The translations under genes were made by a program, and so were the position numbers. From NCBI RefSeq assembly GCF_004341395.1, contig NZ_SLXT01000008.1, positions 1-64,000 on the forward strand: 64,000 nucleotides of DNA, written 5' to 3'. The notes under the pieces are model-generated. The model ran no database searches and was not told the origin of the DNA. It saw only the letters and a list, made by a program, of their open reading frames with translations. Below are positions 1-64,000 of this stretch, piece by piece. The DNA is from Heliophilum fasciatum. GTDB lineage: Bacteria > Bacillota > Desulfitobacteriia > Heliobacteriales > Heliobacteriaceae. Position 1 is the stretch's first letter, and each line of letters begins with the position of its first letter.

Positions 1-93
1 AAAAGTATCGTAATTCAATATGAACCGCCGTATACCGAACGGTACGTACGGTGGTGTGAGAGGTCGGGGGTTAATCGCCCCCTCCTACTCGAT
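1..93 (+). mobile_element. 3' end of a group II intron (domains V and VI)
   Basis: Positions 24-55 fold as a domain V hairpin: an eight-pair lower stem (CCGCCGTA with TACGGTGG, one G-U pair), a two-base CG bulge, and an upper TACC/GGTA stem closed by a four-base loop. Positions 58-90 fold as domain VI: GAG/CTC and AGG/CCT helices with a single bulged A at 87 (the expected branch point), under a GGGGG/CCCCC stem. The intron should end near 93. The rest of the intron and any reverse transcriptase/maturase gene lie upstream of the window. The subclass cannot be assigned from this fragment. Confidence 0.8.
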
Positions 94-186
94 TTAAAAA
101 CTCGAAGGATAATTACAAAGAGAAGCAACGGCGAGCTAAGAATCGTTTTCAGGAGATAATCGTAATTATATCATTGTCATTGTGAT

Positions 187-220
187 GGGAGGTTATTGCA
201 TAGCAGTAGCCTCCCTGTTT
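187..220 (+). terminator. Hairpin followed by a short T run upstream of dnaJ
   Basis: GGGAGG (187-192) can pair with CCTCCC (210-215), followed by TGTTTTAT. It looks like a weak intrinsic terminator that would insulate the heat-shock genes from transcription coming from the intron side. The hairpin also covers the proposed -35 element of the dnaJ promoter, so its role is uncertain. Confidence 0.4.
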
Positions 221-252
221 TATAATATAGACGAAGGTCAATAATGGTCAAT
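196..252 (+). promoter_or_regulatory. dnaJ promoter with CtsR operator
   Basis: TATAAT lies at 221-226, with TTGCAT at 196-201 as a possible -35 (19-bp spacer). Ten bases after the -10 there is a tandem heptad, GGTCAAT-AAT-GGTCAAT (236-252), matching the known CtsR operator pattern RGTCAAA-N3-RGTCAAA except for the last base of each half. Its position over the start of transcription fits repression by blocking RNA polymerase. CtsR itself is encoded at 4136-4639. Confidence 0.75.
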
Positions 253-322
253 GAAAAAGCCTAATAAAAAAGTTGCCACCGGTTAGCAATACAGAAAAAG
301 AAAAGTTAAAGGAGATCAAGCC

Positions 323-1270
323 ATGCGATATAAAGATTACTACGCTGTGCTGGGGGTATCTCGACAAGCTACGGATAAAGAGATTCGCAAAGCCTACCGA
401 GGCTTGGCCCAGAAATTTCACCCCGATGTCAATCCTAGCCCCGATGCGGAGAAAAAATTCAAAGAGATCAATGAAGCGTACGAAGTGCTCAGTGATGAGC
501 AAAAAAAGGCCCAGTATGATCAACTGGGCAGCGGTTGGAAGGATGGTCAAGAATTTCGCTCGCCCTATGGATGGCCCAATGGTGCCGGTGGTGCTTACAC
601 GACCATGGGCGACGGCGATTTCAGTGACTTTTTTCGGCAGATATTCATGTCCGGTAATTTTGGCGGTGTAGGAGGACCAGGGAGCCCCTTTGGTGGTGGC
701 CAAGGAGGCACGATCAATCTTGACGATCTGCTCGCCGGAGGAAACAGTCGCAACAGCAGGCGGCGTCCCCGGGAGCACCGCCAAGCACGCCCTGCTATCG
801 AGCAAGAATTGCCGATCACCGTTGAGCAAGCCTATGAAGGCGCCCAGATTGCCCTGCAGATTCAAGGCAAAGAATATCGAGTGCAAGTGCCGGCCGGTGT
901 TATCGATGGGCAGAAGCTGCGCTTGAAAGGTTCAGGCTCACAAGATGATGTCTATGTTATCTTGCGCATCCAAGCCGACAACCGTTTTCGTGTGGACGGA
1001 CGCGATGTGACCATGCCCCTTCCGTTGATGCCTTGGCAAGCCGTATTGGGTGATGAAGTCAAAGCGAAAACCCCGGTCGGTACGGTTTCCTTGCGGATCG
1101 CCCCCGGTTCCCAAGCCGGTCAGAAGCTACGCTTACGTGGGAAAGGTTTGACGAATCGGCAGGGTGAGTCGGGCGATTTGTATTTAGAGATCACCATTCA
1201 AACCCCGCCGGTTCGCTCCGCCAGAGAAAAAGAACTCTGGCAAGAGCTGGCCGCTCTCGGTGCTTCCTAA
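323..1270 (+). CDS. Class B J-domain co-chaperone (DnaJ/CbpA-like)
   Basis: A 315-residue J-domain protein that should stimulate the ATPase of DnaK and deliver unfolded clients to it in the cytoplasm. The J domain fills residues 1-70 with the essential HPD motif (KFHPDVNP). A Gly/Phe-rich linker follows to about residue 150, then two beta-barrel client-binding domains (about 158-300). The four CxxCxGxG zinc repeats of true DnaJ are absent, so this is the CbpA/class B type and probably not the housekeeping dnaJ of a dnaK operon. Start chosen at ATG 323, nine bases after GGAG. The CtsR operator just upstream places it in the same regulon as clpB-clpC downstream. Confidence 0.93.
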
Positions 1271-1371
1271 GCAACAAACCCACGATGACGCATAGTCGCG
1301 CAACAGTATCGGTTAATCACGATAAATCAAGATAAATCCATACAACCGCCCATCATCATCAAAATCCAAGA

Positions 1372-1451
1372 TTGCATAATCGACGGCCCTTTAGGGTATA
1401 ATGGAGCAAAGGTCAAGATAAGTCAAAGTCAAAAGGTCGATGATCGTCAAT
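1372..1451 (+). promoter_or_regulatory. clpB-ctsR-mcsA-mcsB-clpC promoter with two CtsR operators
   Basis: TATAAT at 1397-1402, with TTGCAT at 1372-1377 (19-bp spacer), the same arrangement as in front of dnaJ. A near-perfect CtsR box, GGTCAAG-ATA-AGTCAAA, occupies 1411-1427. A weaker second one, GGTCGAT-GAT-CGTCAAT, occupies 1435-1451. No other promoter is obvious down to clpC, so the five-gene operon is probably autoregulated by CtsR from here. Confidence 0.8.
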
Positions 1452-1477
1452 AAACGCAATCGATGGAGGGTTGCCAA

Positions 1478-4084
1478 ATGGACATCAACAAATTTACACA
1501 AAAACATCAGGAAGCCGTCCAAGCGGCACAAAGCTTGGCAACAAAATTTCAACATGCGGAAATCGATGTAGAACATCTGTTGTTAGCCATGCTGGAACAG
1601 GCCGACGGGCTCATGGCACGGTTGTTGATCAAAATGGACGTGGCCATCGAAGGCTTCCGTGCAAAGCTGGAGCTGGAATTGCGGCGACGCCCGAAAGTCA
1701 GCGGCTCCGGCGTCGATCCCCGCAACATCTATATGACCCAACGGATGCAGCAACTGTTCCTGCGGGCCGAAGAAGCAGCCCGTCAACTCAAAGACGAATA
1801 CATCGCTGTGGAGCATGCCTTGCTTGCCAGTCTGGATGAGACATCAACAACGGCCACCGGGCGAATCTGGCGCGAATTCAAGATTGACCGGCCAAAGATG
1901 ATGCAAGCGCTCAGTACGATTCGTGGTCATCAGCGCGTCACCTCGCAGCATCCCGAAGCCACCTATGAAGTATTAGAGAAGTATGGTCGGGAACTAGTGC
2001 AAGAAGCACGGCAAGGAGCACTTGATCCGGTGATCGGCCGGGACGACGAAATCCGCCGCGTCATCCGGATTCTTTCCCGTAAAACCAAAAACAACCCCGT
2101 GCTGATCGGCGCCCCCGGTGTCGGCAAAACGGCCATCGTTGAAGGGCTGGCCCAACGGATCGTCCGTGGCGACGTACCGGAAGGCCTTAAAGACAAACTG
2201 GTCTTTGCTCTCGACATGGGCTCTCTGGTAGCCGGCGCTAAATATCGCGGTGAATTTGAAGAACGCTTAAAAGCGGTACTGCATGAGATCAAGAAAAGCG
2301 ACGGCAAAATCCTGTTGTTCATCGATGAGTTGCACACGATTGTCGGTGCCGGCAAAGCGGAAGGCGCCATCGATGCCGGCAACATGCTCAAACCGATGTT
2401 GGCCCGCGGTGAGCTTCACTGCATCGGTGCCACGACACTCGACGAATATCGTAAATACATCGAAAAAGACGCCGCACTGGAGCGGCGGTTTCAGCAAGTG
2501 CTGGTGGAGCCGCCCGATGTGGAAAACACCATCTCCATTTTGCGTGGCCTGAAAGAACGCTTCCAGGTTCACCACGGCGTCAAGATTTTAGATAATGCCC
2601 TTGTGGCGGCAGCAACCCTTTCTCACCGCTACATCGCCGATCGCAACCTGCCTGATAAAGCGATTGACCTTGTCGACGAAGCCTGCGCCATGATCAAAAC
2701 GGAAATCAATTCGCAGCCGTCCGAACTCGATACGGTGCAACGGCGCCGCATCCAACTGGAGATCGAAGAAAAAGCACTGGCCAAAGAAACGGACAAAGCC
2801 AGCCAGGACCGGCGTGTTCACTTACAAAAAGAATTGGCCGATCTCAATGAACAATACGCGTCCATGAAAGCCCAGTGGGAGCTAGAAAAGGGCGCCATCA
2901 AAAACGTGCAGGCGCTTCGCCAGGAGTTAGAAGCGCTCAAGCAAGCCTTGGAAGAAGCAGAGCGAGTCGATGTGTACGATCTGGGACGCGGTGCCGAACT
3001 GCGCTACGGCAAGATTCCCGAAGTGCAGCGCAAACTGGCCCAGGCGGAGCAAGACTTGCAGCAACGGCAGGGCAGCAGCAAACTGCTCCGGGAAGAAGTG
3101 ACGGAAGAAGAGATTGCCGATATCGTCGCCCGCTGGACCGGGATTCCGGTGCAACGTTTAGTGGAAGGTGAACGGGAAAAGCTATTGCGGTTAGAGGAAA
3201 TTTTACACCAACGGGTCGTCGGTCAAGATGAAGCGGTTTCCCTGGTAGCCGATGCTGTCTTGCGCGCCCGTTCGGGGATCAAAGATCCGCGGCGCCCCAT
3301 TGGCTCCTTTATCTTCCTTGGCCCGACCGGTGTCGGTAAAACGGAATTAGCCAAAACCCTGGCCCGGGCCTTATTTGACAGTGAAGAAAACATGGTGCGG
3401 ATCGATATGTCCGAATACATGGAAAAACACTCCGTCTCACGACTGATCGGTGCACCGCCGGGCTATGTGGGCTACGAGGAAGGTGGGCAACTGACCGAAG
3501 CCGTACGGCGCCGTCCCTATGCAGTCATCTTATTTGATGAAATCGAAAAAGCTCATCATGACGTGTTCCATGTACTACTGCAGATCCTCGATGACGGTCG
3601 GGCCACCGACAGTCAAGGCCGGACCGTCGACTTTAAAAATACCGTGATCATTATGACGTCCAATATCGGTTCGCAATATTTAATTGAAGGCCTCAATGAT
3701 GCCGGACAAATTCGTGAGGATGCCCGTGAACGCGTCATGGATGCCTTGCGGATGCATTTCCGACCAGAGTTTCTCAACCGTGTCGATGATATGATCTTGT
3801 TTAAACCACTGACGCTCATGGAAATCAAAGCAATCATTGACATCCTTACCGCGGAACTCACCGAACGGTTAGCGGAGCGACAGATGCAGTTGAGCATCAG
3901 CGACAGAGCCAAAGAATTAATCGCCCGTGCCGGGTTTGACCCGGTGTATGGCGCACGCCCACTGAAGCGTTATTTGCAGCGCTACGTGGAAACACCGGTG
4001 GCCCGCGCGTTGATTGCCGGCCAGGTCGTTGATGGCGGTACGATTTACGTTGATGTGCAGGATGATCATCTGATTGTGCGCTGA
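1478..4084 (+). CDS. clpB: ATP-dependent disaggregase ClpB
   Basis: An 868-residue Hsp100 disaggregase that extracts polypeptides from aggregates together with DnaK and J proteins. Order: N-terminal Clp-N repeats (about 1-145), AAA+ domain 1 with Walker A GAPGVGKT, a long coiled-coil M domain (about 405-525) that distinguishes ClpB from ClpC, AAA+ domain 2 with Walker A GPTGVGKT, and the C-terminal ClpB D2-small domain. There is no ClpP-docking loop evident. Start taken at ATG 1478, seven bases after GGAGGG; an in-frame ATG at 1463 overlaps that ribosome site and is less likely. First gene of the CtsR-controlled operon. Confidence 0.97.
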
Positions 4085-4135
4085 TGGGTACCGCTGATGA
4101 GGTACAACCGCAAGCAGGGGAGGGATGAACCGGTT

Positions 4136-4639
4136 ATGAGCAATTTGGCCGATCGCATTGAACGTTATATCAAAGAACTTTTGATGCAAAGTGATGAGTG
4201 CAGCGTCGAGTTACAACGTCAGCAGATCGCCAGCCTTTTCGGATGTGTTCCATCCCAGATTAATTATGTACTGGCAACACGGTTTGCCTTGGAAAATGGT
4301 TATGTAGTGGAAAGCCGCCGTGGTGGCGGCGGCTACCTCCGCATCATGAAACTGACCTTAGATGATGATGCAGCCTTATGGGATTTTCTTTCCACCCATT
4401 TGGGCGAGGTGATCACGGAGGCGCAAGCCCGTGGAATGATTCAGCATCTCATGAACGAAGGATTGCTGAGTGTACGGGAAAGCATGTTGATGGCCGCAGC
4501 CATGCAGCGCGATGTATTGCAAGGCGGAACGGTACAACGGGATGCCTTGCGGGCGCGTCTCTTAAAAGCGATGTTGTTTACACTGTTTCGCCAGGACTGC
4601 TGTCCTAAGGCGCCGGAGGGCGAGCGAGGGCACGAATAA
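4136..4639 (+). CDS. ctsR: Transcriptional repressor CtsR
   Basis: A 167-residue class III heat-shock repressor. The N-terminal winged helix-turn-helix contains the glycine-rich wing RGGGGYLRI (about residues 62-70), the loop known in this family to act as the heat sensor. The C-terminal helical domain is the dimerisation and McsB/ClpC interaction region. Start chosen at ATG 4136 because GGGGAGGG ends eleven bases upstream; an in-frame ATG at 4097 precedes that ribosome site. It lies 51 bases after clpB and 27 before mcsA. It should bind the boxes at 236-252 and 1411-1451. Confidence 0.96.
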   Translation: MSNLADRIERYIKELLMQSDECSVELQRQQIASLFGCVPSQINYVLATRFALENGYVVESRRGGGGYLRIMKLTLDDDAALWDFLSTHLGEVITEAQARGMIQHLMNEGLLSVRESMLMAAAMQRDVLQGGTVQRDALRARLLKAMLFTLFRQDCCPKAPEGERGHE

Positions 4640-4666
4640 GCGTGCGCTCTTAAAGGGGGAACGATC

Positions 4667-5203
4667 ATGTATTGTGATGAATGCAAAAAAAAGCCGGCTG
4701 CTGTTCATATTACCCAGATTATCAATGGCGAAAAGTCCGAGCGGAACCTTTGTGAGGATTGCGCACGTTTGACGCACAAAGAACTGAGCATGGCTTTTGA
4801 CGACAATTTTCCGATCAACAAATTTTTAGCGGGATTATTAGGTTACGAAACGCCGACAGCCGACGCGGCGCTGAACCTGGCCTTCGGCGAACCAGAGAAA
4901 TGTGAGAATTGCGGTGTCACTTATCAACAGATCAGCCAGATCGGCCGCCTGGGGTGCGATCAATGTTATGAGCATTTTCACGACAAAGTGGAACAACTGT
5001 TACGGCGAGTGCAAGGATCGGCCCGTCATACGGGAAAAGTTCCGCAGCGCACCGGTGGGGCCATTCGGCGGCAGCGTGAGATCCAAGGCTTGCGGGCGCA
5101 ATTACAGCGGCTGGTGGCCAAAGAAGAATTTGAAGCGGCGGCCAAAGTGCGCGATCAAATTCGCGAACTGGAAAAAGTCGTAGAAATGCCGAGCGGTGAA
5201 TAG
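4667..5203 (+). CDS. mcsA: McsA, zinc-finger activator of the arginine kinase McsB
   Basis: A 178-residue adaptor that binds and activates McsB and links it to ClpC. The N-terminus has CxxC pairs at residues 3-6 (CDEC) and about 29-32 (CEDC). Two more pairs follow in the middle (CENC and CDQC), so all four zinc-ligand pairs of the family are present. The C-terminal 35 residues form a UvrB/UvrC (UVR) motif (LQRLVAKEEFEAAAKVRDQI), also found in ClpC. AAGGGGGA precedes the ATG. It overlaps nothing and is followed after 12 bases by mcsB, in the standard ctsR-mcsA-mcsB-clpC order. Confidence 0.95.
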   Translation: MYCDECKKKPAAVHITQIINGEKSERNLCEDCARLTHKELSMAFDDNFPINKFLAGLLGYETPTADAALNLAFGEPEKCENCGVTYQQISQIGRLGCDQCYEHFHDKVEQLLRRVQGSARHTGKVPQRTGGAIRRQREIQGLRAQLQRLVAKEEFEAAAKVRDQIRELEKVVEMPSGE

Positions 5204-5215
5204 GAGGAAAGGCTG

Positions 5216-6322
5216 ATGACCGAAGCACTTTTTAACCAGGCAATAACCAAATGGATGGAAGGCACGGGACAGGAGTCTACCTATGTCATCAGTTCGCGTG
5301 TTCGCTTGGCCCGCAACTTGCAAGGTATGCCTTTCCCTCATGCGCTGTCGACACCGCTGGCCAACGATCTGGTCCAGCAGGTGAAAACGGCGGTAGTCGA
5401 TGACAACGACACGACGACCGAACCGCTTTATTTTATCGATTTGAAAAAAATCGCCCCTCTCGATCGGGGGATTCTCGTCGATAAGCATTTGATTAGCCCC
5501 CAGCATGCCGAAGAAGCCGACGGGCGAGGACTGCTGATCAGTGCCGATGAGTCGATTGCCATCTTAATTAATGAAGAAGATCATTTGCGGGTGCAATCGC
5601 TGCTTCCGGGGCTCCAATTAGATGCAGCTTGGCAGCGGGCGAGCAGCGTCGATGATCGCTTAGAAGCGAAGCTCGATTTTGCCTTTAATGAGCGCCTAGG
5701 TTACTTAACGGCGTGCCCGACCAATGTGGGAACGGGACTGCGCGCATCGGTGATGATGCACCTCCCGGCGCTGGTCCTGACCAATCAAGCATCGCGGCAG
5801 TTAAATTCGCTGGCCCAACTGGGCATGACCGTACGGGGGCTCCATGGTGAAGGGAGCGAAGCCACAGGTCATCTTTTTCAGATCTCCAACCAAGTGACCT
5901 TAGGTCGCTCCGAAGAAGAAATCATCTCGAACCTGGCCGTTGTGACACGGCAGTTGATCGATCAAGAGCGGCTGGCTCGTCACATGCTGCAAAAAGAAAC
6001 GCAGATGCAATTGGAGGACCGCATTTTCCGTGCTTACGGATTGCTGACGTCGGCGCGGATTCTCAGTTCGCAAGAAGCGATGAGTCAACTTTCCTATGTA
6101 CGTATGGGTGTTGATCTGGGATTAATTCCCGATGTGGCGCCGGCAGTGCTCAACGAAATGCTTGTATTAACGCGTCCGGCCTTTTTGCAAAAGGCAGCTG
6201 GTCGGGAAATGAATCCCTTAGAGCGGGATATCCAACGGGCCACTTTAATGCGGGCGCGGCTTTTGCAAGGGAAGCATACCAACACGCACACCGGTGGTTG
6301 CTGCCACCATCATGAGGAATGA
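5216..6322 (+). CDS. mcsB: Protein arginine kinase McsB with His/Cys-rich tail
   Basis: A 368-residue phosphagen-kinase-fold enzyme that phosphorylates arginines on proteins (including CtsR), marking them for ClpCP. Visible: the SSRVRLARNL nucleotide-site segment, the NEEDH loop, the signature CPTNVGT with Cys167, and RDIQRA at 337-342, matching the family's phospho-arginine-binding RDxxRA motif. Unusual is the extreme C-terminus: the last 15 residues contain five His and two Cys (HTNTHTGGCCHHHEE), like a small metal-binding tag. AGGAGG overlaps the mcsA stop just upstream. Clearly part of the clpB-clpC operon. Confidence 0.96.
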   Translation: MTEALFNQAITKWMEGTGQESTYVISSRVRLARNLQGMPFPHALSTPLANDLVQQVKTAVVDDNDTTTEPLYFIDLKKIAPLDRGILVDKHLISPQHAEEADGRGLLISADESIAILINEEDHLRVQSLLPGLQLDAAWQRASSVDDRLEAKLDFAFNERLGYLTACPTNVGTGLRASVMMHLPALVLTNQASRQLNSLAQLGMTVRGLHGEGSEATGHLFQISNQVTLGRSEEEIISNLAVVTRQLIDQERLARHMLQKETQMQLEDRIFRAYGLLTSARILSSQEAMSQLSYVRMGVDLGLIPDVAPAVLNEMLVLTRPAFLQKAAGREMNPLERDIQRATLMRARLLQGKHTNTHTGGCCHHHEE

Positions 6323-6418
6323 GAGAACTCCATCATAAAGAATGAATCAATTTTATGAGCAGGGCAGTTCAAGATTACGTGAAAAAACAGGAGTAACCAT
6401 CAAAAGGAGGAACGACGG

Positions 6419-8875
6419 ATGTTAGGCCGCTTTACCGAACGAGCTCAAAAAGTATTGCATTTCGCGAAAGAAGAAGCGCGGATGCAAAAGCAAGGGGCGG
6501 TGGGAACAGAGCACCTGCTACTGGGGTTGCTGCGGGAAGGCGAAGGGATTGCTGCCAAAGCGTTGATGAATCTGAACCTGGATCTGGCTCAACTGCGCCA
6601 GGCGGTCATTGCCTTCGTCGGTCTGGGCGATCAAGAAGTGCGCGAGGTCGGCTTTACACCACGGGCCAAACGGGCGGTGGCGCTGGCTAATGAAGAAAGC
6701 CGCCAGCAAGGTGTCAATTATGTGGGTACGGAACATCTCCTCTTGGGACTGATTCGCGAAGGGGAAGGGGTAGCCGCGCAGGTGCTGGCCGAGACCGGCG
6801 TATCGATTGATGCCGTGCGCAAGCAAGTGATGCAGCTCTTGGGTATGCCCATGCCCGGCAGCGGCGGAAATCCCCAGCAAGGCGGCAAAACCGGCGGTGC
6901 CGTCGATACATCGACGCCGCATCTCAATGAGTTTGGGCGTGATTTGACCCAGATGGCGAAGGCCGGCAAGCTTGATCCGGTCGTTGGCCGCAGTTCCGAA
7001 ATTGAGCGGGTCGTACAGATCTTGTCACGGCGCACCAAAAACAATCCGGTGCTCATCGGCGAACCCGGTGTCGGGAAAACAGCCATCGCTGAAGGGCTGG
7101 CCCAGCGGATCATTGACAACAAAGTGCCGGAGACGCTGAGTGGCAAACGGGTGGTGACGCTGGACCTGTCGTCCGTCGTGGCCGGCTCCAAATACCGTGG
7201 TGAATTTGAAGAGCGCTTGAAAAAAGTGATGGAGGAGATCCGTAACTCCGGCAAGATCATTTTGTTTATCGACGAATTGCATACCTTGATCGGTGCCGGT
7301 GCGGCCGAAGGGGCGATCGATGCCGCCAATATCTTAAAGCCGGCCTTGGCCCGGGGCGAACTGCAATGCATCGGGGCGACCACGCTCGACGAGTATCGCA
7401 AATATATTGAACGGGACCCGGCGCTGGAGCGGCGCTTTCAACCGATCCAAGTGGGGCAGCCGACGCCGGAAGAAGCCATCGAAATTTTAAAAGGCCTCCG
7501 CGATCGCTATGAAGCGCATCATTGCGTCAAGATCACCGATGAAGCGATCGACGCGGCTGTCCGCCTGTCAGAGCGCTATATCGCTGATCGGTTCTTACCG
7601 GACAAGGCGATTGATTTGATCGACGAAGCGGCTTCGCGGGTGCGGCTGAAAGTCTTTACAGCACCGCCTGATATCAAGCAACTGGAACTGCGCCTGGAGG
7701 AATTGCGCAAAGAAAAAGAATCCAGCGTGCTGGCCCAGGAGTTTGAAAAAGCAGCGGCGCTACGTGATGAAGAGCAAAAGATCAAAGGTGAATTGGAACG
7801 CAGCAAACAGCAATGGGAACAAGGGCGCGGTGTGGCCCGCGAACTGGTTAACGAAGAGGATATCGCTCATATTGTCGCCAGTTGGACCGGAATCCCCGTG
7901 AAAAAACTGGCCGAAGAAGAAAGTGAGCGGCTTTTGAATCTGGAACAAACGCTCCATGGCCGGGTGATTGGCCAGGAAGAAGCGGTGCAAGCGGTGGCCC
8001 GGGCCGTGCGCCGGGCGCGAGCCGGACTGAAAGATCCCAAGCGCCCCATTGGCTCCTTTATCTTCCTGGGGCCGACCGGTGTCGGGAAAACCGAACTGGC
8101 CCGGGCGCTGGCGGAAGTGCTCTTTGGCCGTGACGATGCCATGGTGCGGATTGATATGTCCGAGTATATGGAAAAGCATACGGTATCGCGCCTGGTCGGA
8201 GCGCCGCCGGGATATATCGGTCACGATGAAGGCGGCCAATTGACAGAAGCTGTGCGGCGCAAGCCCTACTCGGTGGTGCTTTTGGATGAGATCGAAAAAG
8301 CGCACCCTGATGTGTTTAACGTCTTGCTGCAAGTGCTGGAAGACGGGCGGTTGACCGATACCAAAGGGCGGACTGTTGATTTTCGCAATACGGTGATCAT
8401 TATGACTTCCAACGTCGGTGCCCAGGTGATCAAACGGGCTGGCGTAATGGGCTTCCAACGCATTGATCCCAACAGCGAAAAGGCACGCAGTGATGAGTAC
8501 GAAGGCATGAAAAAACGCGTCATGGAAGAGATGCGCAAAGCCTTCCGTCCGGAATTTGTCAACCGCATCGACGAGACGATCGTCTTCCATCTGCTGACGG
8601 CGGAGCACATCGGGCAGATCGTGCGCTTGATGGTGGGGGAATTGCAGCGGCGTTTGGAAGATAGTCAGATCCGCTTGACCGTCACAGAAGCGGCCGAAGC
8701 GCAACTGGCCAAAGAAGGTTTTGATGAGACTTATGGTGCCCGGCCGCTGCGGCGGACGATTCAACGGCGCATTGAAGATGCCTTGGCCGATGGGTTGCTT
8801 CGCGGTGAATTCAAAGCAGGCGATACAGTTGTGGCTGATGCGGTCGATGGCAAGGTTGTCCTGGCGGTGAAATAG
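6419..8875 (+). CDS. clpC: ATP-dependent Clp protease ATP-binding subunit ClpC
   Basis: An 818-residue Hsp100 unfoldase that feeds substrates, including arginine-phosphorylated proteins, to ClpP. Two Clp-N repeats (residues 1-145), AAA+ domain 1 with GEPGVGKT, a short middle region with a UVR motif (about 425-460) instead of the long ClpB coil, AAA+ domain 2 with GPTGVGKT and the DEIEKAH Walker B, then the D2-small domain. AAAGGAGG precedes the ATG by eight bases. The 96-base gap after mcsB holds no CtsR box or clear promoter, supporting read-through from the clpB promoter. No terminator is evident after it. Confidence 0.97.
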
Positions 8876-9009
8876 TTGTAGCTGTGGCAACTGGTTGCGG
8901 CTACAGTTGTGGGTGCGACTACGGCTATGTATGGCTATGGTCGTGGTTATGGCCGTAGTTGCGACTTCGGCCATGGCGTAGCTACGACTGTGTTTGTGAG
9001 GTGAAATCG
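8876..9009 (+). other. Low-complexity GGCTATG/GTAGCTACGAC-type tract between clpC and yjbQ
   Basis: This 134-base gap is built largely from short imperfect copies of GGCTATGG, GTTGCGAC and CGTAGCTAC-like words. It contains a 25-codon open frame at 8927-9004 that would give a Gly/Tyr-rich peptide beginning MYGYGRGYGRSCDFGHG. Its last codons form the ribosome site of yjbQ (GTGAGGTG). It has no ribosome site of its own. I treat it as decayed repeat DNA rather than a gene. Confidence 0.4.
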
Positions 9010-9399
9010 ATGGAGCAAATTGTACTGAATACGCCGGCAGAAGGGTTTATTGATATTACCGGACAAGTGCGTAAGATCGTGGAAGAGAGCAAGGTTCAGC
9101 ACGGCTTATGCCAGATCTTTGTGCCCCATACCACAGCAGGCGTTACGATCAATGAAAACGCCGATCCTGATGTGATTTCCGATATGCTGATGGCCTTAAA
9201 GCAGATGGTGCCCGACCTGCCGTATCGTCATGGCGAAGGGAATTCACCGGCGCATGTAAGGAGCACCCTTGTAGGGTGCTCCATTACCGTACCGGTTACT
9301 GACCGAATGTTATGTCTGGGAACGTGGCAGGGGATTTACTTTTGTGAGTTTGACGGGCCAAGGAAACGGAAGGTTTGGGTTCAAGTAGTAGGCGGGTAA
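9010..9399 (+). CDS. YjbQ/UPF0047 family protein (secondary thiamine-phosphate synthase type)
   Basis: A 129-residue protein of the UPF0047/YjbQ family, small trimeric enzymes for which a secondary thiamine-phosphate synthase activity has been described. Family hallmarks are HTTAGVTINE (about residues 38-47), the GNSPAHV segment and the closing LGTWQGIYFCEFDGPR. Length is close to the usual 130-140. Start chosen at ATG 9010 because GTGAGGTG lies seven bases upstream; an in-frame ATG at 8959 sits in the repetitive gap. A perfect 10-bp inverted repeat lies inside the gene (9260-9282). The link to clpC is positional only. Confidence 0.88.
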   Translation: MEQIVLNTPAEGFIDITGQVRKIVEESKVQHGLCQIFVPHTTAGVTINENADPDVISDMLMALKQMVPDLPYRHGEGNSPAHVRSTLVGCSITVPVTDRMLCLGTWQGIYFCEFDGPRKRKVWVQVVGG

Positions 9400-9493
9400 T
9401 TGGAGTATCCCACTAAGAATTTAGATTGGTGTACCTGATTGCGATGAAGGGGAGCAGAGCGCATCATGGAAGCGCCTAAATAGAAAAATATCA

Positions 9494-9532
9494 AAAGAAG
9501 CAACAGCCCTGAATGGTTGTTGCTTCTTTATT
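9494..9532 (+). terminator. Intrinsic terminator after yjbQ
   Basis: AAAGAAGCAACA (9494-9505) pairs with TGTTGCTTCTTT (9518-9529) over a 12-base loop, with the T run continuing. The stem should stop transcription from the clpC-yjbQ side. The rest of 9400-9613 shows nothing else I can support. Confidence 0.85.
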
Positions 9533-9676
9533 ATGGTGGGCCCCCATGGCGACAAGCTGAGCTAAGTTGTGAGTGTAGGTTATGCATAAAAAGGACATTC
9601 AAAAATACATCATATGGAAATTGCGCTTGTGGTATGCTACAATCAGAGCAAGCGATACTGTAAGGAGGGATGGTTT

Positions 9677-10561
9677 ATCGAAAGTGATGTTCGCATTCCC
9701 CAGCAGCATAAAGATATTTCGCTTCGCTCTATGTCCATGACTTTTCGCGGGGAAATCCTCCCGTTTTTCGGGTTGACCCTGCCGAAAGTGGTGGATGCCG
9801 TTAGCACACAAGCGCCACTGATTGAAGTTAAGAATCGGGACATGGATGTGGTTTTGGCACTCGAAGATAATACGCTGCTCCACATGGAATTTGAGTCCGG
9901 TGAGCCAACCATGGATGACCAAATTCGCTATGCTTATTATGACTTGAAACTATTTGCTGATCGTAAACAATCGATTCATCGCATTGTCATTTATGCCGCC
10001 GGTGTCCAAAAATCTCCGGAACCGCTGCACATCGGTAGCCTTTCCACGCATCAACATGTCATTCACTTGAGCCGTCATTTTGAAGGAGAACGTGAATTGG
10101 AGCAGATGCTCGTGAAAATCCGGCGTCATCAACGCCTTGACGCGCAGGACAAGCTGCGTATCATGCTCCTGCCCATGATGTTTGAGCGGCCGAGCGATCG
10201 TTCGCGCGCGGCTTGGACCGTCACGGAAGCGCTGGATACGGAAAAAACGGATGATGCCATGTACCTTATCGGCACAATGCTGGCCGCCAACTATAGCAAT
10301 ATTTTAGCCCCGGAAAAAGACAAGATTTTGGAGGTGCTCAGAATGGCTCAAATATTCGAAGAACTCTATCGCCATTTTGAAGAAAAGGGCATGGCAAAGG
10401 GTATGGAAAAAGGCATGGAAAAAGGCATTGAGAAAACCGCCATTGCCGCCTTAAAAAAAGGGGCTACCGCCAGTTTTGTTTCGGAAATCACGGGCTTACC
10501 CATTGAAAAAGTTAAAGAGCTGGAAGAGCAAACAAAACAGCCCGTGGAAACGAATTTGTAA
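9677..10561 (+). CDS. Rpn family recombination-promoting nuclease/putative transposase
   Basis: A PD-(D/E)XK-type protein of the Rpn/DUF4351-like group, present in many copies in some bacterial genomes and linked to recombination-promoting DNA cleavage. The catalytic pattern is visible as an aspartate in RDMDVVLAL followed by HMEFES (ExE). The C-terminal third carries the family's typical EKGMEKGMEKG tail repeats. The start is uncertain. An extended -10 (TGCTACAAT, 9635-9643) and a strong ribosome site (AAGGAGGG, 9662-9669) lie inside the longest ATG frame (ATG 9614), and the codon seven bases after the site is ATC 9677. ATG 9614 and ATG 9731 are the ordinary alternatives. Confidence 0.8.
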   Translation: MESDVRIPQQHKDISLRSMSMTFRGEILPFFGLTLPKVVDAVSTQAPLIEVKNRDMDVVLALEDNTLLHMEFESGEPTMDDQIRYAYYDLKLFADRKQSIHRIVIYAAGVQKSPEPLHIGSLSTHQHVIHLSRHFEGERELEQMLVKIRRHQRLDAQDKLRIMLLPMMFERPSDRSRAAWTVTEALDTEKTDDAMYLIGTMLAANYSNILAPEKDKILEVLRMAQIFEELYRHFEEKGMAKGMEKGMEKGIEKTAIAALKKGATASFVSEITGLPIEKVKELEEQTKQPVETNL

Positions 10562-10588
10562 ACATTGTTCAAATCCGTCCGGTTACAC

Positions 10589-10640
10589 AAAAAACAACTC
10601 CTGGCCGATCGCGTATCGATTGGGCAGGAGTTGTTTTTTT
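10589..10640 (+). terminator. Intrinsic terminator after the Rpn gene
   Basis: AACAACTCCTG (10593-10603) pairs with CAGGAGTTGTT (10625-10635) over a 21-base loop, and the T run continues to 10640. The A run before the stem makes it usable from both strands. The stretch from here to 10759 shows only a short near-inverted repeat (TAACGTCTAA/TTGGACGTTA). Confidence 0.88.
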
Positions 10641-10759
10641 GTTTCTTTTCCAGCCAATATTTGATCTTGCGTTTAAAATTGATTCGCGGCTGGTTAGCGG
10701 TACTTACTGCCTAACGTCTAACTCTTGCGGGACACTGTGATTGGACGTTAGTTAAACCA

Positions 10760-11407
10760 TCAAAAAAGCTGATTATACAATCGCCTATCAATGAGATTAG
10801 AATCGATGGGACAGGTTTTCGCATCACGGCCGTACTGCCATGCCCAGATATTTTTTTGGCATTTCGGACTGTTCGGTGAGAAAGTGGGCGCATTTTTAGG
10901 TCCCGTCGTTTTTACTTCTGGTTGGGCACTCCATAAAACAGTCTCATTACCGATTTTGGCATCTTTTTTAACGGCCTGGCAGAAAGCCTTGCTGAAGGGC
11001 CCTCGGATAGGATCGTGATACATACCGGATTGATAATCGGAGCGACGTATGGTGTCCGCCCACCCGCGAATCCATGCTTCATTAATTTGAAAATAGTGTT
11101 CGATATTCGCAAATATAAATGTTTCTTTCGGAATCCTCAGCCGTACAGCTTGGGTAATCGCTCGTAGGGCTACATTCTTACCGTTTTCGTAACCTACGGC
11201 ATTACGGAAATCATTATAGATAGGCAGGATTTTGATATTCTGGCGTTGTAAAAAAGTGATTTCTCCCGCAGTCAATCCACTGGCAATACGAGGAACCGTC
11301 GACAGATAGCGCCCCCAAACCATAGGTCTTCCAAAATTAGTGATTACACATTGAAGCAACTGCTGATCTACCGATGAGGCAGAGTCGACTCCCCATACAA
11401 AGGCCAT
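10760..11407 (-). CDS. DUF1906 glycoside hydrolase-like domain protein
   Basis: A 215-residue single-domain protein of the DUF1906 (Rv2525c-like glycoside hydrolase-like TIM barrel) family. Typical segments are WGVDSASSVDQQL at the start, FGRPMVWGRYLST, LTAGEITFLQ, IKILPIYNDFRNAVGY, IFANIEHYF and the C-terminal WAWQYG...CPIDSNLID. The family is common in spore-formers and actinobacteria, and many members are thought to act on peptidoglycan or the cell surface; the substrate is unknown. No signal peptide is visible. Start placed at ATG 11407, with GGGGGTG eight bases upstream on the minus strand; a GTG three codons earlier overlaps that site. It stands alone between convergent and divergent neighbours. 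Confidence 0.85.
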   Translation of the reverse strand: MAFVWGVDSASSVDQQLLQCVITNFGRPMVWGRYLSTVPRIASGLTAGEITFLQRQNIKILPIYNDFRNAVGYENGKNVALRAITQAVRLRIPKETFIFANIEHYFQINEAWIRGWADTIRRSDYQSGMYHDPIRGPFSKAFCQAVKKDAKIGNETVLWSAQPEVKTTGPKNAPTFSPNSPKCQKNIWAWQYGRDAKTCPIDSNLIDRRLYNQLF

Positions 11408-11450
11408 AGAAAACACCCCCGATGATCCAGCATATGATGTTCGTTGTTGA

Positions 11451-11561
11451 ATGAAATTGGAGAATGAAATTTGGGTGGGGGATTTTTATCCCGAAGATGA
11501 GACGTTAAAAGTAGTAGCCAAATTATGTAAGAGCGAATCGTTTTCATATGAGAAAAACTGA
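11451..11561 (+). other. Possible 36-codon ORF or gene remnant
   Basis: An open frame of 36 codons (begins MKLENEIWVGDFYPEDE, ends SFSYEKN) whose composition looks like real protein. A pair of strong hairpins follows two bases after the stop. No ribosome site precedes the ATG and I recognise no family. It could be a decayed gene 3' end that has kept its terminator, or chance. Confidence 0.25.
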
Positions 11562-11563
11562 GT

Positions 11564-11633
11564 GAGGGTGGCCGGGCGTGCATCCCGACCACCCTCAGTA
11601 TGTTCGCCCATCATGATGATGGGCTTTTTTATT
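11564..11633 (+). terminator. Tandem hairpins ending in a T run
   Basis: GAGGGTGG (11564-11571) pairs with CCACCCTC (11589-11596), with an inner GGG/CCC. A second hairpin, GCCCATCAT/ATGATGGGC (11606-11624), is followed by TTTTTTATT. On the plus strand this is a textbook intrinsic terminator, yet no recognised plus-strand gene precedes it. From 11634 to 11736 I see only an imperfect stem that overlaps the end of the next minus-strand gene. Confidence 0.75.
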
Positions 11634-11736
11634 GCGTAATGAAGTTTACGGATCGATGGAAGTAAGGGCAGTAGGTGAATGGCGGAAAAAAATAATCGAA
11701 AGGATATTAGCCAATGGCAGTAAGCGTAGCCGTCGC

Positions 11737-12414
11737 TTATGCCTGCCCCTTCCGATGGATCGCATAGCGGTTTCGAGCATCGCCGGCCAACCGATCGCTC
11801 ACTTGCTTGAATTCAAATTCGTCATTGGCCCCGATCACATAGCCGGTCAACCAGCGCCCATACAGGTTAGCCATGATCTTGCTGTCCATCCCGGCCCGTT
11901 GCCAATTGGGTTCTTGCAACCACTGATCGCTTTCCCAGATCACACGGTCCCGCTCGGACACCACGACTTGATCGCACTGATCGCAGGGCATGCCGTTGAG
12001 AAAATCGTCATTTAACGCTTGATAGATGCCGGGCGCTGCTGTCAGATCAACCTTGTTCTGTTGTTTCGCTTTCTCGCCGGTTTGTTTGCCGTGGGCAAAA
12101 AACGCCTGATCAATGCCATCCATGGCCTTGTTGCCGCAGGCATCCCGCACTTCTTTGATGAACGCCGCCTCGCGGGTTTCGACCGTTTTAATCTGGCGCT
12201 GCAGCCAACCGTGGATATTGTCATGGTCGATCAACTCGGCCAGATCGATGTCCGGCAGGGGCGCCCCAAACATCTGGATCACCTGTTCCCGCAATTCTTC
12301 CGCTGTTGCGCCGCAGGTTTCACGGGCTTTTTGAGCGATCCATTCTTCCCGCTCACCGACAAGACGGATTTTCCGATAGAGCCAATAATGAATCGGACCG
12401 ATGAACGCACTCAT
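11737..12414 (-). CDS. Conserved protein with CxxC motif, partner of the siroheme reductase
   Basis: A 225-residue soluble protein that I do not recognise by family name. It starts MSAFIGPIHYWLYRKIRL and is mostly helical. It carries one CDQCDQ (two Cys three apart) near residue 150 and two repeat-like helical segments (EREEWIAQKARETCGATAEEL and VETREAAFIKEVRDACGNKAM, shown in part). Its start overlaps the stop of the upstream reductase gene by four bases, so the two are almost certainly translated together. A role as partner or maturation factor of that reductase is inference only. Confidence 0.7.
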   Translation of the reverse strand: MSAFIGPIHYWLYRKIRLVGEREEWIAQKARETCGATAEELREQVIQMFGAPLPDIDLAELIDHDNIHGWLQRQIKTVETREAAFIKEVRDACGNKAMDGIDQAFFAHGKQTGEKAKQQNKVDLTAAPGIYQALNDDFLNGMPCDQCDQVVVSERDRVIWESDQWLQEPNWQRAGMDSKIMANLYGRWLTGYVIGANDEFEFKQVSDRLAGDARNRYAIHRKGQA

Positions 12415-13379
12415 TTCTCATCACTCCGTAAAGTAACGTTATTTAAAGCTTCGATTAGGTCGTCCACGATAATTCCATGAATGGCGGCCGCTTGTTGTAG
12501 CGCTTCACCCGTCGATGAGGGACAGCCGAGACAGCCCATGCCAAAGGAGCGCAGTACGGGAACGGTTTGGGGATAGACGCGGATGATATCGGCGATCACA
12601 CTGTCGGCCGTGATCGCATCGCCAAAGACCAGCGTGCCTTCCGTCAATCCGCCGGGTTTCGGTATCAGTTGCTCATCACCGGAATATTGCTTTGGTCGTG
12701 CCGCCGTGGCCTCCCCGTGATAAAACTCCGCTAGCACATCCTTCGAAAAGGTGTCGAACCCAATGCGTTCAATGAATTGTCCGATTCGCTCAATATCGGC
12801 ATTTTTCTGGTAGTACCTGATGATGATGTCGATCATGCGTAAGGCATCGTCATAACTTAACCCGGTGATGAGCTTGTTCGCGATCCGGGGATGGGATCCG
12901 GCACTGCCGCCGACGTAAATGTCCCAGCCTTCATCAGTGCCAATGACACCGATGTCTTTGACCACCGATTCCCCGCAGGAATTGGGACAACCGGAAACGC
13001 CCAGCTTCATCCGGGAAGGCATTTCTTTTTTAATATATCGTCTGTCCAGTTCCAGGCCCAGCTTAATGCTGTTTTGTTTGCCCCGTTTGCAAAAAACGAT
13101 TCCCGGGCAGATCTTGACACTGCGGACGCAGTTGGCAAATCCCAGGGCCGGTTCCATGCCCAGGTCGTTCCAGATCTGCTCGATGTCTTCCGCTTGCAAC
13201 CCGGTGATCATGATGCGCTGCGCCGACGTTAATTTGAGTATCCCGTTGTATTTGCGGGCCACGTACGCAAATTTATCCAGCATATCGGGCTGAATAAAAC
13301 CACCGGGGATGTGCGGTGTGATGGCATAGGTTTTCTTGCCATTATGTATTTTTTGTAAGTTAGCGCCTTTAGGCAACAT
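12411..13379 (-). CDS. Nitrite/sulfite reductase-like siroheme protein with DUF1858 domain
   Basis: A 322-residue redox protein. Residues about 1-65 form the ferredoxin-like nitrite/sulfite reductase half domain. The siroheme-[4Fe-4S] ligands follow as C-x5-C (CPGIVFC) and C-x3-C (CPNSC, in GVSGCPNSCGE). The C-terminal 65 residues are a DUF1858 domain with GMGCLGC. It is much shorter than assimilatory sulfite reductases and resembles the small single-repeat enzymes of anaerobes; whether it reduces sulfite, nitrite or something else cannot be read from sequence. Start placed at ATG 13379, since AGGAGG lies eight bases upstream; a longer frame to 13445 has no such site. Divergent from radA. Confidence 0.85.
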   Translation of the reverse strand: MLPKGANLQKIHNGKKTYAITPHIPGGFIQPDMLDKFAYVARKYNGILKLTSAQRIMITGLQAEDIEQIWNDLGMEPALGFANCVRSVKICPGIVFCKRGKQNSIKLGLELDRRYIKKEMPSRMKLGVSGCPNSCGESVVKDIGVIGTDEGWDIYVGGSAGSHPRIANKLITGLSYDDALRMIDIIIRYYQKNADIERIGQFIERIGFDTFSKDVLAEFYHGEATAARPKQYSGDEQLIPKPGGLTEGTLVFGDAITADSVIADIIRVYPQTVPVLRSFGMGCLGCPSSTGEALQQAAAIHGIIVDDLIEALNNVTLRSDEK

Positions 13380-13533
13380 TGAGTTTTCCTCCTGCTCTGG
13401 GTAGTACGTGCTTGCATCTAGATTACCCGGTTTTTTAACGGTCATACTCCCATGAGCCCATGAGCGATGGAGGAAATATCAATTTTATTTGATGACTATC
13501 TATAGCAAAATTTTTTGTTGACGAAATTCTTTG

Positions 13534-13563
13534 TTGAAACGTTGGTAAAACAAACACTATAAT
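13534..13563 (+). promoter_or_regulatory. radA promoter
   Basis: TTGAAA (13534-13539), an 18-bp spacer and TATAAT (13558-13563), a good SigA-type promoter 38 bases before the radA start. The surrounding 13380-13600 interval is the divergent control region of radA and the siroheme reductase operon. Confidence 0.7.
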
Positions 13564-13600
13564 TGAATGATTAGTAAAACGATGCCAAGGGGGAACAACG

Positions 13601-14989
13601 GTGGCCAAAGAAAAAACTCGGTTTTTTTGCAAAGAATGTGGACAAGAATCACTGAAATGGATGGGACGCTGCCCCGGTTGTGACGCATGGAACTCGCTCG
13701 TCGAAGAAAAGGTCGCCAAAGCATCGCCGGCACCGCGCTACGGCATCCAGGGCCAGGGCGCACCGGGACGTTCCGCCCCTGTCCATATTGACGCAGCCGA
13801 AGCCGGTGAAAGCTTACGCTTCTCTACAGGCATTCAAGAGTTGGATCGTGTGCTCGGTGGCGGCATTGTTGAAGGTTCGCTGACGCTGCTCGCCGGTGAT
13901 CCGGGCATCGGAAAGTCCACATTGTTGTTACAGGTAGCTGAAAAAATCGCGGCCCAAGGCCGAACGGTTTTATATATTTCCGGTGAAGAGTCGATTCAAC
14001 AAGTGAAAATGCGGGCGCATCGTTTAGGTGTGCGCGACGTGCCGCTGTACTTGCTGGCCGAAACGGACATCGAAGCGATGAGCGAAGCCATTGTCAAGAC
14101 AGGGCCAAAGTGGGTCGTTGTCGACTCGATCCAAACGGCCTACTGGGCGACACTGGGTTCGGCACCGGGCAACGTAGCGCAAGTGCGCGAATGTGCGGCG
14201 CATCTCTTGCGGATCGCCAAGGATCTTTCGATTGCCATTACGCTGGTCGGCCATGTGACCAAAGAGGGCTCCATTGCCGGACCTCGTGTGTTGGAACATA
14301 TGGTTGACGCCGTACTTTATTTGGAAGGAGAGCGTAACTACCCTTACCGGGTTTTGCGCGGCGTGAAAAATCGCTTTGGCTCCACCAATGAGTTAGGGAT
14401 TTTTGAAATGCGCGGCGAAGGGATGGCCGAAGTGGCCAATCCATCAGCCTTTTTTCTGGCCGAGCGCACGCAAGGGGTGGCCGGATCGGTGGTCGTACCT
14501 TGCCTGGAAGGCACCCGCACGGTGCTGGTCGAGATCCAAGCCCTCGTCACGCCGACGGCTTTCGGACAAGCGCGGCGCATGGCGACCGGGTTGGATTACA
14601 ATCGCACGGTCTTGCTGGCGGCCGTGCTGGACAAGCGGGTCGGGTTGCATTTGGGCCAGCAAGATATTTATGTCAACGTGGCCGGGGGCCTCAAGATCAT
14701 GGAGCCGGCGGCTGATCTGGGCGTCGTCGTGGCCATCGCTTCCGGCTGGCGCAATCGCTCGGCCGATCCGGAGTGTGTGGTTTTCGGGGAAGTGGGCCTG
14801 ACTGGGGAAGTGCGCGCCGTTGCTCACCTGGAAAAACGGGTCAAGGAAGCGGCCAAATTAGGATTTAAGCGCTGTATCTGTCCGCAGCAAAACCGCAAGT
14901 ATTGGAAAGATGCCATCGATACCGTCGACATGGAAGTGATCGGCGTGAATACGGTCGATGAGGCCTTAGTGGCTGCCTTGGGCAGTTAA
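13601..14989 (+). CDS. radA: DNA repair protein RadA (Sms)
   Basis: A 462-residue RecA-like ATPase that drives branch migration in recombination repair and transformation. An N-terminal C4 zinc finger (CKECG and CPGCD), Walker A GDPGIGKST near residue 105, the RadA-specific KNRFG motif around residue 255, and a C-terminal Lon-like domain are all present. Start is GTG 13601, after AAGGGGGA. In many Firmicutes radA directly follows clpC and precedes disA; here 4.7 kb of other genes intervene and disA is not next door. Its stop codon overlaps by two bases the stop of the convergent minus-strand gene. Confidence 0.96.
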   Translation: MAKEKTRFFCKECGQESLKWMGRCPGCDAWNSLVEEKVAKASPAPRYGIQGQGAPGRSAPVHIDAAEAGESLRFSTGIQELDRVLGGGIVEGSLTLLAGDPGIGKSTLLLQVAEKIAAQGRTVLYISGEESIQQVKMRAHRLGVRDVPLYLLAETDIEAMSEAIVKTGPKWVVVDSIQTAYWATLGSAPGNVAQVRECAAHLLRIAKDLSIAITLVGHVTKEGSIAGPRVLEHMVDAVLYLEGERNYPYRVLRGVKNRFGSTNELGIFEMRGEGMAEVANPSAFFLAERTQGVAGSVVVPCLEGTRTVLVEIQALVTPTAFGQARRMATGLDYNRTVLLAAVLDKRVGLHLGQQDIYVNVAGGLKIMEPAADLGVVVAIASGWRNRSADPECVVFGEVGLTGEVRAVAHLEKRVKEAAKLGFKRCICPQQNRKYWKDAIDTVDMEVIGVNTVDEALVAALGS

Positions 14990-15594
14990 GGCACCAAATC
15001 GGTAAGGACTGCCCGGCCCTTCCAGACTTTCGCTTCCGCGATGACGTTGCCGGTTTGGCGGATCCGTTCCTCATATTCGCCGCCGGTTCCTTCCGGAACA
15101 TAGAAACTTTCCAAGCCATAGTTCACACGGATGAAGCGATGCAGCGGCACATCGGCTTCCGGTTTTTTCTCAAACGCCCAGGTTTCCGGGTTTTCCGGCG
15201 GGCCGGGAGGGCGTCGAAAGGCGTAGACGATTTTCCCGCGCAGCAGCACTTGATCGTCAGCGAGGGCCGGCGGATTGCGATAGATGCCAATGGCTTGATG
15301 CAGCCCGTTTTGCGGCGTCAAAAGCGCATAGACCGATGTGCCGCTGAGCGCTTCTGCTTCATCTTCGCTTGCTTCTTCGGTAATCAGGTCATTCGGCATT
15401 TCTTGCAGGTCCACTTCTGAAAAGGGATAGCCCAGCGCCACATAATCGCCCATGAAAAGATTACGAGGGTCAATGGGCAGTGTTTGCAGGCGGATCGTTG
15501 TGCCTTGATCGATGATCCAGTAATGGCTTCCGGCGAGAGCGAGGAGAACGAGGACTTGGAAGCCGAGCAAGAGAGCCCAATAGCGGCGTTTCAT
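14986..15594 (-). CDS. GDYXXLXY-domain membrane-anchored protein
   Basis: A 202-residue protein with one N-terminal transmembrane segment (about residues 5-27) followed by an extracytoplasmic domain bearing GDYVALGY, the motif that names the GDYXXLXY family. Function is unknown; family members usually lie beside DUF2157 or DUF4401 membrane proteins, as here. The ATG at 15594 shares its first base with the stop codon of the upstream DUF2157 gene (TGATG), so the pair is translationally coupled. A GTG one codon earlier is possible. The 3' end converges on radA. Confidence 0.85.
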   Translation of the reverse strand: MKRRYWALLLGFQVLVLLALAGSHYWIIDQGTTIRLQTLPIDPRNLFMGDYVALGYPFSEVDLQEMPNDLITEEASEDEAEALSGTSVYALLTPQNGLHQAIGIYRNPPALADDQVLLRGKIVYAFRRPPGPPENPETWAFEKKPEADVPLHRFIRVNYGLESFYVPEGTGGEYEERIRQTGNVIAEAKVWKGRAVLTDLVP

Positions 15595-16913
15595 CACGGC
15601 ACCTCCCGGGTTTCATCAATCCAGTGACGTCGTTTGGATTCCAGGTAAAAGCCCAATACAAACAGCACGAGGCCGCCGCCGATGAAGAACAGCGATTTGT
15701 CGAAAAGCCCCCAAGCGAAACGTCCATAGGCATAAAGCACGGAAATGAGGAAGAAGGCAATGCCGAGGTTGATGGATAGAGCCCGGCGAAGATAACTGCC
15801 GCTTTGAATCAGGATGATGCTGGCGATGGCCAGGAGGATAACGGAGATAATATCGGCCCATGCCAAGAGGCTTGCGAGTTCCGGCGGCATCATGGTCGCT
15901 GTCGCCGGATCCGGTGATAGCGCATGAATTACGCTGATCCAGAGCGTCGATGCAGGTAAGCAAAAGAGGCTATAGGCGGCGGTTTCCGTGAAGCGACGGC
16001 GATCACCCAGCCAGGCGGCTAAAGAAAGCAGCAGCCAGCTTAACGCCAGGACGGAAGTTGTCGTGAGTGAGAGCGACGACCAGGCGGGCATTTCGGATGC
16101 TTGCACCAGTTGAATGATAAAGGTAGCCACCAGCAAAAGCGGTGTCGAAAACAAAAAGGTTTGCTTACGCCGCGCAAACCACTGTTCGCCGATCAAGCCG
16201 GCCAGGGGCAACAATCCAAGCCAGTGGAGGCTCAATTTTTGCTCGTTGAACATGGCTACCAGGACAAGCAGGCCGCAGAGGGTCGTTACGAATCGGATCC
16301 CGTACTGGTTGTGCCGGTAGGTGTACAGCACCAGAGTCGCTAGATAAACGGGGAAAAAGGCAAAACCGGTGACGAAGGAAGCCGTATGCTCACCGATATC
16401 GCTGAGATTGGCAAAGGTCAGGAGCGCGGCGGCCAGAAAGAAAAAGGCATGGTTGCCCGTAAGATGAGCGAGACCGGCGGCGCCGAGAAACCAAAGTCCC
16501 AGTCCGGTTGCATCGTAGGAACTGAGGTTGTACATCTGGCCGATGAGCCAGATACCGCCGCCGTAAGAGAGGACGCCCACAAAGAGTAACCCTTGGCCGA
16601 GCAGCGGATAGGTACGTCGCCCATTGGTCAGGCGGTGACCATAGGCTAGGTCGTAACCGACGGCGTAGAAAAGCAGCATCCAGGCGATGATCAGGCCCAA
16701 ACGTACCGGACGGGTTAAGTCATCCCAGTTGGACGCGATAAACAGAATCGTGCCAAGGCCGACGAGAAGACCGGCAAACAGGAGAATCACCTTGGTGGAA
16801 GACCAAGCCGGTCGTTGATAGCGCGCTTGCAACATTTCTTTTTGTTCCTTCGAGATGATGCCTTCATCAAACCAGTGCTGGATTTCGCGCAGTAACCAGG
16901 AGCGGTCGAACAT
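15594..16913 (-). CDS. DUF2157 integral membrane protein
   Basis: A 439-residue polytopic protein. A cytoplasmic helical head (FDRSWLLREIQHWFDEGI, typical of DUF2157) is followed by roughly a dozen hydrophobic segments. No enzymatic motif is visible and no function is established for the family. Start chosen at ATG 16913, with GGAGT seven bases upstream. Coupled to the GDYXXLXY gene downstream; together they form the usual two-gene unit. Confidence 0.85.
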   Translation of the reverse strand: MFDRSWLLREIQHWFDEGIISKEQKEMLQARYQRPAWSSTKVILLFAGLLVGLGTILFIASNWDDLTRPVRLGLIIAWMLLFYAVGYDLAYGHRLTNGRRTYPLLGQGLLFVGVLSYGGGIWLIGQMYNLSSYDATGLGLWFLGAAGLAHLTGNHAFFFLAAALLTFANLSDIGEHTASFVTGFAFFPVYLATLVLYTYRHNQYGIRFVTTLCGLLVLVAMFNEQKLSLHWLGLLPLAGLIGEQWFARRKQTFLFSTPLLLVATFIIQLVQASEMPAWSSLSLTTTSVLALSWLLLSLAAWLGDRRRFTETAAYSLFCLPASTLWISVIHALSPDPATATMMPPELASLLAWADIISVILLAIASIILIQSGSYLRRALSINLGIAFFLISVLYAYGRFAWGLFDKSLFFIGGGLVLFVLGFYLESKRRHWIDETREVP

Positions 16914-16986
16914 CACCAACACTCCTTTATCAATGTGGTCACAGCCAGATAACCATGGTGCTAATGATATTTTACACGATTTATGC

Positions 16987-17034
16987 TAAAAAGTCCGCGT
17001 CTCCTCTCGAATTGAGAAGAACGCGGACTTTTTA
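16987..17034. terminator. Bidirectional terminator downstream of the coat-protein genes
   Basis: AAAAAGTCCGCGT (16988-17000) pairs with ACGCGGACTTTTT (17021-17033), flanked by A and T runs on both sides. On the minus strand it overlaps the stop of the 297-residue coat protein gene and would separate it from the DUF2157 unit. Confidence 0.85.
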
Positions 17035-17925
17035 GTGGACACTTGGCGATGACGGCGATACGGAAGAAGGAGATAAGCGCATAAAGTGAGCGCCCGCTTG
17101 GCGAACGGCAAAGGGATCAGCCGGTGGTTGACTGTACCAGCCCCGTTGCTGCAACAAGGTGCTCATCTCGTGTTGATGCAGATACACTTCTTGCAAGCAA
17201 GTAAGCAAGTCCTCATGCAAGCGGGAACTGCCCGATTGGAGAAGCGCTTGGTGCAGTTGATCGCTGAGCGAGCGTAAGCTCAGGAAGGCGTCGAAGAAAA
17301 GATCCCGATCGAGCAGTTGATCCGATGATGTGGCGGCAGTGTTGAATAGTGCCGGTTGTGCCCCCTGCAGGGGAGGCGGGTTAAGCTGCTGCTGATGCAG
17401 TTGAGGGAACGCCGGATAGGGTTGCCCTGCCGGCGACTGTTGAAGAAAAGCCTCGGAGGGCTGTTGTACGGGCGGCAGTTCGGTCGCCATTTCATAGGCC
17501 AACTGCGGAGCCAACGTGCCATAGCCTGATGGCTGAGGAGACTGGGGATAACAAGCCGATGAAAGCATTTGCTGAGGGGGTGTGGTGTAGGCGGGGTACG
17601 GTGGTTGCAGGGACCCGTTGTAGATGGTTGGCACAGAAGGTTGCTGAGCGGACATGGTGCCGGCGAACTGAACCGGTGTAGGTGCCATGGCATACGCGAA
17701 GGGCATCGGCGGTTGTTGTGGCGGCGTCAAGGTAACAGGAACAGGTGGTTGTGGTGAAAGGGACTGTCCCGATGACGGCTGCGACTGACCCCCTTGGCCC
17801 GATTGTCCTGAATTTTGTTGAGACTGAGCAGACTGGTCCCCGCTCGCCGACGGGGACTGCCCGGGCGATGATTGCTGGGACTCCTGTTGTGGTTTGGCTT
17901 TGCGCAGTCGATAACCTTCGGACAT
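17032..17925 (-). CDS. Probable spore coat protein, CotF-like C-terminus with long Pro/Gln/Ser-rich region
   Basis: A 297-residue protein. Residues 10-200 are an extended, low-complexity stretch rich in Gln, Pro, Ser and Tyr, of the sort seen in coat and exosporium proteins. The C-terminal 90 residues (FFDAFLSLRSLSDQLHQALL... CLQEVYLHQHEMSTLLQQRGWY, shown in part) resemble the helical coat F/CotF family. It starts 17 bases after the stop of the other coat-like gene. Outer spore coat location is inference from family resemblance; there is no enzymatic motif. Confidence 0.65.
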   Translation of the reverse strand: MSEGYRLRKAKPQQESQQSSPGQSPSASGDQSAQSQQNSGQSGQGGQSQPSSGQSLSPQPPVPVTLTPPQQPPMPFAYAMAPTPVQFAGTMSAQQPSVPTIYNGSLQPPYPAYTTPPQQMLSSACYPQSPQPSGYGTLAPQLAYEMATELPPVQQPSEAFLQQSPAGQPYPAFPQLHQQQLNPPPLQGAQPALFNTAATSSDQLLDRDLFFDAFLSLRSLSDQLHQALLQSGSSRLHEDLLTCLQEVYLHQHEMSTLLQQRGWYSQPPADPFAVRQAGAHFMRLSPSSVSPSSPSVH

Positions 17926-17943
17926 CGATCAACCCTCTTTTCG

Positions 17944-18369
17944 TTACTGGGAAGGGGTGGGGCTTCCCCAGCAGTGTTGCAGCAAGCGAGCATATTGGCG
18001 TTCACACAGTTGGATGCCGCGATTTAATGTGGTTTGCAGTTGCAGATCGGTGCACCGCTGGCGATCACGCTGGTATTTTTGGGAGACATGAAGCAGCAAG
18101 ATGAACAAGTCGGTCAGTTGCGTAAGGTCGGTCACAGTTAAGTGGGTTGTCGCATTTTGCGGGGGAGTGAGTGTCCAAGGAGCTTCCGATGGGGACGGAT
18201 TACCAAGCGCTGGAGAAGACGTTATTCCTGATAAACCGGCCATTGAGCTCGATGAACCGACCAGCGAGTTCAATGAGCCGGCCGTTGCCAAAAAACCGGG
18301 TGATGCCTGCGCTGGAATGCTTAGCGGCGTTGGTTGCGGTGCAGGCGGAGTGATCATGTACATCGGCAT
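17944..18369 (-). CDS. Small Pro/Ser-rich coat-like protein, upstream partner
   Basis: A 141-residue protein with a Pro/Ser/Ala-rich first half and a helical C-terminus (TDLTQLTDLFILLLHVSQKY, then a helix with QRDRQRCTDL and CERQYARLLQHCW) resembling the C-terminal helices of coat F proteins. With ATG 18369 there is no good ribosome site. GGAGG lies 35 bases upstream and is followed, eight bases later, by an in-frame CTG at 18396 that would add nine residues (TSLIPQAQ segment). The true start may therefore be that CTG. Paired with the larger coat-like gene 17 bases downstream. Confidence 0.55.
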   Translation of the reverse strand: MPMYMITPPAPQPTPLSIPAQASPGFLATAGSLNSLVGSSSSMAGLSGITSSPALGNPSPSEAPWTLTPPQNATTHLTVTDLTQLTDLFILLLHVSQKYQRDRQRCTDLQLQTTLNRGIQLCERQYARLLQHCWGSPTPSQ

Positions 18370-18526
18370 TTGCGCTTGCGGAATGAGAGATGTCAGGGGA
18401 AGAACCTCCTTCGCTGGGGAACTGAATGCGTTATGATCAGGACAACTTGATCGGGAATGTGCTTAGATTTTGCCGATAGAAGAGGAACTATTCAATTGAT
18501 TGTGTTCAAATGAATGAAAAAGAAAA

Positions 18527-18554
18527 AACGCGACAGCCCGCAGGCGATCGCGTT
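18527..18554 (-). terminator. Terminator of the 131-residue protein gene
   Basis: Read on the minus strand, AACGCGA (18554-18548) pairs with TCGCGTT (18533-18527) and is followed by TTTTCTTTTTC. It lies just after the stop of the gene at 18572-18967 and separates it from the coat-like pair. Confidence 0.75.
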
Positions 18555-18571
18555 ATCTAAGGAGTCTTTGG

Positions 18572-18967
18572 TTACGTCATATTAAACATACGCAAAGTCG
18601 AAATCTTGTTTTGTTCTTTTTGGAGAACGTCAGCGAGATCCAGGTCTAAACTGTGGCAGAGGGCGGTCAGATAGAAGAGTGATTTTCCCAGTTCGCGTTC
18701 AATGATATCGCGGCAGTTGGTACACAAGGTACCGTTTAGGTGGCTTTCGCGTAATTGTTTGAGGTCCGATAAGGATGCATCGGGAGGAAGAGGTGACTTT
18801 TCCGCGTTGATACTGACGCAGCCACAATCTGTTACCGCTTTTACGACAGCCCGATTGACACGAGCATTCGCTTCCTGAGACTTGGACAGGATATCCAAGA
18901 TACTCTGGTGTCGAATTAGGTAATCTGCCACAGTATCCTGAAATTGTTGGCATGCCAAGTCTTTCAT
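18572..18967 (-). CDS. Conserved clostridial protein with MazG-like C-terminal helix
   Basis: A 131-residue soluble protein similar to uncharacterised proteins I recall from Peptococcaceae and heliobacteria. It has CGC at about residues 48-50 (DCGCVSIN), a CTNC pair near 82-85, and a C-terminal segment (LGKSLFYLTALCHSLDLDL) resembling the last helices of MazG-type nucleotide pyrophosphohydrolases. The acidic metal-binding residues of MazG are not evident, so enzymatic activity is doubtful. It has its own strong promoter and a terminator, hence a single-gene unit divergent from yacL. Confidence 0.7.
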   Translation of the reverse strand: MKDLACQQFQDTVADYLIRHQSILDILSKSQEANARVNRAVVKAVTDCGCVSINAEKSPLPPDASLSDLKQLRESHLNGTLCTNCRDIIERELGKSLFYLTALCHSLDLDLADVLQKEQNKISTLRMFNMT

Positions 18968-19005
18968 GCGTTAATGCACCTGCCTCTTTTCGGATGTTTG
19001 AGCCT

Positions 19006-19035
19006 ATTATATCGACCCTAACCAGGGATTGTCAA
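19006..19035 (-). promoter_or_regulatory. Promoter of the 131-residue protein gene
   Basis: On the minus strand TTGACA (19035-19030), an 18-bp spacer and TATAAT (19011-19006): a consensus SigA promoter, 39 bases before the start codon. Confidence 0.8.
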
Positions 19036-19128
19036 TCAAGGATGGGTGGATAAGAAAGGAAGGGCAATTGGGGTCACGATTGAGCATAAGGGGATGATAG
19101 ACATTTAATGGTGAAAAATGGATTGTCC

Positions 19129-19158
19129 TTGCCAGTTCATATTGTTTTCCCGTATAAT
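19129..19158 (+). promoter_or_regulatory. yacL promoter
   Basis: TTGCCA (19129-19134), 18-bp spacer and TATAAT (19153-19158), 46 bases before yacL. It probably drives yacL-ispDF and perhaps gltX. Confidence 0.7.
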
Positions 19159-19203
19159 GATAATGAAACCATCCGAGAATATTAAAAATAAGGAGGTGAG
19201 ATA

Positions 19204-20415
19204 ATGTTTCAGAGAATTATGCAATGGGTTATTACGTTAGGAGCAGCAGCGGTAGGGTTTAAGGTGGGTTACAATCTTATCGCAGGAGGAAACCCGGTAT
19301 TTGATTTATCTGGATATCCTGCGAAGCACTCATTTTTAGCTATTATAACGGTGATTCCTGGTATCTTAGTGTATCTGATTTCTCCATTTTTTCTTAAACG
19401 TTTTGTTGGGTTGACCAATTGGATGGAGCATCGCCTCCAGCGAACGCCGATGAATGAACTGGTCGGCGGTGCGATTGGTGTCATCGTGGGCTTGTTAATT
19501 GCCAATCTGCTCGATTCTTCTGTATCTAATTTACCGGTGTTAGGTGGGTATCTTTCGGTTTTTGTTTCCTTGGTCCTTGGGTATTTAGGCATGCGTGTGG
19601 GGATCAAAAAGCGCGACGAAGTCCAACTGCTGCTGGACATTTTGCCGAAACTGGCGCCCAAAGATAAGGAAGGGCAAAAAGAAAAGGAAAAGGAAACGGA
19701 AACGGCAAAAGAATTACCGACTGACGAGCGAGCCAGTTTGCCTGCACCAGCAGAAAAACTGGTGTTTAGTTGTGCCATGAAGGTCTTGGATACAAGCGTA
19801 ATCATTGATGGGCGTATTGCCGATATCTGCAAGAGCGGATTTATCGACGGTACCTTGGTTATTCCGACGTTTGTCCTGGAAGAACTGCAACATATCGCTG
19901 ATTCGTCGGACCTTTTAAAGCGCAATCGTGGTCGTCGTGGTTTGGATATCCTTAACAAGATCCGCAAGGAATTGGACGTGAAAGTCAAGATCGATCCAAC
20001 GGACTATGAGGATCTTGCGGAAGTTGACTCGAAATTAGTTCGCCTTTGTCAGGAAACAGGCAGTCATATCGTGACCAACGACTATAACCTTAATAAAGTC
20101 GCAGAACTGCAAGGTGTTAAGGTGCTCAATATCAATGAACTGGCGAACGCGGTGAAGCCGGTGGTATTGCCTGGCGAAGAAATGGTTGTTCAAGTTGTCA
20201 AAGACGGCAAAGAACTCGGGCAAGGGGTGGCCTATTTGGATGACGGTACGATGATCGTTGTCGATGGCGGCAAACGCTTCATGGGCCAAACGATTTCTGT
20301 GATCGTCACCTCGGTGCTGCAAACAGCAGCCGGCCGGATGATTTTTGCCAAACCCAAAGCCGATGCGAAAAAATTGCCTGCACCGGCCATGAATGAGGTG
20401 AACGCGATTGTCTAA
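19204..20415 (+). CDS. yacL: Membrane-anchored PIN/TRAM-domain protein (YacL)
   Basis: A 403-residue protein: four hydrophobic segments (about residues 5-27, 39-61, 83-103 and 109-131), a charged Lys/Glu linker (155-180), a PIN nuclease-like domain starting at [12 protein letters not shown] with acidic residues D196 and E226/E227, and a C-terminal TRAM RNA-binding domain (about 325-390). Members are presumed membrane-tethered RNases; the target is not known. AAGGAGGTGAG precedes the ATG ideally. It sits in the standard place before ispD, overlapping it by eight bases. The linker is longer than usual. Confidence 0.92.
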
Positions 20416-21658
20416 CCCATCTTGTGCGGCATTGATTGTGGCCGCCGGGCGGGGCAAGCGCATGGGAGCGCCGAAGAATAAGGTTCTTTTACCGCTGCAG
20501 GGGAAACCGGTAATCTGGTGGACCCTGCAGGGATTTTTGACGCATCCTGCTGCTTTTGCACCGATCGTACTTGTTGTTGCTGAAGATGAATTGGCCTATA
20601 TGGAAGGCCTGATTGCCGGCTTTGGTTGGGCCGATCAGGTGCGCTTGGTAGCCGGTGGTGCTGAACGCAGTGATTCGGTCCGAGCCGGATTGGCCTTGTT
20701 GGCGATGGACAGTTGCGAATGGGTGGCTGTGCACGACGGGGCACGGCCGCTTTTTTCGTCTGCGATGCTGACGCGCTGCCTGGAAAGTGCCCGCCAGCGT
20801 GGCTCGGCCGTAGCTGCTGTTCCCGTCAAAGACACGATCAAAAAGGCCGCGCCATCGGGTGAGGTGATCGATACGCCGACGCGGGATCAACTGTTCGGTA
20901 TTCAAACACCGCAGATTTTCCGTTATGGGGAACTGGTTCGTGCCTATGACCGGCTTGGGCAAGCGCCGGTTACCGATGATGCCATGGTGATGGAGCGCGC
21001 CGGCCACCCTGTGTACTTAGCAGAAGGTGAATATGAAAATGTGAAACTGACGACGCCGGAAGACTTGGTCATCGCCGAAGCGATACTCGCTAAGCGGACC
21101 GGGGAAAGCCACGGGGTCGTTATGTCCCGTCTAGCCCCTCCGACCCGTGAAGCCGGAACGGCTCCGGATGATCCGGTGCGGATGCCGCGCGTCGGGTTAG
21201 GTTATGATGTGCATCGCTTGGTCGAAGCGCGCCCGTTGATTTTGGGTGGAGTCACGATCCCCTATCATCTGGGGCTGTTGGGCCATTCCGATGCCGATGT
21301 GTTGCTCCATGCAATCAAAGATGCCATTCTGGGCGCTGCCGGCATGGGCGATATCGGTCGCCATTTTCCCGACAGTGACCCTACCTACAAAGGTGCTTCC
21401 AGCATGATGCTCCTATCGGTCGTTGTAGATAAGCTGCGTCAAGCCAATATGAGGGTACAGCAAGTGGATGCCACCATCGTGGCGCAGCGCCCGAAATTGG
21501 CGCCTTATATTCCGGAAATGGTCGCGGGCATCGCTGCGACAATCGGTGTTGAGCCCTCCCGCATCAATGTTAAAGCGACCACGACCGAAGGTCTGGGGTT
21601 CACCGGCACCGGAGAAGGTATCGCCGCTTATGCGGTGGCGACCGTGCGATCAATGTAA
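20408..21658 (+). CDS. ispDF: Bifunctional IspD/IspF enzyme of the MEP isoprenoid pathway
   Basis: A 416-residue fusion. Residues 1-225 are IspD (2-C-methyl-D-erythritol 4-phosphate cytidylyltransferase) with the nucleotide-binding loop [14 protein letters not shown]. Residues from about 260 are IspF (2,4-cyclodiphosphate synthase) with the metal ligands D267 and H269 in YDVHRL, and [13 protein letters not shown] 30-residue Pro/Ala-rich linker joins them. The two steps are not consecutive (IspE acts between). The likely start is TTG 20408, with AGGTG seven bases upstream inside yacL; the first ATG would remove the P-loop. No stop codon or frameshift separates the halves, so the fusion is real in this sequence. 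Confidence 0.95.
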
Positions 21659-21717
21659 CCGTGAGATCAATGTAGTTGAAGATAATAAAGAATGAGTTAT
21701 CATAAGGGAGTTTGAAC

Positions 21718-23190
21718 ATGACAGAACAGGTTCGCGTTCGTTTTGCACCAAGCCCCACCGGCCCTTTGCATATTGGCGGGGCACGGTCGGCATTGTTTAA
21801 CTATTTGCTGGCCCGCCGCACCGGAGGGCAGTTTATTGTCCGCATTGAAGATACCGATCTGGAGCGCTCGTCTCGGGAAAGTGAGGAAAACATTCTTGAC
21901 TCCCTGGCCTGGCTGGGCATCACCTGGGATGAAGGCGTTCGTGTCGGCGGGCCTCATGCACCATATCGCCAAACCGAGCGACTGAACACCTATCGAGATG
22001 CGGCGGATAAGTTGATCGCTGCCGGCAAAGCCTATCGCTGCTACTGCTCGGAAGAAGAGCTGGAAGCGGAACGGCAAGCCTTCAGTGAAAAAGGGGAACT
22101 GCCTCGCTACAGCGGTAAATGCCGTTGCTTGACACCGGACGATGAACAACGGTACCAAGCGGAAGGCCGCCGGCCGGTCCTGCGCTTTCGTGTGCCCGAT
22201 GAAGGGGCTGTGGTCATCGACGATCAGGTGCGGGGACAAGTGACGTTTGAATGCGAAGGCATCGGTGACTTTATCATCGTCAAATCCGACGGGATCCCGA
22301 CATATAACTTTGCTGTCGTCATCGACGACGCGTTGATGGATATTACCCACGTCGTTCGTGGTGAGGAACATCTCTCCAACACGCCGCGGCAAGTGTTGAT
22401 CTATGAGGCCTTAGGTCTCAAACAGCCGCGCTTTGCCCATGTATCGTTGATTCTAGGCAAAGATCGCTCGAAGATGAGCAAACGCCATGGCTCTACGTCG
22501 GTTGTGGCGTACCAGTCCCAAGGCTACCTGCCGGAAGCGCTGATCAATTTCCTCGTTTTGCTGGGCTGGTCGCCGGCCGGAGAAGAAGAGATTTTTTCGC
22601 TGGAAGCGCTTTGCGAGCAGTTCTCCTTGGAGCGCGTTGCGAAAAGCCCGGCTGTTTTCGATGCCGATAAGCTCAACTGGCTCAACGGGATGTATATCCG
22701 CCAGGCGGCACCGGAGCGCATCCGCGATCTGGCGTTGCCCTTCTTAATCGAAGCGGGCTATGTACCGGCCGAGCCCGATGAAGTGATGGTCCAAAAAGTC
22801 GGCTTGATGGTGCAAGCCATTCAAGAGAAGCTGGTCAATCTCGGTGAAGTAACCACCATGGCACCGCTCTTTTTCGGTGAAACTGTTCAGTTTGAAAGCG
22901 AAGAAGCCAAAGCGGTACTGGCGGAAGAACAAGTGCCGGTCGTTTTGCAAGCGTTCCTACAAAAACTCACCGATGGTCGGGCTTTGGAACCGGGAACGAT
23001 CAAAGCGATTTTCAAAGAGATCGGCAAGGAAACCAAGCATACTGGCCGCAAGGTCTTTATGCCGGTTCGCGTGGCCTTAACCGGCCAGATGCACGGTCCG
23101 GAATTGCATTTCCTGATCCCGGCACTGGGCAGTCACGTGGCTGAGGTGCGGGTGCGTACGACTGCCGCTGAAGCCGGTCTGGCCCTTTGA
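21718..23190 (+). CDS. gltX: Glutamyl-tRNA synthetase
   Basis: A 490-residue class I aminoacyl-tRNA synthetase that charges tRNA-Glu (and in many Firmicutes also tRNA-Gln, for amidation by GatCAB; that part is inference). The HIGH-type motif is PTGPLHIGG near the N-terminus and the KMSKS motif is KMSKR at about 252-256. Paired cysteines (YRCYCSEEE and GKCRCL) fit the zinc-binding insertion. Start chosen at ATG 21718, seven bases after AAGGGAG; an in-frame TTG two codons earlier is too close. The stop is directly followed by the promoter of the cysE T-box. Confidence 0.97.
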
Positions 23191-23219
23191 TTGACGAGAT
23201 CGGGTATTGCCCGTATAAT
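23191..23219 (+). promoter_or_regulatory. cysE-cysS promoter
   Basis: TTGACG (23191-23196), 17-bp spacer and TATAAT (23214-23219), starting immediately after the gltX stop codon. Transcription should begin near 23226 and run into the T-box leader. Confidence 0.85.
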
Positions 23220-23225
23220 GACACT

Positions 23226-23515
23226 AGGTGATTCTGAGAATTGCTCATCCAATAACGCAAAGACAAAGAGCGGAAGGACTGTCGAAGGTTCCTGGCCAGA
23301 GAGGGCGGACGTGGCTGAAAGCCGCCTAAGGAAAGTTCGACAGGAGTGCGTCCGGGAGTTGTCAGACTGAAACGAAAAGTAGGTCTGGCCGTGTGAGCTA
23401 CGTTATCAGCTGCAAGTGCCTGTCACTTGCCTAAGATGGCATCATCAAGCGATGCCAAGCAGAGTGGAACCGCGAGAACCTTGCCTCTGTCTTCGGACGA
23501 GGCGGGGTTTTTTGT
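23226..23515 (+). ncRNA. Cysteine T-box riboswitch leader
   Basis: The hallmark T-box sequence GTGGAACCGCG lies at 23463-23473, followed by a terminator (AACC...GGGGTTTTTT, 23477-23513). Stem I is formed in part by CTGTCGAA (23279-23286) with TTCGACAG (23336-23343). The specifier position after that stem carries TGC (23347-23349), a cysteine codon, which agrees with the downstream cysE and cysS. Uncharged tRNA-Cys should favour the antiterminator and switch on cysteine synthesis and charging. Confidence 0.92.
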
Positions 23516-23549
23516 CTTTAGACGGAATCAGCGTGAAGGAGGCATGCTT

Positions 23550-24260
23550 GTGTTAGCACGTATACGCAAGGACTTACAAGTGATCTTTGAACGGGATCCG
23601 GCAGCGCGGTCAGTCTGGGAGATTGTGCTCTGCTATCCGGGGTTTCACGCCATTTTACTCCACCGTGTAGCCCATTGGCTCTACAAGAAGAAGTGGGTCG
23701 TGCTGGCGCGCTTTATCTCTCAGGTCAGCCGTTTTTTAACGGGGATTGAGATCCATCCCGGGGCCGTGATCGGCGAAGGCTTGTTTATTGATCATGGCTC
23801 GGGCGTCGTTATCGGGGAGACGGCGGAAGTCGGTGATAATGTGACCATTTATCAAGGCGTGACCTTAGGCGGCACCGGCAAAGAACAAGGCAAACGGCAT
23901 CCGACGATTGGCAATAATGTCGTCGTTTCTTCCGGTGCCCGCGTGCTTGGTTCCATCACGATCGGCGACAATGTAAAAATCGGTTCTGGTTCGGTCGTCT
24001 TGCGGCCGGTACCACCCAACTGTACTGTCGTCGGGGTACCCGGCAAAATTGTCGTGCGGGAAGGCGTGAAGGTTCGCGGTGTGCACGATCCGATCGACCT
24101 GAATCAAGATCTTGCCGATCCGATGGCCGAAATGATTTTTTGTTTACAGCGTAAAATCAATCAACTTGAAGATCGCATCGCTCAATTGGAGGGAACAGAA
24201 CATGAGTCTCCGGATCTACAACACGCTCGGTCGCAAGAAAGAAACATTTGTTCCGCGTAA
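23550..24260 (+). CDS. cysE: Serine O-acetyltransferase
   Basis: A 236-residue enzyme that acetylates serine with acetyl-CoA, the committed step of cysteine synthesis. The helical N-terminal half ([19 protein letters not shown]) is followed by a left-handed beta-helix of hexapeptide repeats with catalytic-type segments [20 protein letters not shown] (shown in part), ending in a short coiled tail. GTG 23550 is chosen: AAGGAGG lies seven bases upstream, while the in-frame ATG 23544 is only one base from it. The 3' end overlaps cysS by 59 bases, so the two are coupled and share T-box control. Confidence 0.95.
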
Positions 24261-25641
24261 TCCTGGCAAAGTAGGCATGTATGTCTGCGGACCGACGACC
24301 TATGATCTTATTCATCTAGGCAATGCCCGCCCGCTCGTTGTCTTTGATACGATGCGTCGCTATTTGGAGTCGATCGGATATCAAGTGACCTATGTGCAGA
24401 ACTTTACCGACATTGATGACAAAATCATCAATCGAGCCCAGGAGCGTGGCGAAGATCCGCTGGCACTGGCGGAGCGATATATTGGCGAGTATTTTACCGA
24501 TGCGGCAGCGCTGCGTGTGCGGCCGGCCACGATTCAGCCCAAAGTCAGCGGGCACCTGCAAGAAATCATCACCATGATTGAGCAGCTTGTCGAAAAAAAT
24601 CATGCCTACGTCGTCGATGGTGATGTTTATTTTTCGATTCCCAGTTTCCCATCGTACGGCAAACTGTCGGGGCGGGCGATGGATGATATGATCGCCGGCG
24701 CCCGAGTCGATGTGGATGCCCGCAAAGGCCATCCCATGGATTTTGCCTTATGGAAGGCAGCCAAACCCGGTGAACCGGCCTGGCCCAGCCCCTGGGGGCC
24801 GGGGCGCCCCGGCTGGCATATTGAATGCTCGGCCATGTCGGAAAAATACCTCGGGCAACAGTTCGACATTCACGGCGGCGGTCAAGATTTGATTTTTCCC
24901 CACCATGAAAATGAGATCGCCCAGTCCGAAGCCTGTTCCGGTGCGGAAAATATGGCAAAGTACTGGCTGCATAACGGTTTTATTACGATCAATCAAGAAA
25001 AGATGTCCAAATCGCTGGGGAATTTCTTTACGCTTCGTCAGATCCTGGCCAAGTTTCCCGGCGATGTGGTGCGCTATTACTTGTTGGCGACCCATTATCG
25101 CAGTCCCCTGGACTTTGATGATACCAAGCTCGCCACGGCGCAACGGAGTTTGCAACGGTTGCGCACGAGCCGCCGCTTGTTGACGGAAGCGCTGGCGTCC
25201 GGTCAAGGTGCACCGGCCAAAGAGGAAGCCATTCAAGCATTACAGCAAAGCGTCGATCAAGCACAAGCCGGGTTCCAGGCGGCCATGGATGATGACTTTA
25301 ATACGGCCCTGGCGATCTCGCATTTGTTTGATTTAGCCAAAGAGATCAATGTATTTACGCAGCAAAACCAGGGCGGTGGCGAGACCGTCCTTACCGCTGC
25401 CGCCGAAACCTTTGATCGCTTGATGCAGGTGCTGGGATTGGAGGAGGTTACTGTGGATAACGTAAAAGATGAGCAAGAGACGAAGCTGCTGGAGGGTGTG
25501 ATGGCCTTGGTGCTGCGTTTACGGGCGGAAGCGCGGCAAAAGAAAGACTGGGCGACGGCCGATGCGATCCGTGACGGCTTAAAAGAAGTGGGCATCGTCA
25601 TGGAAGATACACCGCAAGGCACCCGTTGGCTCAAAGCGTAG
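24202..25641 (+). CDS. cysS: Cysteinyl-tRNA synthetase
   Basis: A 479-residue class I synthetase charging tRNA-Cys. The N-terminal CGPTTYD carries a zinc-ligand cysteine and is followed by the HIGH-type HLGNARP. The KMSKS loop is KMSKS at 267-271. GGAGGG lies eight bases before ATG 24202, within the cysE coding sequence. It is followed after two bases by the start of mrnC, so cysE-cysS-mrnC are translated as a chain under the cysteine T-box. Confidence 0.97.
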
Positions 25642-25643
25642 TC

Positions 25644-26087
25644 ATGGAAAAAGCGGAAACGGTGAACCGGACGGCCCACAAGGCACCGGCGGATTTTCCT
25701 TCCCCGCTGGCTATGGCTTATTTGGGTGATGCCTATTACGAGGTATTTGTGCGCCGGTTTTTGATTGATGCGGGGCTAGTCAAGGTCAATGAACTGCATC
25801 GCCAGGCGGTTCGGTTGGTCTGTGCCAATGCCCAAGATCAACTGCTCCGCTGGCTGGAACCGCAACTCGATGAAACGGAAAAAGACTGGGTCCGTCGCGG
25901 GCGCAACGCCAATTCCGGCCGTTGCCCCGCCTCGACCGATATTGCTACGTACCGGCGCGCCACCGGTTTTGAATGCCTTGTGGGCTACTGGTCCTTGACA
26001 TTGCCGGAGCGACTGGAATGCATTCGCCCCTATTTGGAGGAAATGGCGGGGGCGGCGGACCGAAAAGGAGAAATCCATGGACGTTAA
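25644..26087 (+). CDS. mrnC: Mini-ribonuclease III
   Basis: A 147-residue RNase III catalytic domain without a double-stranded RNA-binding domain, the enzyme that matures 23S rRNA ends in Firmicutes. The signature LAMAYLGDAYYEVFVRR (about residues 21-37) holds the catalytic acidic residues, and a second helix with NSGRCPASTDIATYRRATGFECLVGY follows (shown in part). ATG 25644 lies two bases after the cysS stop with no ribosome site of its own, so translation is probably coupled. An in-frame TTG at 25626 is possible but unlikely. It overlaps thyX by 11 bases. Confidence 0.93.
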   Translation: MEKAETVNRTAHKAPADFPSPLAMAYLGDAYYEVFVRRFLIDAGLVKVNELHRQAVRLVCANAQDQLLRWLEPQLDETEKDWVRRGRNANSGRCPASTDIATYRRATGFECLVGYWSLTLPERLECIRPYLEEMAGAADRKGEIHGR

Positions 26088-26766
26088 ACTGATTGCTCAT
26101 ACCACCATGCCGGAAAGCGTCGTTGCCGCAGCGGCCCGCCTTTGCTACTCCGCCGATGATCCACAAGATCTGCTGGCGGGGATGGACAGTGCCAAGACAG
26201 GCGCCCTTGTCGATAAGCTCGCTTCGATGGGGCACTTGTCGCCCTTTGAACATGCCAATTTTACTTTCGCCATCAGTGGCATCTCCCGGGCCACAAGCCA
26301 CCAACTGGTACGCCATCGCATCGCCAGTTACAGCCAGCGATCGCAGCGTTATGTGCGCGAGACGGACTTTGACTATGTGGTGCCGCCGCGCATTGCCCAA
26401 TCGCCTGAGGGGCAGGCGAAGTTTGTTCGCTTGATGGACGAGATTGCCCGGGCCTATGCAGAATTGGCCACCGTCGTGCCACCGGAAGACGCTCGCTATG
26501 TCCTGCCCAATGCCTGTACGACGGCCATTGTATGTTCCATGAATACACGCAGTTTACACAACTTTTTTGCCCACCGCCTCTGTCGGCGAGCGCAGTGGGA
26601 AATCCGGGAATTGGCCGAGAAGATGCTGGCCCAAGTGAAGGAAGTAGCCCCTGCCCTGTTTACCGGGGCCGGTGCACCCTGTGAGACCAGCGGGACGTGC
26701 CCGGAAGGGGCCATGACCTGCGGATATCTTGAGGCTAAGCGCATGAAAGAAAGGGCGCCAAAGTAA
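26077..26766 (+). CDS. thyX: FAD-dependent thymidylate synthase ThyX
   Basis: A 229-residue flavoenzyme that methylates dUMP to dTMP using methylenetetrahydrofolate and NADPH. The ThyX signature RHR-x7-S is present at residues 79-89 (RHRIASYSQRS). The start ATG follows GGAGAAA inside mrnC, and the gene ends one base before rlmB. The cluster mrnC-thyX-rlmB is common in Clostridia. No thyA is in the window. Confidence 0.95.
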   Translation: MDVKLIAHTTMPESVVAAAARLCYSADDPQDLLAGMDSAKTGALVDKLASMGHLSPFEHANFTFAISGISRATSHQLVRHRIASYSQRSQRYVRETDFDYVVPPRIAQSPEGQAKFVRLMDEIARAYAELATVVPPEDARYVLPNACTTAIVCSMNTRSLHNFFAHRLCRRAQWEIRELAEKMLAQVKEVAPALFTGAGAPCETSGTCPEGAMTCGYLEAKRMKERAPK

Positions 26767-26767
26767 G

Positions 26768-28204
26768 ATGAAAAGAGAACACAACAAAGCATTCGGTCAG
26801 GGCAAAAAATCCAGTTTTTCGAAGCCCGCAGGATCATTTCGGAGTGAAAAGCCTTACGGCGGGCGTAGTGAAAAACCGTACGGTGCCGGCAATGAAAAGC
26901 CCTATGGCAACCGGAGTGAAAAGCCTTACGGCGGGCGCAGCGAAAAGCCCTACGGTGCCAGCAATGAAAAGCCCTATGGCAACCGAAGTGAAAAGCCTTA
27001 CGGCGGGCGTAGCGAAAAGCCCTACGGTGCGGGCAGCGAAAAACCCTACGGTAGTCGTGGCGAGAAGCCTTTTAACGCTCGCGGTGAAAAGCCCTTTGGT
27101 ACCCGCGGTGATAAACCCTATGGCTCACGCAGCGAGGGCCCTGCTGAACGCTCCTGGGGCGAGCGGGACGAGCGGCGCGGACCGCGGTTCAAACCAACGG
27201 GAGCGCCGGAAGAACGGCGTCAAAGCAGTGGCCGTACTGACTTTGGCCGCGGCGAAAAACGCCCCTATAAAGGCACAGAAGAGCGTCGTGAGGGCGCGCC
27301 TTCACGGCGGATCATGCCCCGCGACGAGTTCGCTCGGGAAGAATCACGGGAAACCTTTGCGCCTCGGCGCACTACCCGGCCGGTCATCGATGGCTCGGGT
27401 GTTCCTGTGCGCCCTGCGGTGGAAACCAACGAAGAAGAACAACGGGAAGATCTGCTGGAAGGTCGTCATCCTGTTCTGGCTGCGCTCAAAGCAGGACGGC
27501 CGGTCAACCGGCTTTTTGTTGCCAAAGGCGTACAGGAAGGTTCAATGCGGGAAATTCTGGCCGTCGCCCGTGACAAAGGGATACCGATCACGGAAGTGGA
27601 CCGCCGAGCACTAGATGCCCAAGCACCGTCACGGGGACACCAAGGCGTGATGGCGCAAGTTGCGCCTGTTCCTTATGTGGAAGTGGAAACCATCCTGGAG
27701 CGTGCCCAAAGCCGTGGCGAAGCACCCTTTGTCCTCATCCTGGACGGCATGGAAGATCCCCACAATGTAGGCGCCCTTTTACGCACCGCTGAATGCGCCG
27801 GTGTGCACGGTGTGATCTTACCGAAGCGTCGCGGCGTCGCCCTGACCAGCACCGTAGCCAAAGCAGCGGCCGGTGCGATTGAGCATATTCCGATTGCCCG
27901 AGTGACCAACTTAGTGCAAACCGTGGCCTATCTAAAAGAACAAGGTCTTTGGGTGATCGGCAGCGACAGTGAAGCGCCAGCGCCCTATCATGCCCAGGAT
28001 TTCACCGGGCCCGTGGCCATCGTCGTTGGCGGCGAAGGCAAAGGCGTATCGCGGCTCCTGCAGGAGAAGTGTGATTTTCTCGTGGCCATACCCATGGCCG
28101 GGCAAGTCTCCTCGCTCAATGCGTCCGTCGCCGGTGCCCTGTTGATGTATGAACGGGCACGCCAGCAAAATCAAAAAGCGACCTCACCTGCATCAACGAC
28201 CTGA
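26768..28204 (+). CDS. rlmB: 23S rRNA 2'-O-methyltransferase RlmB-type (SpoU family) with octapeptide-repeat extension
   Basis: A 478-residue protein, about twice the usual 245. The C-terminal 250 residues are a SpoU/TrmH methyltransferase: an L30e-like substrate domain (EGRHPVLAALKAGRPVNRLF), motif 1 DGMEDPHNVGALLRTAE, motif 2 VVGGEGKGVS and motif 3 IPMAGQVSSLNASVAGAL, forming the knotted AdoMet site. RlmB methylates the ribose of 23S rRNA G2251. Residues 26-121 are twelve tandem octapeptides of the type SEKPYGGR, followed by an Arg/Glu-rich stretch to about 215. The extension is probably disordered and RNA-binding; its job is unknown. Confidence 0.92.
   Translation: MKREHNKAFGQGKKSSFSKPAGSFRSEKPYGGRSEKPYGAGNEKPYGNRSEKPYGGRSEKPYGASNEKPYGNRSEKPYGGRSEKPYGAGSEKPYGSRGEKPFNARGEKPFGTRGDKPYGSRSEGPAERSWGERDERRGPRFKPTGAPEERRQSSGRTDFGRGEKRPYKGTEERREGAPSRRIMPRDEFAREESRETFAPRRTTRPVIDGSGVPVRPAVETNEEEQREDLLEGRHPVLAALKAGRPVNRLFVAKGVQEGSMREILAVARDKGIPITEVDRRALDAQAPSRGHQGVMAQVAPVPYVEVETILERAQSRGEAPFVLILDGMEDPHNVGALLRTAECAGVHGVILPKRRGVALTSTVAKAAAGAIEHIPIARVTNLVQTVAYLKEQGLWVIGSDSEAPAPYHAQDFTGPVAIVVGGEGKGVSRLLQEKCDFLVAIPMAGQVSSLNASVAGALLMYERARQQNQKATSPASTT
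26843..27130 (+). repeat. Twelve 24-bp coding repeats in rlmB
   Basis: Twelve in-frame 24-bp units encode (S/N/G)-E-K-P-(Y/F)-G-x-R-like octapeptides. The first six form two nearly identical 72-bp blocks (26843-26914 and 26915-26986), and a third block (26987-27058) is similar. The last three units have drifted. This indicates block duplication within the gene, with length variation between strains likely. Confidence 0.95.
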
Positions 28205-28210
28205 TGCGCC

Positions 28211-28717
28211 ATGAAAGAATTGATACTGGTGGATGGCTACAATGCATTAAATGCGTGGCCATCCCTCCATTCCTTGCGCAAAACCAATTTTGAGCATGCC
28301 CGGGATAAGTTCCTTGAGATTCTGGAGGAATATGCAGCGCTCCGTTCGATCCAGATGATCGTGGTGTTTGATGCCCATTTGGTACGCGGGGGGCAAGAGC
28401 GCGTGGAGAAAAAAGCCCATCTCACCGTCGTCTTCACGCGCGAACACGAAACGGCCGATCGTTTTATTGAACGATGGTTAGGCCGTCGCCCCTTGCGAAC
28501 CCATGTGTGGGTGGCGACCGGTGACGGCGTTGAACAAGCGATGGCCCTGGGCAAAGGCGCCTGCCGGATGCCGATTCGTGAGTTATATACACAAGTTCAA
28601 TCCAGCATGGTGGAAAAAAAGCAACGACTACCACGGGATTTGCGTGACATCCGCTTAGACGGACGAATTGAAGACTCGGTTCGTCAAAAACTGGAAAAAA
28701 TGCGACGTGGTGGCTAA
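28211..28717 (+). CDS. NYN/PIN-domain ribosome-associated endoribonuclease (YacP/Rae1)
   Basis: A 168-residue NYN-domain protein of the YacP family; the Bacillus member Rae1 cleaves mRNA in the ribosomal A site. The first strand ILVDGYNALNAWP provides the first catalytic Asp and the conserved YN. Further acidic positions are in VVFDAHLVRGG, HETADRFIERWLG and VATGDGVEQ. It begins six bases after rlmB with no strong ribosome site. No terminator is visible before the sigH promoter. Confidence 0.9.
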   Translation: MKELILVDGYNALNAWPSLHSLRKTNFEHARDKFLEILEEYAALRSIQMIVVFDAHLVRGGQERVEKKAHLTVVFTREHETADRFIERWLGRRPLRTHVWVATGDGVEQAMALGKGACRMPIRELYTQVQSSMVEKKQRLPRDLRDIRLDGRIEDSVRQKLEKMRRGG

Positions 28718-28756
28718 ACAACCGCTGAAAAGGGAATCAATGGACCACAGGAGTCC

Positions 28757-28786
28757 TTGACGCTCAAAAAGCCCTTCAGGTATAAT
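28757..28786 (+). promoter_or_regulatory. sigH promoter
   Basis: TTGACG (28757-28762), 18-bp spacer, TATAAT (28781-28786). The transcribed leader contains a perfect GCCTGG/CCAGGC hairpin (28813-28830). This fits SigA-dependent expression of sigH, as in other spore formers. Confidence 0.8.
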
Positions 28787-28893
28787 AATATCGTTGCATG
28801 GGGACAAACCTGCCTGGACCCATCCAGGCGCTTAGATGAATATCGTGGGGACTGGCGTTTTGATGGGCTATTCAGATGGTGGGGGCGATTGGC

Positions 28894-29625
28894 GTGAGTA
28901 TGTTGGCGCGAAAAGAAGTGGTGGAAGATCTGGAACAGCTCGTCGATGAGCGTATCGTAGAAATGGCCAAAGACGGTCGTGAAGAAGCGATAGAGTTCTT
29001 GATCAACAAGTATAAGAATTTTGTCCGTGCCAAAGCGCGGTCCTATTTTCTTATTGGTGCCGATCGGGAAGACATCATTCAAGAAGGCATGATCGGTCTA
29101 TACAAAGCGATTCGCGATTTTCGATGCGACAAGCTTTCCTCGTTTCGCGCATTTGCAGAGCTATGCATTACGCGCCAAATTATCACAGCGATTAAGACTG
29201 CTACAAGACAAAAGCACATTCCGTTGAATTCCTACGTTTCATTGAACAAACCAATCTATGATGAAGATTCCGATCGCACACTGCTCGATGTGATCTCCGG
29301 TACGAAAATTACCGATCCGGAAGAACTGATCATCAGCCGAGAGGAATTCGACGACATCGAAGAAAAAATGGGTGAGATCCTTAGCTCCCTCGAGTGGAAA
29401 GTACTTATGTCCTATCTGGAGGGTAAATCCTATCAGGAGATCGCCATTGATCTGAAACGCCATGTGAAGTCGATCGACAATGCGTTGCAGCGGGTCAAAC
29501 GAAAATTAGAAAAATACTTAGAAAATCGTGATGAAGAACGAGGACCCGGTGAAATCGGGGCCAGCAAAGAACGATGTGTCGAACGGGAAATGCGGCTTTT
29601 TTCCAAAGAAGCAATTGACCAATAA
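28894..29625 (+). CDS. sigH: RNA polymerase sporulation sigma factor SigH
   Basis: A 243-residue sigma-70 family factor that directs early sporulation and transition-state genes. Region 2 is recognisable (EFLINKYKNFVRAKARSYFL, then GADREDIIQEGMIGLYKAIR), as is region 4 with its helix-turn-helix (SYQEIAIDLKRHVKSIDNAL). The start is uncertain: GTG 28894, nine or so bases after a GGGGG run, gives the usual length; ATG 28876 and ATG 28900 are alternatives. The 25-residue C-terminal tail beyond region 4 is longer than usual. It is placed just ahead of rpmG-secE-nusG, as in Bacillus. Confidence 0.94.
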   Translation: MSMLARKEVVEDLEQLVDERIVEMAKDGREEAIEFLINKYKNFVRAKARSYFLIGADREDIIQEGMIGLYKAIRDFRCDKLSSFRAFAELCITRQIITAIKTATRQKHIPLNSYVSLNKPIYDEDSDRTLLDVISGTKITDPEELIISREEFDDIEEKMGEILSSLEWKVLMSYLEGKSYQEIAIDLKRHVKSIDNALQRVKRKLEKYLENRDEERGPGEIGASKERCVEREMRLFSKEAIDQ

Positions 29626-29637
29626 GCGAGCGATTCA

Positions 29638-29667
29638 TCCACCCGGCGCCGGGTGGTTTTTGTTTTC
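29638..29667 (+). terminator. sigH terminator
   Basis: CCACCCGGC (29639-29647) pairs directly with GCCGGGTGG (29648-29656) as a palindromic stem, followed by TTTTTGTTTTC. It separates sigH from the rpmG promoter. Confidence 0.8.
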
Positions 29668-29690
29668 TCACAAACCGCCCGGGTACGTTG

Positions 29691-29719
29691 TTGACAAGTG
29701 CATATAGCTATGATAGAAT
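29691..29719 (+). promoter_or_regulatory. rpmG-secE-nusG promoter
   Basis: TTGACA (29691-29696), 17-bp spacer, TAGAAT (29714-29719). It is a near-consensus SigA promoter and the likely source of transcription for rpmG, secE, nusG and on through rplK-rplA. Confidence 0.85.
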
Positions 29720-29791
29720 CGGCAAGGTAATGGGTAAAAATAGACCACTGTAACGGGTGGCTTTCCGAAAGCAACAGGGGAGGTGTCGAAT

Positions 29792-29941
29792 ATGCGCGTA
29801 GGGGTTACCCTGGCTTGCACCGAGTGCAAACGCCGAAACTATATGACCAACAAAAACAAGAAAAACGATCCAGATCGTCTGGAAGTGAAAAAGTACTGTA
29901 AGTGGTGCAAGACCCACACGGCTCACAAAGAGACGAAGTAG
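29792..29941 (+). CDS. rpmG: 50S ribosomal protein L33
   Basis: A 49-residue L33. Cys pairs at residues 9-12 (CTEC) and 36-39 (CKWC) mark the zinc-binding C+ form. GGGGAGGTG precedes the ATG. Basic, with the typical [15 protein letters not shown] middle. First gene of the rpmG-secE-nusG unit, as in Bacillus and Clostridia. Confidence 0.95.
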
Positions 29942-29993
29942 GGTCTTTTTTCGCACGGTTTTGCAGCGCTTCAATCAAAGGAAGGGATTCCTT

Positions 29994-30338
29994 GTGGGCG
30001 AACTCAAAAAACTAGATAGGCCGGAGCGGACCGAAAAAGGAGATTTGCAGGCGAAAGCTGTCTCCACCAAAGAAACGGTCAAGAAAGCAGAACCGGCGAA
30101 AGATGTCGCAAAAAAAACGGAATCGGCGAAAAAACCGGTGCCGGCTAGTAGCGACAAAGCAAAAAGCAAGAATTTCGCCAAAGGTGTAGTCAGCGAAGTA
30201 AAAAAAGTGCACTGGCCGACGAAGGACGAAGTCGTCACCTATACCGGTGTCGTACTGGCGTCTGTCGTGGTTGTGGCTGCCCTGATTTTTGTCATTGATT
30301 CAGCACTCGGTCTTGCTTTAAAGCAGGTAATTAAATAG
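29994..30338 (+). CDS. secE: Preprotein translocase subunit SecE
   Basis: A 114-residue single-span SecE. The conserved amphipathic segment is VKKVHWPTKDEVVTYT (about residues 66-81), followed by one transmembrane helix (about 83-106). An unusual Lys/Ala/Glu/Thr-rich N-terminal extension of some 60 residues precedes it. GTG 29994 is chosen since GGAAGGG lies seven bases upstream; an earlier in-frame TTG at 29961 has no site. nusG starts immediately after the stop. Works with SecY encoded at 55595. Confidence 0.93.
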   Translation: MGELKKLDRPERTEKGDLQAKAVSTKETVKKAEPAKDVAKKTESAKKPVPASSDKAKSKNFAKGVVSEVKKVHWPTKDEVVTYTGVVLASVVVVAALIFVIDSALGLALKQVIK

Positions 30339-30866
30339 ATGGAAAAGCAATGGTACGTCATTCATACCTATTCTGGGTATGAAAACAAAGTCAAAGCGAA
30401 CCTTGAGCGCCGTGTTGAATCCATGAACATGGAGGACAAGATCTTTCGGATCATGGTTCCCATGGAAGATGAAGTGGAACTCAAAAACGGTAAGCGTAAA
30501 GTTACGAAGCGCAAGGTGTTTCCAGGCTATGTGCTCGTCGAGATGATCATGACCGACGATTCCTGGTATGTGGTTCGCAACACACCAGGGGTGACCGGCT
30601 TTGTCGGCACCGGCACCAAACCAATCCCGTTGCAAGCGGGAGAGGTATCCTATATCCTCAAGACCATGGGTCTCGAGGAAGCGCGTACGAAGATAGAATT
30701 TGAATTAGGGCAAAACGTGCGTGTCAACAACGGCCCTTTTCAAAATTTTGTGGGTACCATTGAAGGTATTCAACCTGAAAAAGGCAAGCTGAAAGTACTT
30801 GTATCTATGTTCGGACGGGAAACACCGGTAGAGCTCGACTTTGCCCAAGTGGAGAAACTGTCCTAA
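30339..30866 (+). CDS. nusG: Transcription termination/antitermination factor NusG
   Basis: A 175-residue NusG. The NGN domain begins with the characteristic KQWYVIHTYSGYENKVKANL and contains VFPGYVLVEM. The C-terminal KOW domain begins at about residue 125 (GQNVRVNNGPFQNFVGTIEG). It binds RNA polymerase and couples it to Rho or to ribosomal protein S10. The ATG follows the secE stop without a gap. Confidence 0.97.
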   Translation: MEKQWYVIHTYSGYENKVKANLERRVESMNMEDKIFRIMVPMEDEVELKNGKRKVTKRKVFPGYVLVEMIMTDDSWYVVRNTPGVTGFVGTGTKPIPLQAGEVSYILKTMGLEEARTKIEFELGQNVRVNNGPFQNFVGTIEGIQPEKGKLKVLVSMFGRETPVELDFAQVEKLS

Positions 30867-30945
30867 TCACGATAGATGCAGCTTTTTGCTCATAAAACCC
30901 TAACGAAGAAATGACCATACCAATCAAAGGAGGTGGCATTCCACC

Positions 30946-31371
30946 ATGGCAAAAAAAGTAGTTGCAGTTGTGAAGTTACAGTGTCCAGCCGGTAAGGCGA
31001 ACCCGGCACCTCCCGTAGGTCCGGCGCTCGGTCAACACGGCGTGAACATTATGGCTTTTTGTAAGCAATACAACGAGCAAACGGCAGCCCAAGCAGGACT
31101 GATCATCCCGGTTGAAATCACCGTCTATGAGGATCGCTCCTTTACCTTTATCACCAAAACGCCGCCCGCTGCTGTGTTGCTCAAAAAAGCAGCCGGTATC
31201 GAAACGGCTTCCGGCACCCCCAACAAGAAAAAAGTTGGCAAAGTCGGCCGTGCGAAAGTCAAAGAAATCGCGGAACTGAAAATGAAAGACCTCAATGCAG
31301 CCAGCATTGAAGCCGCGATGAGCATGATCGAAGGCACCGCTCGCAGCATGGGTATCGAAATCGAAGGCTAA
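30946..31371 (+). CDS. rplK: 50S ribosomal protein L11
   Basis: A 141-residue L11, exactly the usual length, part of the GTPase-associated centre and needed for RelA-type sensing. N-terminal [22 protein letters not shown] (in part) and C-terminal rRNA-binding domain are intact. AAAGGAGGTG precedes the start. It is followed 85 bases later by rplA, and that gap holds a small GCCGCC/GGCGGC hairpin. Confidence 0.98.
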
Positions 31372-31456
31372 CCGCCAAACCAGATAAGCCGCCTTGGCGG
31401 CGATAAGTACGTGGGAGAAAGCAGCGCTTTCGCCAAAACCACAAGGAGGAAGACCC

Positions 31457-32167
31457 ATGGCCAAACACGGCAAAAAGTACACTGACAGCCTGAAGCTGTA
31501 TCAAATCGATGAAGTATATGAAGCGCCTGAGGCTGTTGGCCTTGTCAAACAAATGGCCAAAGCCAAATTTGACGAGACCGTCGAAGCCGCTTTCCGGCTT
31601 GGTGTCGATCCGCGCCATGCTGATCAAATGATCCGCGGCGCCGTTGTTCTCCCCCATGGCACCGGCAAGACCCAAAAAGTCGTTGTCTTTGCCAAAGGGG
31701 ACAAAGCAAAAGAAGCAGAGGCAGCCGGTGCTGATGTTGTTGGCGCCGAAGACCTCATTGAAAAAATCCAGGGCGGCTGGTTCGACTTTGATGTCGCCGT
31801 TGCTACTCCGGATGTCATGGGCATGGTCGGTAAACTCGGTCGTCTTTTGGGACCCAAAGGCTTGATGCCGAACCCGAAAACCGGAACGGTCACTTTTGAT
31901 GTCACTCGGGCATTGCAAGAGATCAAAGCCGGTAAGATCGAGTACCGTGTTGATAAAACCGGTATCATTCATGCACCGATCGGCAAAATCTCCTTTGATA
32001 CGCAAAAGCTTCTGGAAAACTACCAGACGCTGCTGGACGTGCTGCTCAAAGCCAAACCGGCAGCAGCCAAAGGGCAATACGTGAAGAGCATCACTGTTTC
32101 TTCAACCATGAGCCCTGGCGTGCGTATCAATCCGCTCAAACCACATGCGGTGCAGGTACAACAGTAA
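31457..32167 (+). CDS. rplA: 50S ribosomal protein L1
   Basis: A 236-residue L1 of normal length, forming the mobile L1 stalk that guides E-site tRNA and often acting as translational repressor of its own operon. The family signature is visible near [21 protein letters not shown] 31457 is chosen, as AAGGAGGAA lies six bases before it; a longer in-frame start at 31394 overlaps the spacer. A new promoter follows 3 bases after the stop. Confidence 0.98.
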
Positions 32168-32170
32168 GCC

Positions 32171-32200
32171 TTGACAAGATCGGGTGTTATGTACTATACT
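32171..32200 (+). promoter_or_regulatory. rplJ-rplL promoter
   Basis: TTGACA (32171-32176), 18-bp spacer, TATACT (32195-32200), directly after rplA. Transcripts start at about 32207 in the L10 leader. Confidence 0.82.
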
Positions 32201-32206
32201 AGCATC

Positions 32207-32383
32207 CGTTACCAACGATATAGCAAGCCCCGCTGTAGACAGCAGGTGTCGTAGCAATACGACCGAAGGCCGAAGCGCCTGCCGAGGTGGATGATTGGGT
32301 AAATGAAAAGAAAAGTATTTTGCTTTTCTCTTGATATCCTTTTGTCTTCAAACCTCTGCTGTTTACAGCAGAGGTTTTTTGCT
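32207..32383 (+). ncRNA. L10 ribosomal protein leader with terminator
   Basis: A structured leader of the known L10-leader type that binds the L10-L12 complex. It contains GCTGTAGACAGCAGG and paired CGAAGGCCGAAGCGCCTG segments. It ends in a strong terminator: AACCTCTGCTG (32351-32361), loop, CAGCAGAGGTT (32367-32377), then T6. ACAGCAG at 32239-32245 is complementary to CTGCTGT at 32356-32362, inside the terminator, offering an alternative pairing that would prevent termination. Confidence 0.85.
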
Positions 32384-32412
32384 TACCCAACAAAGGGGGT
32401 GAAACTACCCAC

Positions 32413-32943
32413 ATGACGTATAAACCTGAAAAAGTTGCTGCCATAGCTGAGTTACAAGAGAAACTGCAAAAAGCACAATCTTGTGTCTTGGTCAACCTGA
32501 AAGGCATGACCGTTGCGGAAGCGACCCAACTGCGCTCCAAACTGCGTGCAGCCGGTGTTGAACTGAGCGTTTGCAAAAACACGTTGTTAGGGATTGCTGC
32601 CAAACAAGTCGGAATTGAGGGCCTGGATACCTATCTGGCCGGTCCGACGGCAATTGCGTTCAGCATGAACGATCCCGTGTCCGCAGCGAAAATCATCTCC
32701 GAGTTCTTGAAAAACATCAAGGGCAAAGAGTATGAGATCAAAGCCGGTATCATCGACGGTAAAGTGATTACGGCTGACGAGGTCAAAGTATTGGCCGACC
32801 TGCCGCCGCGCGAAGTCCTCTTGGCCCAAGTGCTGGCCGGTATCCAAGGTCCCTTGGTCGGTCTGGTCAACGTCCTGCAAGGTCCGATCCGCAAGTTTGC
32901 ATACGCGCTGGAAGACCTCCGCAAACAACGCGAAAGCGCCTAA
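32413..32943 (+). CDS. rplJ: 50S ribosomal protein L10
   Basis: A 176-residue L10, base of the L12 stalk. The N-terminal rRNA-binding domain contains LKGMTVAEATQLRSKLRAAG, and the C-terminal helix that carries L12 dimers follows. Slightly longer than the common 165-170. GGGGGTG precedes the start. Expression is probably autoregulated through the upstream leader. Confidence 0.97.
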   Translation: MTYKPEKVAAIAELQEKLQKAQSCVLVNLKGMTVAEATQLRSKLRAAGVELSVCKNTLLGIAAKQVGIEGLDTYLAGPTAIAFSMNDPVSAAKIISEFLKNIKGKEYEIKAGIIDGKVITADEVKVLADLPPREVLLAQVLAGIQGPLVGLVNVLQGPIRKFAYALEDLRKQRESA

Positions 32944-33025
32944 GCGCCGCTGCGTTACTGTACCTAAGTGCCTAACAATGTAGGCTAACTAATGAAAGAA
33001 TAAAAATATGGAGGAATCGCTTACC

Positions 33026-33400
33026 ATGAGTAAAATCGCTGAAATTATCGAAGCGGTGAAAGGCCTCACCGTTGTTGAACTGGCCGAACTGGTTAAAGCT
33101 TTCGAAGAAGAATTTGGCGTATCCGCCGCTGCTCCTGTCGCTGTCGCTGCTGCTGCTCCTGCTGCCGCTGCTGCAGTTGTTGAAGAGCAAACTGAATTCG
33201 ACGTTATCCTCACCGCTGCTGGCGACAAAAAAGTCAACGTCATCAAAGTCGTTCGCGAAATCACCGGTCTCGGCCTGAAAGAAGCCAAAGACCTCGTCGA
33301 TGGCGCACCGAAAGCCGTCAAAGAAAAAGTCAGCAAAGAAGACGCCGAAGCCGTCAAAGCCAAACTGGTCGAAGCTGGCGCTACTGTCGAAGTGAAGTAA
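33026..33400 (+). CDS. rplL: 50S ribosomal protein L7/L12
   Basis: A 124-residue L7/L12: N-terminal dimerisation domain, an Ala/Pro-rich hinge ([17 protein letters not shown]), and the C-terminal factor-binding domain with [19 protein letters not shown] 33026 is chosen because GGAGGAA ends ten bases upstream; an ATG at 33008 overlaps that site. Codon use is strongly biased, as expected for a four-copy stalk protein. A terminator follows. Confidence 0.98.
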
Positions 33401-33416
33401 TTCACCCTGTCGACAT

Positions 33417-33453
33417 GAAAAACAGGGCGGGCCTATCCCGTCCTGTTTTTTTA
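33417..33453 (+). terminator. Terminator after rplL
   Basis: AAAACAGG (33418-33425) with inner GGG pairs with CCC and CCTGTTTT (33441-33448), and the T run continues. It ends most rplJ-rplL transcripts before the separate rpoB promoter. Confidence 0.85.
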
Positions 33454-33475
33454 TCATTAGACTCGCTTGCATCTA

Positions 33476-33504
33476 TTGACAAAGTATAACTTCAGTGGTA
33501 ACGT
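33476..33504 (+). promoter_or_regulatory. Possible rpoB-rpoC promoter
   Basis: TTGACA (33476-33481), 17-bp spacer, TAACGT (33499-33504); TATAAA at 33505-33510 is the alternative -10 but with a long spacer. Located right after the rplL terminator. Confidence 0.55.
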
Positions 33505-33510
33505 TATAAA

Positions 33511-33740
33511 TTGCGATCGTGTCTCTTCAGGTATGAACCATCACCATCGAAGAAAACAAAAAATGGGATAGTTCGCCAAAAAGAGGTTAAACTGTTCGAT
33601 ATGAGGGTGAACCTGAGGGTATGATTGACAGGACTCGCCGGGGAGGGAGCTGTTTGCCACAGGTGAAGTAAAGAAACCCAGTGTATCGAGGGGGACCAAG
33701 AATAGCCCCCCGGCTGGCGTTTTTTTTGTTTTTCCCATCA
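33511..33740 (+). ncRNA. Structured rpoB leader ending in a terminator
   Basis: This 230-base untranslated stretch has GC-rich complementary segments and finishes with eight T residues (33720-33727). Two folds compete: GGGGG (33690-33694) with CCCCC (33706-33710), or a longer stem joining CGCC (33636-33639) and the GGGAGCT region with AGCCCCC and GGCG (33716-33719). The second directly abuts the T run. This is the layout of a transcription attenuator; I do not recognise it as a named RNA family. Confidence 0.5.
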
Positions 33741-33761
33741 CGAATCAAGAGGTGAAGACGG

Positions 33762-36700
33762 ATGGTATATCCTGTGCAATGCGGGCCCCGCGAACGCTGG
33801 TCATTTGCTCGCATCCAGGAAGTCATGGACATGCCCAACCTGATCGAGATCCAGCAAAACTCGTACCGCTGGTTTTTAGAAGAAGGCCTGCGTGAAATGT
33901 TTCGCGATATTTCACCGATCCAGGACTTCACTGGCAACCTGATCCTCGAGTTTATTGACTATACCCTAGGGGATCCGAAGTACGAAGTTGAGGAATGTAA
34001 AGAGCGGGACGTAACCTTTTCAGCACCGTTGCGGGTTAAAGTGCGCCTGATCAACAAAGAAACAGGCGAAGTCAAAGAGCAAGAAGTCTTCATGGGCGAT
34101 TTCCCCTTGATGACCGACAAAGGTACTTTTATCATCAACGGCGCGGAGCGCGTTATCGTTTCCCAGCTTGTTCGTTCACCGGGCGTTTATTTCCACGAAA
34201 ACATTGATCCGCCGAGTGGTAAGAAAATGTACGGTTCTACGGTGATTCCGAACCGTGGAGCTTGGTTGGAATTTGAAACTGACATCAATGATAACATTTT
34301 TGTTCGCATAGACCGAACTCGGAAATTACCGGGTACGGTGCTTTTTCGCGCACTAGGCTATTCAACCAATGCCCAGATCAATGAACTGTTCCAAGACTAT
34401 GATCGTTTGAACAGCATCCCGGTCACCTTAGAACGTGACAATACGGAAAACACCGAAGAAGCTTTGGTAGAAATCTACAAGCGACTGCGTCCCGGCGAAC
34501 CGCCGACGGTAGACAGCGCGCGGAGCTTGCTCGAAACCTTGTTTTTCGATCCCAAGCGGTATGATTTGGCCAAAGTCGGTCGTTATAAATTAAATAAACG
34601 CCTGCAAGTCGATGCAGACCCGAATTTGCGTCACCTGACCAAAGAAGACATGATCGCCACAGTACGTCAGATGCTGGTCCTGATGGACGGCAACGGTCAT
34701 GCAGACGATATTGACCATTTGGGCAACCGCCGCCTGCGCTCTGTCGGGGAACTGTTACAGAACCAGTTCCGCATCGGCTTATCGCGGATGGAGCGGGTGG
34801 TACGGGAGCGGATGACGATTCAGGATGTGGAAGTGATCACACCGCAAGTGCTGATCAATATCCGTCCTGTTGTCGCCGCCATCAAAGAGTTTTTTGGCTC
34901 CTCTCAGTTGTCCCAGTTTATGGATCAGACCAACCCGCTGGCGGAACTGACCCATAAACGGCGCTTATCAGCCCTAGGACCGGGCGGTCTTTCCCGGGAA
35001 CGTGCCGGCTTTGAAGTTCGCGACGTTCACCACTCTCACTATGGCCGCATGTGCCCGATTGAAACGCCGGAAGGTCCGAACATCGGTCTCATCGGTTCGC
35101 TTTCTACGTATGCGCGGATCAATGAATTTGGGTTCATCGAAACGCCGTACCGTAAAGTCGATAAAGAAAACGGCCAGGTAACCGCCCAAATCGATTACCT
35201 GACGGCGGACGAAGAAGATAAATACACCGTTGCCCAAGCGAACGCACCCTTAGACGGTGAAGGGCGATTCCTGGAATCGAAGGTTAATGCCCGCCATGGT
35301 CATGACATCCTCGTCGTCGATACGAAACATGTCGATTACATGGACGTATCACCGAAACAGGTCGTTTCCATCGCCACCGCCTTGATTCCCTTCCTTGAGC
35401 ACGATGACGCCAACCGCGCCCTCATGGGTGCCAACATGCAGCGGCAAGCCGTGCCTCTGTTGCGTACCGATGCTCCCTATGTCGGAACCGGTATGGAGTA
35501 TAAAGCAGCCACCGATTCCGGTGTTGTGGCGCTCAGCGGTAAAGACGGTTATATTGACCGCGTAACCGCCGATGAAATCATCGTCAAAGGCCACGACGGG
35601 ACCACCGAAAAACACAAGCTGCTCAAGTTTACCCGTTCCAACCAAGGAACCTGCATCAACCAAAAACCGATCTGCTATAAAGGCCAACCGGTCACGGTAG
35701 GCCAAACCATTGCCGACGGTCCTTCGACGGACCAAGGCGAACTGGCCTTGGGGCGCAACGTTCTCGTTGCCTTTATGACCTGGGAAGGTTATAACTACGA
35801 AGACGCGATCCTGGTCAATGAGAAGCTGGTCAAGGAAGATTACTTCACTTCGATTCACATTGAAGAGTATGAATGTGACTCCCGCGACACCAAGCTCGGT
35901 CCCGAAGAGATCACCCGCGACATTCCGAATGTCAGCGAAGATGTGCTTAAAGACCTGGACGACCGCGGCATTATCCGCGTCGGTGCGCAAGTGCGTCCCG
36001 GCGACATTCTCGTCGGTAAAGTAACCCCCAAAGGGGAAACGGAACTGACGGCCGAAGAGCGACTGCTGCGAGCCATCTTTGGTGAAAAAGCACGGGAAGT
36101 ACGGGACACATCGCTCCGCGTACCTCACGGCGAAGCCGGTAAAATTGTCGACGTCAAAGTGTTTACACGGGAAAACGGCGACGAACTGGCGCCCGGCGTC
36201 AACCAACTCGTCCGTGTTTATATTGCCCAAAAGCGCAAAATCTCGCAGGGCGATAAAATGGCCGGACGCCACGGGAACAAAGGGGTTATTTCCCGCATCA
36301 TGCCGGAAGAAGATATGCCCTTCCTTCCCGATGGCACACCCGTTGAGATCGTCCTGAATCCGCTGGGTGTTCCCTCACGGATGAACATCGGGCAGGTCCT
36401 GGAGTGTCACCTCGGTTGGGCGGCCAGCCACATGGATCGCGGCGTGCTTGCCGACGGCGCCCCCAGCGGTGATAAAGGTGTGCGCATTGCCACACCGGTC
36501 TTTGACGGTGCCACCGAAGAAGACATTTATGATTTTCTGCGTAGAGCCAAGCTGCCCGAGTTTACCGGTGTGGCGTTGGAAGACAGCCGCACCAAGTCGA
36601 TGCGGGAAGTGCTTCCTAACGGCGTACTGCCTTTGGGCAAAACGGTGCTTTACGACGGACGTACCGGGGAACCTTTCGACAACCCGATCACCGTGGGCTA

Positions 36701-37244
36701 TATGTACGTACTTAAACTGGCCCACCTGGTTGATGATAAAATTCACGCTCGTTCTACCGGACCCTACTCCTTGGTTACCCAGCAGCCCCTTGGCGGGAAA
36801 GCCCAGTTTGGCGGGCAGCGTTTTGGTGAGATGGAAGTATGGGCGCTGGAAGCGTACGGTGCTGCCTATACGCTCCAAGAAATTCTCACCGTTAAATCGG
36901 ACGACGTCGTGGGCCGCGTAAAGACCTATGAAGCCATCGTCAAAGGTGAAAATATCCCTGAGCCGGGTGTGCCGGAGTCGTTCAAAGTCTTAATTAAAGA
37001 GTTGCAAAGCCTCTGTCTTGATGTGAAGATCCTTTCGGAAGATGAAAGAGAAATCGAAATCAAAGAAGTTGAGGAAGACGTAGCCGAAACCGCCAAAGAA
37101 CTGGGTATTGACATCCAGGGCACTGAAAAAGTAGAAGCTGAACCGGCGGCACCACCGATGCCGGGTGAGCCCGTTGAAGAAGTGGAAGATGACTACGATG
37201 CCAGTTATCTCGACGATGCATTAGAAGAGCTGGAAGACCTATAA
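33762..37244 (+). CDS. rpoB: DNA-directed RNA polymerase subunit beta
   Basis: A 1160-residue beta subunit. It has the N-terminal protrusion and lobe, the rifampicin-binding region ([20 protein letters not shown], with [10 protein letters not shown] following) of the normal, drug-sensitive-looking type, and the conserved [12 protein letters not shown] near the C-terminus. The last 40 residues are an acidic Glu/Pro-rich tail beyond the clamp-binding region. Lineage-specific inserts of other phyla are absent. GAGGTGAAG precedes ATG 33762. rpoC follows after 42 bases. Confidence 0.98.
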
Positions 37245-37286
37245 GTCGCTGGCAACCCAAGGACGACCCGGAAGGGAGAGAAGCAG

Positions 37287-40200
37287 TTGCTCGACGTCAA
37301 TAATTTTGACCGTATGCGCATTGGTCTGGCTTCGCCAGATCTGATTATGAAATGGTCAAGCGGAGAAGTTAAAAAACCGGAAACGATCAATTATCGAACC
37401 TTAAAACCGGAACGGGATGGACTTTTTTGTGAACGAATCTTTGGACCGACACGCGACTGGGAGTGCCATTGCGGCAAGTACAAGCGGATTCGTTATAAAG
37501 GTATCGTCTGTGACCGTTGCGGCGTCGAAGTGACTCGTTCCAAGGTGCGCCGTGAGCGGCTGGGACATATTAAACTAGCCGCGCCGGTTTCCCATATCTG
37601 GTATTTCAAAGGGATTCCCAGCCGAATGGGCTTGCTCTTGGACATGTCACCTCGTTCACTGGAGAAAGTGCTTTATTTTGTCTCCTACATCGTCATCGAG
37701 CCCGGTGAAACGTCGTTGATGAAAAAACAACTGCTGACCGAGGCGGAATACCGGGAGTATCGCGAAAAATTCGGTGCTGAGTTCCGCGCTGGCATGGGAG
37801 CCGAAGCGATCAAAGAACTCCTGGTGGAGATGGATCTGGAGCAACTCTGTAATGAGCTGCGCAAAGAATTGCGTGAAGTGACGGGGCAGCGTAAAGTGCG
37901 CGCCATCCGCCGCTTAGAAGTTGTCGAAGCCTTTAAACACTCGGGCAACCGCCCCGACTGGATGATCATGGACGTTGTCCCAGTCATCCCGCCGGAACTG
38001 CGCCCGATGGTGCAATTGGACGGCGGACGCTTTGCCACATCGGACCTGAACGATCTCTATCGCCGGGTCATCAACCGGAACAACCGCTTGAAACGCCTCC
38101 TTGATCTGGGTGCACCGGACATCATCGTGCGTAATGAAAAGCGCATGCTCCAAGAAGCGGTGGATGCGCTCATCGACAACGGGCGCCGCGGTCGTCCCGT
38201 GACCGGCCCCGGCAACCGCCCCTTAAAATCGCTTTCCGATATGCTCAAAGGAAAACAAGGCCGTTTCCGTCAGAACTTATTAGGAAAACGGGTTGACTAC
38301 TCCGGCCGTTCCGTTATCGTTGTCGGCCCGGAAATGCAACTTCACCAGTGTGGCCTGCCGAAAGAAATGGCGCTGGAACTGTTCAAACCGTTTGTCATGA
38401 AAAAGCTCGTCGAAGACGGTCATGCCCATAACATCAAAAGCGCCAAGCGCATGGTGGAACGGGTGAAAAACGAAGTCTGGGACGTGCTGGAAGGCGTCAT
38501 CGCTGAACATCCCGTCCTCCTTAACCGTGCACCGACGCTGCACCGCCTGGGCATTCAAGCCTTTGAGCCGATCCTTGTCGAAGGCAGGGCGCTGCAGATT
38601 CACCCCTTGGTGTGTACGGCCTACAACGCGGACTTTGACGGTGACCAGATGGCTGTTCACGTGCCGCTGTCGGCGGAAGCCCAAGCAGAAGCACGGAACC
38701 TGATGCTTTCGGCCCACAACATTCTTAACCCCAAAGACGGACGCCCGGTGGCCGTGCCTACCCAGGACATGGTTATTGGCTCCTTCTACTTGACTTGTGA
38801 CCGGAAAAACGCCAAAGGCGAAGGCATGATCTTCGCCAATATCGATGAAGTGCTCATGGCCTACGAATGCGGCGTCATCCACTTGCAAGCCGAAATTGAA
38901 GTGCTCATGGATGATGCGCTGCGCGAAGCCGTTTCCTATGCCCATCCCAGCTCGCAGATCTTTGATGCCAGCGGCAAACGGTTGATCACGACCTGTGGCC
39001 GGTTGATCTTCAACCAGGAGATTCCTGCCAAGGTCGGTTATGTCAACGAAGTGGTGGGCAAAAAGCAATTGGGCAACATCGTGGCCCGATGCTATGAAAA
39101 GCTCGGTATCGGCGTAGCCGCCAAAATGCTCGACGGCATCAAACGGCAAGGGTTTAAATACTCGACTCGGGCCGGTGTCACTGTCGGGATTACCGATATT
39201 GACGTTCCCGAGGAAAAAGTGACCTTGCTGGCTGAAGCCGACAGAGAAGTTGAAATGATCGAGCGGAACTACCGTAAAGGTTTGATCACTGCTGATGAAC
39301 GCTATGATCAAGTGATCAAAGTGTGGAGCCGCACGACCGAAGACGTCAAAGATGCACTGCTGAAAACACTGGATAAATTCAACCCGGTGTACATGATGGC
39401 CACCTCCGGTGCCCGCGGTAACATCCAGCAGATCCGGCAGTTGGCCGGGATGCGCGGTTTGATGGCTGATCCGTCGGGCCGCATCATCGACTTGCCGATC
39501 AAAGCCAACTTCCGTGAAGGCCTGACGGTGTTGGAGTACTTTATCTCCACCCACGGTGCCCGGAAAGGGTTGGCCGATACAGCACTGCGTACCGCCGACT
39601 CCGGGTACTTGACACGGCGCCTTGTCGACGTATCGCAAGACGTGATCGTTCGCGAAATCGATTGCTATTCCAACTCTGGAATGAGCGTACAATCGATTTA
39701 CAGTGATAAACAACTGGTAGAGCGGATCAAAGACCGCTTGGCCGGACGATATCCCCTGGAAGAACTGGTCGATTGGCACGCTCTTGATCAAGCATTAACC
39801 AACGGTAGCGCCGTTGACACCACCAATCCCGAGTGGCAGCAAGACTTCCGGTTAACCACGCTCGATGAAGAGATCAGCAATGATCTGGCCGAGCGCGTTG
39901 ATAACCTGATCTATCATAACTATGTGAACCGCAATCAACCGTCAGAGTTGTTCATCCGCCGGGCGACGCAGCAGGTTGTCGATCCCGAGACCGGCGAAGT
40001 ACTTGTTTCCATCGGCGACGTGCTTACGCTGGATCAGTTCCTGCAAGCGCGCGCCTTCGCAGGCGATACCCCGTGGTATCAAGATGAAGAGCGCAACCAT
40101 GTGCATATCCGCACCACCCTGACCTGCCGCACTCGCCACGGTGTGTGCCGCAAATGTTATGGCCGCAACTTGGCGACGGGACAATCGGTGGAAATCGGTG

Positions 40201-41069
40201 AAGCCGTCGGGATCATTGCCGCTCAATCGATCGGTGAACCGGGAACGCAGCTCACCATGCGTACGTTCCACACCGGTGGCGTTGCCGGCGATGACATTAC
40301 TCAAGGTTTGCCGCGGGTTGAAGAGCTTTTTGAGGCCTGTAAGCCCAAAGGCTTGGCGATCATCGCCGAACATGACGGCATCATTCACTTTATCGAGACC
40401 AAAGGCCGCCGCGAAATCGAAATCATCGATGACGAAGGCGAACGCCATCATTATCCCATTCCCTATAACTATCGCTTTAAAAAGGAGATCGTTGAAGGCA
40501 AGCGGGTGCAAGCAGGCGATGAAATGACTGAAGGCTCCGTTAACCCCCACGATTTGCTGCGTGTCAAAGGCATGATTGGCGTCCAGAACTACCTTTTGGC
40601 GCAAGTGCAAGGCGTGTACCGCCTGCAAGGTGTGGATATCAATGATAAACACATCGAAGTCATGGTCCGCCAGATGATGCGTAAAGTAAAAGTCGAAGAG
40701 TCCGGTGACACCGCCCTGTTACCCGGCGGTCTGATCGATATTGCCGATTTTGAAGCGGAGAACCTGCGGGCCATCGAAGAAGGCGGCGAGCCGGCGACGG
40801 CACGACCGATCCTGCTGGGGATTACCAAAGCATCCTTGGCGACGGATTCCTTCTTATCGGCAGCGTCCTTCCAAGAAACGACGCGCGTGTTGACCGAAGC
40901 CGCCATCAAAGGCAAGGTCGATCCGCTGTTAGGCTTGAAGGAAAACGTCATTATCGGTAAGCTGATTCCGGCCGGTACCGGCATGACCCGTTATCGCAAC
41001 ATCCGCTTAGTGCAAACAGATCAACTGGCGCAAGAACAAGAAGAAGCTGGTATTGACATCGAAGCCTAA
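37287..41069 (+). CDS. rpoC: DNA-directed RNA polymerase subunit beta'
   Basis: A 1260-residue beta' subunit, somewhat longer than the usual 1170-1210. It carries the N-terminal zinc finger (CHCGKYKR and CDRCGVEV), the absolutely conserved metal-binding NADFDGDQM, the bridge and trigger helix regions ([11 protein letters not shown] at the latter), and a second zinc cluster ([13 protein letters not shown]). Start is TTG 37287 with GAAGGGAG seven bases upstream; no ATG is available before conserved sequence. A GGGGACGAA/TTCGTCCCC hairpin follows the stop at 41097-41115 without a strong T run. Confidence 0.98.
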
Positions 41070-41130
41070 GCAAAAGCCAACAAAATCGAAGGAAATGGGG
41101 ACGAATTTCGTCCCCATCGCCGATTTTGCG

Positions 41131-41159
41131 TTGACACTGAGTTGGAAAAGTGCTAAGAT
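41131..41159 (+). promoter_or_regulatory. Promoter of the L7Ae-like gene and str operon
   Basis: TTGACA (41131-41136), 17-bp spacer, TAAGAT (41154-41159), 35 bases before the next start codon. Confidence 0.8.
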
Positions 41160-41193
41160 GCTATAGTGTGTGATTCGTTAAAGGAGGATAACA

Positions 41194-41448
41194 ATGCCTT
41201 TAGAACGCTTGCAAGCAGCCCGACAGAAAACGGTAGGCACCAAGCAAACCCTGAAGGCGGTGGAAAAGGGGCAAGCGAAACTCGTTTTTATCGCGCAAGA
41301 TGCCGATCCCCAAGTCGTTGATCCTTTAATGAAAATGTGTGAGCAAAAGGCGGTACCCGTGATCACCGTCGAATCAATGCAAATGCTCGGCTTGGCCTGC
41401 AATATTAAAGTAGGGTCAGCATCCGCTGGCATTGTCAATGAGACGTAA
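41194..41448 (+). CDS. L7Ae/L30e/S12e-family ribosomal protein (YbxF-like)
   Basis: An 84-residue member of the L7Ae family; Bacillus relatives (YbxF, YlxQ) bind kink-turn RNA. The core KLVFIAQDADPQVVDPLMKMCE and the loop VPVITVESMQMLG are typical. AAAGGAGG precedes the ATG. It occupies the conserved place between rpoC and rpsL. Whether it is a ribosome subunit or a regulatory RNA binder is unknown. Confidence 0.92.
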   Translation: MPLERLQAARQKTVGTKQTLKAVEKGQAKLVFIAQDADPQVVDPLMKMCEQKAVPVITVESMQMLGLACNIKVGSASAGIVNET

Positions 41449-41527
41449 GGACGCCTAAATCACGATACGCATGGGTGAGTTGTAAGAAAAGAATCATCCC
41501 ATGATTATGGGAAGGAGGTGGATGTTC

Positions 41528-41932
41528 ATGCCAACGATCAGTCAGTTAGTCCGTAAGGGAAGAGAAGTCCTCGCCGAGAAATCGACGGCTCCCGCTCTCC
41601 GGTCGTGCCCGCAAAAACGCGGCGTATGCACTCGTGTGTACACCACGACACCGAAAAAACCGAACTCCGCTCTGCGGAAGGTTGCGCGGGTACGTTTGAC
41701 CAATGGCGTTGAGGTTACCGCATACATTCCTGGTATCGGGCACAACCTCCAAGAGCACTCCGTGGTGCTGGTACGTGGTGGCCGGGTGAAAGACCTGCCG
41801 GGCGTGCGTTATCACATTGTTCGAGGTGCCCTGGATACAGCCGGTACCCAAAACCGTAACCAAGCTCGTTCGAAATATGGCACCAAACGGCCGAAAAAAG
41901 GCGCCGCTACGGCAGCCAAAGGTAAGAAGTAA
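41528..41932 (+). CDS. rpsL: 30S ribosomal protein S12
   Basis: A 134-residue S12, the decoding-centre protein and streptomycin target. The streptomycin loops [17 protein letters not shown] and [16 protein letters not shown] are wild-type. A short Lys/Ala-rich tail extends the C-terminus. ATG 41528 is chosen (AAGGAGGTGG just upstream); ATG 41522 and 41501 in frame are less well placed. Opens the str operon rpsL-rpsG-fusA-tuf. Confidence 0.97.
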
Positions 41933-41945
41933 GGAGGGAAGTTAA

Positions 41946-42416
41946 ATGCCGCGTCGAGGTTCTGTACCCAAGCGCGATGTCCTTCCCGATCCGATCTACA
42001 AATCAAAAGTAGTGACCAAGATAATCAACCAGATTATGTTGGACGGAAAAAGAAGCATCGCTGAAAACGTTTTCTATGCCGCTTGCGATTCGATTGAAGC
42101 AAAAGCCGGCAAAAACCCGCTCGAAGTGCTGGAAGCAGCCATGAAGAACATCATGCCCGTACTTGAAGTCAAAGCCCGTCGCGTTGGTGGTGCTAACTAT
42201 CAAGTGCCCATCGAAGTTCGTCCCGAACGTCGTCAAACGCTCGGCATTCGCTGGCTCATCAAGTACGCACGGGAACGCGCAGGCAAGACCATGGTGGATA
42301 AACTCGCCGCTGAAATTATGGATGCAGCGAACAACACCGGTGGCGCTTGCAAAAAGCGTGAAGATACTCATAAAATGGCCGAAGCCAACAAAGCCTTTGC
42401 TCATTACCGCTGGTAA
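41946..42416 (+). CDS. rpsG: 30S ribosomal protein S7
   Basis: A 156-residue S7 of standard length that nucleates the 3' major domain of 16S rRNA. N-terminal [16 protein letters not shown] and the [15 protein letters not shown] segment are characteristic. AAGGAGGG lies eight bases before the ATG; it begins 13 bases after rpsL. Confidence 0.98.
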
Positions 42417-42481
42417 TTATCCATGATCGGAAGCGTGGCTATCTTGGCTACTAAAAATCTGCAAAGAAAGGGGGAACGAAC

Positions 42482-44557
<2,076 letters not shown>

Positions 44558-44649
44558 GCTGAATAGCGAAACCGAAGCTGTTGCGATGTTCGCCGCATAG
44601 ATGTAAGCCAAGCTACTAAAATTAAAAGAAAAGAAGGGATGATTGACAA

Positions 44650-45852
44650 ATGGCAAAAGCCAAATTTGAGCGTACCAAGCCTCACGTTAACATTGGTACC
44701 ATCGGACACGTTGACCACGGTAAAACCACGACGACGGCAGCCATTACCCTGGTTCTTTCTAAGCACGGCGGTGCTTCCTTCAAAAAATATGACGAAATCG
44801 ACGCTGCTCCGGAAGAGCGTGAACGCGGTATTACCATCAACACCGCCCACGTAGAATACGAAACAGCTACTCGTCACTATGCACACGTGGACTGCCCTGG
44901 CCACGCTGACTACATCAAAAACATGATCACCGGTGCTGCTCAGATGGACGGTGCGATCCTCGTCGTTTCCGCTGCTGACGGCCCCATGCCCCAAACCCGT
45001 GAACACATCCTCCTGGCTCGTCAGGTTGGCGTTCCTTACATCGTTGTTTGGCTCAACAAAGCCGACATGGTCGATGACGCTGAACTGATGGAACTGGTCG
45101 AAATGGAAGTTCGCGAACTGCTTTCTTCCTATGAATTCCCTGGCGACGATATTCCCATCGTTTCCGGTTCCGGCCTGAAAGCCCTGGAATGTGGTTGCGG
45201 CACCCGTGAATGCGAATGGTGCGGTCAAGTTTGGAAACTGATGGACGCTGTTGATGCATACGTTCCCACGCCGGAGCGCGCTGTTGACAAGCCCTTCCTG
45301 ATGCCTGTTGAAGACGTTTTCACGATCACCGGTCGTGGTACTGTTGCAACCGGTCGGGTTGAGCGTGGTCAAATCAAAGTTGGCGAAGAAGTTGAACTGG
45401 TTGGTCTGGCTGAAGCTACCCGGAAAACGGTTGTTACCGGCGTAGAAATGTTCCGCAAACTGCTCGACTTCGCACAAGCTGGTGATAACATCGGCGCACT
45501 GCTCCGCGGTGTTGACCGTAAAGACATCGAGCGTGGCCAAGTTCTGGCGAAACCCGGCTCGATCAAACCCCACACCAAATTCAGCGCCGAAGTTTACGTT
45601 CTGTCCAAAGAAGAAGGCGGACGTCACACCCCGTTCTTTAACGGCTATCGTCCCCAATTTTACTTCCGCACGACCGACGTTACCGGTGTGATCGAACTCC
45701 CCGAAGGCGTTGAAATGTGCATGCCTGGCGACAACATCAAGATGGAGATCGAACTGCACAAGACGATCGCTATCGAAGAAGGTCTCCGTTTCGCTATCCG
45801 CGAAGGCGGCCGTACCGTTGGCGCTGGTGTTGTAACTGCCATCACCGAATAA
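44650..45852 (+). CDS. tuf: Elongation factor Tu with a Cys4 insert
   Basis: A 400-residue EF-Tu that delivers aminoacyl-tRNA to the ribosome. G motifs [16 protein letters not shown] and NKADM, the GITI effector segment, and domains 2 and 3 are intact. Between SGLKALE and the LMDAVD helix, where most EF-Tu have a short Asn/Pro loop, residues 181-191 read [11 protein letters not shown], giving C-x-C-x4-C-x2-C, a likely metal site. I recall similar inserts in some other Clostridia; no function is known to me. Very strong codon bias. Followed by a good terminator. Confidence 0.97.
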
Positions 45853-45881
45853 TTCTTACCGGCGACTGCTGGATAAGATTC

Positions 45882-45921
45882 AAAAGACCGGATTACGTAG
45901 AGATACGTGATCCGGTCTTTT
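45882..45921 (+). terminator. str operon terminator after tuf
   Basis: AAAAGACCGGAT and ACGTA pair with TACGT and ATCCGGTCTTTT (45882-45921), one mismatch pair in the middle. It ends the rpsL-tuf transcript. Confidence 0.88.
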
Positions 45922-45983
45922 CGATGATTTTTTCTGCCATTGATCGCTACCGAAAAAAAATTTGTACCAAATCAATAATAATC

Positions 45984-46012
45984 TTGCCAACTGCTATTTA
46001 CGGTGATATAAT
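45984..46012 (+). promoter_or_regulatory. S10-spc-alpha operon promoter
   Basis: TTGCCA (45984-45989), 17-bp spacer, TATAAT (46007-46012). It is the only clear promoter I see ahead of the long ribosomal array that runs to rplQ. Confidence 0.8.
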
Positions 46013-46018
46013 TCTGTA

Positions 46019-46182
46019 TTGTGGGTTGGCTTGCGATGAAGCGAAAGGTTGCCCAACCACTGAGGGTCCGGTTGGCTATTTTTTTCAAGCTAACTGCGAC
46101 ACACCCGAGGGCGTTGTTGGGGGAATTTTCGCGGAGAAGGTCCGTAATCAATCGGGCGACCAAAGGAGGGACTTACCTAGTT
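46019..46182 (+). ncRNA. rpsJ leader with competing hairpins (probable attenuator)
   Basis: The leader carries two identical GGTTGGC segments (46024-46030 and 46070-46076) and one complementary CCAACC (46053-46058) between them. Pairing with the first leaves the second free. Pairing with the second makes a hairpin followed by CTATTTTTTTC, an intrinsic terminator about 97 bases before rpsJ. The arrangement suggests termination control of the whole ribosomal array, with an unknown effector. Confidence 0.6.
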
Positions 46183-46491
46183 ATGGGTAAACAAAAAATT
46201 CGTATCCGCTTGAAAGCATACGATCATCGGATTCTCGACCAGTCTTCCGAGAAGATCGTAGAAACTGCCAAGCGTACTGGGGCGGGCGTATCGGGCCCGA
46301 TTCCTTTGCCGACGGAGAAGAGCATTTACACCATTTTACGCTCTCCCCACGTTAACAAAGACTCGCGCGAACAGTTCGAGATGCGCACCCACAAGCGCCT
46401 CATCGACATCCTCGACCCCAACCCGAAGACTGTCGATGCGCTGATGCGCTTGGATCTGCCGGCGGGTGTGGACATCGAGATTAAACTGTAA
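46183..46491 (+). CDS. rpsJ: 30S ribosomal protein S10
   Basis: A 102-residue S10 of exact usual length; also the NusG/NusB partner in transcription coupling and antitermination. It starts [17 protein letters not shown] and contains GPIPLPT and [18 protein letters not shown] lies twelve bases before ATG 46183. First gene of the S10-spc-alpha array. Confidence 0.98.
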
Positions 46492-46520
46492 GTGCACTTT
46501 GAAGATGGGAGGTGTCATTG

Positions 46521-47153
46521 GTGCCTAAAAAAGGACTTCTTGGTCGTAAAATTGGTATGACTCAAATCTTTGCCGACAACGGGCACGCCGTTCCGGTTAC
46601 TGTTGTAGAAGCCGGTCCTTGCGTTGTTGTCCAGAAGAAAACCGTAGCTAACGATGGCTATGAAGCTGTGCAACTCGGTTTTGGCGCAGTACGCGAAAAG
46701 CTGCTGAACCAACCGAAAAAAGGCCACCTGAAGAAAGCCGGGGTTAAACTGGTTCGTCATCTGCGCGAATTCAAAGTTGACAACCTCGACGAGTACACAG
46801 TAGGTCAAGAGATCAAAGCCGACCTTTTCACCGTTGGTGAATATGTCGATGTCGTAGGTACATCCAAAGGTAAAGGCTTCGCTGGCGGCATCAAACGCCA
46901 TAACTTTGGTCGCGGACCGATGAAGCATGGTTCCAAATACCATCGCCGTCCTGGTTCTGCCGGAGCCAAAGGACCGGCACGGATTTTCAAAGGACGCAAA
47001 ATGCCCGGTCAACTCGGCAATGCCCGCGTCACTGTGCAAAACCTGCAAGTGGTTCGCGTGGATACCGAACGGAATGTGCTCCTGATCAAAGGTGCAATTC
47101 CTGGCCCGAACAAAGGCTTAGTGCTGATTAAAAGTACTGTCAAAGCCAAGTAA
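46521..47153 (+). CDS. rplC: 50S ribosomal protein L3
   Basis: A 210-residue L3, an early assembly protein near the peptidyl transferase centre. [15 protein letters not shown] at the start and the long loop [19 protein letters not shown] (with the Gln/His-rich tip) are typical. GTG 46521 is chosen, since GGGAGG ends eight bases upstream; the frame extends to GTG 46512, which overlaps that site. Confidence 0.97.
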
Positions 47154-47180
47154 CCACCCCTGGAGAAAGGAGGAAGTCCC

Positions 47181-47804
47181 ATGCCTAAAGTAGCGGTATA
47201 CAACGTGGAAGGCAGCCAAGTCGGCGAACTCGAACTGAATGAAGAAATCTTCGGCATCGAGCCCAATGAAGCTGTTGTACACCAAACAGTCGTGGCCCTG
47301 CAAGCTGCCAAGCGCCGGGGTACGCATAAAGTCAAATCGCGCGGGGAAGTCTCCGGGGGCGGTAAGAAACCGTGGAGACAAAAAGGTACCGGTCGCGCTC
47401 GTGCCGGCACCAGCCGTTCGCCCATCTGGCGCGGTGGTGCAATCACTTTCGGACCGCAGCCCCGCGATTACAGCATCAAAGTGCCGAAGAAAGTTCGCCG
47501 TCTCGCACTGAAAAGCGTTCTTTCGGCCAAAGTTGCTGCCGGTGAGCTGATTGTCCTTGACACCCTGTCGATGGATGCACCCAAGACCAAGGCCATGGCC
47601 GGCGTCCTGGAAAAGCTCAATGTCGATCGTAAAGCCCTCGTGGTCACCGCCGGTGTCGATGAAAACGTCTTCCTGTCGGCGCGTAACATTCCCGGGATTA
47701 CTCCCGTCGAAGCTGTCGGAATCAACGTCTACGACATCCTGCATCACGACAAAATGGTCATCACCAAAGATGCGGTGGCCAAAGTCGAGGAGGTGTTCGC
47801 GTAA
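47181..47804 (+). CDS. rplD: 50S ribosomal protein L4
   Basis: A 207-residue L4 lining the exit tunnel. The tunnel loop is visible as [20 protein letters not shown], and this loop is the site of macrolide resistance changes in other species; here it is wild-type. GAAAGGAGG precedes the ATG. Its stop overlaps the rplW start by one base (TAATG). Confidence 0.98.
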
Positions 47805-48091
47805 TGCGCAGCCCCTACGATGTGGTCAAGAAACCCTTGATCAGTGAAAAAGCAATGGATCTGGTGGCCGAGAACAAATACACCTTTGTTGTTGACCCCA
47901 AGGCCAACAAGATCGAAATCAAATATGCCATTGAGCAACTGTTCAATGTCAAAGTCCTCGATGTGCGCACCCTGAACGTCAAAGGCAAGTTCAAGCGCAT
48001 GGGCAAAACATCCGGGTACCGTTCGGACCGGAAAAAAGCGATTATCACCCTGGCAGAAGGCGACAAAATCGAAGTCTTCGAAGGTGTCTAA
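47804..48091 (+). CDS. rplW: 50S ribosomal protein L23
   Basis: A 95-residue L23, normal length, at the tunnel exit where signal recognition particle and trigger factor dock. Begins [15 protein letters not shown], with the extended loop region around [16 protein letters not shown]. Translationally coupled to rplD; the GAGGAGGTG ribosome site lies in the rplD 3' end. Confidence 0.98.
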
Positions 48092-48121
48092 ACCTGGCCG
48101 GACCTGAAGGAGGGAAAACCA

Positions 48122-48952
48122 GTGGGTGTGAAAAAGTTTAAGCCCACCTCGCCTGGCGTCCGCCAGATGACCGTGGCCGACTTCGCCGAGATCACCAAAA
48201 CGACACCGGAAAAGTCGCTGCTTCGGCCGCTCAAAAAACAGGCTGGACGCAATAACCAAGGCAAGCTGACTGTTCGCCACAAAGGCGGCGGTCATAAGCG
48301 GATGTACCGTATCATCGACTTCAAGCGGATCAAAGACAACGTACCGGCAAAAGTGGCTTCGATCGAATACGATCCGAACCGCAGCGCCTACATTGCGCTT
48401 CTCCACTATCTCGATGGCGAAAAACGTTACATCCTTGCTCCCAACGGGCTGAAAGTGGGCGACCAAGTCGTCTCCGGTCCCGAAGCCGACATCAAAGTCG
48501 GTAATGCCTTACCGCTGAAAAACATCCCCGTTGGTACCCTGGTACACAACATCGAGATGCGCCCCGGCAAAGGCGGACAACTGTGCCGTTCGGCCGGAGC
48601 TTCGGCCCAATTGATGGCCAAAGAAGGCGAATACGCCACACTGCGTCTGCCTTCCGGTGAAATGCGCATGGTGCTGGCCACCTGCCGCGCCACCGTCGGT
48701 CAAATCGGCCGTCTCGACTATGAAAACATCACCATCGGTAAAGCCGGCCGTAAGCGCTGGATGGGCATTCGCCCGACCGTTCGCGGTGTCGTTATGAACC
48801 CGAACGATCACCCCCATGGTGGTGGCGAAGGCCGCTCACCGATTGGACGCAAAGCGCCCGTTACTCCTTGGGGTAAAGTGGCGATTGGCGGCAAAACCCG
48901 TAAAAACAAAAAAGCTTCAGATAAGCTGATTGTCAAGCGCCGCACGAAGTAA
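48122..48952 (+). CDS. rplB: 50S ribosomal protein L2
   Basis: A 276-residue L2, essential for subunit joining and peptidyl transfer. The conserved [13 protein letters not shown] with its histidine is intact near the C-terminus. Start is GTG 48122, seven bases after GAAGGAGGG. Highly basic tail [17 protein letters not shown]. Confidence 0.98.
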
Positions 48953-48986
48953 GGCGCAGGCAGGACGATAGAAGGGAGGATCGTGC

Positions 48987-49268
48987 ATGGGCCGTTCACT
49001 CAAAAAAGGACCTTTTTGCGAACCTAGCCTCCTGGCCAAGGTCGAACAGATGAACGAAAAGAACGAGAAGCGCGTCATCAAAACCTGGTCGCGCCGCTCG
49101 ACTATCTTTCCCCAGTTCGTCGGGCACACATTTGCAGTGCATGACGGGCGTAAGCACATTCCTGTATACGTATCCGAAGACATGGTCGGACACAAACTCG
49201 GCGAGTTTGCTTTGACCCGCACCTTCAAAGGTCATGCTGGATCAGAGAAATCCAGCCGGTTGCGCTAG
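48987..49268 (+). CDS. rpsS: 30S ribosomal protein S19
   Basis: A 93-residue S19, in the 30S head contacting S13. Typical [16 protein letters not shown] start and the [18 protein letters not shown]-terminal segment. GAAGGGAGGATC lies before the ATG. Between rplB and rplV as in all S10 operons. Confidence 0.98.
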
Positions 49269-49294
49269 CCGGAACGCGCAAGAGGAGGAAGACG

Positions 49295-49687
49295 ATGGAA
49301 GCCAAGACCGTAAAAGCGGTGGCCAAATATGTTCGCACCTCTCCCCGTAAGGCCCGGCACGTAGTCGACCTGATCCGGGGCAAGAAGGTAGCCGACGCAT
49401 TTGCCATCTTAAAATTCACACCTGTGAAAACTGCTGACGACGTGGCGAAAGTGCTGAAATCAGCCGTTGCCAACGCCGAGCACAATAATGAAATGAACGT
49501 TGCCGACCTCTATGTGCACGCATGCTATGTCGATCAAGGACCAAGCATGAAGCGGATTCGCGCACGGGCACAAGGCCGCGCCGACGTCATCAAAAAGCGC
49601 ATGAGCCACATCACCGTCATTGTCGCTGAAAAGCCTGCCAAGCCTGTTCAAGGCAAGAAGGCCAACGCCGAGACGAAGGAGGGATAA
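49295..49687 (+). CDS. rplV: 50S ribosomal protein L22
   Basis: A 130-residue L22. The core begins [22 protein letters not shown], and the tunnel hairpin [15 protein letters not shown] is present. It exceeds the usual 110-113 residues by a Lys/Ala/Glu-rich tail of about 18 residues, which probably reaches the subunit surface. AGAGGAGG precedes the ATG; rpsC starts three bases after its stop. Confidence 0.97.
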
Positions 49688-49690
49688 CCT

Positions 49691-50449
49691 GTGGGTCAGA
49701 AGGTTAACCCAAAAGGGTTACGGATCGGCGTAATTCGTGACTGGGATGCCAAATGGTATGCCGGCAAAAACTATGCCGACCTGCTGCATGAAGACATCAA
49801 GATTCGTAAATACATCAAGAAAAAACTTTTCGCAGCCGGTATCTCCCGCGTTGAAATCGAGCGGGCCGCCAACCGCGTAAAAGTGACCATCTACACTGCA
49901 AAACCCGGTATCGTCATCGGTCGAGGCGGCGCAGAAGTAGAAAACCTGCGTAAAGAGATTGAAAAAATGTCCGGACGCAGTGCCAACATCAACATCGCTG
50001 AAATCAAAAAGCCCGAACTGGATGCGCAACTGGTTGCTGAAAACGTAGCCGCGCAACTGGAAAAACGGACTTCGTTCCGCCGGGCCATGAAACAAGCTGT
50101 TGGCCGGACCATGCGCCTCGGTGCCGAAGGCATCAAGATCATGGTATCGGGACGCTTGGGCGGTGCTGAAATCGCACGGACCGAATGGTACAACGAAGGC
50201 AAAGTGCCTCTCCATACCCTGCGGGCCGACATCGATTATGCATTGGCTGAAGCACACACCACCTACGGCATCATCGGCGTCAAAGTCTGGATCTATCACG
50301 GTGAAGTGATCGGTAAAGGCCTGCGCGTCGAGCCGAAAGAAACGAACGAACGCAGCGAACGCCCTGAGCGTCGTGAGCGCCGTGACCGTGGCGACCGCGG
50401 TGGCCGTGGCGAGCGTCGTGCACCGGCTGCAGCGGAAGGAGGAAAATAA
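49691..50449 (+). CDS. rpsC: 30S ribosomal protein S3
   Basis: A 252-residue S3, part of the mRNA entry helicase. The KH domain holds [16 protein letters not shown], and the C-terminal domain contains [16 protein letters not shown]. The last 35 residues are an Arg/Glu/Gly-rich tail ([19 protein letters not shown]) not present in the standard 215-220-residue protein. Start is GTG 49691 with AAGGAGGG inside rplV. rplP begins two bases after the stop. Confidence 0.97.
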
Positions 50450-50451
50450 CC

Positions 50452-50886
50452 ATGCTCTTACCCAAACGAGTGAAATGGCGCCGCGTTAGCCGGGGCCGTC
50501 TCAAAGGGAAGTCCAAAGGCGGCACACAAATCGCCTTCGGCGAGTATGGTTTACAAGCCCTCGAGTCTGCTTGGATTACCTCTCGCCAAATCGAAGCCGC
50601 TCGTATCGCGATGACCCGTTATATCAAACGGGGCGGTAAAGTTTGGATTAAAATTTTCCCTGATAAGCCCATCACCGCCAAGCCCGCCGAAACCCGCATG
50701 GGTTCCGGTAAAGGTTCGCCGGAATACTGGGTAGCAGTCGTCAAACCGGGCCGCATTCTCTTTGAACTGGCTGGCGTACCGGAAGAAATCGCACGGGAAG
50801 CTATGCGCTTGGCCATGCACAAACTGCCGATCAAGTGCAAATTCCTAAAACGCGAAGAAGCGGGTGGTGAAGCCAATGAAAGCTAG
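50452..50886 (+). CDS. rplP: 50S ribosomal protein L16
   Basis: A 144-residue L16 positioned at the A-site tRNA elbow. [20 protein letters not shown] and the [19 protein letters not shown] segment are characteristic. GGAAGGAGG lies eight bases upstream in rpsC. Its 3' end overlaps rpmC by 11 bases. Confidence 0.98.
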
Positions 50887-51079
50887 CGAGCTCCAAGACC
50901 TCACAAAGGAAGAGTTACAACAACAGCTCCATGATTACAAAGACGAACTCTTCCGCCTCCGCTTTCAACTGGCTACGCAACAGTTAGAGAACCCGATGCG
51001 TATCCGGGAAGTGCGCAAAAACATTGCCCGGACCCAGACGGTGATTCGTCAACGGGAACTCGAAGCCGCGAAAGCGTAG
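50876..51079 (+). CDS. rpmC: 50S ribosomal protein L29
   Basis: A 67-residue two-helix L29 beside the tunnel exit. Begins [19 protein letters not shown] and ends with [17 protein letters not shown], typical of the family. ATG 50876 lies within the rplP 3' end (11-base overlap) and gives the usual length; a GTG four codons earlier is possible. Confidence 0.96.
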
Positions 51080-51103
51080 TCGGCACGATAAGGAGGGAGA
51101 AAC

Positions 51104-51370
51104 GTGGTCTCCGAACAAAAAGAACGCAAGACGCTGATCGGCAAAGTCGTCAGTGACAAAATGCAAAAAACCATCGTTGTCGCTGTAGAAGAGCGGATTC
51201 AGCACCCTTTATATGGCCGAACGGTGAAAAAGACGAAACGCTTCAAGGCTCATGATGAAGAAAACGTCTGCAAAATCGGCGATACAGTAAAAATCGTCGA
51301 AACCCGGCCGCTTTCCAAGGAAAAACGCTGGCAGCTTGTTGAAGTTATCGAAAAAGCAGTTATCATCTAA
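51104..51370 (+). CDS. rpsQ: 30S ribosomal protein S17
   Basis: An 88-residue S17 (OB fold). [18 protein letters not shown] and [18 protein letters not shown] are family hallmarks. Start is GTG 51104 after AAGGAGGG. A 56-base gap without a separate promoter leads to rplN. Confidence 0.97.
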
Positions 51371-51426
51371 TTGCGGATAACCTGAAAACAACCGCTTAGC
51401 ATGCGTAAGAAAGGCAGGTAAGCCTC

Positions 51427-51795
51427 GTGATCCAGCAAGAAACACGGCTTCGCGTCGGTGACAACACCGGGGCCAAGGAACTGCTGTGCATCCGGGTGTT
51501 GGGTGGGTCTTACCGGAGATACGCGACTGTCGGCGACATCATCGTCGCGTCCGTTAAAGAAGCCACGCCCGGGGGCGTTGTAAAGAAAGGCGACGTTGTC
51601 AAAGCCGTTGTCGTTCGTACCCGCAAAGCCATCAAACGCCCCGACGGATCGTACATCCGTTTCAGCGAAAACGCTGCTGTTATTATTAACGAACAAAAGA
51701 ACCCCAAAGGCACCCGGATCTTCGGACCCGTTGCCCGGGAACTCCGCGAACGCGATTTCATGAAAATCGTATCGCTGGCACCGGAAGTGCTTTAG
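51427..51795 (+). CDS. rplN: 50S ribosomal protein L14
   Basis: A 122-residue L14 of exact usual length, at the subunit interface. [19 protein letters not shown] at the start and [17 protein letters not shown] near the end are diagnostic. Start is GTG 51427; the GGCAGG upstream is a weak ribosome site compared with its neighbours. Confidence 0.97.
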
Positions 51796-51813
51796 GCTGG
51801 AGGTGAATTTCCC

Positions 51814-52146
51814 ATGGCGAATGCCAAAGTTAAAGTTCACGTCAAAAAAGGCGACCTGGTGCAAGTGATTACCGGTAAGGACGCTGGCAAAAAAGGCAAA
51901 GTCATCGAAGTCATCCCGGCTAAAAACCGTGTTGTCGTCGAGAAAGTCAACATTGTCAAAAAGCACTCCAAGCCGTCCCAAGCACTGCCGCAAGGGGGGA
52001 TTCAGGAGAAAGAAGCTCCCATCGATGCTTCGAACGTCCTGATCTTCTGTGCCACATGCGACCGTCCGGTGCGCATCGGTCACAAATTCCTTGAAGACGG
52101 AAAGAAAGTCCGCGTTTGCAAAAAATGCGGTCAAATCCTTGACTAA
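51814..52146 (+). CDS. rplX: 50S ribosomal protein L24 (four-cysteine form)
   Basis: A 110-residue L24, an assembly initiator. The KOW motif is [20 protein letters not shown]. The C-terminal part has CATC and CKKC (about 30 residues apart), four cysteines that could hold zinc; Bacillus-type L24 partly keep these. GGCTGGAGG precedes the ATG. Confidence 0.97.
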
Positions 52147-52179
52147 GAGAACAAACCCTCGAAGAGAGGAGGTTAACCA

Positions 52180-52728
52180 ATGAGTCGGCTCAAAGAACGT
52201 TATCAGCAAGAAGTTACCGCAGCCATGATGCAAAAGTTCGGCTATACGAACATCATGCAGGTACCGAAGCTTGAAAAAGTCGTGATCAACATGGGTATGG
52301 GCGAAGCGATTCAAAACCCCAAAGCCCTTGACGCGGCAGTTAGTGACCTTGTGAAAATCATTGGTCAAAAACCAGTGATCACCACGGCGAAAAAGTCCAT
52401 CGCAGGTTTCAAACTGCGGGAGGGCATGAAAATCGGCTGCAAAGCCACGCTGCGTGGTGAGCGCATGTATGATTTTGTTGACAAACTCGTCTCGGTGGCT
52501 CTGCCCCGGGTACGCGATTTCCGCGGGATTTCGCCCAAATCCTTTGACGGTCGTGGCAACTACACCCTCGGCCTCAAAGAACAACTGATTTTCCCCGAAA
52601 TCGAATATGACAAAATCGACCGCCTGCGCGGTATGGATGTAACCTTCGTGACGACGGCCAAAACTGACGAGGAAGCCCGTGAATTGCTGCGCCAACTCGG
52701 AATGCCGTTCCGCTCCGATAACGCCTAA
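52180..52728 (+). CDS. rplE: 50S ribosomal protein L5
   Basis: A 182-residue L5 that binds 5S rRNA and contacts the 30S head. Contains [19 protein letters not shown] and the [19 protein letters not shown] segment. GAGAGGAGG precedes the start. First gene of the classical L5-S14-S8 block in spc. Confidence 0.98.
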
Positions 52729-52743
52729 CAGGAGGGAAACCAA

Positions 52744-52923
52744 GTGGCCAAAACGTCCATGATCGTTCGACGCACACCGAAATTCAGCGTTCGGACGCAC
52801 AATCGCTGCAAAATCTGCGGACGCCCACACGCCTACATGCGCAAATTCGGCATGTGCCGGATTTGCTTTCGCAACCTGGCCTATAAAGGGGAAATACCCG
52901 GCGTGACCAAGGCCAGCTGGTAA
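52744..52923 (+). CDS. rpsN: 30S ribosomal protein S14, type Z
   Basis: A 59-residue zinc-type S14 with C22, C25, C38 and C41 (CKIC and CRIC). It is two residues shorter than the common 61 because the residues between MIV and RTPKF are fewer. Start is GTG 52744, after AGGAGGG. Being the only S14 seen here and of the zinc form, it would tie 30S assembly to zinc supply. Confidence 0.95.
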
Positions 52924-52948
52924 GATACAGGGAAGGGGGTATTACCCA

Positions 52949-53347
52949 ATGGTCATGACCGATCCAATCGCGGATTTTCTCACGCGAATCCGTAATGCAA
53001 ATATGGTCCACCATGAGAAACTGGAAGTTCCGGCTTCCAAAACGAAACGGGCCATCGCTGAGATCTTCAAAGCCGAAGGCTTTATCAAAGACGTCGAGTT
53101 TATTGCCGACGACAAACAAGGTCTCCTCCGTCTGTATCTCAAATACGGACCCCAGCGAGACAAAGTCATCACCGGCATCAAGCGCATCTCCAAACCGGGC
53201 CTGCGCGTCTATGCCAAAAAAGAAGAGATTCCGAAAGTGCTTGGCGGCTTAGGTGTTGCCATCATTTCGACGCCGCAAGGCATTATGACCGACAAGGCTG
53301 CGCGTAAAGCCGGTCTTGGCGGAGAAGTCATCTGCTACATTTGGTAG
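52949..53347 (+). CDS. rpsH: 30S ribosomal protein S8
   Basis: A 132-residue S8 that binds helix 21 of 16S rRNA. Typical [16 protein letters not shown] start and [20 protein letters not shown] end. ATG 52949 follows GGAAGGGGG by about nine bases; ATG 52955 two codons on is an alternative. S8 is the usual repressor of spc-type operons in enteric bacteria, unproven here. Confidence 0.97.
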
Positions 53348-53424
53348 CATCCACCTTGAAGTCGCAGTACAGCCTGCACGCCGCAGGCGTACGAACGACA
53401 TCGAAGTAAAGGCAGGTGTAAATC

Positions 53425-53979
53425 GTGTCGCGTATCGGCAAAAAACCGATCCCCGTACCGGCGGGCGTACAAGTTGCCATCGAAGGCAATTTGGTTACCG
53501 TCCAAGGGCCGAAAGGCAAACTCAGCCGGGAATTGCATAAAGACATCACCGTCACTGTCGAAGACAACACGGTGCTTGTGACTCGCCCCAGTGACGAGAA
53601 AAACCACCGGGCGCTGCACGGCCTCACCCGTACCCTCGTAGCCAACATGGTTGAGGGTGTTACGCAAGGTTTCAGCAAAAAGCTTGAACTGGTCGGCGTC
53701 GGTTACCGGGCCGCCAAACAAGGCAAGAAACTGGTCCTGACCGTCGGGTACAGCCATCCCGTAGAATTTGAACTTGAAGAAGGCCTGGACTTTGAAGTTC
53801 CGGCGCCGACCAAGATCACCATCCTCGGCATCGACAAAGAAAAAGTCGGCGCCCTGGCTGCGAACATTCGCAAAGTCCGCGAGCCCGAGCCCTATAAAGG
53901 CAAAGGCATTAAGTATGAAAACGAAGTCATCCGCCGTAAGGTGGGTAAAACGGGCGGCAAAAAAGGCGGCAAGAAGTAG
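53425..53979 (+). CDS. rplF: 50S ribosomal protein L6
   Basis: A 184-residue L6 near the sarcin-ricin loop. [16 protein letters not shown] at the start and [21 protein letters not shown] at the end (in part) identify it. A Gly/Lys tail follows. Start is GTG 53425 after GGCAGGTG. Confidence 0.98.
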
Positions 53980-54013
53980 CGCCTAACTCTCGCTCGAAGG
54001 GAGTGAACCCAAC

Positions 54014-54382
54014 GTGATCAAAAAACAAGATCGCAACCAATTGCGTTCGAAAAAACACCTGCGCGTCCGTAAGCGGGTGAACGGGACCAATGAGCGTCCC
54101 CGTCTTTGTGTGTATCGCAGCCTCAATCACATCTATGCACAAGTGATCAACGACATCACCGGCCAAACGCTTGTTGCAGCATCCAGCTTGGAAGCAGCAT
54201 TCAAAGAAGCCGAGCTCTCCGGTGGCAACCTGGAAGGCGCGAAAAAAGTCGGTGAACTGGTCGCGAAAAAAGCCTTGGAAAAAGGCATCGACAAAGTTGT
54301 TTTTGACCGCGGCGGTTACGTCTACCACGGTCGGATCGAAGCTGTCGCTACCGGCGCCCGTGAAGCGGGTCTGCAGTTTTAA
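54014..54382 (+). CDS. rplR: 50S ribosomal protein L18
   Basis: A 122-residue L18, a 5S rRNA binder that works with L5. [20 protein letters not shown] and [20 protein letters not shown] are diagnostic. Start is GTG 54014 after GAAGGGAGTG. Confidence 0.98.
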
Positions 54383-54427
54383 GACCTTCATTGTTCTAGT
54401 AGAATCCTTTCTTAAGGAGGGAAAAGA

Positions 54428-54928
54428 ATGGCAAGAATCGACGCGAGTGGCATGGAACTGACCGAGAAGGTTGTATATATCAACCGGGTCGCCAAAGTAG
54501 TAAAAGGCGGTCGCCGTTTTTCCTTCAGTGCTCTGGTTGTCGTCGGTGACGGCAAGGGTCACGTCGGATTCGGTCTCGGCAAAGCGGCTGAAGTTCCCGA
54601 AGCCATCCGCAAAGGCGTGGAGGACGCGAAAAAGAACCTGATCAAGGTTCCTATGTCCGGCACGACCATCACCCACCCCATCACCGGAACCTTTGGCGCA
54701 GGCAAAGTTCTCCTGAAACCAGCATCGAAAGGTACCGGCGTTATCGCCGGTGGCCCTGTCCGTGCGGTTTTGGAACTGGCCGGCATTCATGATATCCTCA
54801 CCAAGTCCCTGGGATCCAACAACGCCAACAACATGGTCCGCGCGACCATGGCAGGCCTTAGCAGCCTGAAGCGTGTGGAAGACGTAGCTCGTCTGCGCGG
54901 CAAAACGGTCGAAGAGATCATCGGTTAG
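54428..54928 (+). CDS. rpsE: 30S ribosomal protein S5
   Basis: A 166-residue S5 with a role in decoding accuracy. The N-terminal double-stranded RNA-binding-like domain has [20 protein letters not shown], and the loop [18 protein letters not shown] follows. AAGGAGGG lies before the ATG. rpmD starts 11 bases after its stop. Confidence 0.98.
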
Positions 54929-54939
54929 GAGGGAATACC

Positions 54940-55128
54940 ATGGCCAAGAAATTGAAAATCACCTGGGTGAAAAGCGCCATCGGTTTTCCCAAAAACCAAA
55001 AACTGACCGTGGCCACCCTGGGTCTCCGTAAGCTCCATCAAACGGTCATCCATGATGACAATCCCGCCATCCGTGGCATGGCGCGCACAGTGTGCCACCT
55101 TGTCACCATGGAAGAAATTGAAGCGTAA
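54940..55128 (+). CDS. rpmD: 50S ribosomal protein L30
   Basis: A 62-residue L30, normal bacterial length. [19 protein letters not shown] and [20 protein letters not shown] show the family. AGGAGGG lies just upstream. Located between rpsE and rplO as always. Confidence 0.97.
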
Positions 55129-55148
55129 CCGCTAAGGAGGTGTACCCT

Positions 55149-55592
55149 ATGCGACTCCACGATCTGCAACCCGCACCCGGATCGCGCAAAAAACCTACCC
55201 GTAAGGGTCAAGGTATTGGCTCGGGTCTGGGCAAGACCGCCGGAAAAGGGCATAAGGGTCAAAAGGCTCGCTCGGGCGGCGGCGTACGCCCTGGCTTTGA
55301 AGGTGGCCAACAACCCCTCCAACGCCGGATGCCCAAACGCGGCTTTTCCAATTATCCCTTCAAAAAAGAATATGCAGTTGTGAACATCTGCGATTTGAAC
55401 CGCTTTGAAGCCGGTACCGTTGTTACCCCCGAACTCTTGCTTGAAGCCAATGTGATCAAGAAAGTACTGGACGGGGTTAAACTTCTGGCCAACGGCGAAA
55501 TCGATAAAGCGCTTACTGTTAAACTTCATGGGGTGAGTGAGGCAGCCGCTGCGAAGATTCAAGCAGCCGGCGGCCAAATTGAGGTGATGTAA
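55149..55592 (+). CDS. rplO: 50S ribosomal protein L15
   Basis: A 147-residue L15, a late assembly protein. [20 protein letters not shown] at the start and the Gly/Lys-rich [20 protein letters not shown] are typical. ATG 55149 is chosen (AAGGAGGTG directly upstream); GTG 55140 in frame lies inside that site. secY begins two bases after the stop, so the two are coupled. Confidence 0.97.
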
Positions 55593-55594
55593 CG

Positions 55595-56869
55595 ATGTCC
55601 GCATTGGTGGGCACCTTGCAGAACGCATGGAAAATGTCGGACTTGCGAACGAAGATCATCTATACACTGATGATGTTTCTCGTATTCCGCATCGGCGCAC
55701 ACATTCCTGTACCTGGCATCAACCGTGATGCCATTGCCCAACTGATCAACTCCGGGGCGCTTTTTGGTTTCTTTGATGTGATCTCTGGCGGTTCTTTCCG
55801 GAATTTCTCCGTCTTCGCTATGAGTATCACACCCTACATCAACGCCTCGATTATTCTTCAGTTGCTGACCGTCGTGGTCCCGCGGCTGGAGCAGTTGGCC
55901 AAAGAAGGAAACGAAGGTCGCAAAAAGATCACGGAGTACACTCGCTACTTTACGATCATCCTCGCGTTTATCCAAGCCATCGGACTGTCGTACGGGTTGT
56001 CTGCTTCCGGAGTGATTCAAAACCCCTCCTGGGGCAATTACCTGCTCATCGCCACAACGCTTACCGCTGGAACCGCATTTCTGATGTGGATTGGTGAGCG
56101 TATTACCGAAAATGGTATCGGCAACGGCATCTCTTTGATCATCTTTGCCGGTATCGTTTCCCGGTTACCCCAAGGAATCAACACGCTTTACCAGTATATG
56201 ATCAACGGAACTGTCAACGTCCTTGGAGCATTGGCCTTCATCATCATCGCAGGTATTTCGATTGCCGGCATCATTTACATCAATGAAGGACAACGACGCA
56301 TCCCTGTTCAGTATGCCAAACGTGTGGTTGGACGACGCGTTTACGGCGGACAGAATACCCATATCCCCTTACGGGTCAATATGGCAGGCGTCATTCCGGT
56401 CATCTTTGCATCATCGCTGCTGGCCTTTCCCTCGACGATTGCCCAGTTCTTCCCCAATTCCGGTATCGCTTCGTTCTTCAACCAGTACTTCCAGTTTGGT
56501 TCCTTTTTACACAGCACCTTCTATGCAGTACTGATCCTCTTTTTCACCTACTTCTACACGGCCATCACCTTTAACCCCGTAGAAGTAGCCGACAACATGA
56601 AAAAGTACGGTGGCTTTATTCCCGGGATGCGTCCCGGTCGCCCCACATCGGAATATCTGACGAAAGTCATGTCACGACTTACCCTGGTCGGGGGGATCTT
56701 CCTGACTGTCATCTCTTTGCTACCGACCTTCATCATCATGATTACCGGTATCACCAATATCTACTTTGGTGGAACGGCGCTGCTTATCGTCGTCGGTGTG
56801 GCATTGGATACGATGAAACAATTGGAAGCGAACATGCTCAATCGTCACTACCAGGGCTTTATGAAGTAA
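55595..56869 (+). CDS. secY: Preprotein translocase subunit SecY
   Basis: A 424-residue ten-helix channel protein that exports proteins with SecE and SecA. The plug region lies in GIGSGISLIIFAG-type sequence (here GIGNGISLIIFAGIV), and the cytoplasmic loop QRRIPVQYAKRVVGRR binds SecA and the ribosome. ATG 55595 follows rplO closely; GAGGTGATG provides the ribosome site. Confidence 0.98.
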   Translation: MSALVGTLQNAWKMSDLRTKIIYTLMMFLVFRIGAHIPVPGINRDAIAQLINSGALFGFFDVISGGSFRNFSVFAMSITPYINASIILQLLTVVVPRLEQLAKEGNEGRKKITEYTRYFTIILAFIQAIGLSYGLSASGVIQNPSWGNYLLIATTLTAGTAFLMWIGERITENGIGNGISLIIFAGIVSRLPQGINTLYQYMINGTVNVLGALAFIIIAGISIAGIIYINEGQRRIPVQYAKRVVGRRVYGGQNTHIPLRVNMAGVIPVIFASSLLAFPSTIAQFFPNSGIASFFNQYFQFGSFLHSTFYAVLILFFTYFYTAITFNPVEVADNMKKYGGFIPGMRPGRPTSEYLTKVMSRLTLVGGIFLTVISLLPTFIIMITGITNIYFGGTALLIVVGVALDTMKQLEANMLNRHYQGFMK

Positions 56870-56925
56870 TCATTTGCTTGCCGCAACTATGTAACAACGC
56901 CGATTCTAACCTGGTTGTGGGATAG

Positions 56926-57594
<669 letters not shown>

Positions 57595-58344
57595 ATGATC
57601 ACCCTAAAAACCTCCCGTGAGCTCGACTGCATGCGAGATGCCGGGCGGATCGTAGCGGAAACGCTGCAAGAGATGAAAAAGAGCGTCAAGCCAGGTATCA
57701 CCACCGGGGAACTCGATCAAAAAGCAGAGGATTACATCCGCGCGCAGGGAGCGGAACCGTCTTTCAAAGGGTATAACGGCTATCCCGCGTCGATCTGCGC
57801 ATCTGTCAATGAAGAAGTTGTTCATGGTATACCGGGTATACGACAGTTAAAAAATGGTGATATTATCAGCATTGATGTGGGAGCTTTTATCAAAGGTTAC
57901 CATGGCGATGCGGCCATAACGTTGCCTGTCGGTGAGATCGATCAAGAATTGCAGCGTTTGCTCGATGTGACGGAAACATCGCTGGAACGCGGCATCGAGA
58001 AAGCCCGTAAAGGCAACCGGCTCTTTGACATATCGAACACCATTCAAACCTACGTAGAGAGCAACGGTTTTTCCGTTGTTCGTCAATATGTCGGTCACGG
58101 CATTGGCAAAAAGATGCACGAAGCTCCCCAGATCCCCAACTTCGGTCCCGCCGGACGAGGTCCGCGGCTTCAACCGGGTATGGCCCTGGCCATTGAACCG
58201 ATGGTCAATGCCGGTACCTATGAAGTAGAGACTAAGGAGGACCAGTGGACGGTTGTTACCACGGACCGTAAACCGTCTGCCCATTTCGAGCATACCATCG
58301 CCATCACCGAGCAAGGTCCGGAGATACTCACCCGACCCCGCTAA
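57595..58344 (+). CDS. map: Methionine aminopeptidase type I
   Basis: A 249-residue metalloprotease that removes initiator Met. Metal ligands are recognisable in [18 protein letters not shown] (two Asp), [16 protein letters not shown] (His), IEPMV (Glu) and the final [12 protein letters not shown] (Glu). The ATG follows the adk stop directly. No KOW-domain gene separates it from infA, unlike in some Firmicutes. Confidence 0.97.
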
Positions 58345-58442
58345 CGGGAGAGGGTCTTACTCCTGCCAACGGCTAGGTCGCCAGCGCTGGAGCTTTAGGA
58401 CGCTGAACTGCTGTCTGTGAAATAAGGAGGCTGGAAATCCCC

Positions 58443-58661
58443 ATGTCCAAAACCGACGTGATAGAAGTGGAAGGGCGCGTTCTGGAACCACTCCCCAATG
58501 CGATGTTCACCGTAGAACTCGAGAGTGGTCACAAAGTCCTAGCCCACGTATCGGGGAAAATTCGTATGAACTTTATCCGCATCCTGCCAGGAGACCGGGT
58601 GACGGTGGAACTGTCACCCTATGACCTTTCGCGGGGACGGATCACCTATCGCTTTAAATAA
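58443..58661 (+). CDS. infA: Translation initiation factor IF-1
   Basis: A 72-residue OB-fold factor of exact family length that blocks the A site during initiation. [20 protein letters not shown] and [20 protein letters not shown] are characteristic. AAGGAGG lies 12 bases upstream. The 98-base gap after map shows no clear promoter. Confidence 0.98.
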
Positions 58662-58745
58662 TCGATTGAATATGGGAACGGCAATCGGGCATCAAGGATA
58701 TACCCCTTGCGCTCATAATTCGTCCTCCTAAGGAGGTAATTCGCG

Positions 58746-58859
58746 ATGAAGGTTCGTCCTTCGGTCAAGCAGATCTGCGACAAATGCAAGATCATCAAAC
58801 GCAAAGGCAAAGTGATGGTCATCTGTGAGAACCCTAAACACAAACAAAAACAAGGCTAG
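58746..58859 (+). CDS. rpmJ: 50S ribosomal protein L36
   Basis: A 37-residue L36 in the zinc form: C11, C14, C27 and H32 are all present. [19 protein letters not shown] is the invariant start. TAAGGAGG lies before the ATG. Between infA and rpsM as usual. Confidence 0.97.
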
Positions 58860-58883
58860 CAACCGGGAGGTGCAAACAACTTT

Positions 58884-59261
58884 ATGGCACGTATCGCCAG
58901 CGTCGATTTACCCCGCGACAAGCGGATTGAAATCGCCCTGACCTACATCTTCGGGATTGGCCGTTCCACGGCTACTCAAATCCTGGCCGCTACCGGTGTC
59001 AGCCCTGACACCCGGACGCGCGACCTGACCGACGATGAAGTTGCACGTCTCCGCGAATACATTGACAAACAAGTCAATGTGGAAGGTGACCTGCGTCGGG
59101 AAATCTCCCTGAACATTAAGCGCCTGATCGAAATCGGTTGCTATCGCGGCATCCGCCATCGTCGTGGACTGCCCGTTCGGGGCCAACGTACCAAAACCAA
59201 TGCTCGCACACGTAAAGGTCCGGCACGGACTGTGGCGGGCAAGAAAAAAGCAACGAAGTAA
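58884..59261 (+). CDS. rpsM: 30S ribosomal protein S13
   Basis: A 125-residue S13 bridging to the 50S subunit. [20 protein letters not shown] and the C-terminal [20 protein letters not shown] (anti-codon stem contact) identify it. GGGAGGTG precedes the ATG by about 11 bases. Starts the alpha operon part: rpsM-rpsK-rpsD-rpoA-rplQ. Confidence 0.98.
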
Positions 59262-59282
59262 GAAGGGGGGTAGGAATCCACT

Positions 59283-59678
59283 ATGGCAGCAGCACGACGT
59301 GTTACACGCGTCAAGAAAAAAGAGCGCAAACATGTGGACCGCGGTGTGGCACACATTCGCTCCACCTTCAACAATACGGTGGTTACGATCACCGATGTCA
59401 ATGGCAATACCCTCTCGTGGGCATCCGCTGGCGTCATGGGTTTCAAAGGCTCACGGAAATCGACCCCTTTCGCTGCGCAAATGGCCGCCGAAAGCGCCGC
59501 CAAAGAAGCAATGGAACATGGGTTGCGTGAAGTCGAATGCCTGGTCAAAGGCCCTGGTTCCGGCCGCGAAGCAGCGATTCGTTCGTTGCAAGCCGCCGGT
59601 CTGGAAGTCAGCATGATCAAAGACGTCACTCCCATTCCCCATAATGGTTGCCGGCCGCCCAAGCGTCGCCGCGTCTAA
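59283..59678 (+). CDS. rpsK: 30S ribosomal protein S11
   Basis: A 131-residue S11 on the 30S platform. [18 protein letters not shown] and the final [15 protein letters not shown] are diagnostic. GAAGGGGGG lies before the ATG. Confidence 0.98.
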
Positions 59679-59705
59679 TCGGACTACAGGAGGTGCATTC
59701 ATAGA

Positions 59706-60332
59706 ATGGCACGATATACCGGCCCGGTATGCCGGCTTTGCCGCCGCGAAGGGGCCAAACTTTTCCTCAAAGGTGAACGTTGCTACACAGGCAAATGCGC
59801 TGTAGACCGTCGCACCTACGCACCGGGCCAGCACGGCCAAGGTCGTAAAAAAGTTTCGGAATACGGCATTCAGCTGCGGGAAAAACAAAAAGCACGCCGC
59901 ATCTACGGCATGCTGGAAGGTCAATTCCGCACCACGTTCCAAAAAGCAAGTCGCCAACAAGGCTCGGCTGGCGACAACTTGCTGCGTCTTTTGGAACGCC
60001 GCTTAGACAACGTCGTTTTCCGTCTTGGCTTTGCTCGTTCCCGTAACGAAGCTCGCCAATTCGTTTTGCATAATCACTTTACGCTGAACGGACACAAAGT
60101 CAACATCCCTTCGATCCGCTTGCGGGCAGGCGATGTGATTCAGTTGAAAGAAAAAAGCAAAGACATGCCGTTGTTCAAAGAGATCCTCGATGGCTTAGGC
60201 CAAAAAACTCCGCCCGCTTGGCTTGAACTTGATGTCAACCAGCTGTGCGGGCGTGTCGCTCAACTTCCTAACCGGGAAGATATCGACACCAACATTCAGG
60301 AGCACCTCATCGTCGAGTTGTATTCCCGTTAA
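59706..60332 (+). CDS. rpsD: 30S ribosomal protein S4 (zinc-type)
   Basis: A 208-residue primary 16S rRNA binder. Four cysteines at 9, 12, 26 and 31 (CRLC, then RCYTGKC) give the zinc-binding C+ form rather than the cysteine-free Bacillus form. The S4 RNA-binding domain follows from about residue 98 ([20 protein letters not shown]). ACAGGAGGTG lies before the ATG. Confidence 0.97.
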
Positions 60333-60377
60333 TAATCACGGGTCTTGGCGATTCTCGCGAAGGAGGTTCCGCAACTC

Positions 60378-61328
60378 ATGCTGGAAATCGAAAAACCGAA
60401 GATCGAGTGTGTTGCGCACAGTGAAGACTCCACCTACGGAAAATTCGTGGTGGAGCCTCTGGAGCGCGGCTACGGGGTAACCCTGGGCAACTCTCTCCGT
60501 CGAATCCTGTTGTCCTCACTGCCTGGCGCGGCCGCCACTTCGGTCAAGATCGATGGGGTTCTTCATGAGTTCTCCACCATCCCCGGAGTGAAAGAAGATG
60601 TCACGGACATCGTTCTCCGCATCAAGCTGCTAGCCTTAAAGATGCACTCCGATGAAGTCAATACGATCCGTATTGAAGCCGAGGGAGAAGGTGTCATCAC
60701 CGCAGGTGACTTTATCTGCGGTCCTGACGTGGAGATCCTTAATCCCGACCTGCAAATAGCCACCCTTGAAAAAGATGCACGACTGGCCATGGAAGTGACC
60801 GTGGAAAAAGACCGTGGTTATGTCGCTGCATCGGCGAGGTTAAAAAACCAGCAACACATCATTGGCGTCATTCCGGTCGATGCCAACTTTGCGCCTGTGC
60901 GTAAAGTCAACTACAAGATCGAGGACACGCGGGTTGGTCAAATCACCAACTACGATCGTTTGATCCTCGAATTGTGGACGAACGGCTCGGTTACGCCGAA
61001 AGAGGCAGTCAGTCGGGCAGCCAAAATCCTCAATGAACACCTGCAGCTTTTTATTGACTTGACAGAAGACATCCAAAAGGATGACATTTTGGTGGAAAAA
61101 GAGGAACGGCCGCAAGATAAAGTCCTGGAGATGACCATTGAAGATCTCGACCTTTCTGTGCGCTCTTACAACTGCTTAAAACGGGCAGGAATCAACACCG
61201 TCAAGGATCTTACCCACAAGACGGAAGAAGATATGATCAAAGTGCGCAACCTGGGACGCAAGTCGCTGGAAGAAGTCGACGCCAAACTTACCGCTCTGGG
61301 CTTATCATTAAAAAAATCCGACGAATAG
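60378..61328 (+). CDS. rpoA: DNA-directed RNA polymerase subunit alpha
   Basis: A 316-residue alpha subunit. The N-terminal domain that dimerises and scaffolds beta and beta' includes [20 protein letters not shown]. The C-terminal domain that contacts UP elements and activators includes [29 protein letters not shown] lies 11 bases before ATG 60378; the frame's earlier TTG 60345 is unlikely. Between rpsD and rplQ. Confidence 0.98.
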
Positions 61329-61377
61329 CTGTTGGTCAGAATGAAATCACTGACCCTGCCGAAAAGGAGGGAAATAG

Positions 61378-61716
61378 ATGCCATACCGTCAATTAGGACG
61401 TAACACCAACCATCGTCGGGCCATGTTACGGAATATCGTCACTTCGCTCTTGAAGCACGGTCGAATCGAAACGGTGGAAACACGGGCCAAAGAAATGGTG
61501 CGGATCACCGAGAAGATGATCACCCTGGGTAAGCGCGGCGACCTGCATGCACGCCGTCAAGCGCTGGCCTACATTCAAGAAGAAGGTGTCGTCACTCAGC
61601 TCTTTACGGAGATTGCTCCTAAGTACGCCGAGCGCAAAGGCGGATACACGCGTATGATCAAAAGCGGATTCCGTCGCGGTGATGCTGCACCATTGTGCAT
61701 TGTCGAACTCGTATAA
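61378..61716 (+). CDS. rplQ: 50S ribosomal protein L17
   Basis: A 112-residue L17 at the tunnel exit. [20 protein letters not shown] and [14 protein letters not shown] are characteristic. AAAAGGAGGG precedes the start. Last ribosomal gene of the array; a 108-base leader with nested inverted repeats leads to the ECF genes. Confidence 0.98.
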
Positions 61717-61824
61717 GCAGTCCGGAAACACCATACTACCGAACCAGAGGTCAGGAGCAAAAGTCCGTCAGGACTGGGTCTTCCTGGCTTTCTCTTTGGT
61801 CGGGAACAGGGAGAGAGCTTCTAC

Positions 61825-62664
61825 ATGCTGCTCGTTGAGGAACTTAGTTATGCCTATCGTACCCAAGAAGGCGCAAATTGCCCGGCACTGATGAATGTTA
61901 GCTTACAGATTCAGCCTGGTGAGCGCGTCGCCATTGTTGGTGCCAACGGCAGCGGGAAATCAACATTGGTCAAACATTTGAACGGCCTGATTGTCCCCCA
62001 AAAAGGCAAAGTCATGGTTGATGGTTACTGTACCAGCGATCCACAACAACGTGCACAAGTACGACGCACCGTGGGGATGGTGTTTCAGAACCCCGATAAC
62101 CAGATCGTGGCGCCAACCGTAGAAGATGATGTGGCCTTTGGCCCGGAGAATCTTGGTTTACCTGTGGACATGATTAAGCAACGGGTTCATACAGCCTTAC
62201 AAGCGGTGGATTTACTGGGTGCACGACTGCGACCGGTGCACGCCTTATCGGGAGGACAAAAGCAGCGCTTAGCGATTGCCGGGGCCCTGGCGATGGAGCC
62301 GCGCTATCTGATCCTTGATGAAGCAACGTCGATGGTCGATCCGGAAGGGAAAAAGGAGATTCTCCAGGTATTGCGACAACTGCAAGCCCGGAAAATCATG
62401 GCTCTGATCCAGATCACGCATGATATGCAAGAAGCTGCTGAAGCCGAACGAATTATCGTCATGGGTCAGCAGCATGTGCTTAGCGAAACCACGCCGGAAA
62501 GATTGTTTCAACAGCCCCAACTGTTACAGCAAGCCGGGTTGACGCAACCGCCAGTGATCAGCTTGGCCGATCGTTTGCGCCGGCGCAACGTGCCTGTTCC
62601 GGAGACGGTACAGACCATGAAGGAATTGGTGGATTGTTTATGCCAATTACGCTCCGTCAATTAA
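61825..62664 (+). CDS. ecfA1: ECF transporter ATPase EcfA1
   Basis: A 279-residue ATPase that energises vitamin and metal uptake with EcfA2, EcfT and exchangeable substrate-binding S components. Walker A GANGSGKST, Q loop FQNPDNQIV, ABC signature LSGGQKQR and Walker B YLILDEATS are intact. GGGAGAGAG lies about ten bases before ATG 61825. Its 3' end overlaps ecfA2 by about 25 bases. Placed after rplQ, as in Bacillus. Confidence 0.96.
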   Translation: MLLVEELSYAYRTQEGANCPALMNVSLQIQPGERVAIVGANGSGKSTLVKHLNGLIVPQKGKVMVDGYCTSDPQQRAQVRRTVGMVFQNPDNQIVAPTVEDDVAFGPENLGLPVDMIKQRVHTALQAVDLLGARLRPVHALSGGQKQRLAIAGALAMEPRYLILDEATSMVDPEGKKEILQVLRQLQARKIMALIQITHDMQEAAEAERIIVMGQQHVLSETTPERLFQQPQLLQQAGLTQPPVISLADRLRRRNVPVPETVQTMKELVDCLCQLRSVN

Positions 62665-63554
62665 CCCATATCTACCATGCCGGGACGCCCATGGCGCAAC
62701 AAGGCATCGTGGCCATCGATCTGGAGATCACCGAACCAGTCATTGTCGCGATCATCGGACAAACCGGATCGGGGAAAACGACCTTGATCCAGCACATGAA
62801 CGGCTTGCTCAAGCCGACCGACGGTAGCATTCAGATCGATGAATGGCACATTGATCGCCAGACCAAAACCGCGGTGTTGCAGGGATTATATCAACGGGTC
62901 GGTATGGTCTTTCAATATCCGGAGCATCAGCTCTTTGAAGCGACCGTGTATGATGATATTGCCTACGGACCGCGCAATATGAACCTTTCCGAATCGGAAG
63001 TGGCGGAACGGGTAGTACAAGCGATGACGATGGTTGGCCTTGACCCGGATGCGATACGACACCGTTCCCCCTTGCAGTTAAGCGGCGGCCAAAAACGCCG
63101 GGTAGCCTTGGCCGGTGTCTTGGCCATGCGTCCGCAGAAAATGATCCTGGATGAACCAACGGTAGGCCTTGATCCCCAGGGACGAGAAGCAATCCTTCAA
63201 CTGATTCGTTCCCTTCATGAAACGTGGCAGATGACGATCATTTTGATCTCACACAATATGGACGATATCGCCCAACTGGCTGATCGCGTGATCGTGATGA
63301 AAGAAGGTCGAATGATCTACGAAGGAGCATCGGCAGCGCTCTTTCTTGATCAAGCGAAGTTGCTGCAGTTCGGGATCACCGCGCCTTACGGCGTACAGCT
63401 TGTTCATCAATTGCGGGCGAAGGGTTGGCCCATCGAACCGCAGGGCCTGAATGAAGAGCAGATTCTTGACGCCATCATCGAGGGCATGCATCGGCAGACG
63501 GACACCCCGTCAAGTACGCGCCCAACAGCACCTGCTATGGAGGGTGAGCCATGA
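62640..63554 (+). CDS. ecfA2: ECF transporter ATPase EcfA2
   Basis: A 304-residue second ATPase of the ECF pair. Walker A GQTGSGKTT, Q loop FQYPEHQLFE, signature LSGGQKRR and Walker B KMILDEPTVGLDP are all present. ATG 62640 is chosen, seven bases after GGTGG; an in-frame TTG two codons earlier is possible. It has a 20-residue Thr/Pro-rich C-terminal extension and overlaps ecfT by four bases. Confidence 0.96.
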   Translation: MPITLRQLTHIYHAGTPMAQQGIVAIDLEITEPVIVAIIGQTGSGKTTLIQHMNGLLKPTDGSIQIDEWHIDRQTKTAVLQGLYQRVGMVFQYPEHQLFEATVYDDIAYGPRNMNLSESEVAERVVQAMTMVGLDPDAIRHRSPLQLSGGQKRRVALAGVLAMRPQKMILDEPTVGLDPQGREAILQLIRSLHETWQMTIILISHNMDDIAQLADRVIVMKEGRMIYEGASAALFLDQAKLLQFGITAPYGVQLVHQLRAKGWPIEPQGLNEEQILDAIIEGMHRQTDTPSSTRPTAPAMEGEP

Positions 63555-64000
63555 GCGGCAACTTCATCGTAGGACAATATATTCCCGGGACTTCGCCGCT
63601 GCACAAGCTCGATCCCCGTACGAAGCTCATCATGGTGTTTGCCTATACGATCGGGCTTTTTTTCTTGCCTACATGGTTACCGGTATTGCTTGCCGGTATT
63701 CCGCTGGGAATCGCTGTTTATGCATCACGGTTGCCCTGGCGCTATCTTCTGCTCGGGTTGCGTCCGCTCTGGATATTGCTCGTGATTACCTTTTTACTGC
63801 ATTTGTTGGGCGGCAGCAGTACGGCTCCGCCGGCACCGGAAGATGTGTGGGCCACGCTCGGCCCGTGGACAATCACCGGCACCGGAGCTGCGACCGGTTT
63901 TACCACGGTGCTGCGCCTGGCGTGGCTGTTTAGCGCGGCATCGCTACTTACCTTAACCACGTCACCGATGATGGTGACACACGGGTTGGAACGATTGCTG
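63551..64000 (+). CDS. ecfT: ECF transporter transmembrane subunit EcfT (cut by window end)
   Basis: The first 150 codons of EcfT, the membrane scaffold linking the ATPases to the S component. It opens GQYIPGTSPLHKLDPRTKL, the conserved EcfT N-terminus, and shows four hydrophobic segments before the window ends. The two Ala-Arg-Gly coupling motifs would lie downstream of the window. ATGA overlap with ecfA2 indicates coupled translation. Confidence 0.93.
   Translation, partial: MSGNFIVGQYIPGTSPLHKLDPRTKLIMVFAYTIGLFFLPTWLPVLLAGIPLGIAVYASRLPWRYLLLGLRPLWILLVITFLLHLLGGSSTAPPAPEDVWATLGPWTITGTGAATGFTTVLRLAWLFSAASLLTLTTSPMMVTHGLERLL

Follow-up and report, generated by a model that had tools for sequence, protein, structure and literature searches.

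A tandem octapeptide array in the basic, predicted-disordered N-terminal extension of a heliobacterial RlmB, a candidate RNA tether

Sequences flanking the SPOUT domain range from under 20 to over 1000 amino acids in length, according to the available part of one study (PMC9508554). Basic extensions are described in print for YfiF and the eukaryotic members of COG0566B, being absent from others, and the portions of these sources at hand do not mention repeats. YfiF, an extended paralogue of RlmB, binds rRNA, tRNA and ncRNA in vivo, and the accessible text does not credit the extension with this binding (PMC11066096). Other RNA enzymes have comparable tails: the one of CYT-19 is highly basic, unstructured and thought to be a tether (PMC4211656), the one of RhlB is basic and disordered (PMC3814787), and the excerpts available from these papers report them as binding RNA non-specifically or acting as a tether. 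Literature searches on an extended or repeat-bearing RlmB and on heliobacterial disorder, with most subscription journals outside their scope, listed no such RlmB. Here, an rlmB gene with a long repeat-bearing N-terminal extension was analyzed in a window of 64,000 nucleotides, i.e., the whole stretch of Heliophilum fasciatum DNA under study, together with its counterparts in the same family and in the wider phylum.

An ordinary RlmB core behind a long extension

The gene and its parts were delimited as follows (residues are those of the predicted protein):

26768..28204, + strand: rlmB open reading frame, 478 amino acids plus stop, above the cut-off of TIGR00186
26768..26842, + strand: 25-aa lead starting with MKRE, net charge +6
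26843..27130, + strand: array of twelve 24-bp units encoding SEKPYGGR-type octapeptides, residues 26-121, net charge +9
27131..27433, + strand: Arg/Glu-rich, predicted-disordered stretch, residues 122-222, net charge +4
27449..28165, + strand: RlmB core, residues 228-466, from domain, profile, structure and fold matches
residues 229-303 of RlmB: SpoU_sub_bind (PF08032), from the domain search
residues 321-461 of RlmB: SpoU_methylase (PF00588), from the domain search

Judged from its sequence, the gene product is RlmB, the 23S rRNA Gm2251 methyltransferase, with an ordinary core. The protein scored 245.6 bits against TIGR00186 (RlmB; curated cut-off 160.15), in agreement with the name given to the gene in an earlier sequence-only reading of the window, and 223.1 bits against a second RlmB model, NF008386, which is under the cut-off of 366 set for that model. 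YfiF was rejected in favor of RlmB, as NF008117, which we take to be the YfiF model, gave 78.3 bits vs. a cut-off of 267. The L30e-like substrate-binding domain is followed by the SpoU/SPOUT domain, in the order found in RlmB, and the best solved relative was RlmB of E. coli (1gz0; sequence E 2.5e-54, fold E 3.1e-26), one chain of which was matched with a TMt of 0.94 over 166 columns and the two-domain chains with TMt of 0.62-0.65 and rmsd of 11-12. Residues N333, R339, E423, S449, and N451, presumably the SpoU catalytic and cofactor motifs, were invariant in an alignment of 34 homologues. The neighboring genes, identified by domain and profile searches, encode a Ribonuclease_3-domain protein (by its position, mini-RNase III), ThyX and a YacP-type NYN protein.

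A wrongly assigned start codon was considered and rejected. The array and the core share one open frame, the next in-frame start lies 182 codons downstream and has no obvious Shine-Dalgarno sequence, and the distal MKRE start resembles those of the three relatives from genus g5, being MKRE in G007 and G008 and MKRD in G004. The long form was therefore kept as our reading; an extra short form initiated at internal GTG codons may exist beside it.

The extension as a whole (222 aa) had a net charge of +19, a pI of 10.1 and a FoldIndex of -0.38, compared to a net charge of -1 for the core. Its charge is modest per residue (+0.09), and the Arg/Glu-rich half is nearly balanced, with +4 in 101 residues. 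In an AlphaFold2 model built from 34 sequences, the pLDDT of ten-residue blocks was 39-51 over residues 1-200, values that come with a shallow alignment in the extension and fit disorder without proving it; no secondary structure was assigned before residue 207, and most core blocks reached 90-98. The predictions thus bear out the disorder proposed in the sequence-only reading, and the extension is probably a long, floppy, positively charged front end in which the Arg/Glu-rich half could serve mainly as a spacer.

The twelve SEKPYGGR-type repeats that had been described at 26843-27130 proved exact and contiguous, filling the 288 bp in frame with 26768-28204, and the Arg/Glu-rich stretch described after them was likewise found. 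The statement that the array makes up the N-terminal half of the protein had to be narrowed, as it applies to the extension in full, with 222 of the 478 residues, and not to the array, which is confined to residues 26-121. Tandem Repeats Finder returned a period of 72 (2.9 copies, 91% match) as well as a period of 24 (8.7 copies), and the period-8 identity over residues 26-121 was 61/88, compared to 9.7 on average and at most 20 in 5000 residue shuffles; the periodicity is no product of chance. The first two 72-bp blocks share 92% identity, followed by a third block 83-85% identical to them and a fourth at 64-68%. Nine units have the core EKPYG and the last three have EKPFN, EKPFG, and DKPYG, i.e., one of the twelve departs at Gly and three anywhere in the core.

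A link to C2H2 zinc fingers, whose linker is TGEKPY with Cys and His ligands flanking it, was dismissed because the extension contains no Cys and the array no His. The array is single-copy: the window genome yielded no other SEKPYG array, and a search of 299 sampled genomes of the phylum (E 1e-5) matched only the window genome itself and one IF-2-like protein of another genome (G224), so a mobile or duplicated module was rejected as well. Among plasmid records 104 matched, none of them over more than 80% of the query, and in the best 10 of the 104 the match started no earlier than query residue 202, at the core. An open frame of 256 aa at 26844-27614 (+ strand), read in frame +1, runs across the array and was rejected as a gene, being most likely a by-product of a unit length divisible by three. 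Two further tandem repeats of the window lie in other frames: one at 10381-10436 gives EKGMEKGM-type repeats near the C-terminus of a 315-aa ORF (9614-10561, + strand), which we take, by eye, to be transposase- or nuclease-like, and one at 33123-33174 encodes an Ala-rich hinge, an ordinary feature, in a 130-aa ORF (33008-33400, + strand) that by eye reads like ribosomal protein L7/L12.

N-terminal leads of RlmB within and beyond the family

The window genome (G000) was the sole member of its genus compared, and eight further genomes share its family. The lead before the core measured 222 aa in G000, 188 in G007, 144 in G008, 87 in G004, 41 in G005, 32 in G003, 27 in G001, and 12 in both G002 and G006 (net charge +2 and +1). 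A lead that is net positive and FoldIndex-negative was thus present in all nine genomes, at lengths of 12-222 aa. According to the sequence-only reading, close relatives that all lack the extension would count against it; as worded this did not hold, since the exact array was absent from 8/8 of them but three carry basic extensions of 87-188 aa with another sequence. Those of G007 and G008 (genus g5) contain 45-bp arrays with a DRRDFRKGP-type unit, unlike SEKPYGGR, and for the G004 extension no 45-bp array was reported; strict copies of the motif numbered eight, six, and one in G007, G008, and G004, respectively. Copy number therefore changes fast between species of one genus, which supports, for a neighboring genus, the expectation of the sequence-only reading that repeat number should vary.

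In a tree of eight concatenated proteins g5 was joined with g3 (support 100) and G000 fell outside them (supports 71 and 63). The arrays of G000 and g5 look like separate expansions, because g3, the sister of g5, has only 12 aa. The extension of G000 was compared with those of g5 in nine shuffling comparisons, eight of which remained at shuffle level (66-480 of 500 shuffles scored as high); the one that stood out was the Arg/Glu-rich tail of G000 vs. G007, with 2/500 shuffles as high. As 8/9 comparisons were unremarkable, common ancestry of these extensions is not claimed. Among 12 genomes, BchZ (TIGR02014) was matched in 8/9 family members at E 1e-117 to 1e-125 and in none of three outgroups, all matches being under the curated cut-off, with two of 14 control genomes matching too and the unmatched ninth member (G003) being 87% complete. 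This distribution contributed to taking the family for the Heliobacteriaceae.

Outside the family, the best-match open frames of 52 genomes were shorter (at most 346 aa from stop to stop), and the N-termini read in 21 of these (L011-L031) showed no comparable extension, the longest lead being about 30 aa and basic in appearance (L017). A sample of 139 genomes of the phylum, 138 of which had an RlmB match, yielded frames of at least 340 aa in G000, G004, G113, G067, G151, G165, and G184. The 580-aa frame of G113 was rejected as an extension, since it probably reflects read-through in GC-rich DNA; its possible starts lie at the core or 50 codons upstream of it. The frames of G067, G151, G165, and G184, together with that of G160, have a similar look of GC-rich read-through: possible starts lie no more than 50 codons from the core, with others farther away in some of them; G061 has a possible Arg-rich lead of 36 aa.

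A survey of 398 genomes (383 matched), in which only the best matches were followed, pointed to another family through G440 (genus g280; L045), with a lead of 83 aa and net charge +12 in which an unrelated unit of 24 bp is repeated 3.3 times (1378-1457 of L045). All five genomes of this genus (the other loci being L092-L095) have a lead of 73-87 aa, with a net charge of +10 to +13 in the four of five computed, and frames of 325-339 aa, compared to 245-284 aa in the remaining 56 of the 61 genomes of their family. All five leads abound in Lys, Arg, and Gln; the 24-bp repeat was seen in two of them (G440 and, by eye, G445) and is missing from those of G469, G486, and G498. What recurs across lineages is positive charge and low complexity, and the sequence of the unit does not recur, which suggests that charge and floppiness matter above exact sequence.

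Constraint on the octapeptide and competing readings

The array had been called young in the sequence-only reading. This holds only in part, as the silent sites have diverged, with pS of 0.33-0.65 among the three best blocks. Blocks 1 and 2 differ by five synonymous changes and one non-synonymous change, and block 3 differs from either by 8-10 synonymous and 2-3 non-synonymous ones. Over all 66 pairs of units, pS was 0.75 and pN 0.18 (ratio 0.24), with a ratio of 0.09 for the EKPYG codons and 0.51 for linker positions 1, 7, and 8. Codon-pair differences in the core amounted to 127 synonymous and 42 amino-acid-changing ones among the 12 units, and to 71 and 0 among units 1-9. None of 2000 neutral simulations was as conserved as the observed array, a rough control, as the star tree used ignores the real duplication history. 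Because many silent changes accumulated while the amino acids were held, the peptide is under selection; by these codon comparisons, the array is more than a young expansion, and strong constraint at the protein level acts on its EKPYG core.

These figures bear on the view that the extension is near-neutral and tolerated, having grown by tandem duplications that kept the frame at a permissive terminus, and that it is harmless and nothing else. Lead lengths that vary from 12 to 222 aa within one family, units that differ between lineages and an array missing from all eight family relatives are what it would lead one to expect. The low pN/pS over the array and in EKPYG, the lack of amino-acid-changing core differences in units 1-9, the simulations (with the star tree only) and a charge sign kept in 9/9 family genomes speak against it, and simple tolerance is weakened because EKPYG is constrained; we consider it unlikely.

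A mainly self-associating role, in which the array would act as a sticker region gathering RlmB, and perhaps other assembly factors, in RNA-rich condensates, draws on the regular composition of the array: its 96 residues include 12 aromatic, 9 Arg, and 19 Gly residues, and each of the twelve octads has one aromatic. Composition alone does not predict behavior, however, and aromatic residues are nearly absent from the extensions of g280, so stickers are no shared feature, and this role seems rather improbable to us. That a specific partner protein (e.g., a 50S assembly GTPase, helicase, or RNase), instead of RNA, docks on the repeats would fit the much stricter conservation of EKPYG compared to the linker positions, as in a short linear motif, and a disordered RhlB tail that also binds the protein RraA in the part of that report available (PMC3814787), but it is hardly credible, as the relatives carry other units, with which the interface of the partner must then have changed, and as neither a second SEKPYG array in the genome nor more than one weak protein match in 298 other phylum genomes was found.

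A proposed sequence-loose tether and its known parallels

The reading that we prefer, with the chances for and against it about evenly balanced, is that the 222-aa tail may be a sequence-loose, multivalent basic tether of RlmB to rRNA or to assembling 50S particles. In its favor are the net charge, the predicted disorder, the constraint on EKPYG, the net-positive leads across the family and in g280 and, as precedents, the basic tails of RhlB and CYT-19 and the binding of rRNA in vivo by YfiF. On an otherwise ordinary RlmB, it would act as a non-specific, multivalent RNA tether, in which every unit supplies Lys together with Tyr or Phe, 9/12 units also supply Arg, and Gly, Pro, and Glu serve as spacers. 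Through weak contacts to phosphates and bases of rRNA, the tail would concentrate the dimeric enzyme locally at nascent 23S rRNA or at early 50S particles, and the folded core would meanwhile find its target guanosine. Copy number would grow and shrink by in-frame slippage or unequal recombination, because selection across lineages would act on charge, aromatic spacing, and length, not on one sequence. The RNA binding, the tethering, a benefit for methylation, and the mode of copy-number change are what we infer here. Against a tether stands the finding that none of the relatives examined has the exact array, and so do the modest net charge, the nearly balanced Arg/Glu-rich half and the units that depart from the EKPYG core. 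Moreover, a long tail is dispensable in four of the nine family members (12-32 aa) and in G005 (41 aa), as short leads suffice there; five of nine genomes with at most 41 aa count against a general need for it.

The family offers a small natural experiment, i.e., a conserved RlmB core behind leads of 12-222 residues, some with unrelated repeats and net positive in 9/9 genomes, which makes it testable whether the disordered tail of an RNA-modifying enzyme acts by its charge and length and not by its sequence.

Elsewhere in the window, ribosomal protein S3 (49691-50449, + strand) has a tandem repeat at 50355-50425 that encodes an Arg-rich segment before its conserved C-terminal EGGK. The segment was present in 9/9 family genomes (S3 of 247-252 aa) and absent in the five outgroups examined (219-220 aa). 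Since it parallels the RlmB extension, in a way that is suggestive only, one could speculate, with very little confidence, that, as a general strategy, heliobacterial ribosome-assembly and ribosomal proteins gain evolvable Arg-rich disordered segments (at the N-terminus of RlmB and just before the C-terminus of S3), with the repeat number of RlmB as a tuning knob. Jointly, such segments would maintain an RNA-rich assembly phase common to these proteins and would be the bacterial equivalent of the low-complexity tails of the nucleolus.

Among the known systems, RlmB is not known to carry a long extension (E. coli chain of 253 aa, matched from residue 12), whereas 222 aa precede the core here. 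YfiF and the COG0566B proteins likewise have a basic extension, and the window protein differs from them in being an RlmB whose extension is built on a tandem array. Another case from the same phylum is the G224 protein (L096, from 1225), IF-2-like as read from its open frame rather than by a family search: it too has a long, repeat-built, low-complexity N-terminus on an apparent translation protein, and it matched the array with 29% identity over about 70 aa (E 3.7e-6), but its units (RPQGQGQQ) are unrelated to SEKPYGGR. The tails of RhlB and CYT-19 belong to different enzymes and sit at a different terminus, and they are reported to bind RNA or to tether, whereas for the RlmB tail we infer RNA binding; what they have in common with the RlmB extension is a basic, unstructured (here, as predicted) terminal tail on an RNA enzyme.
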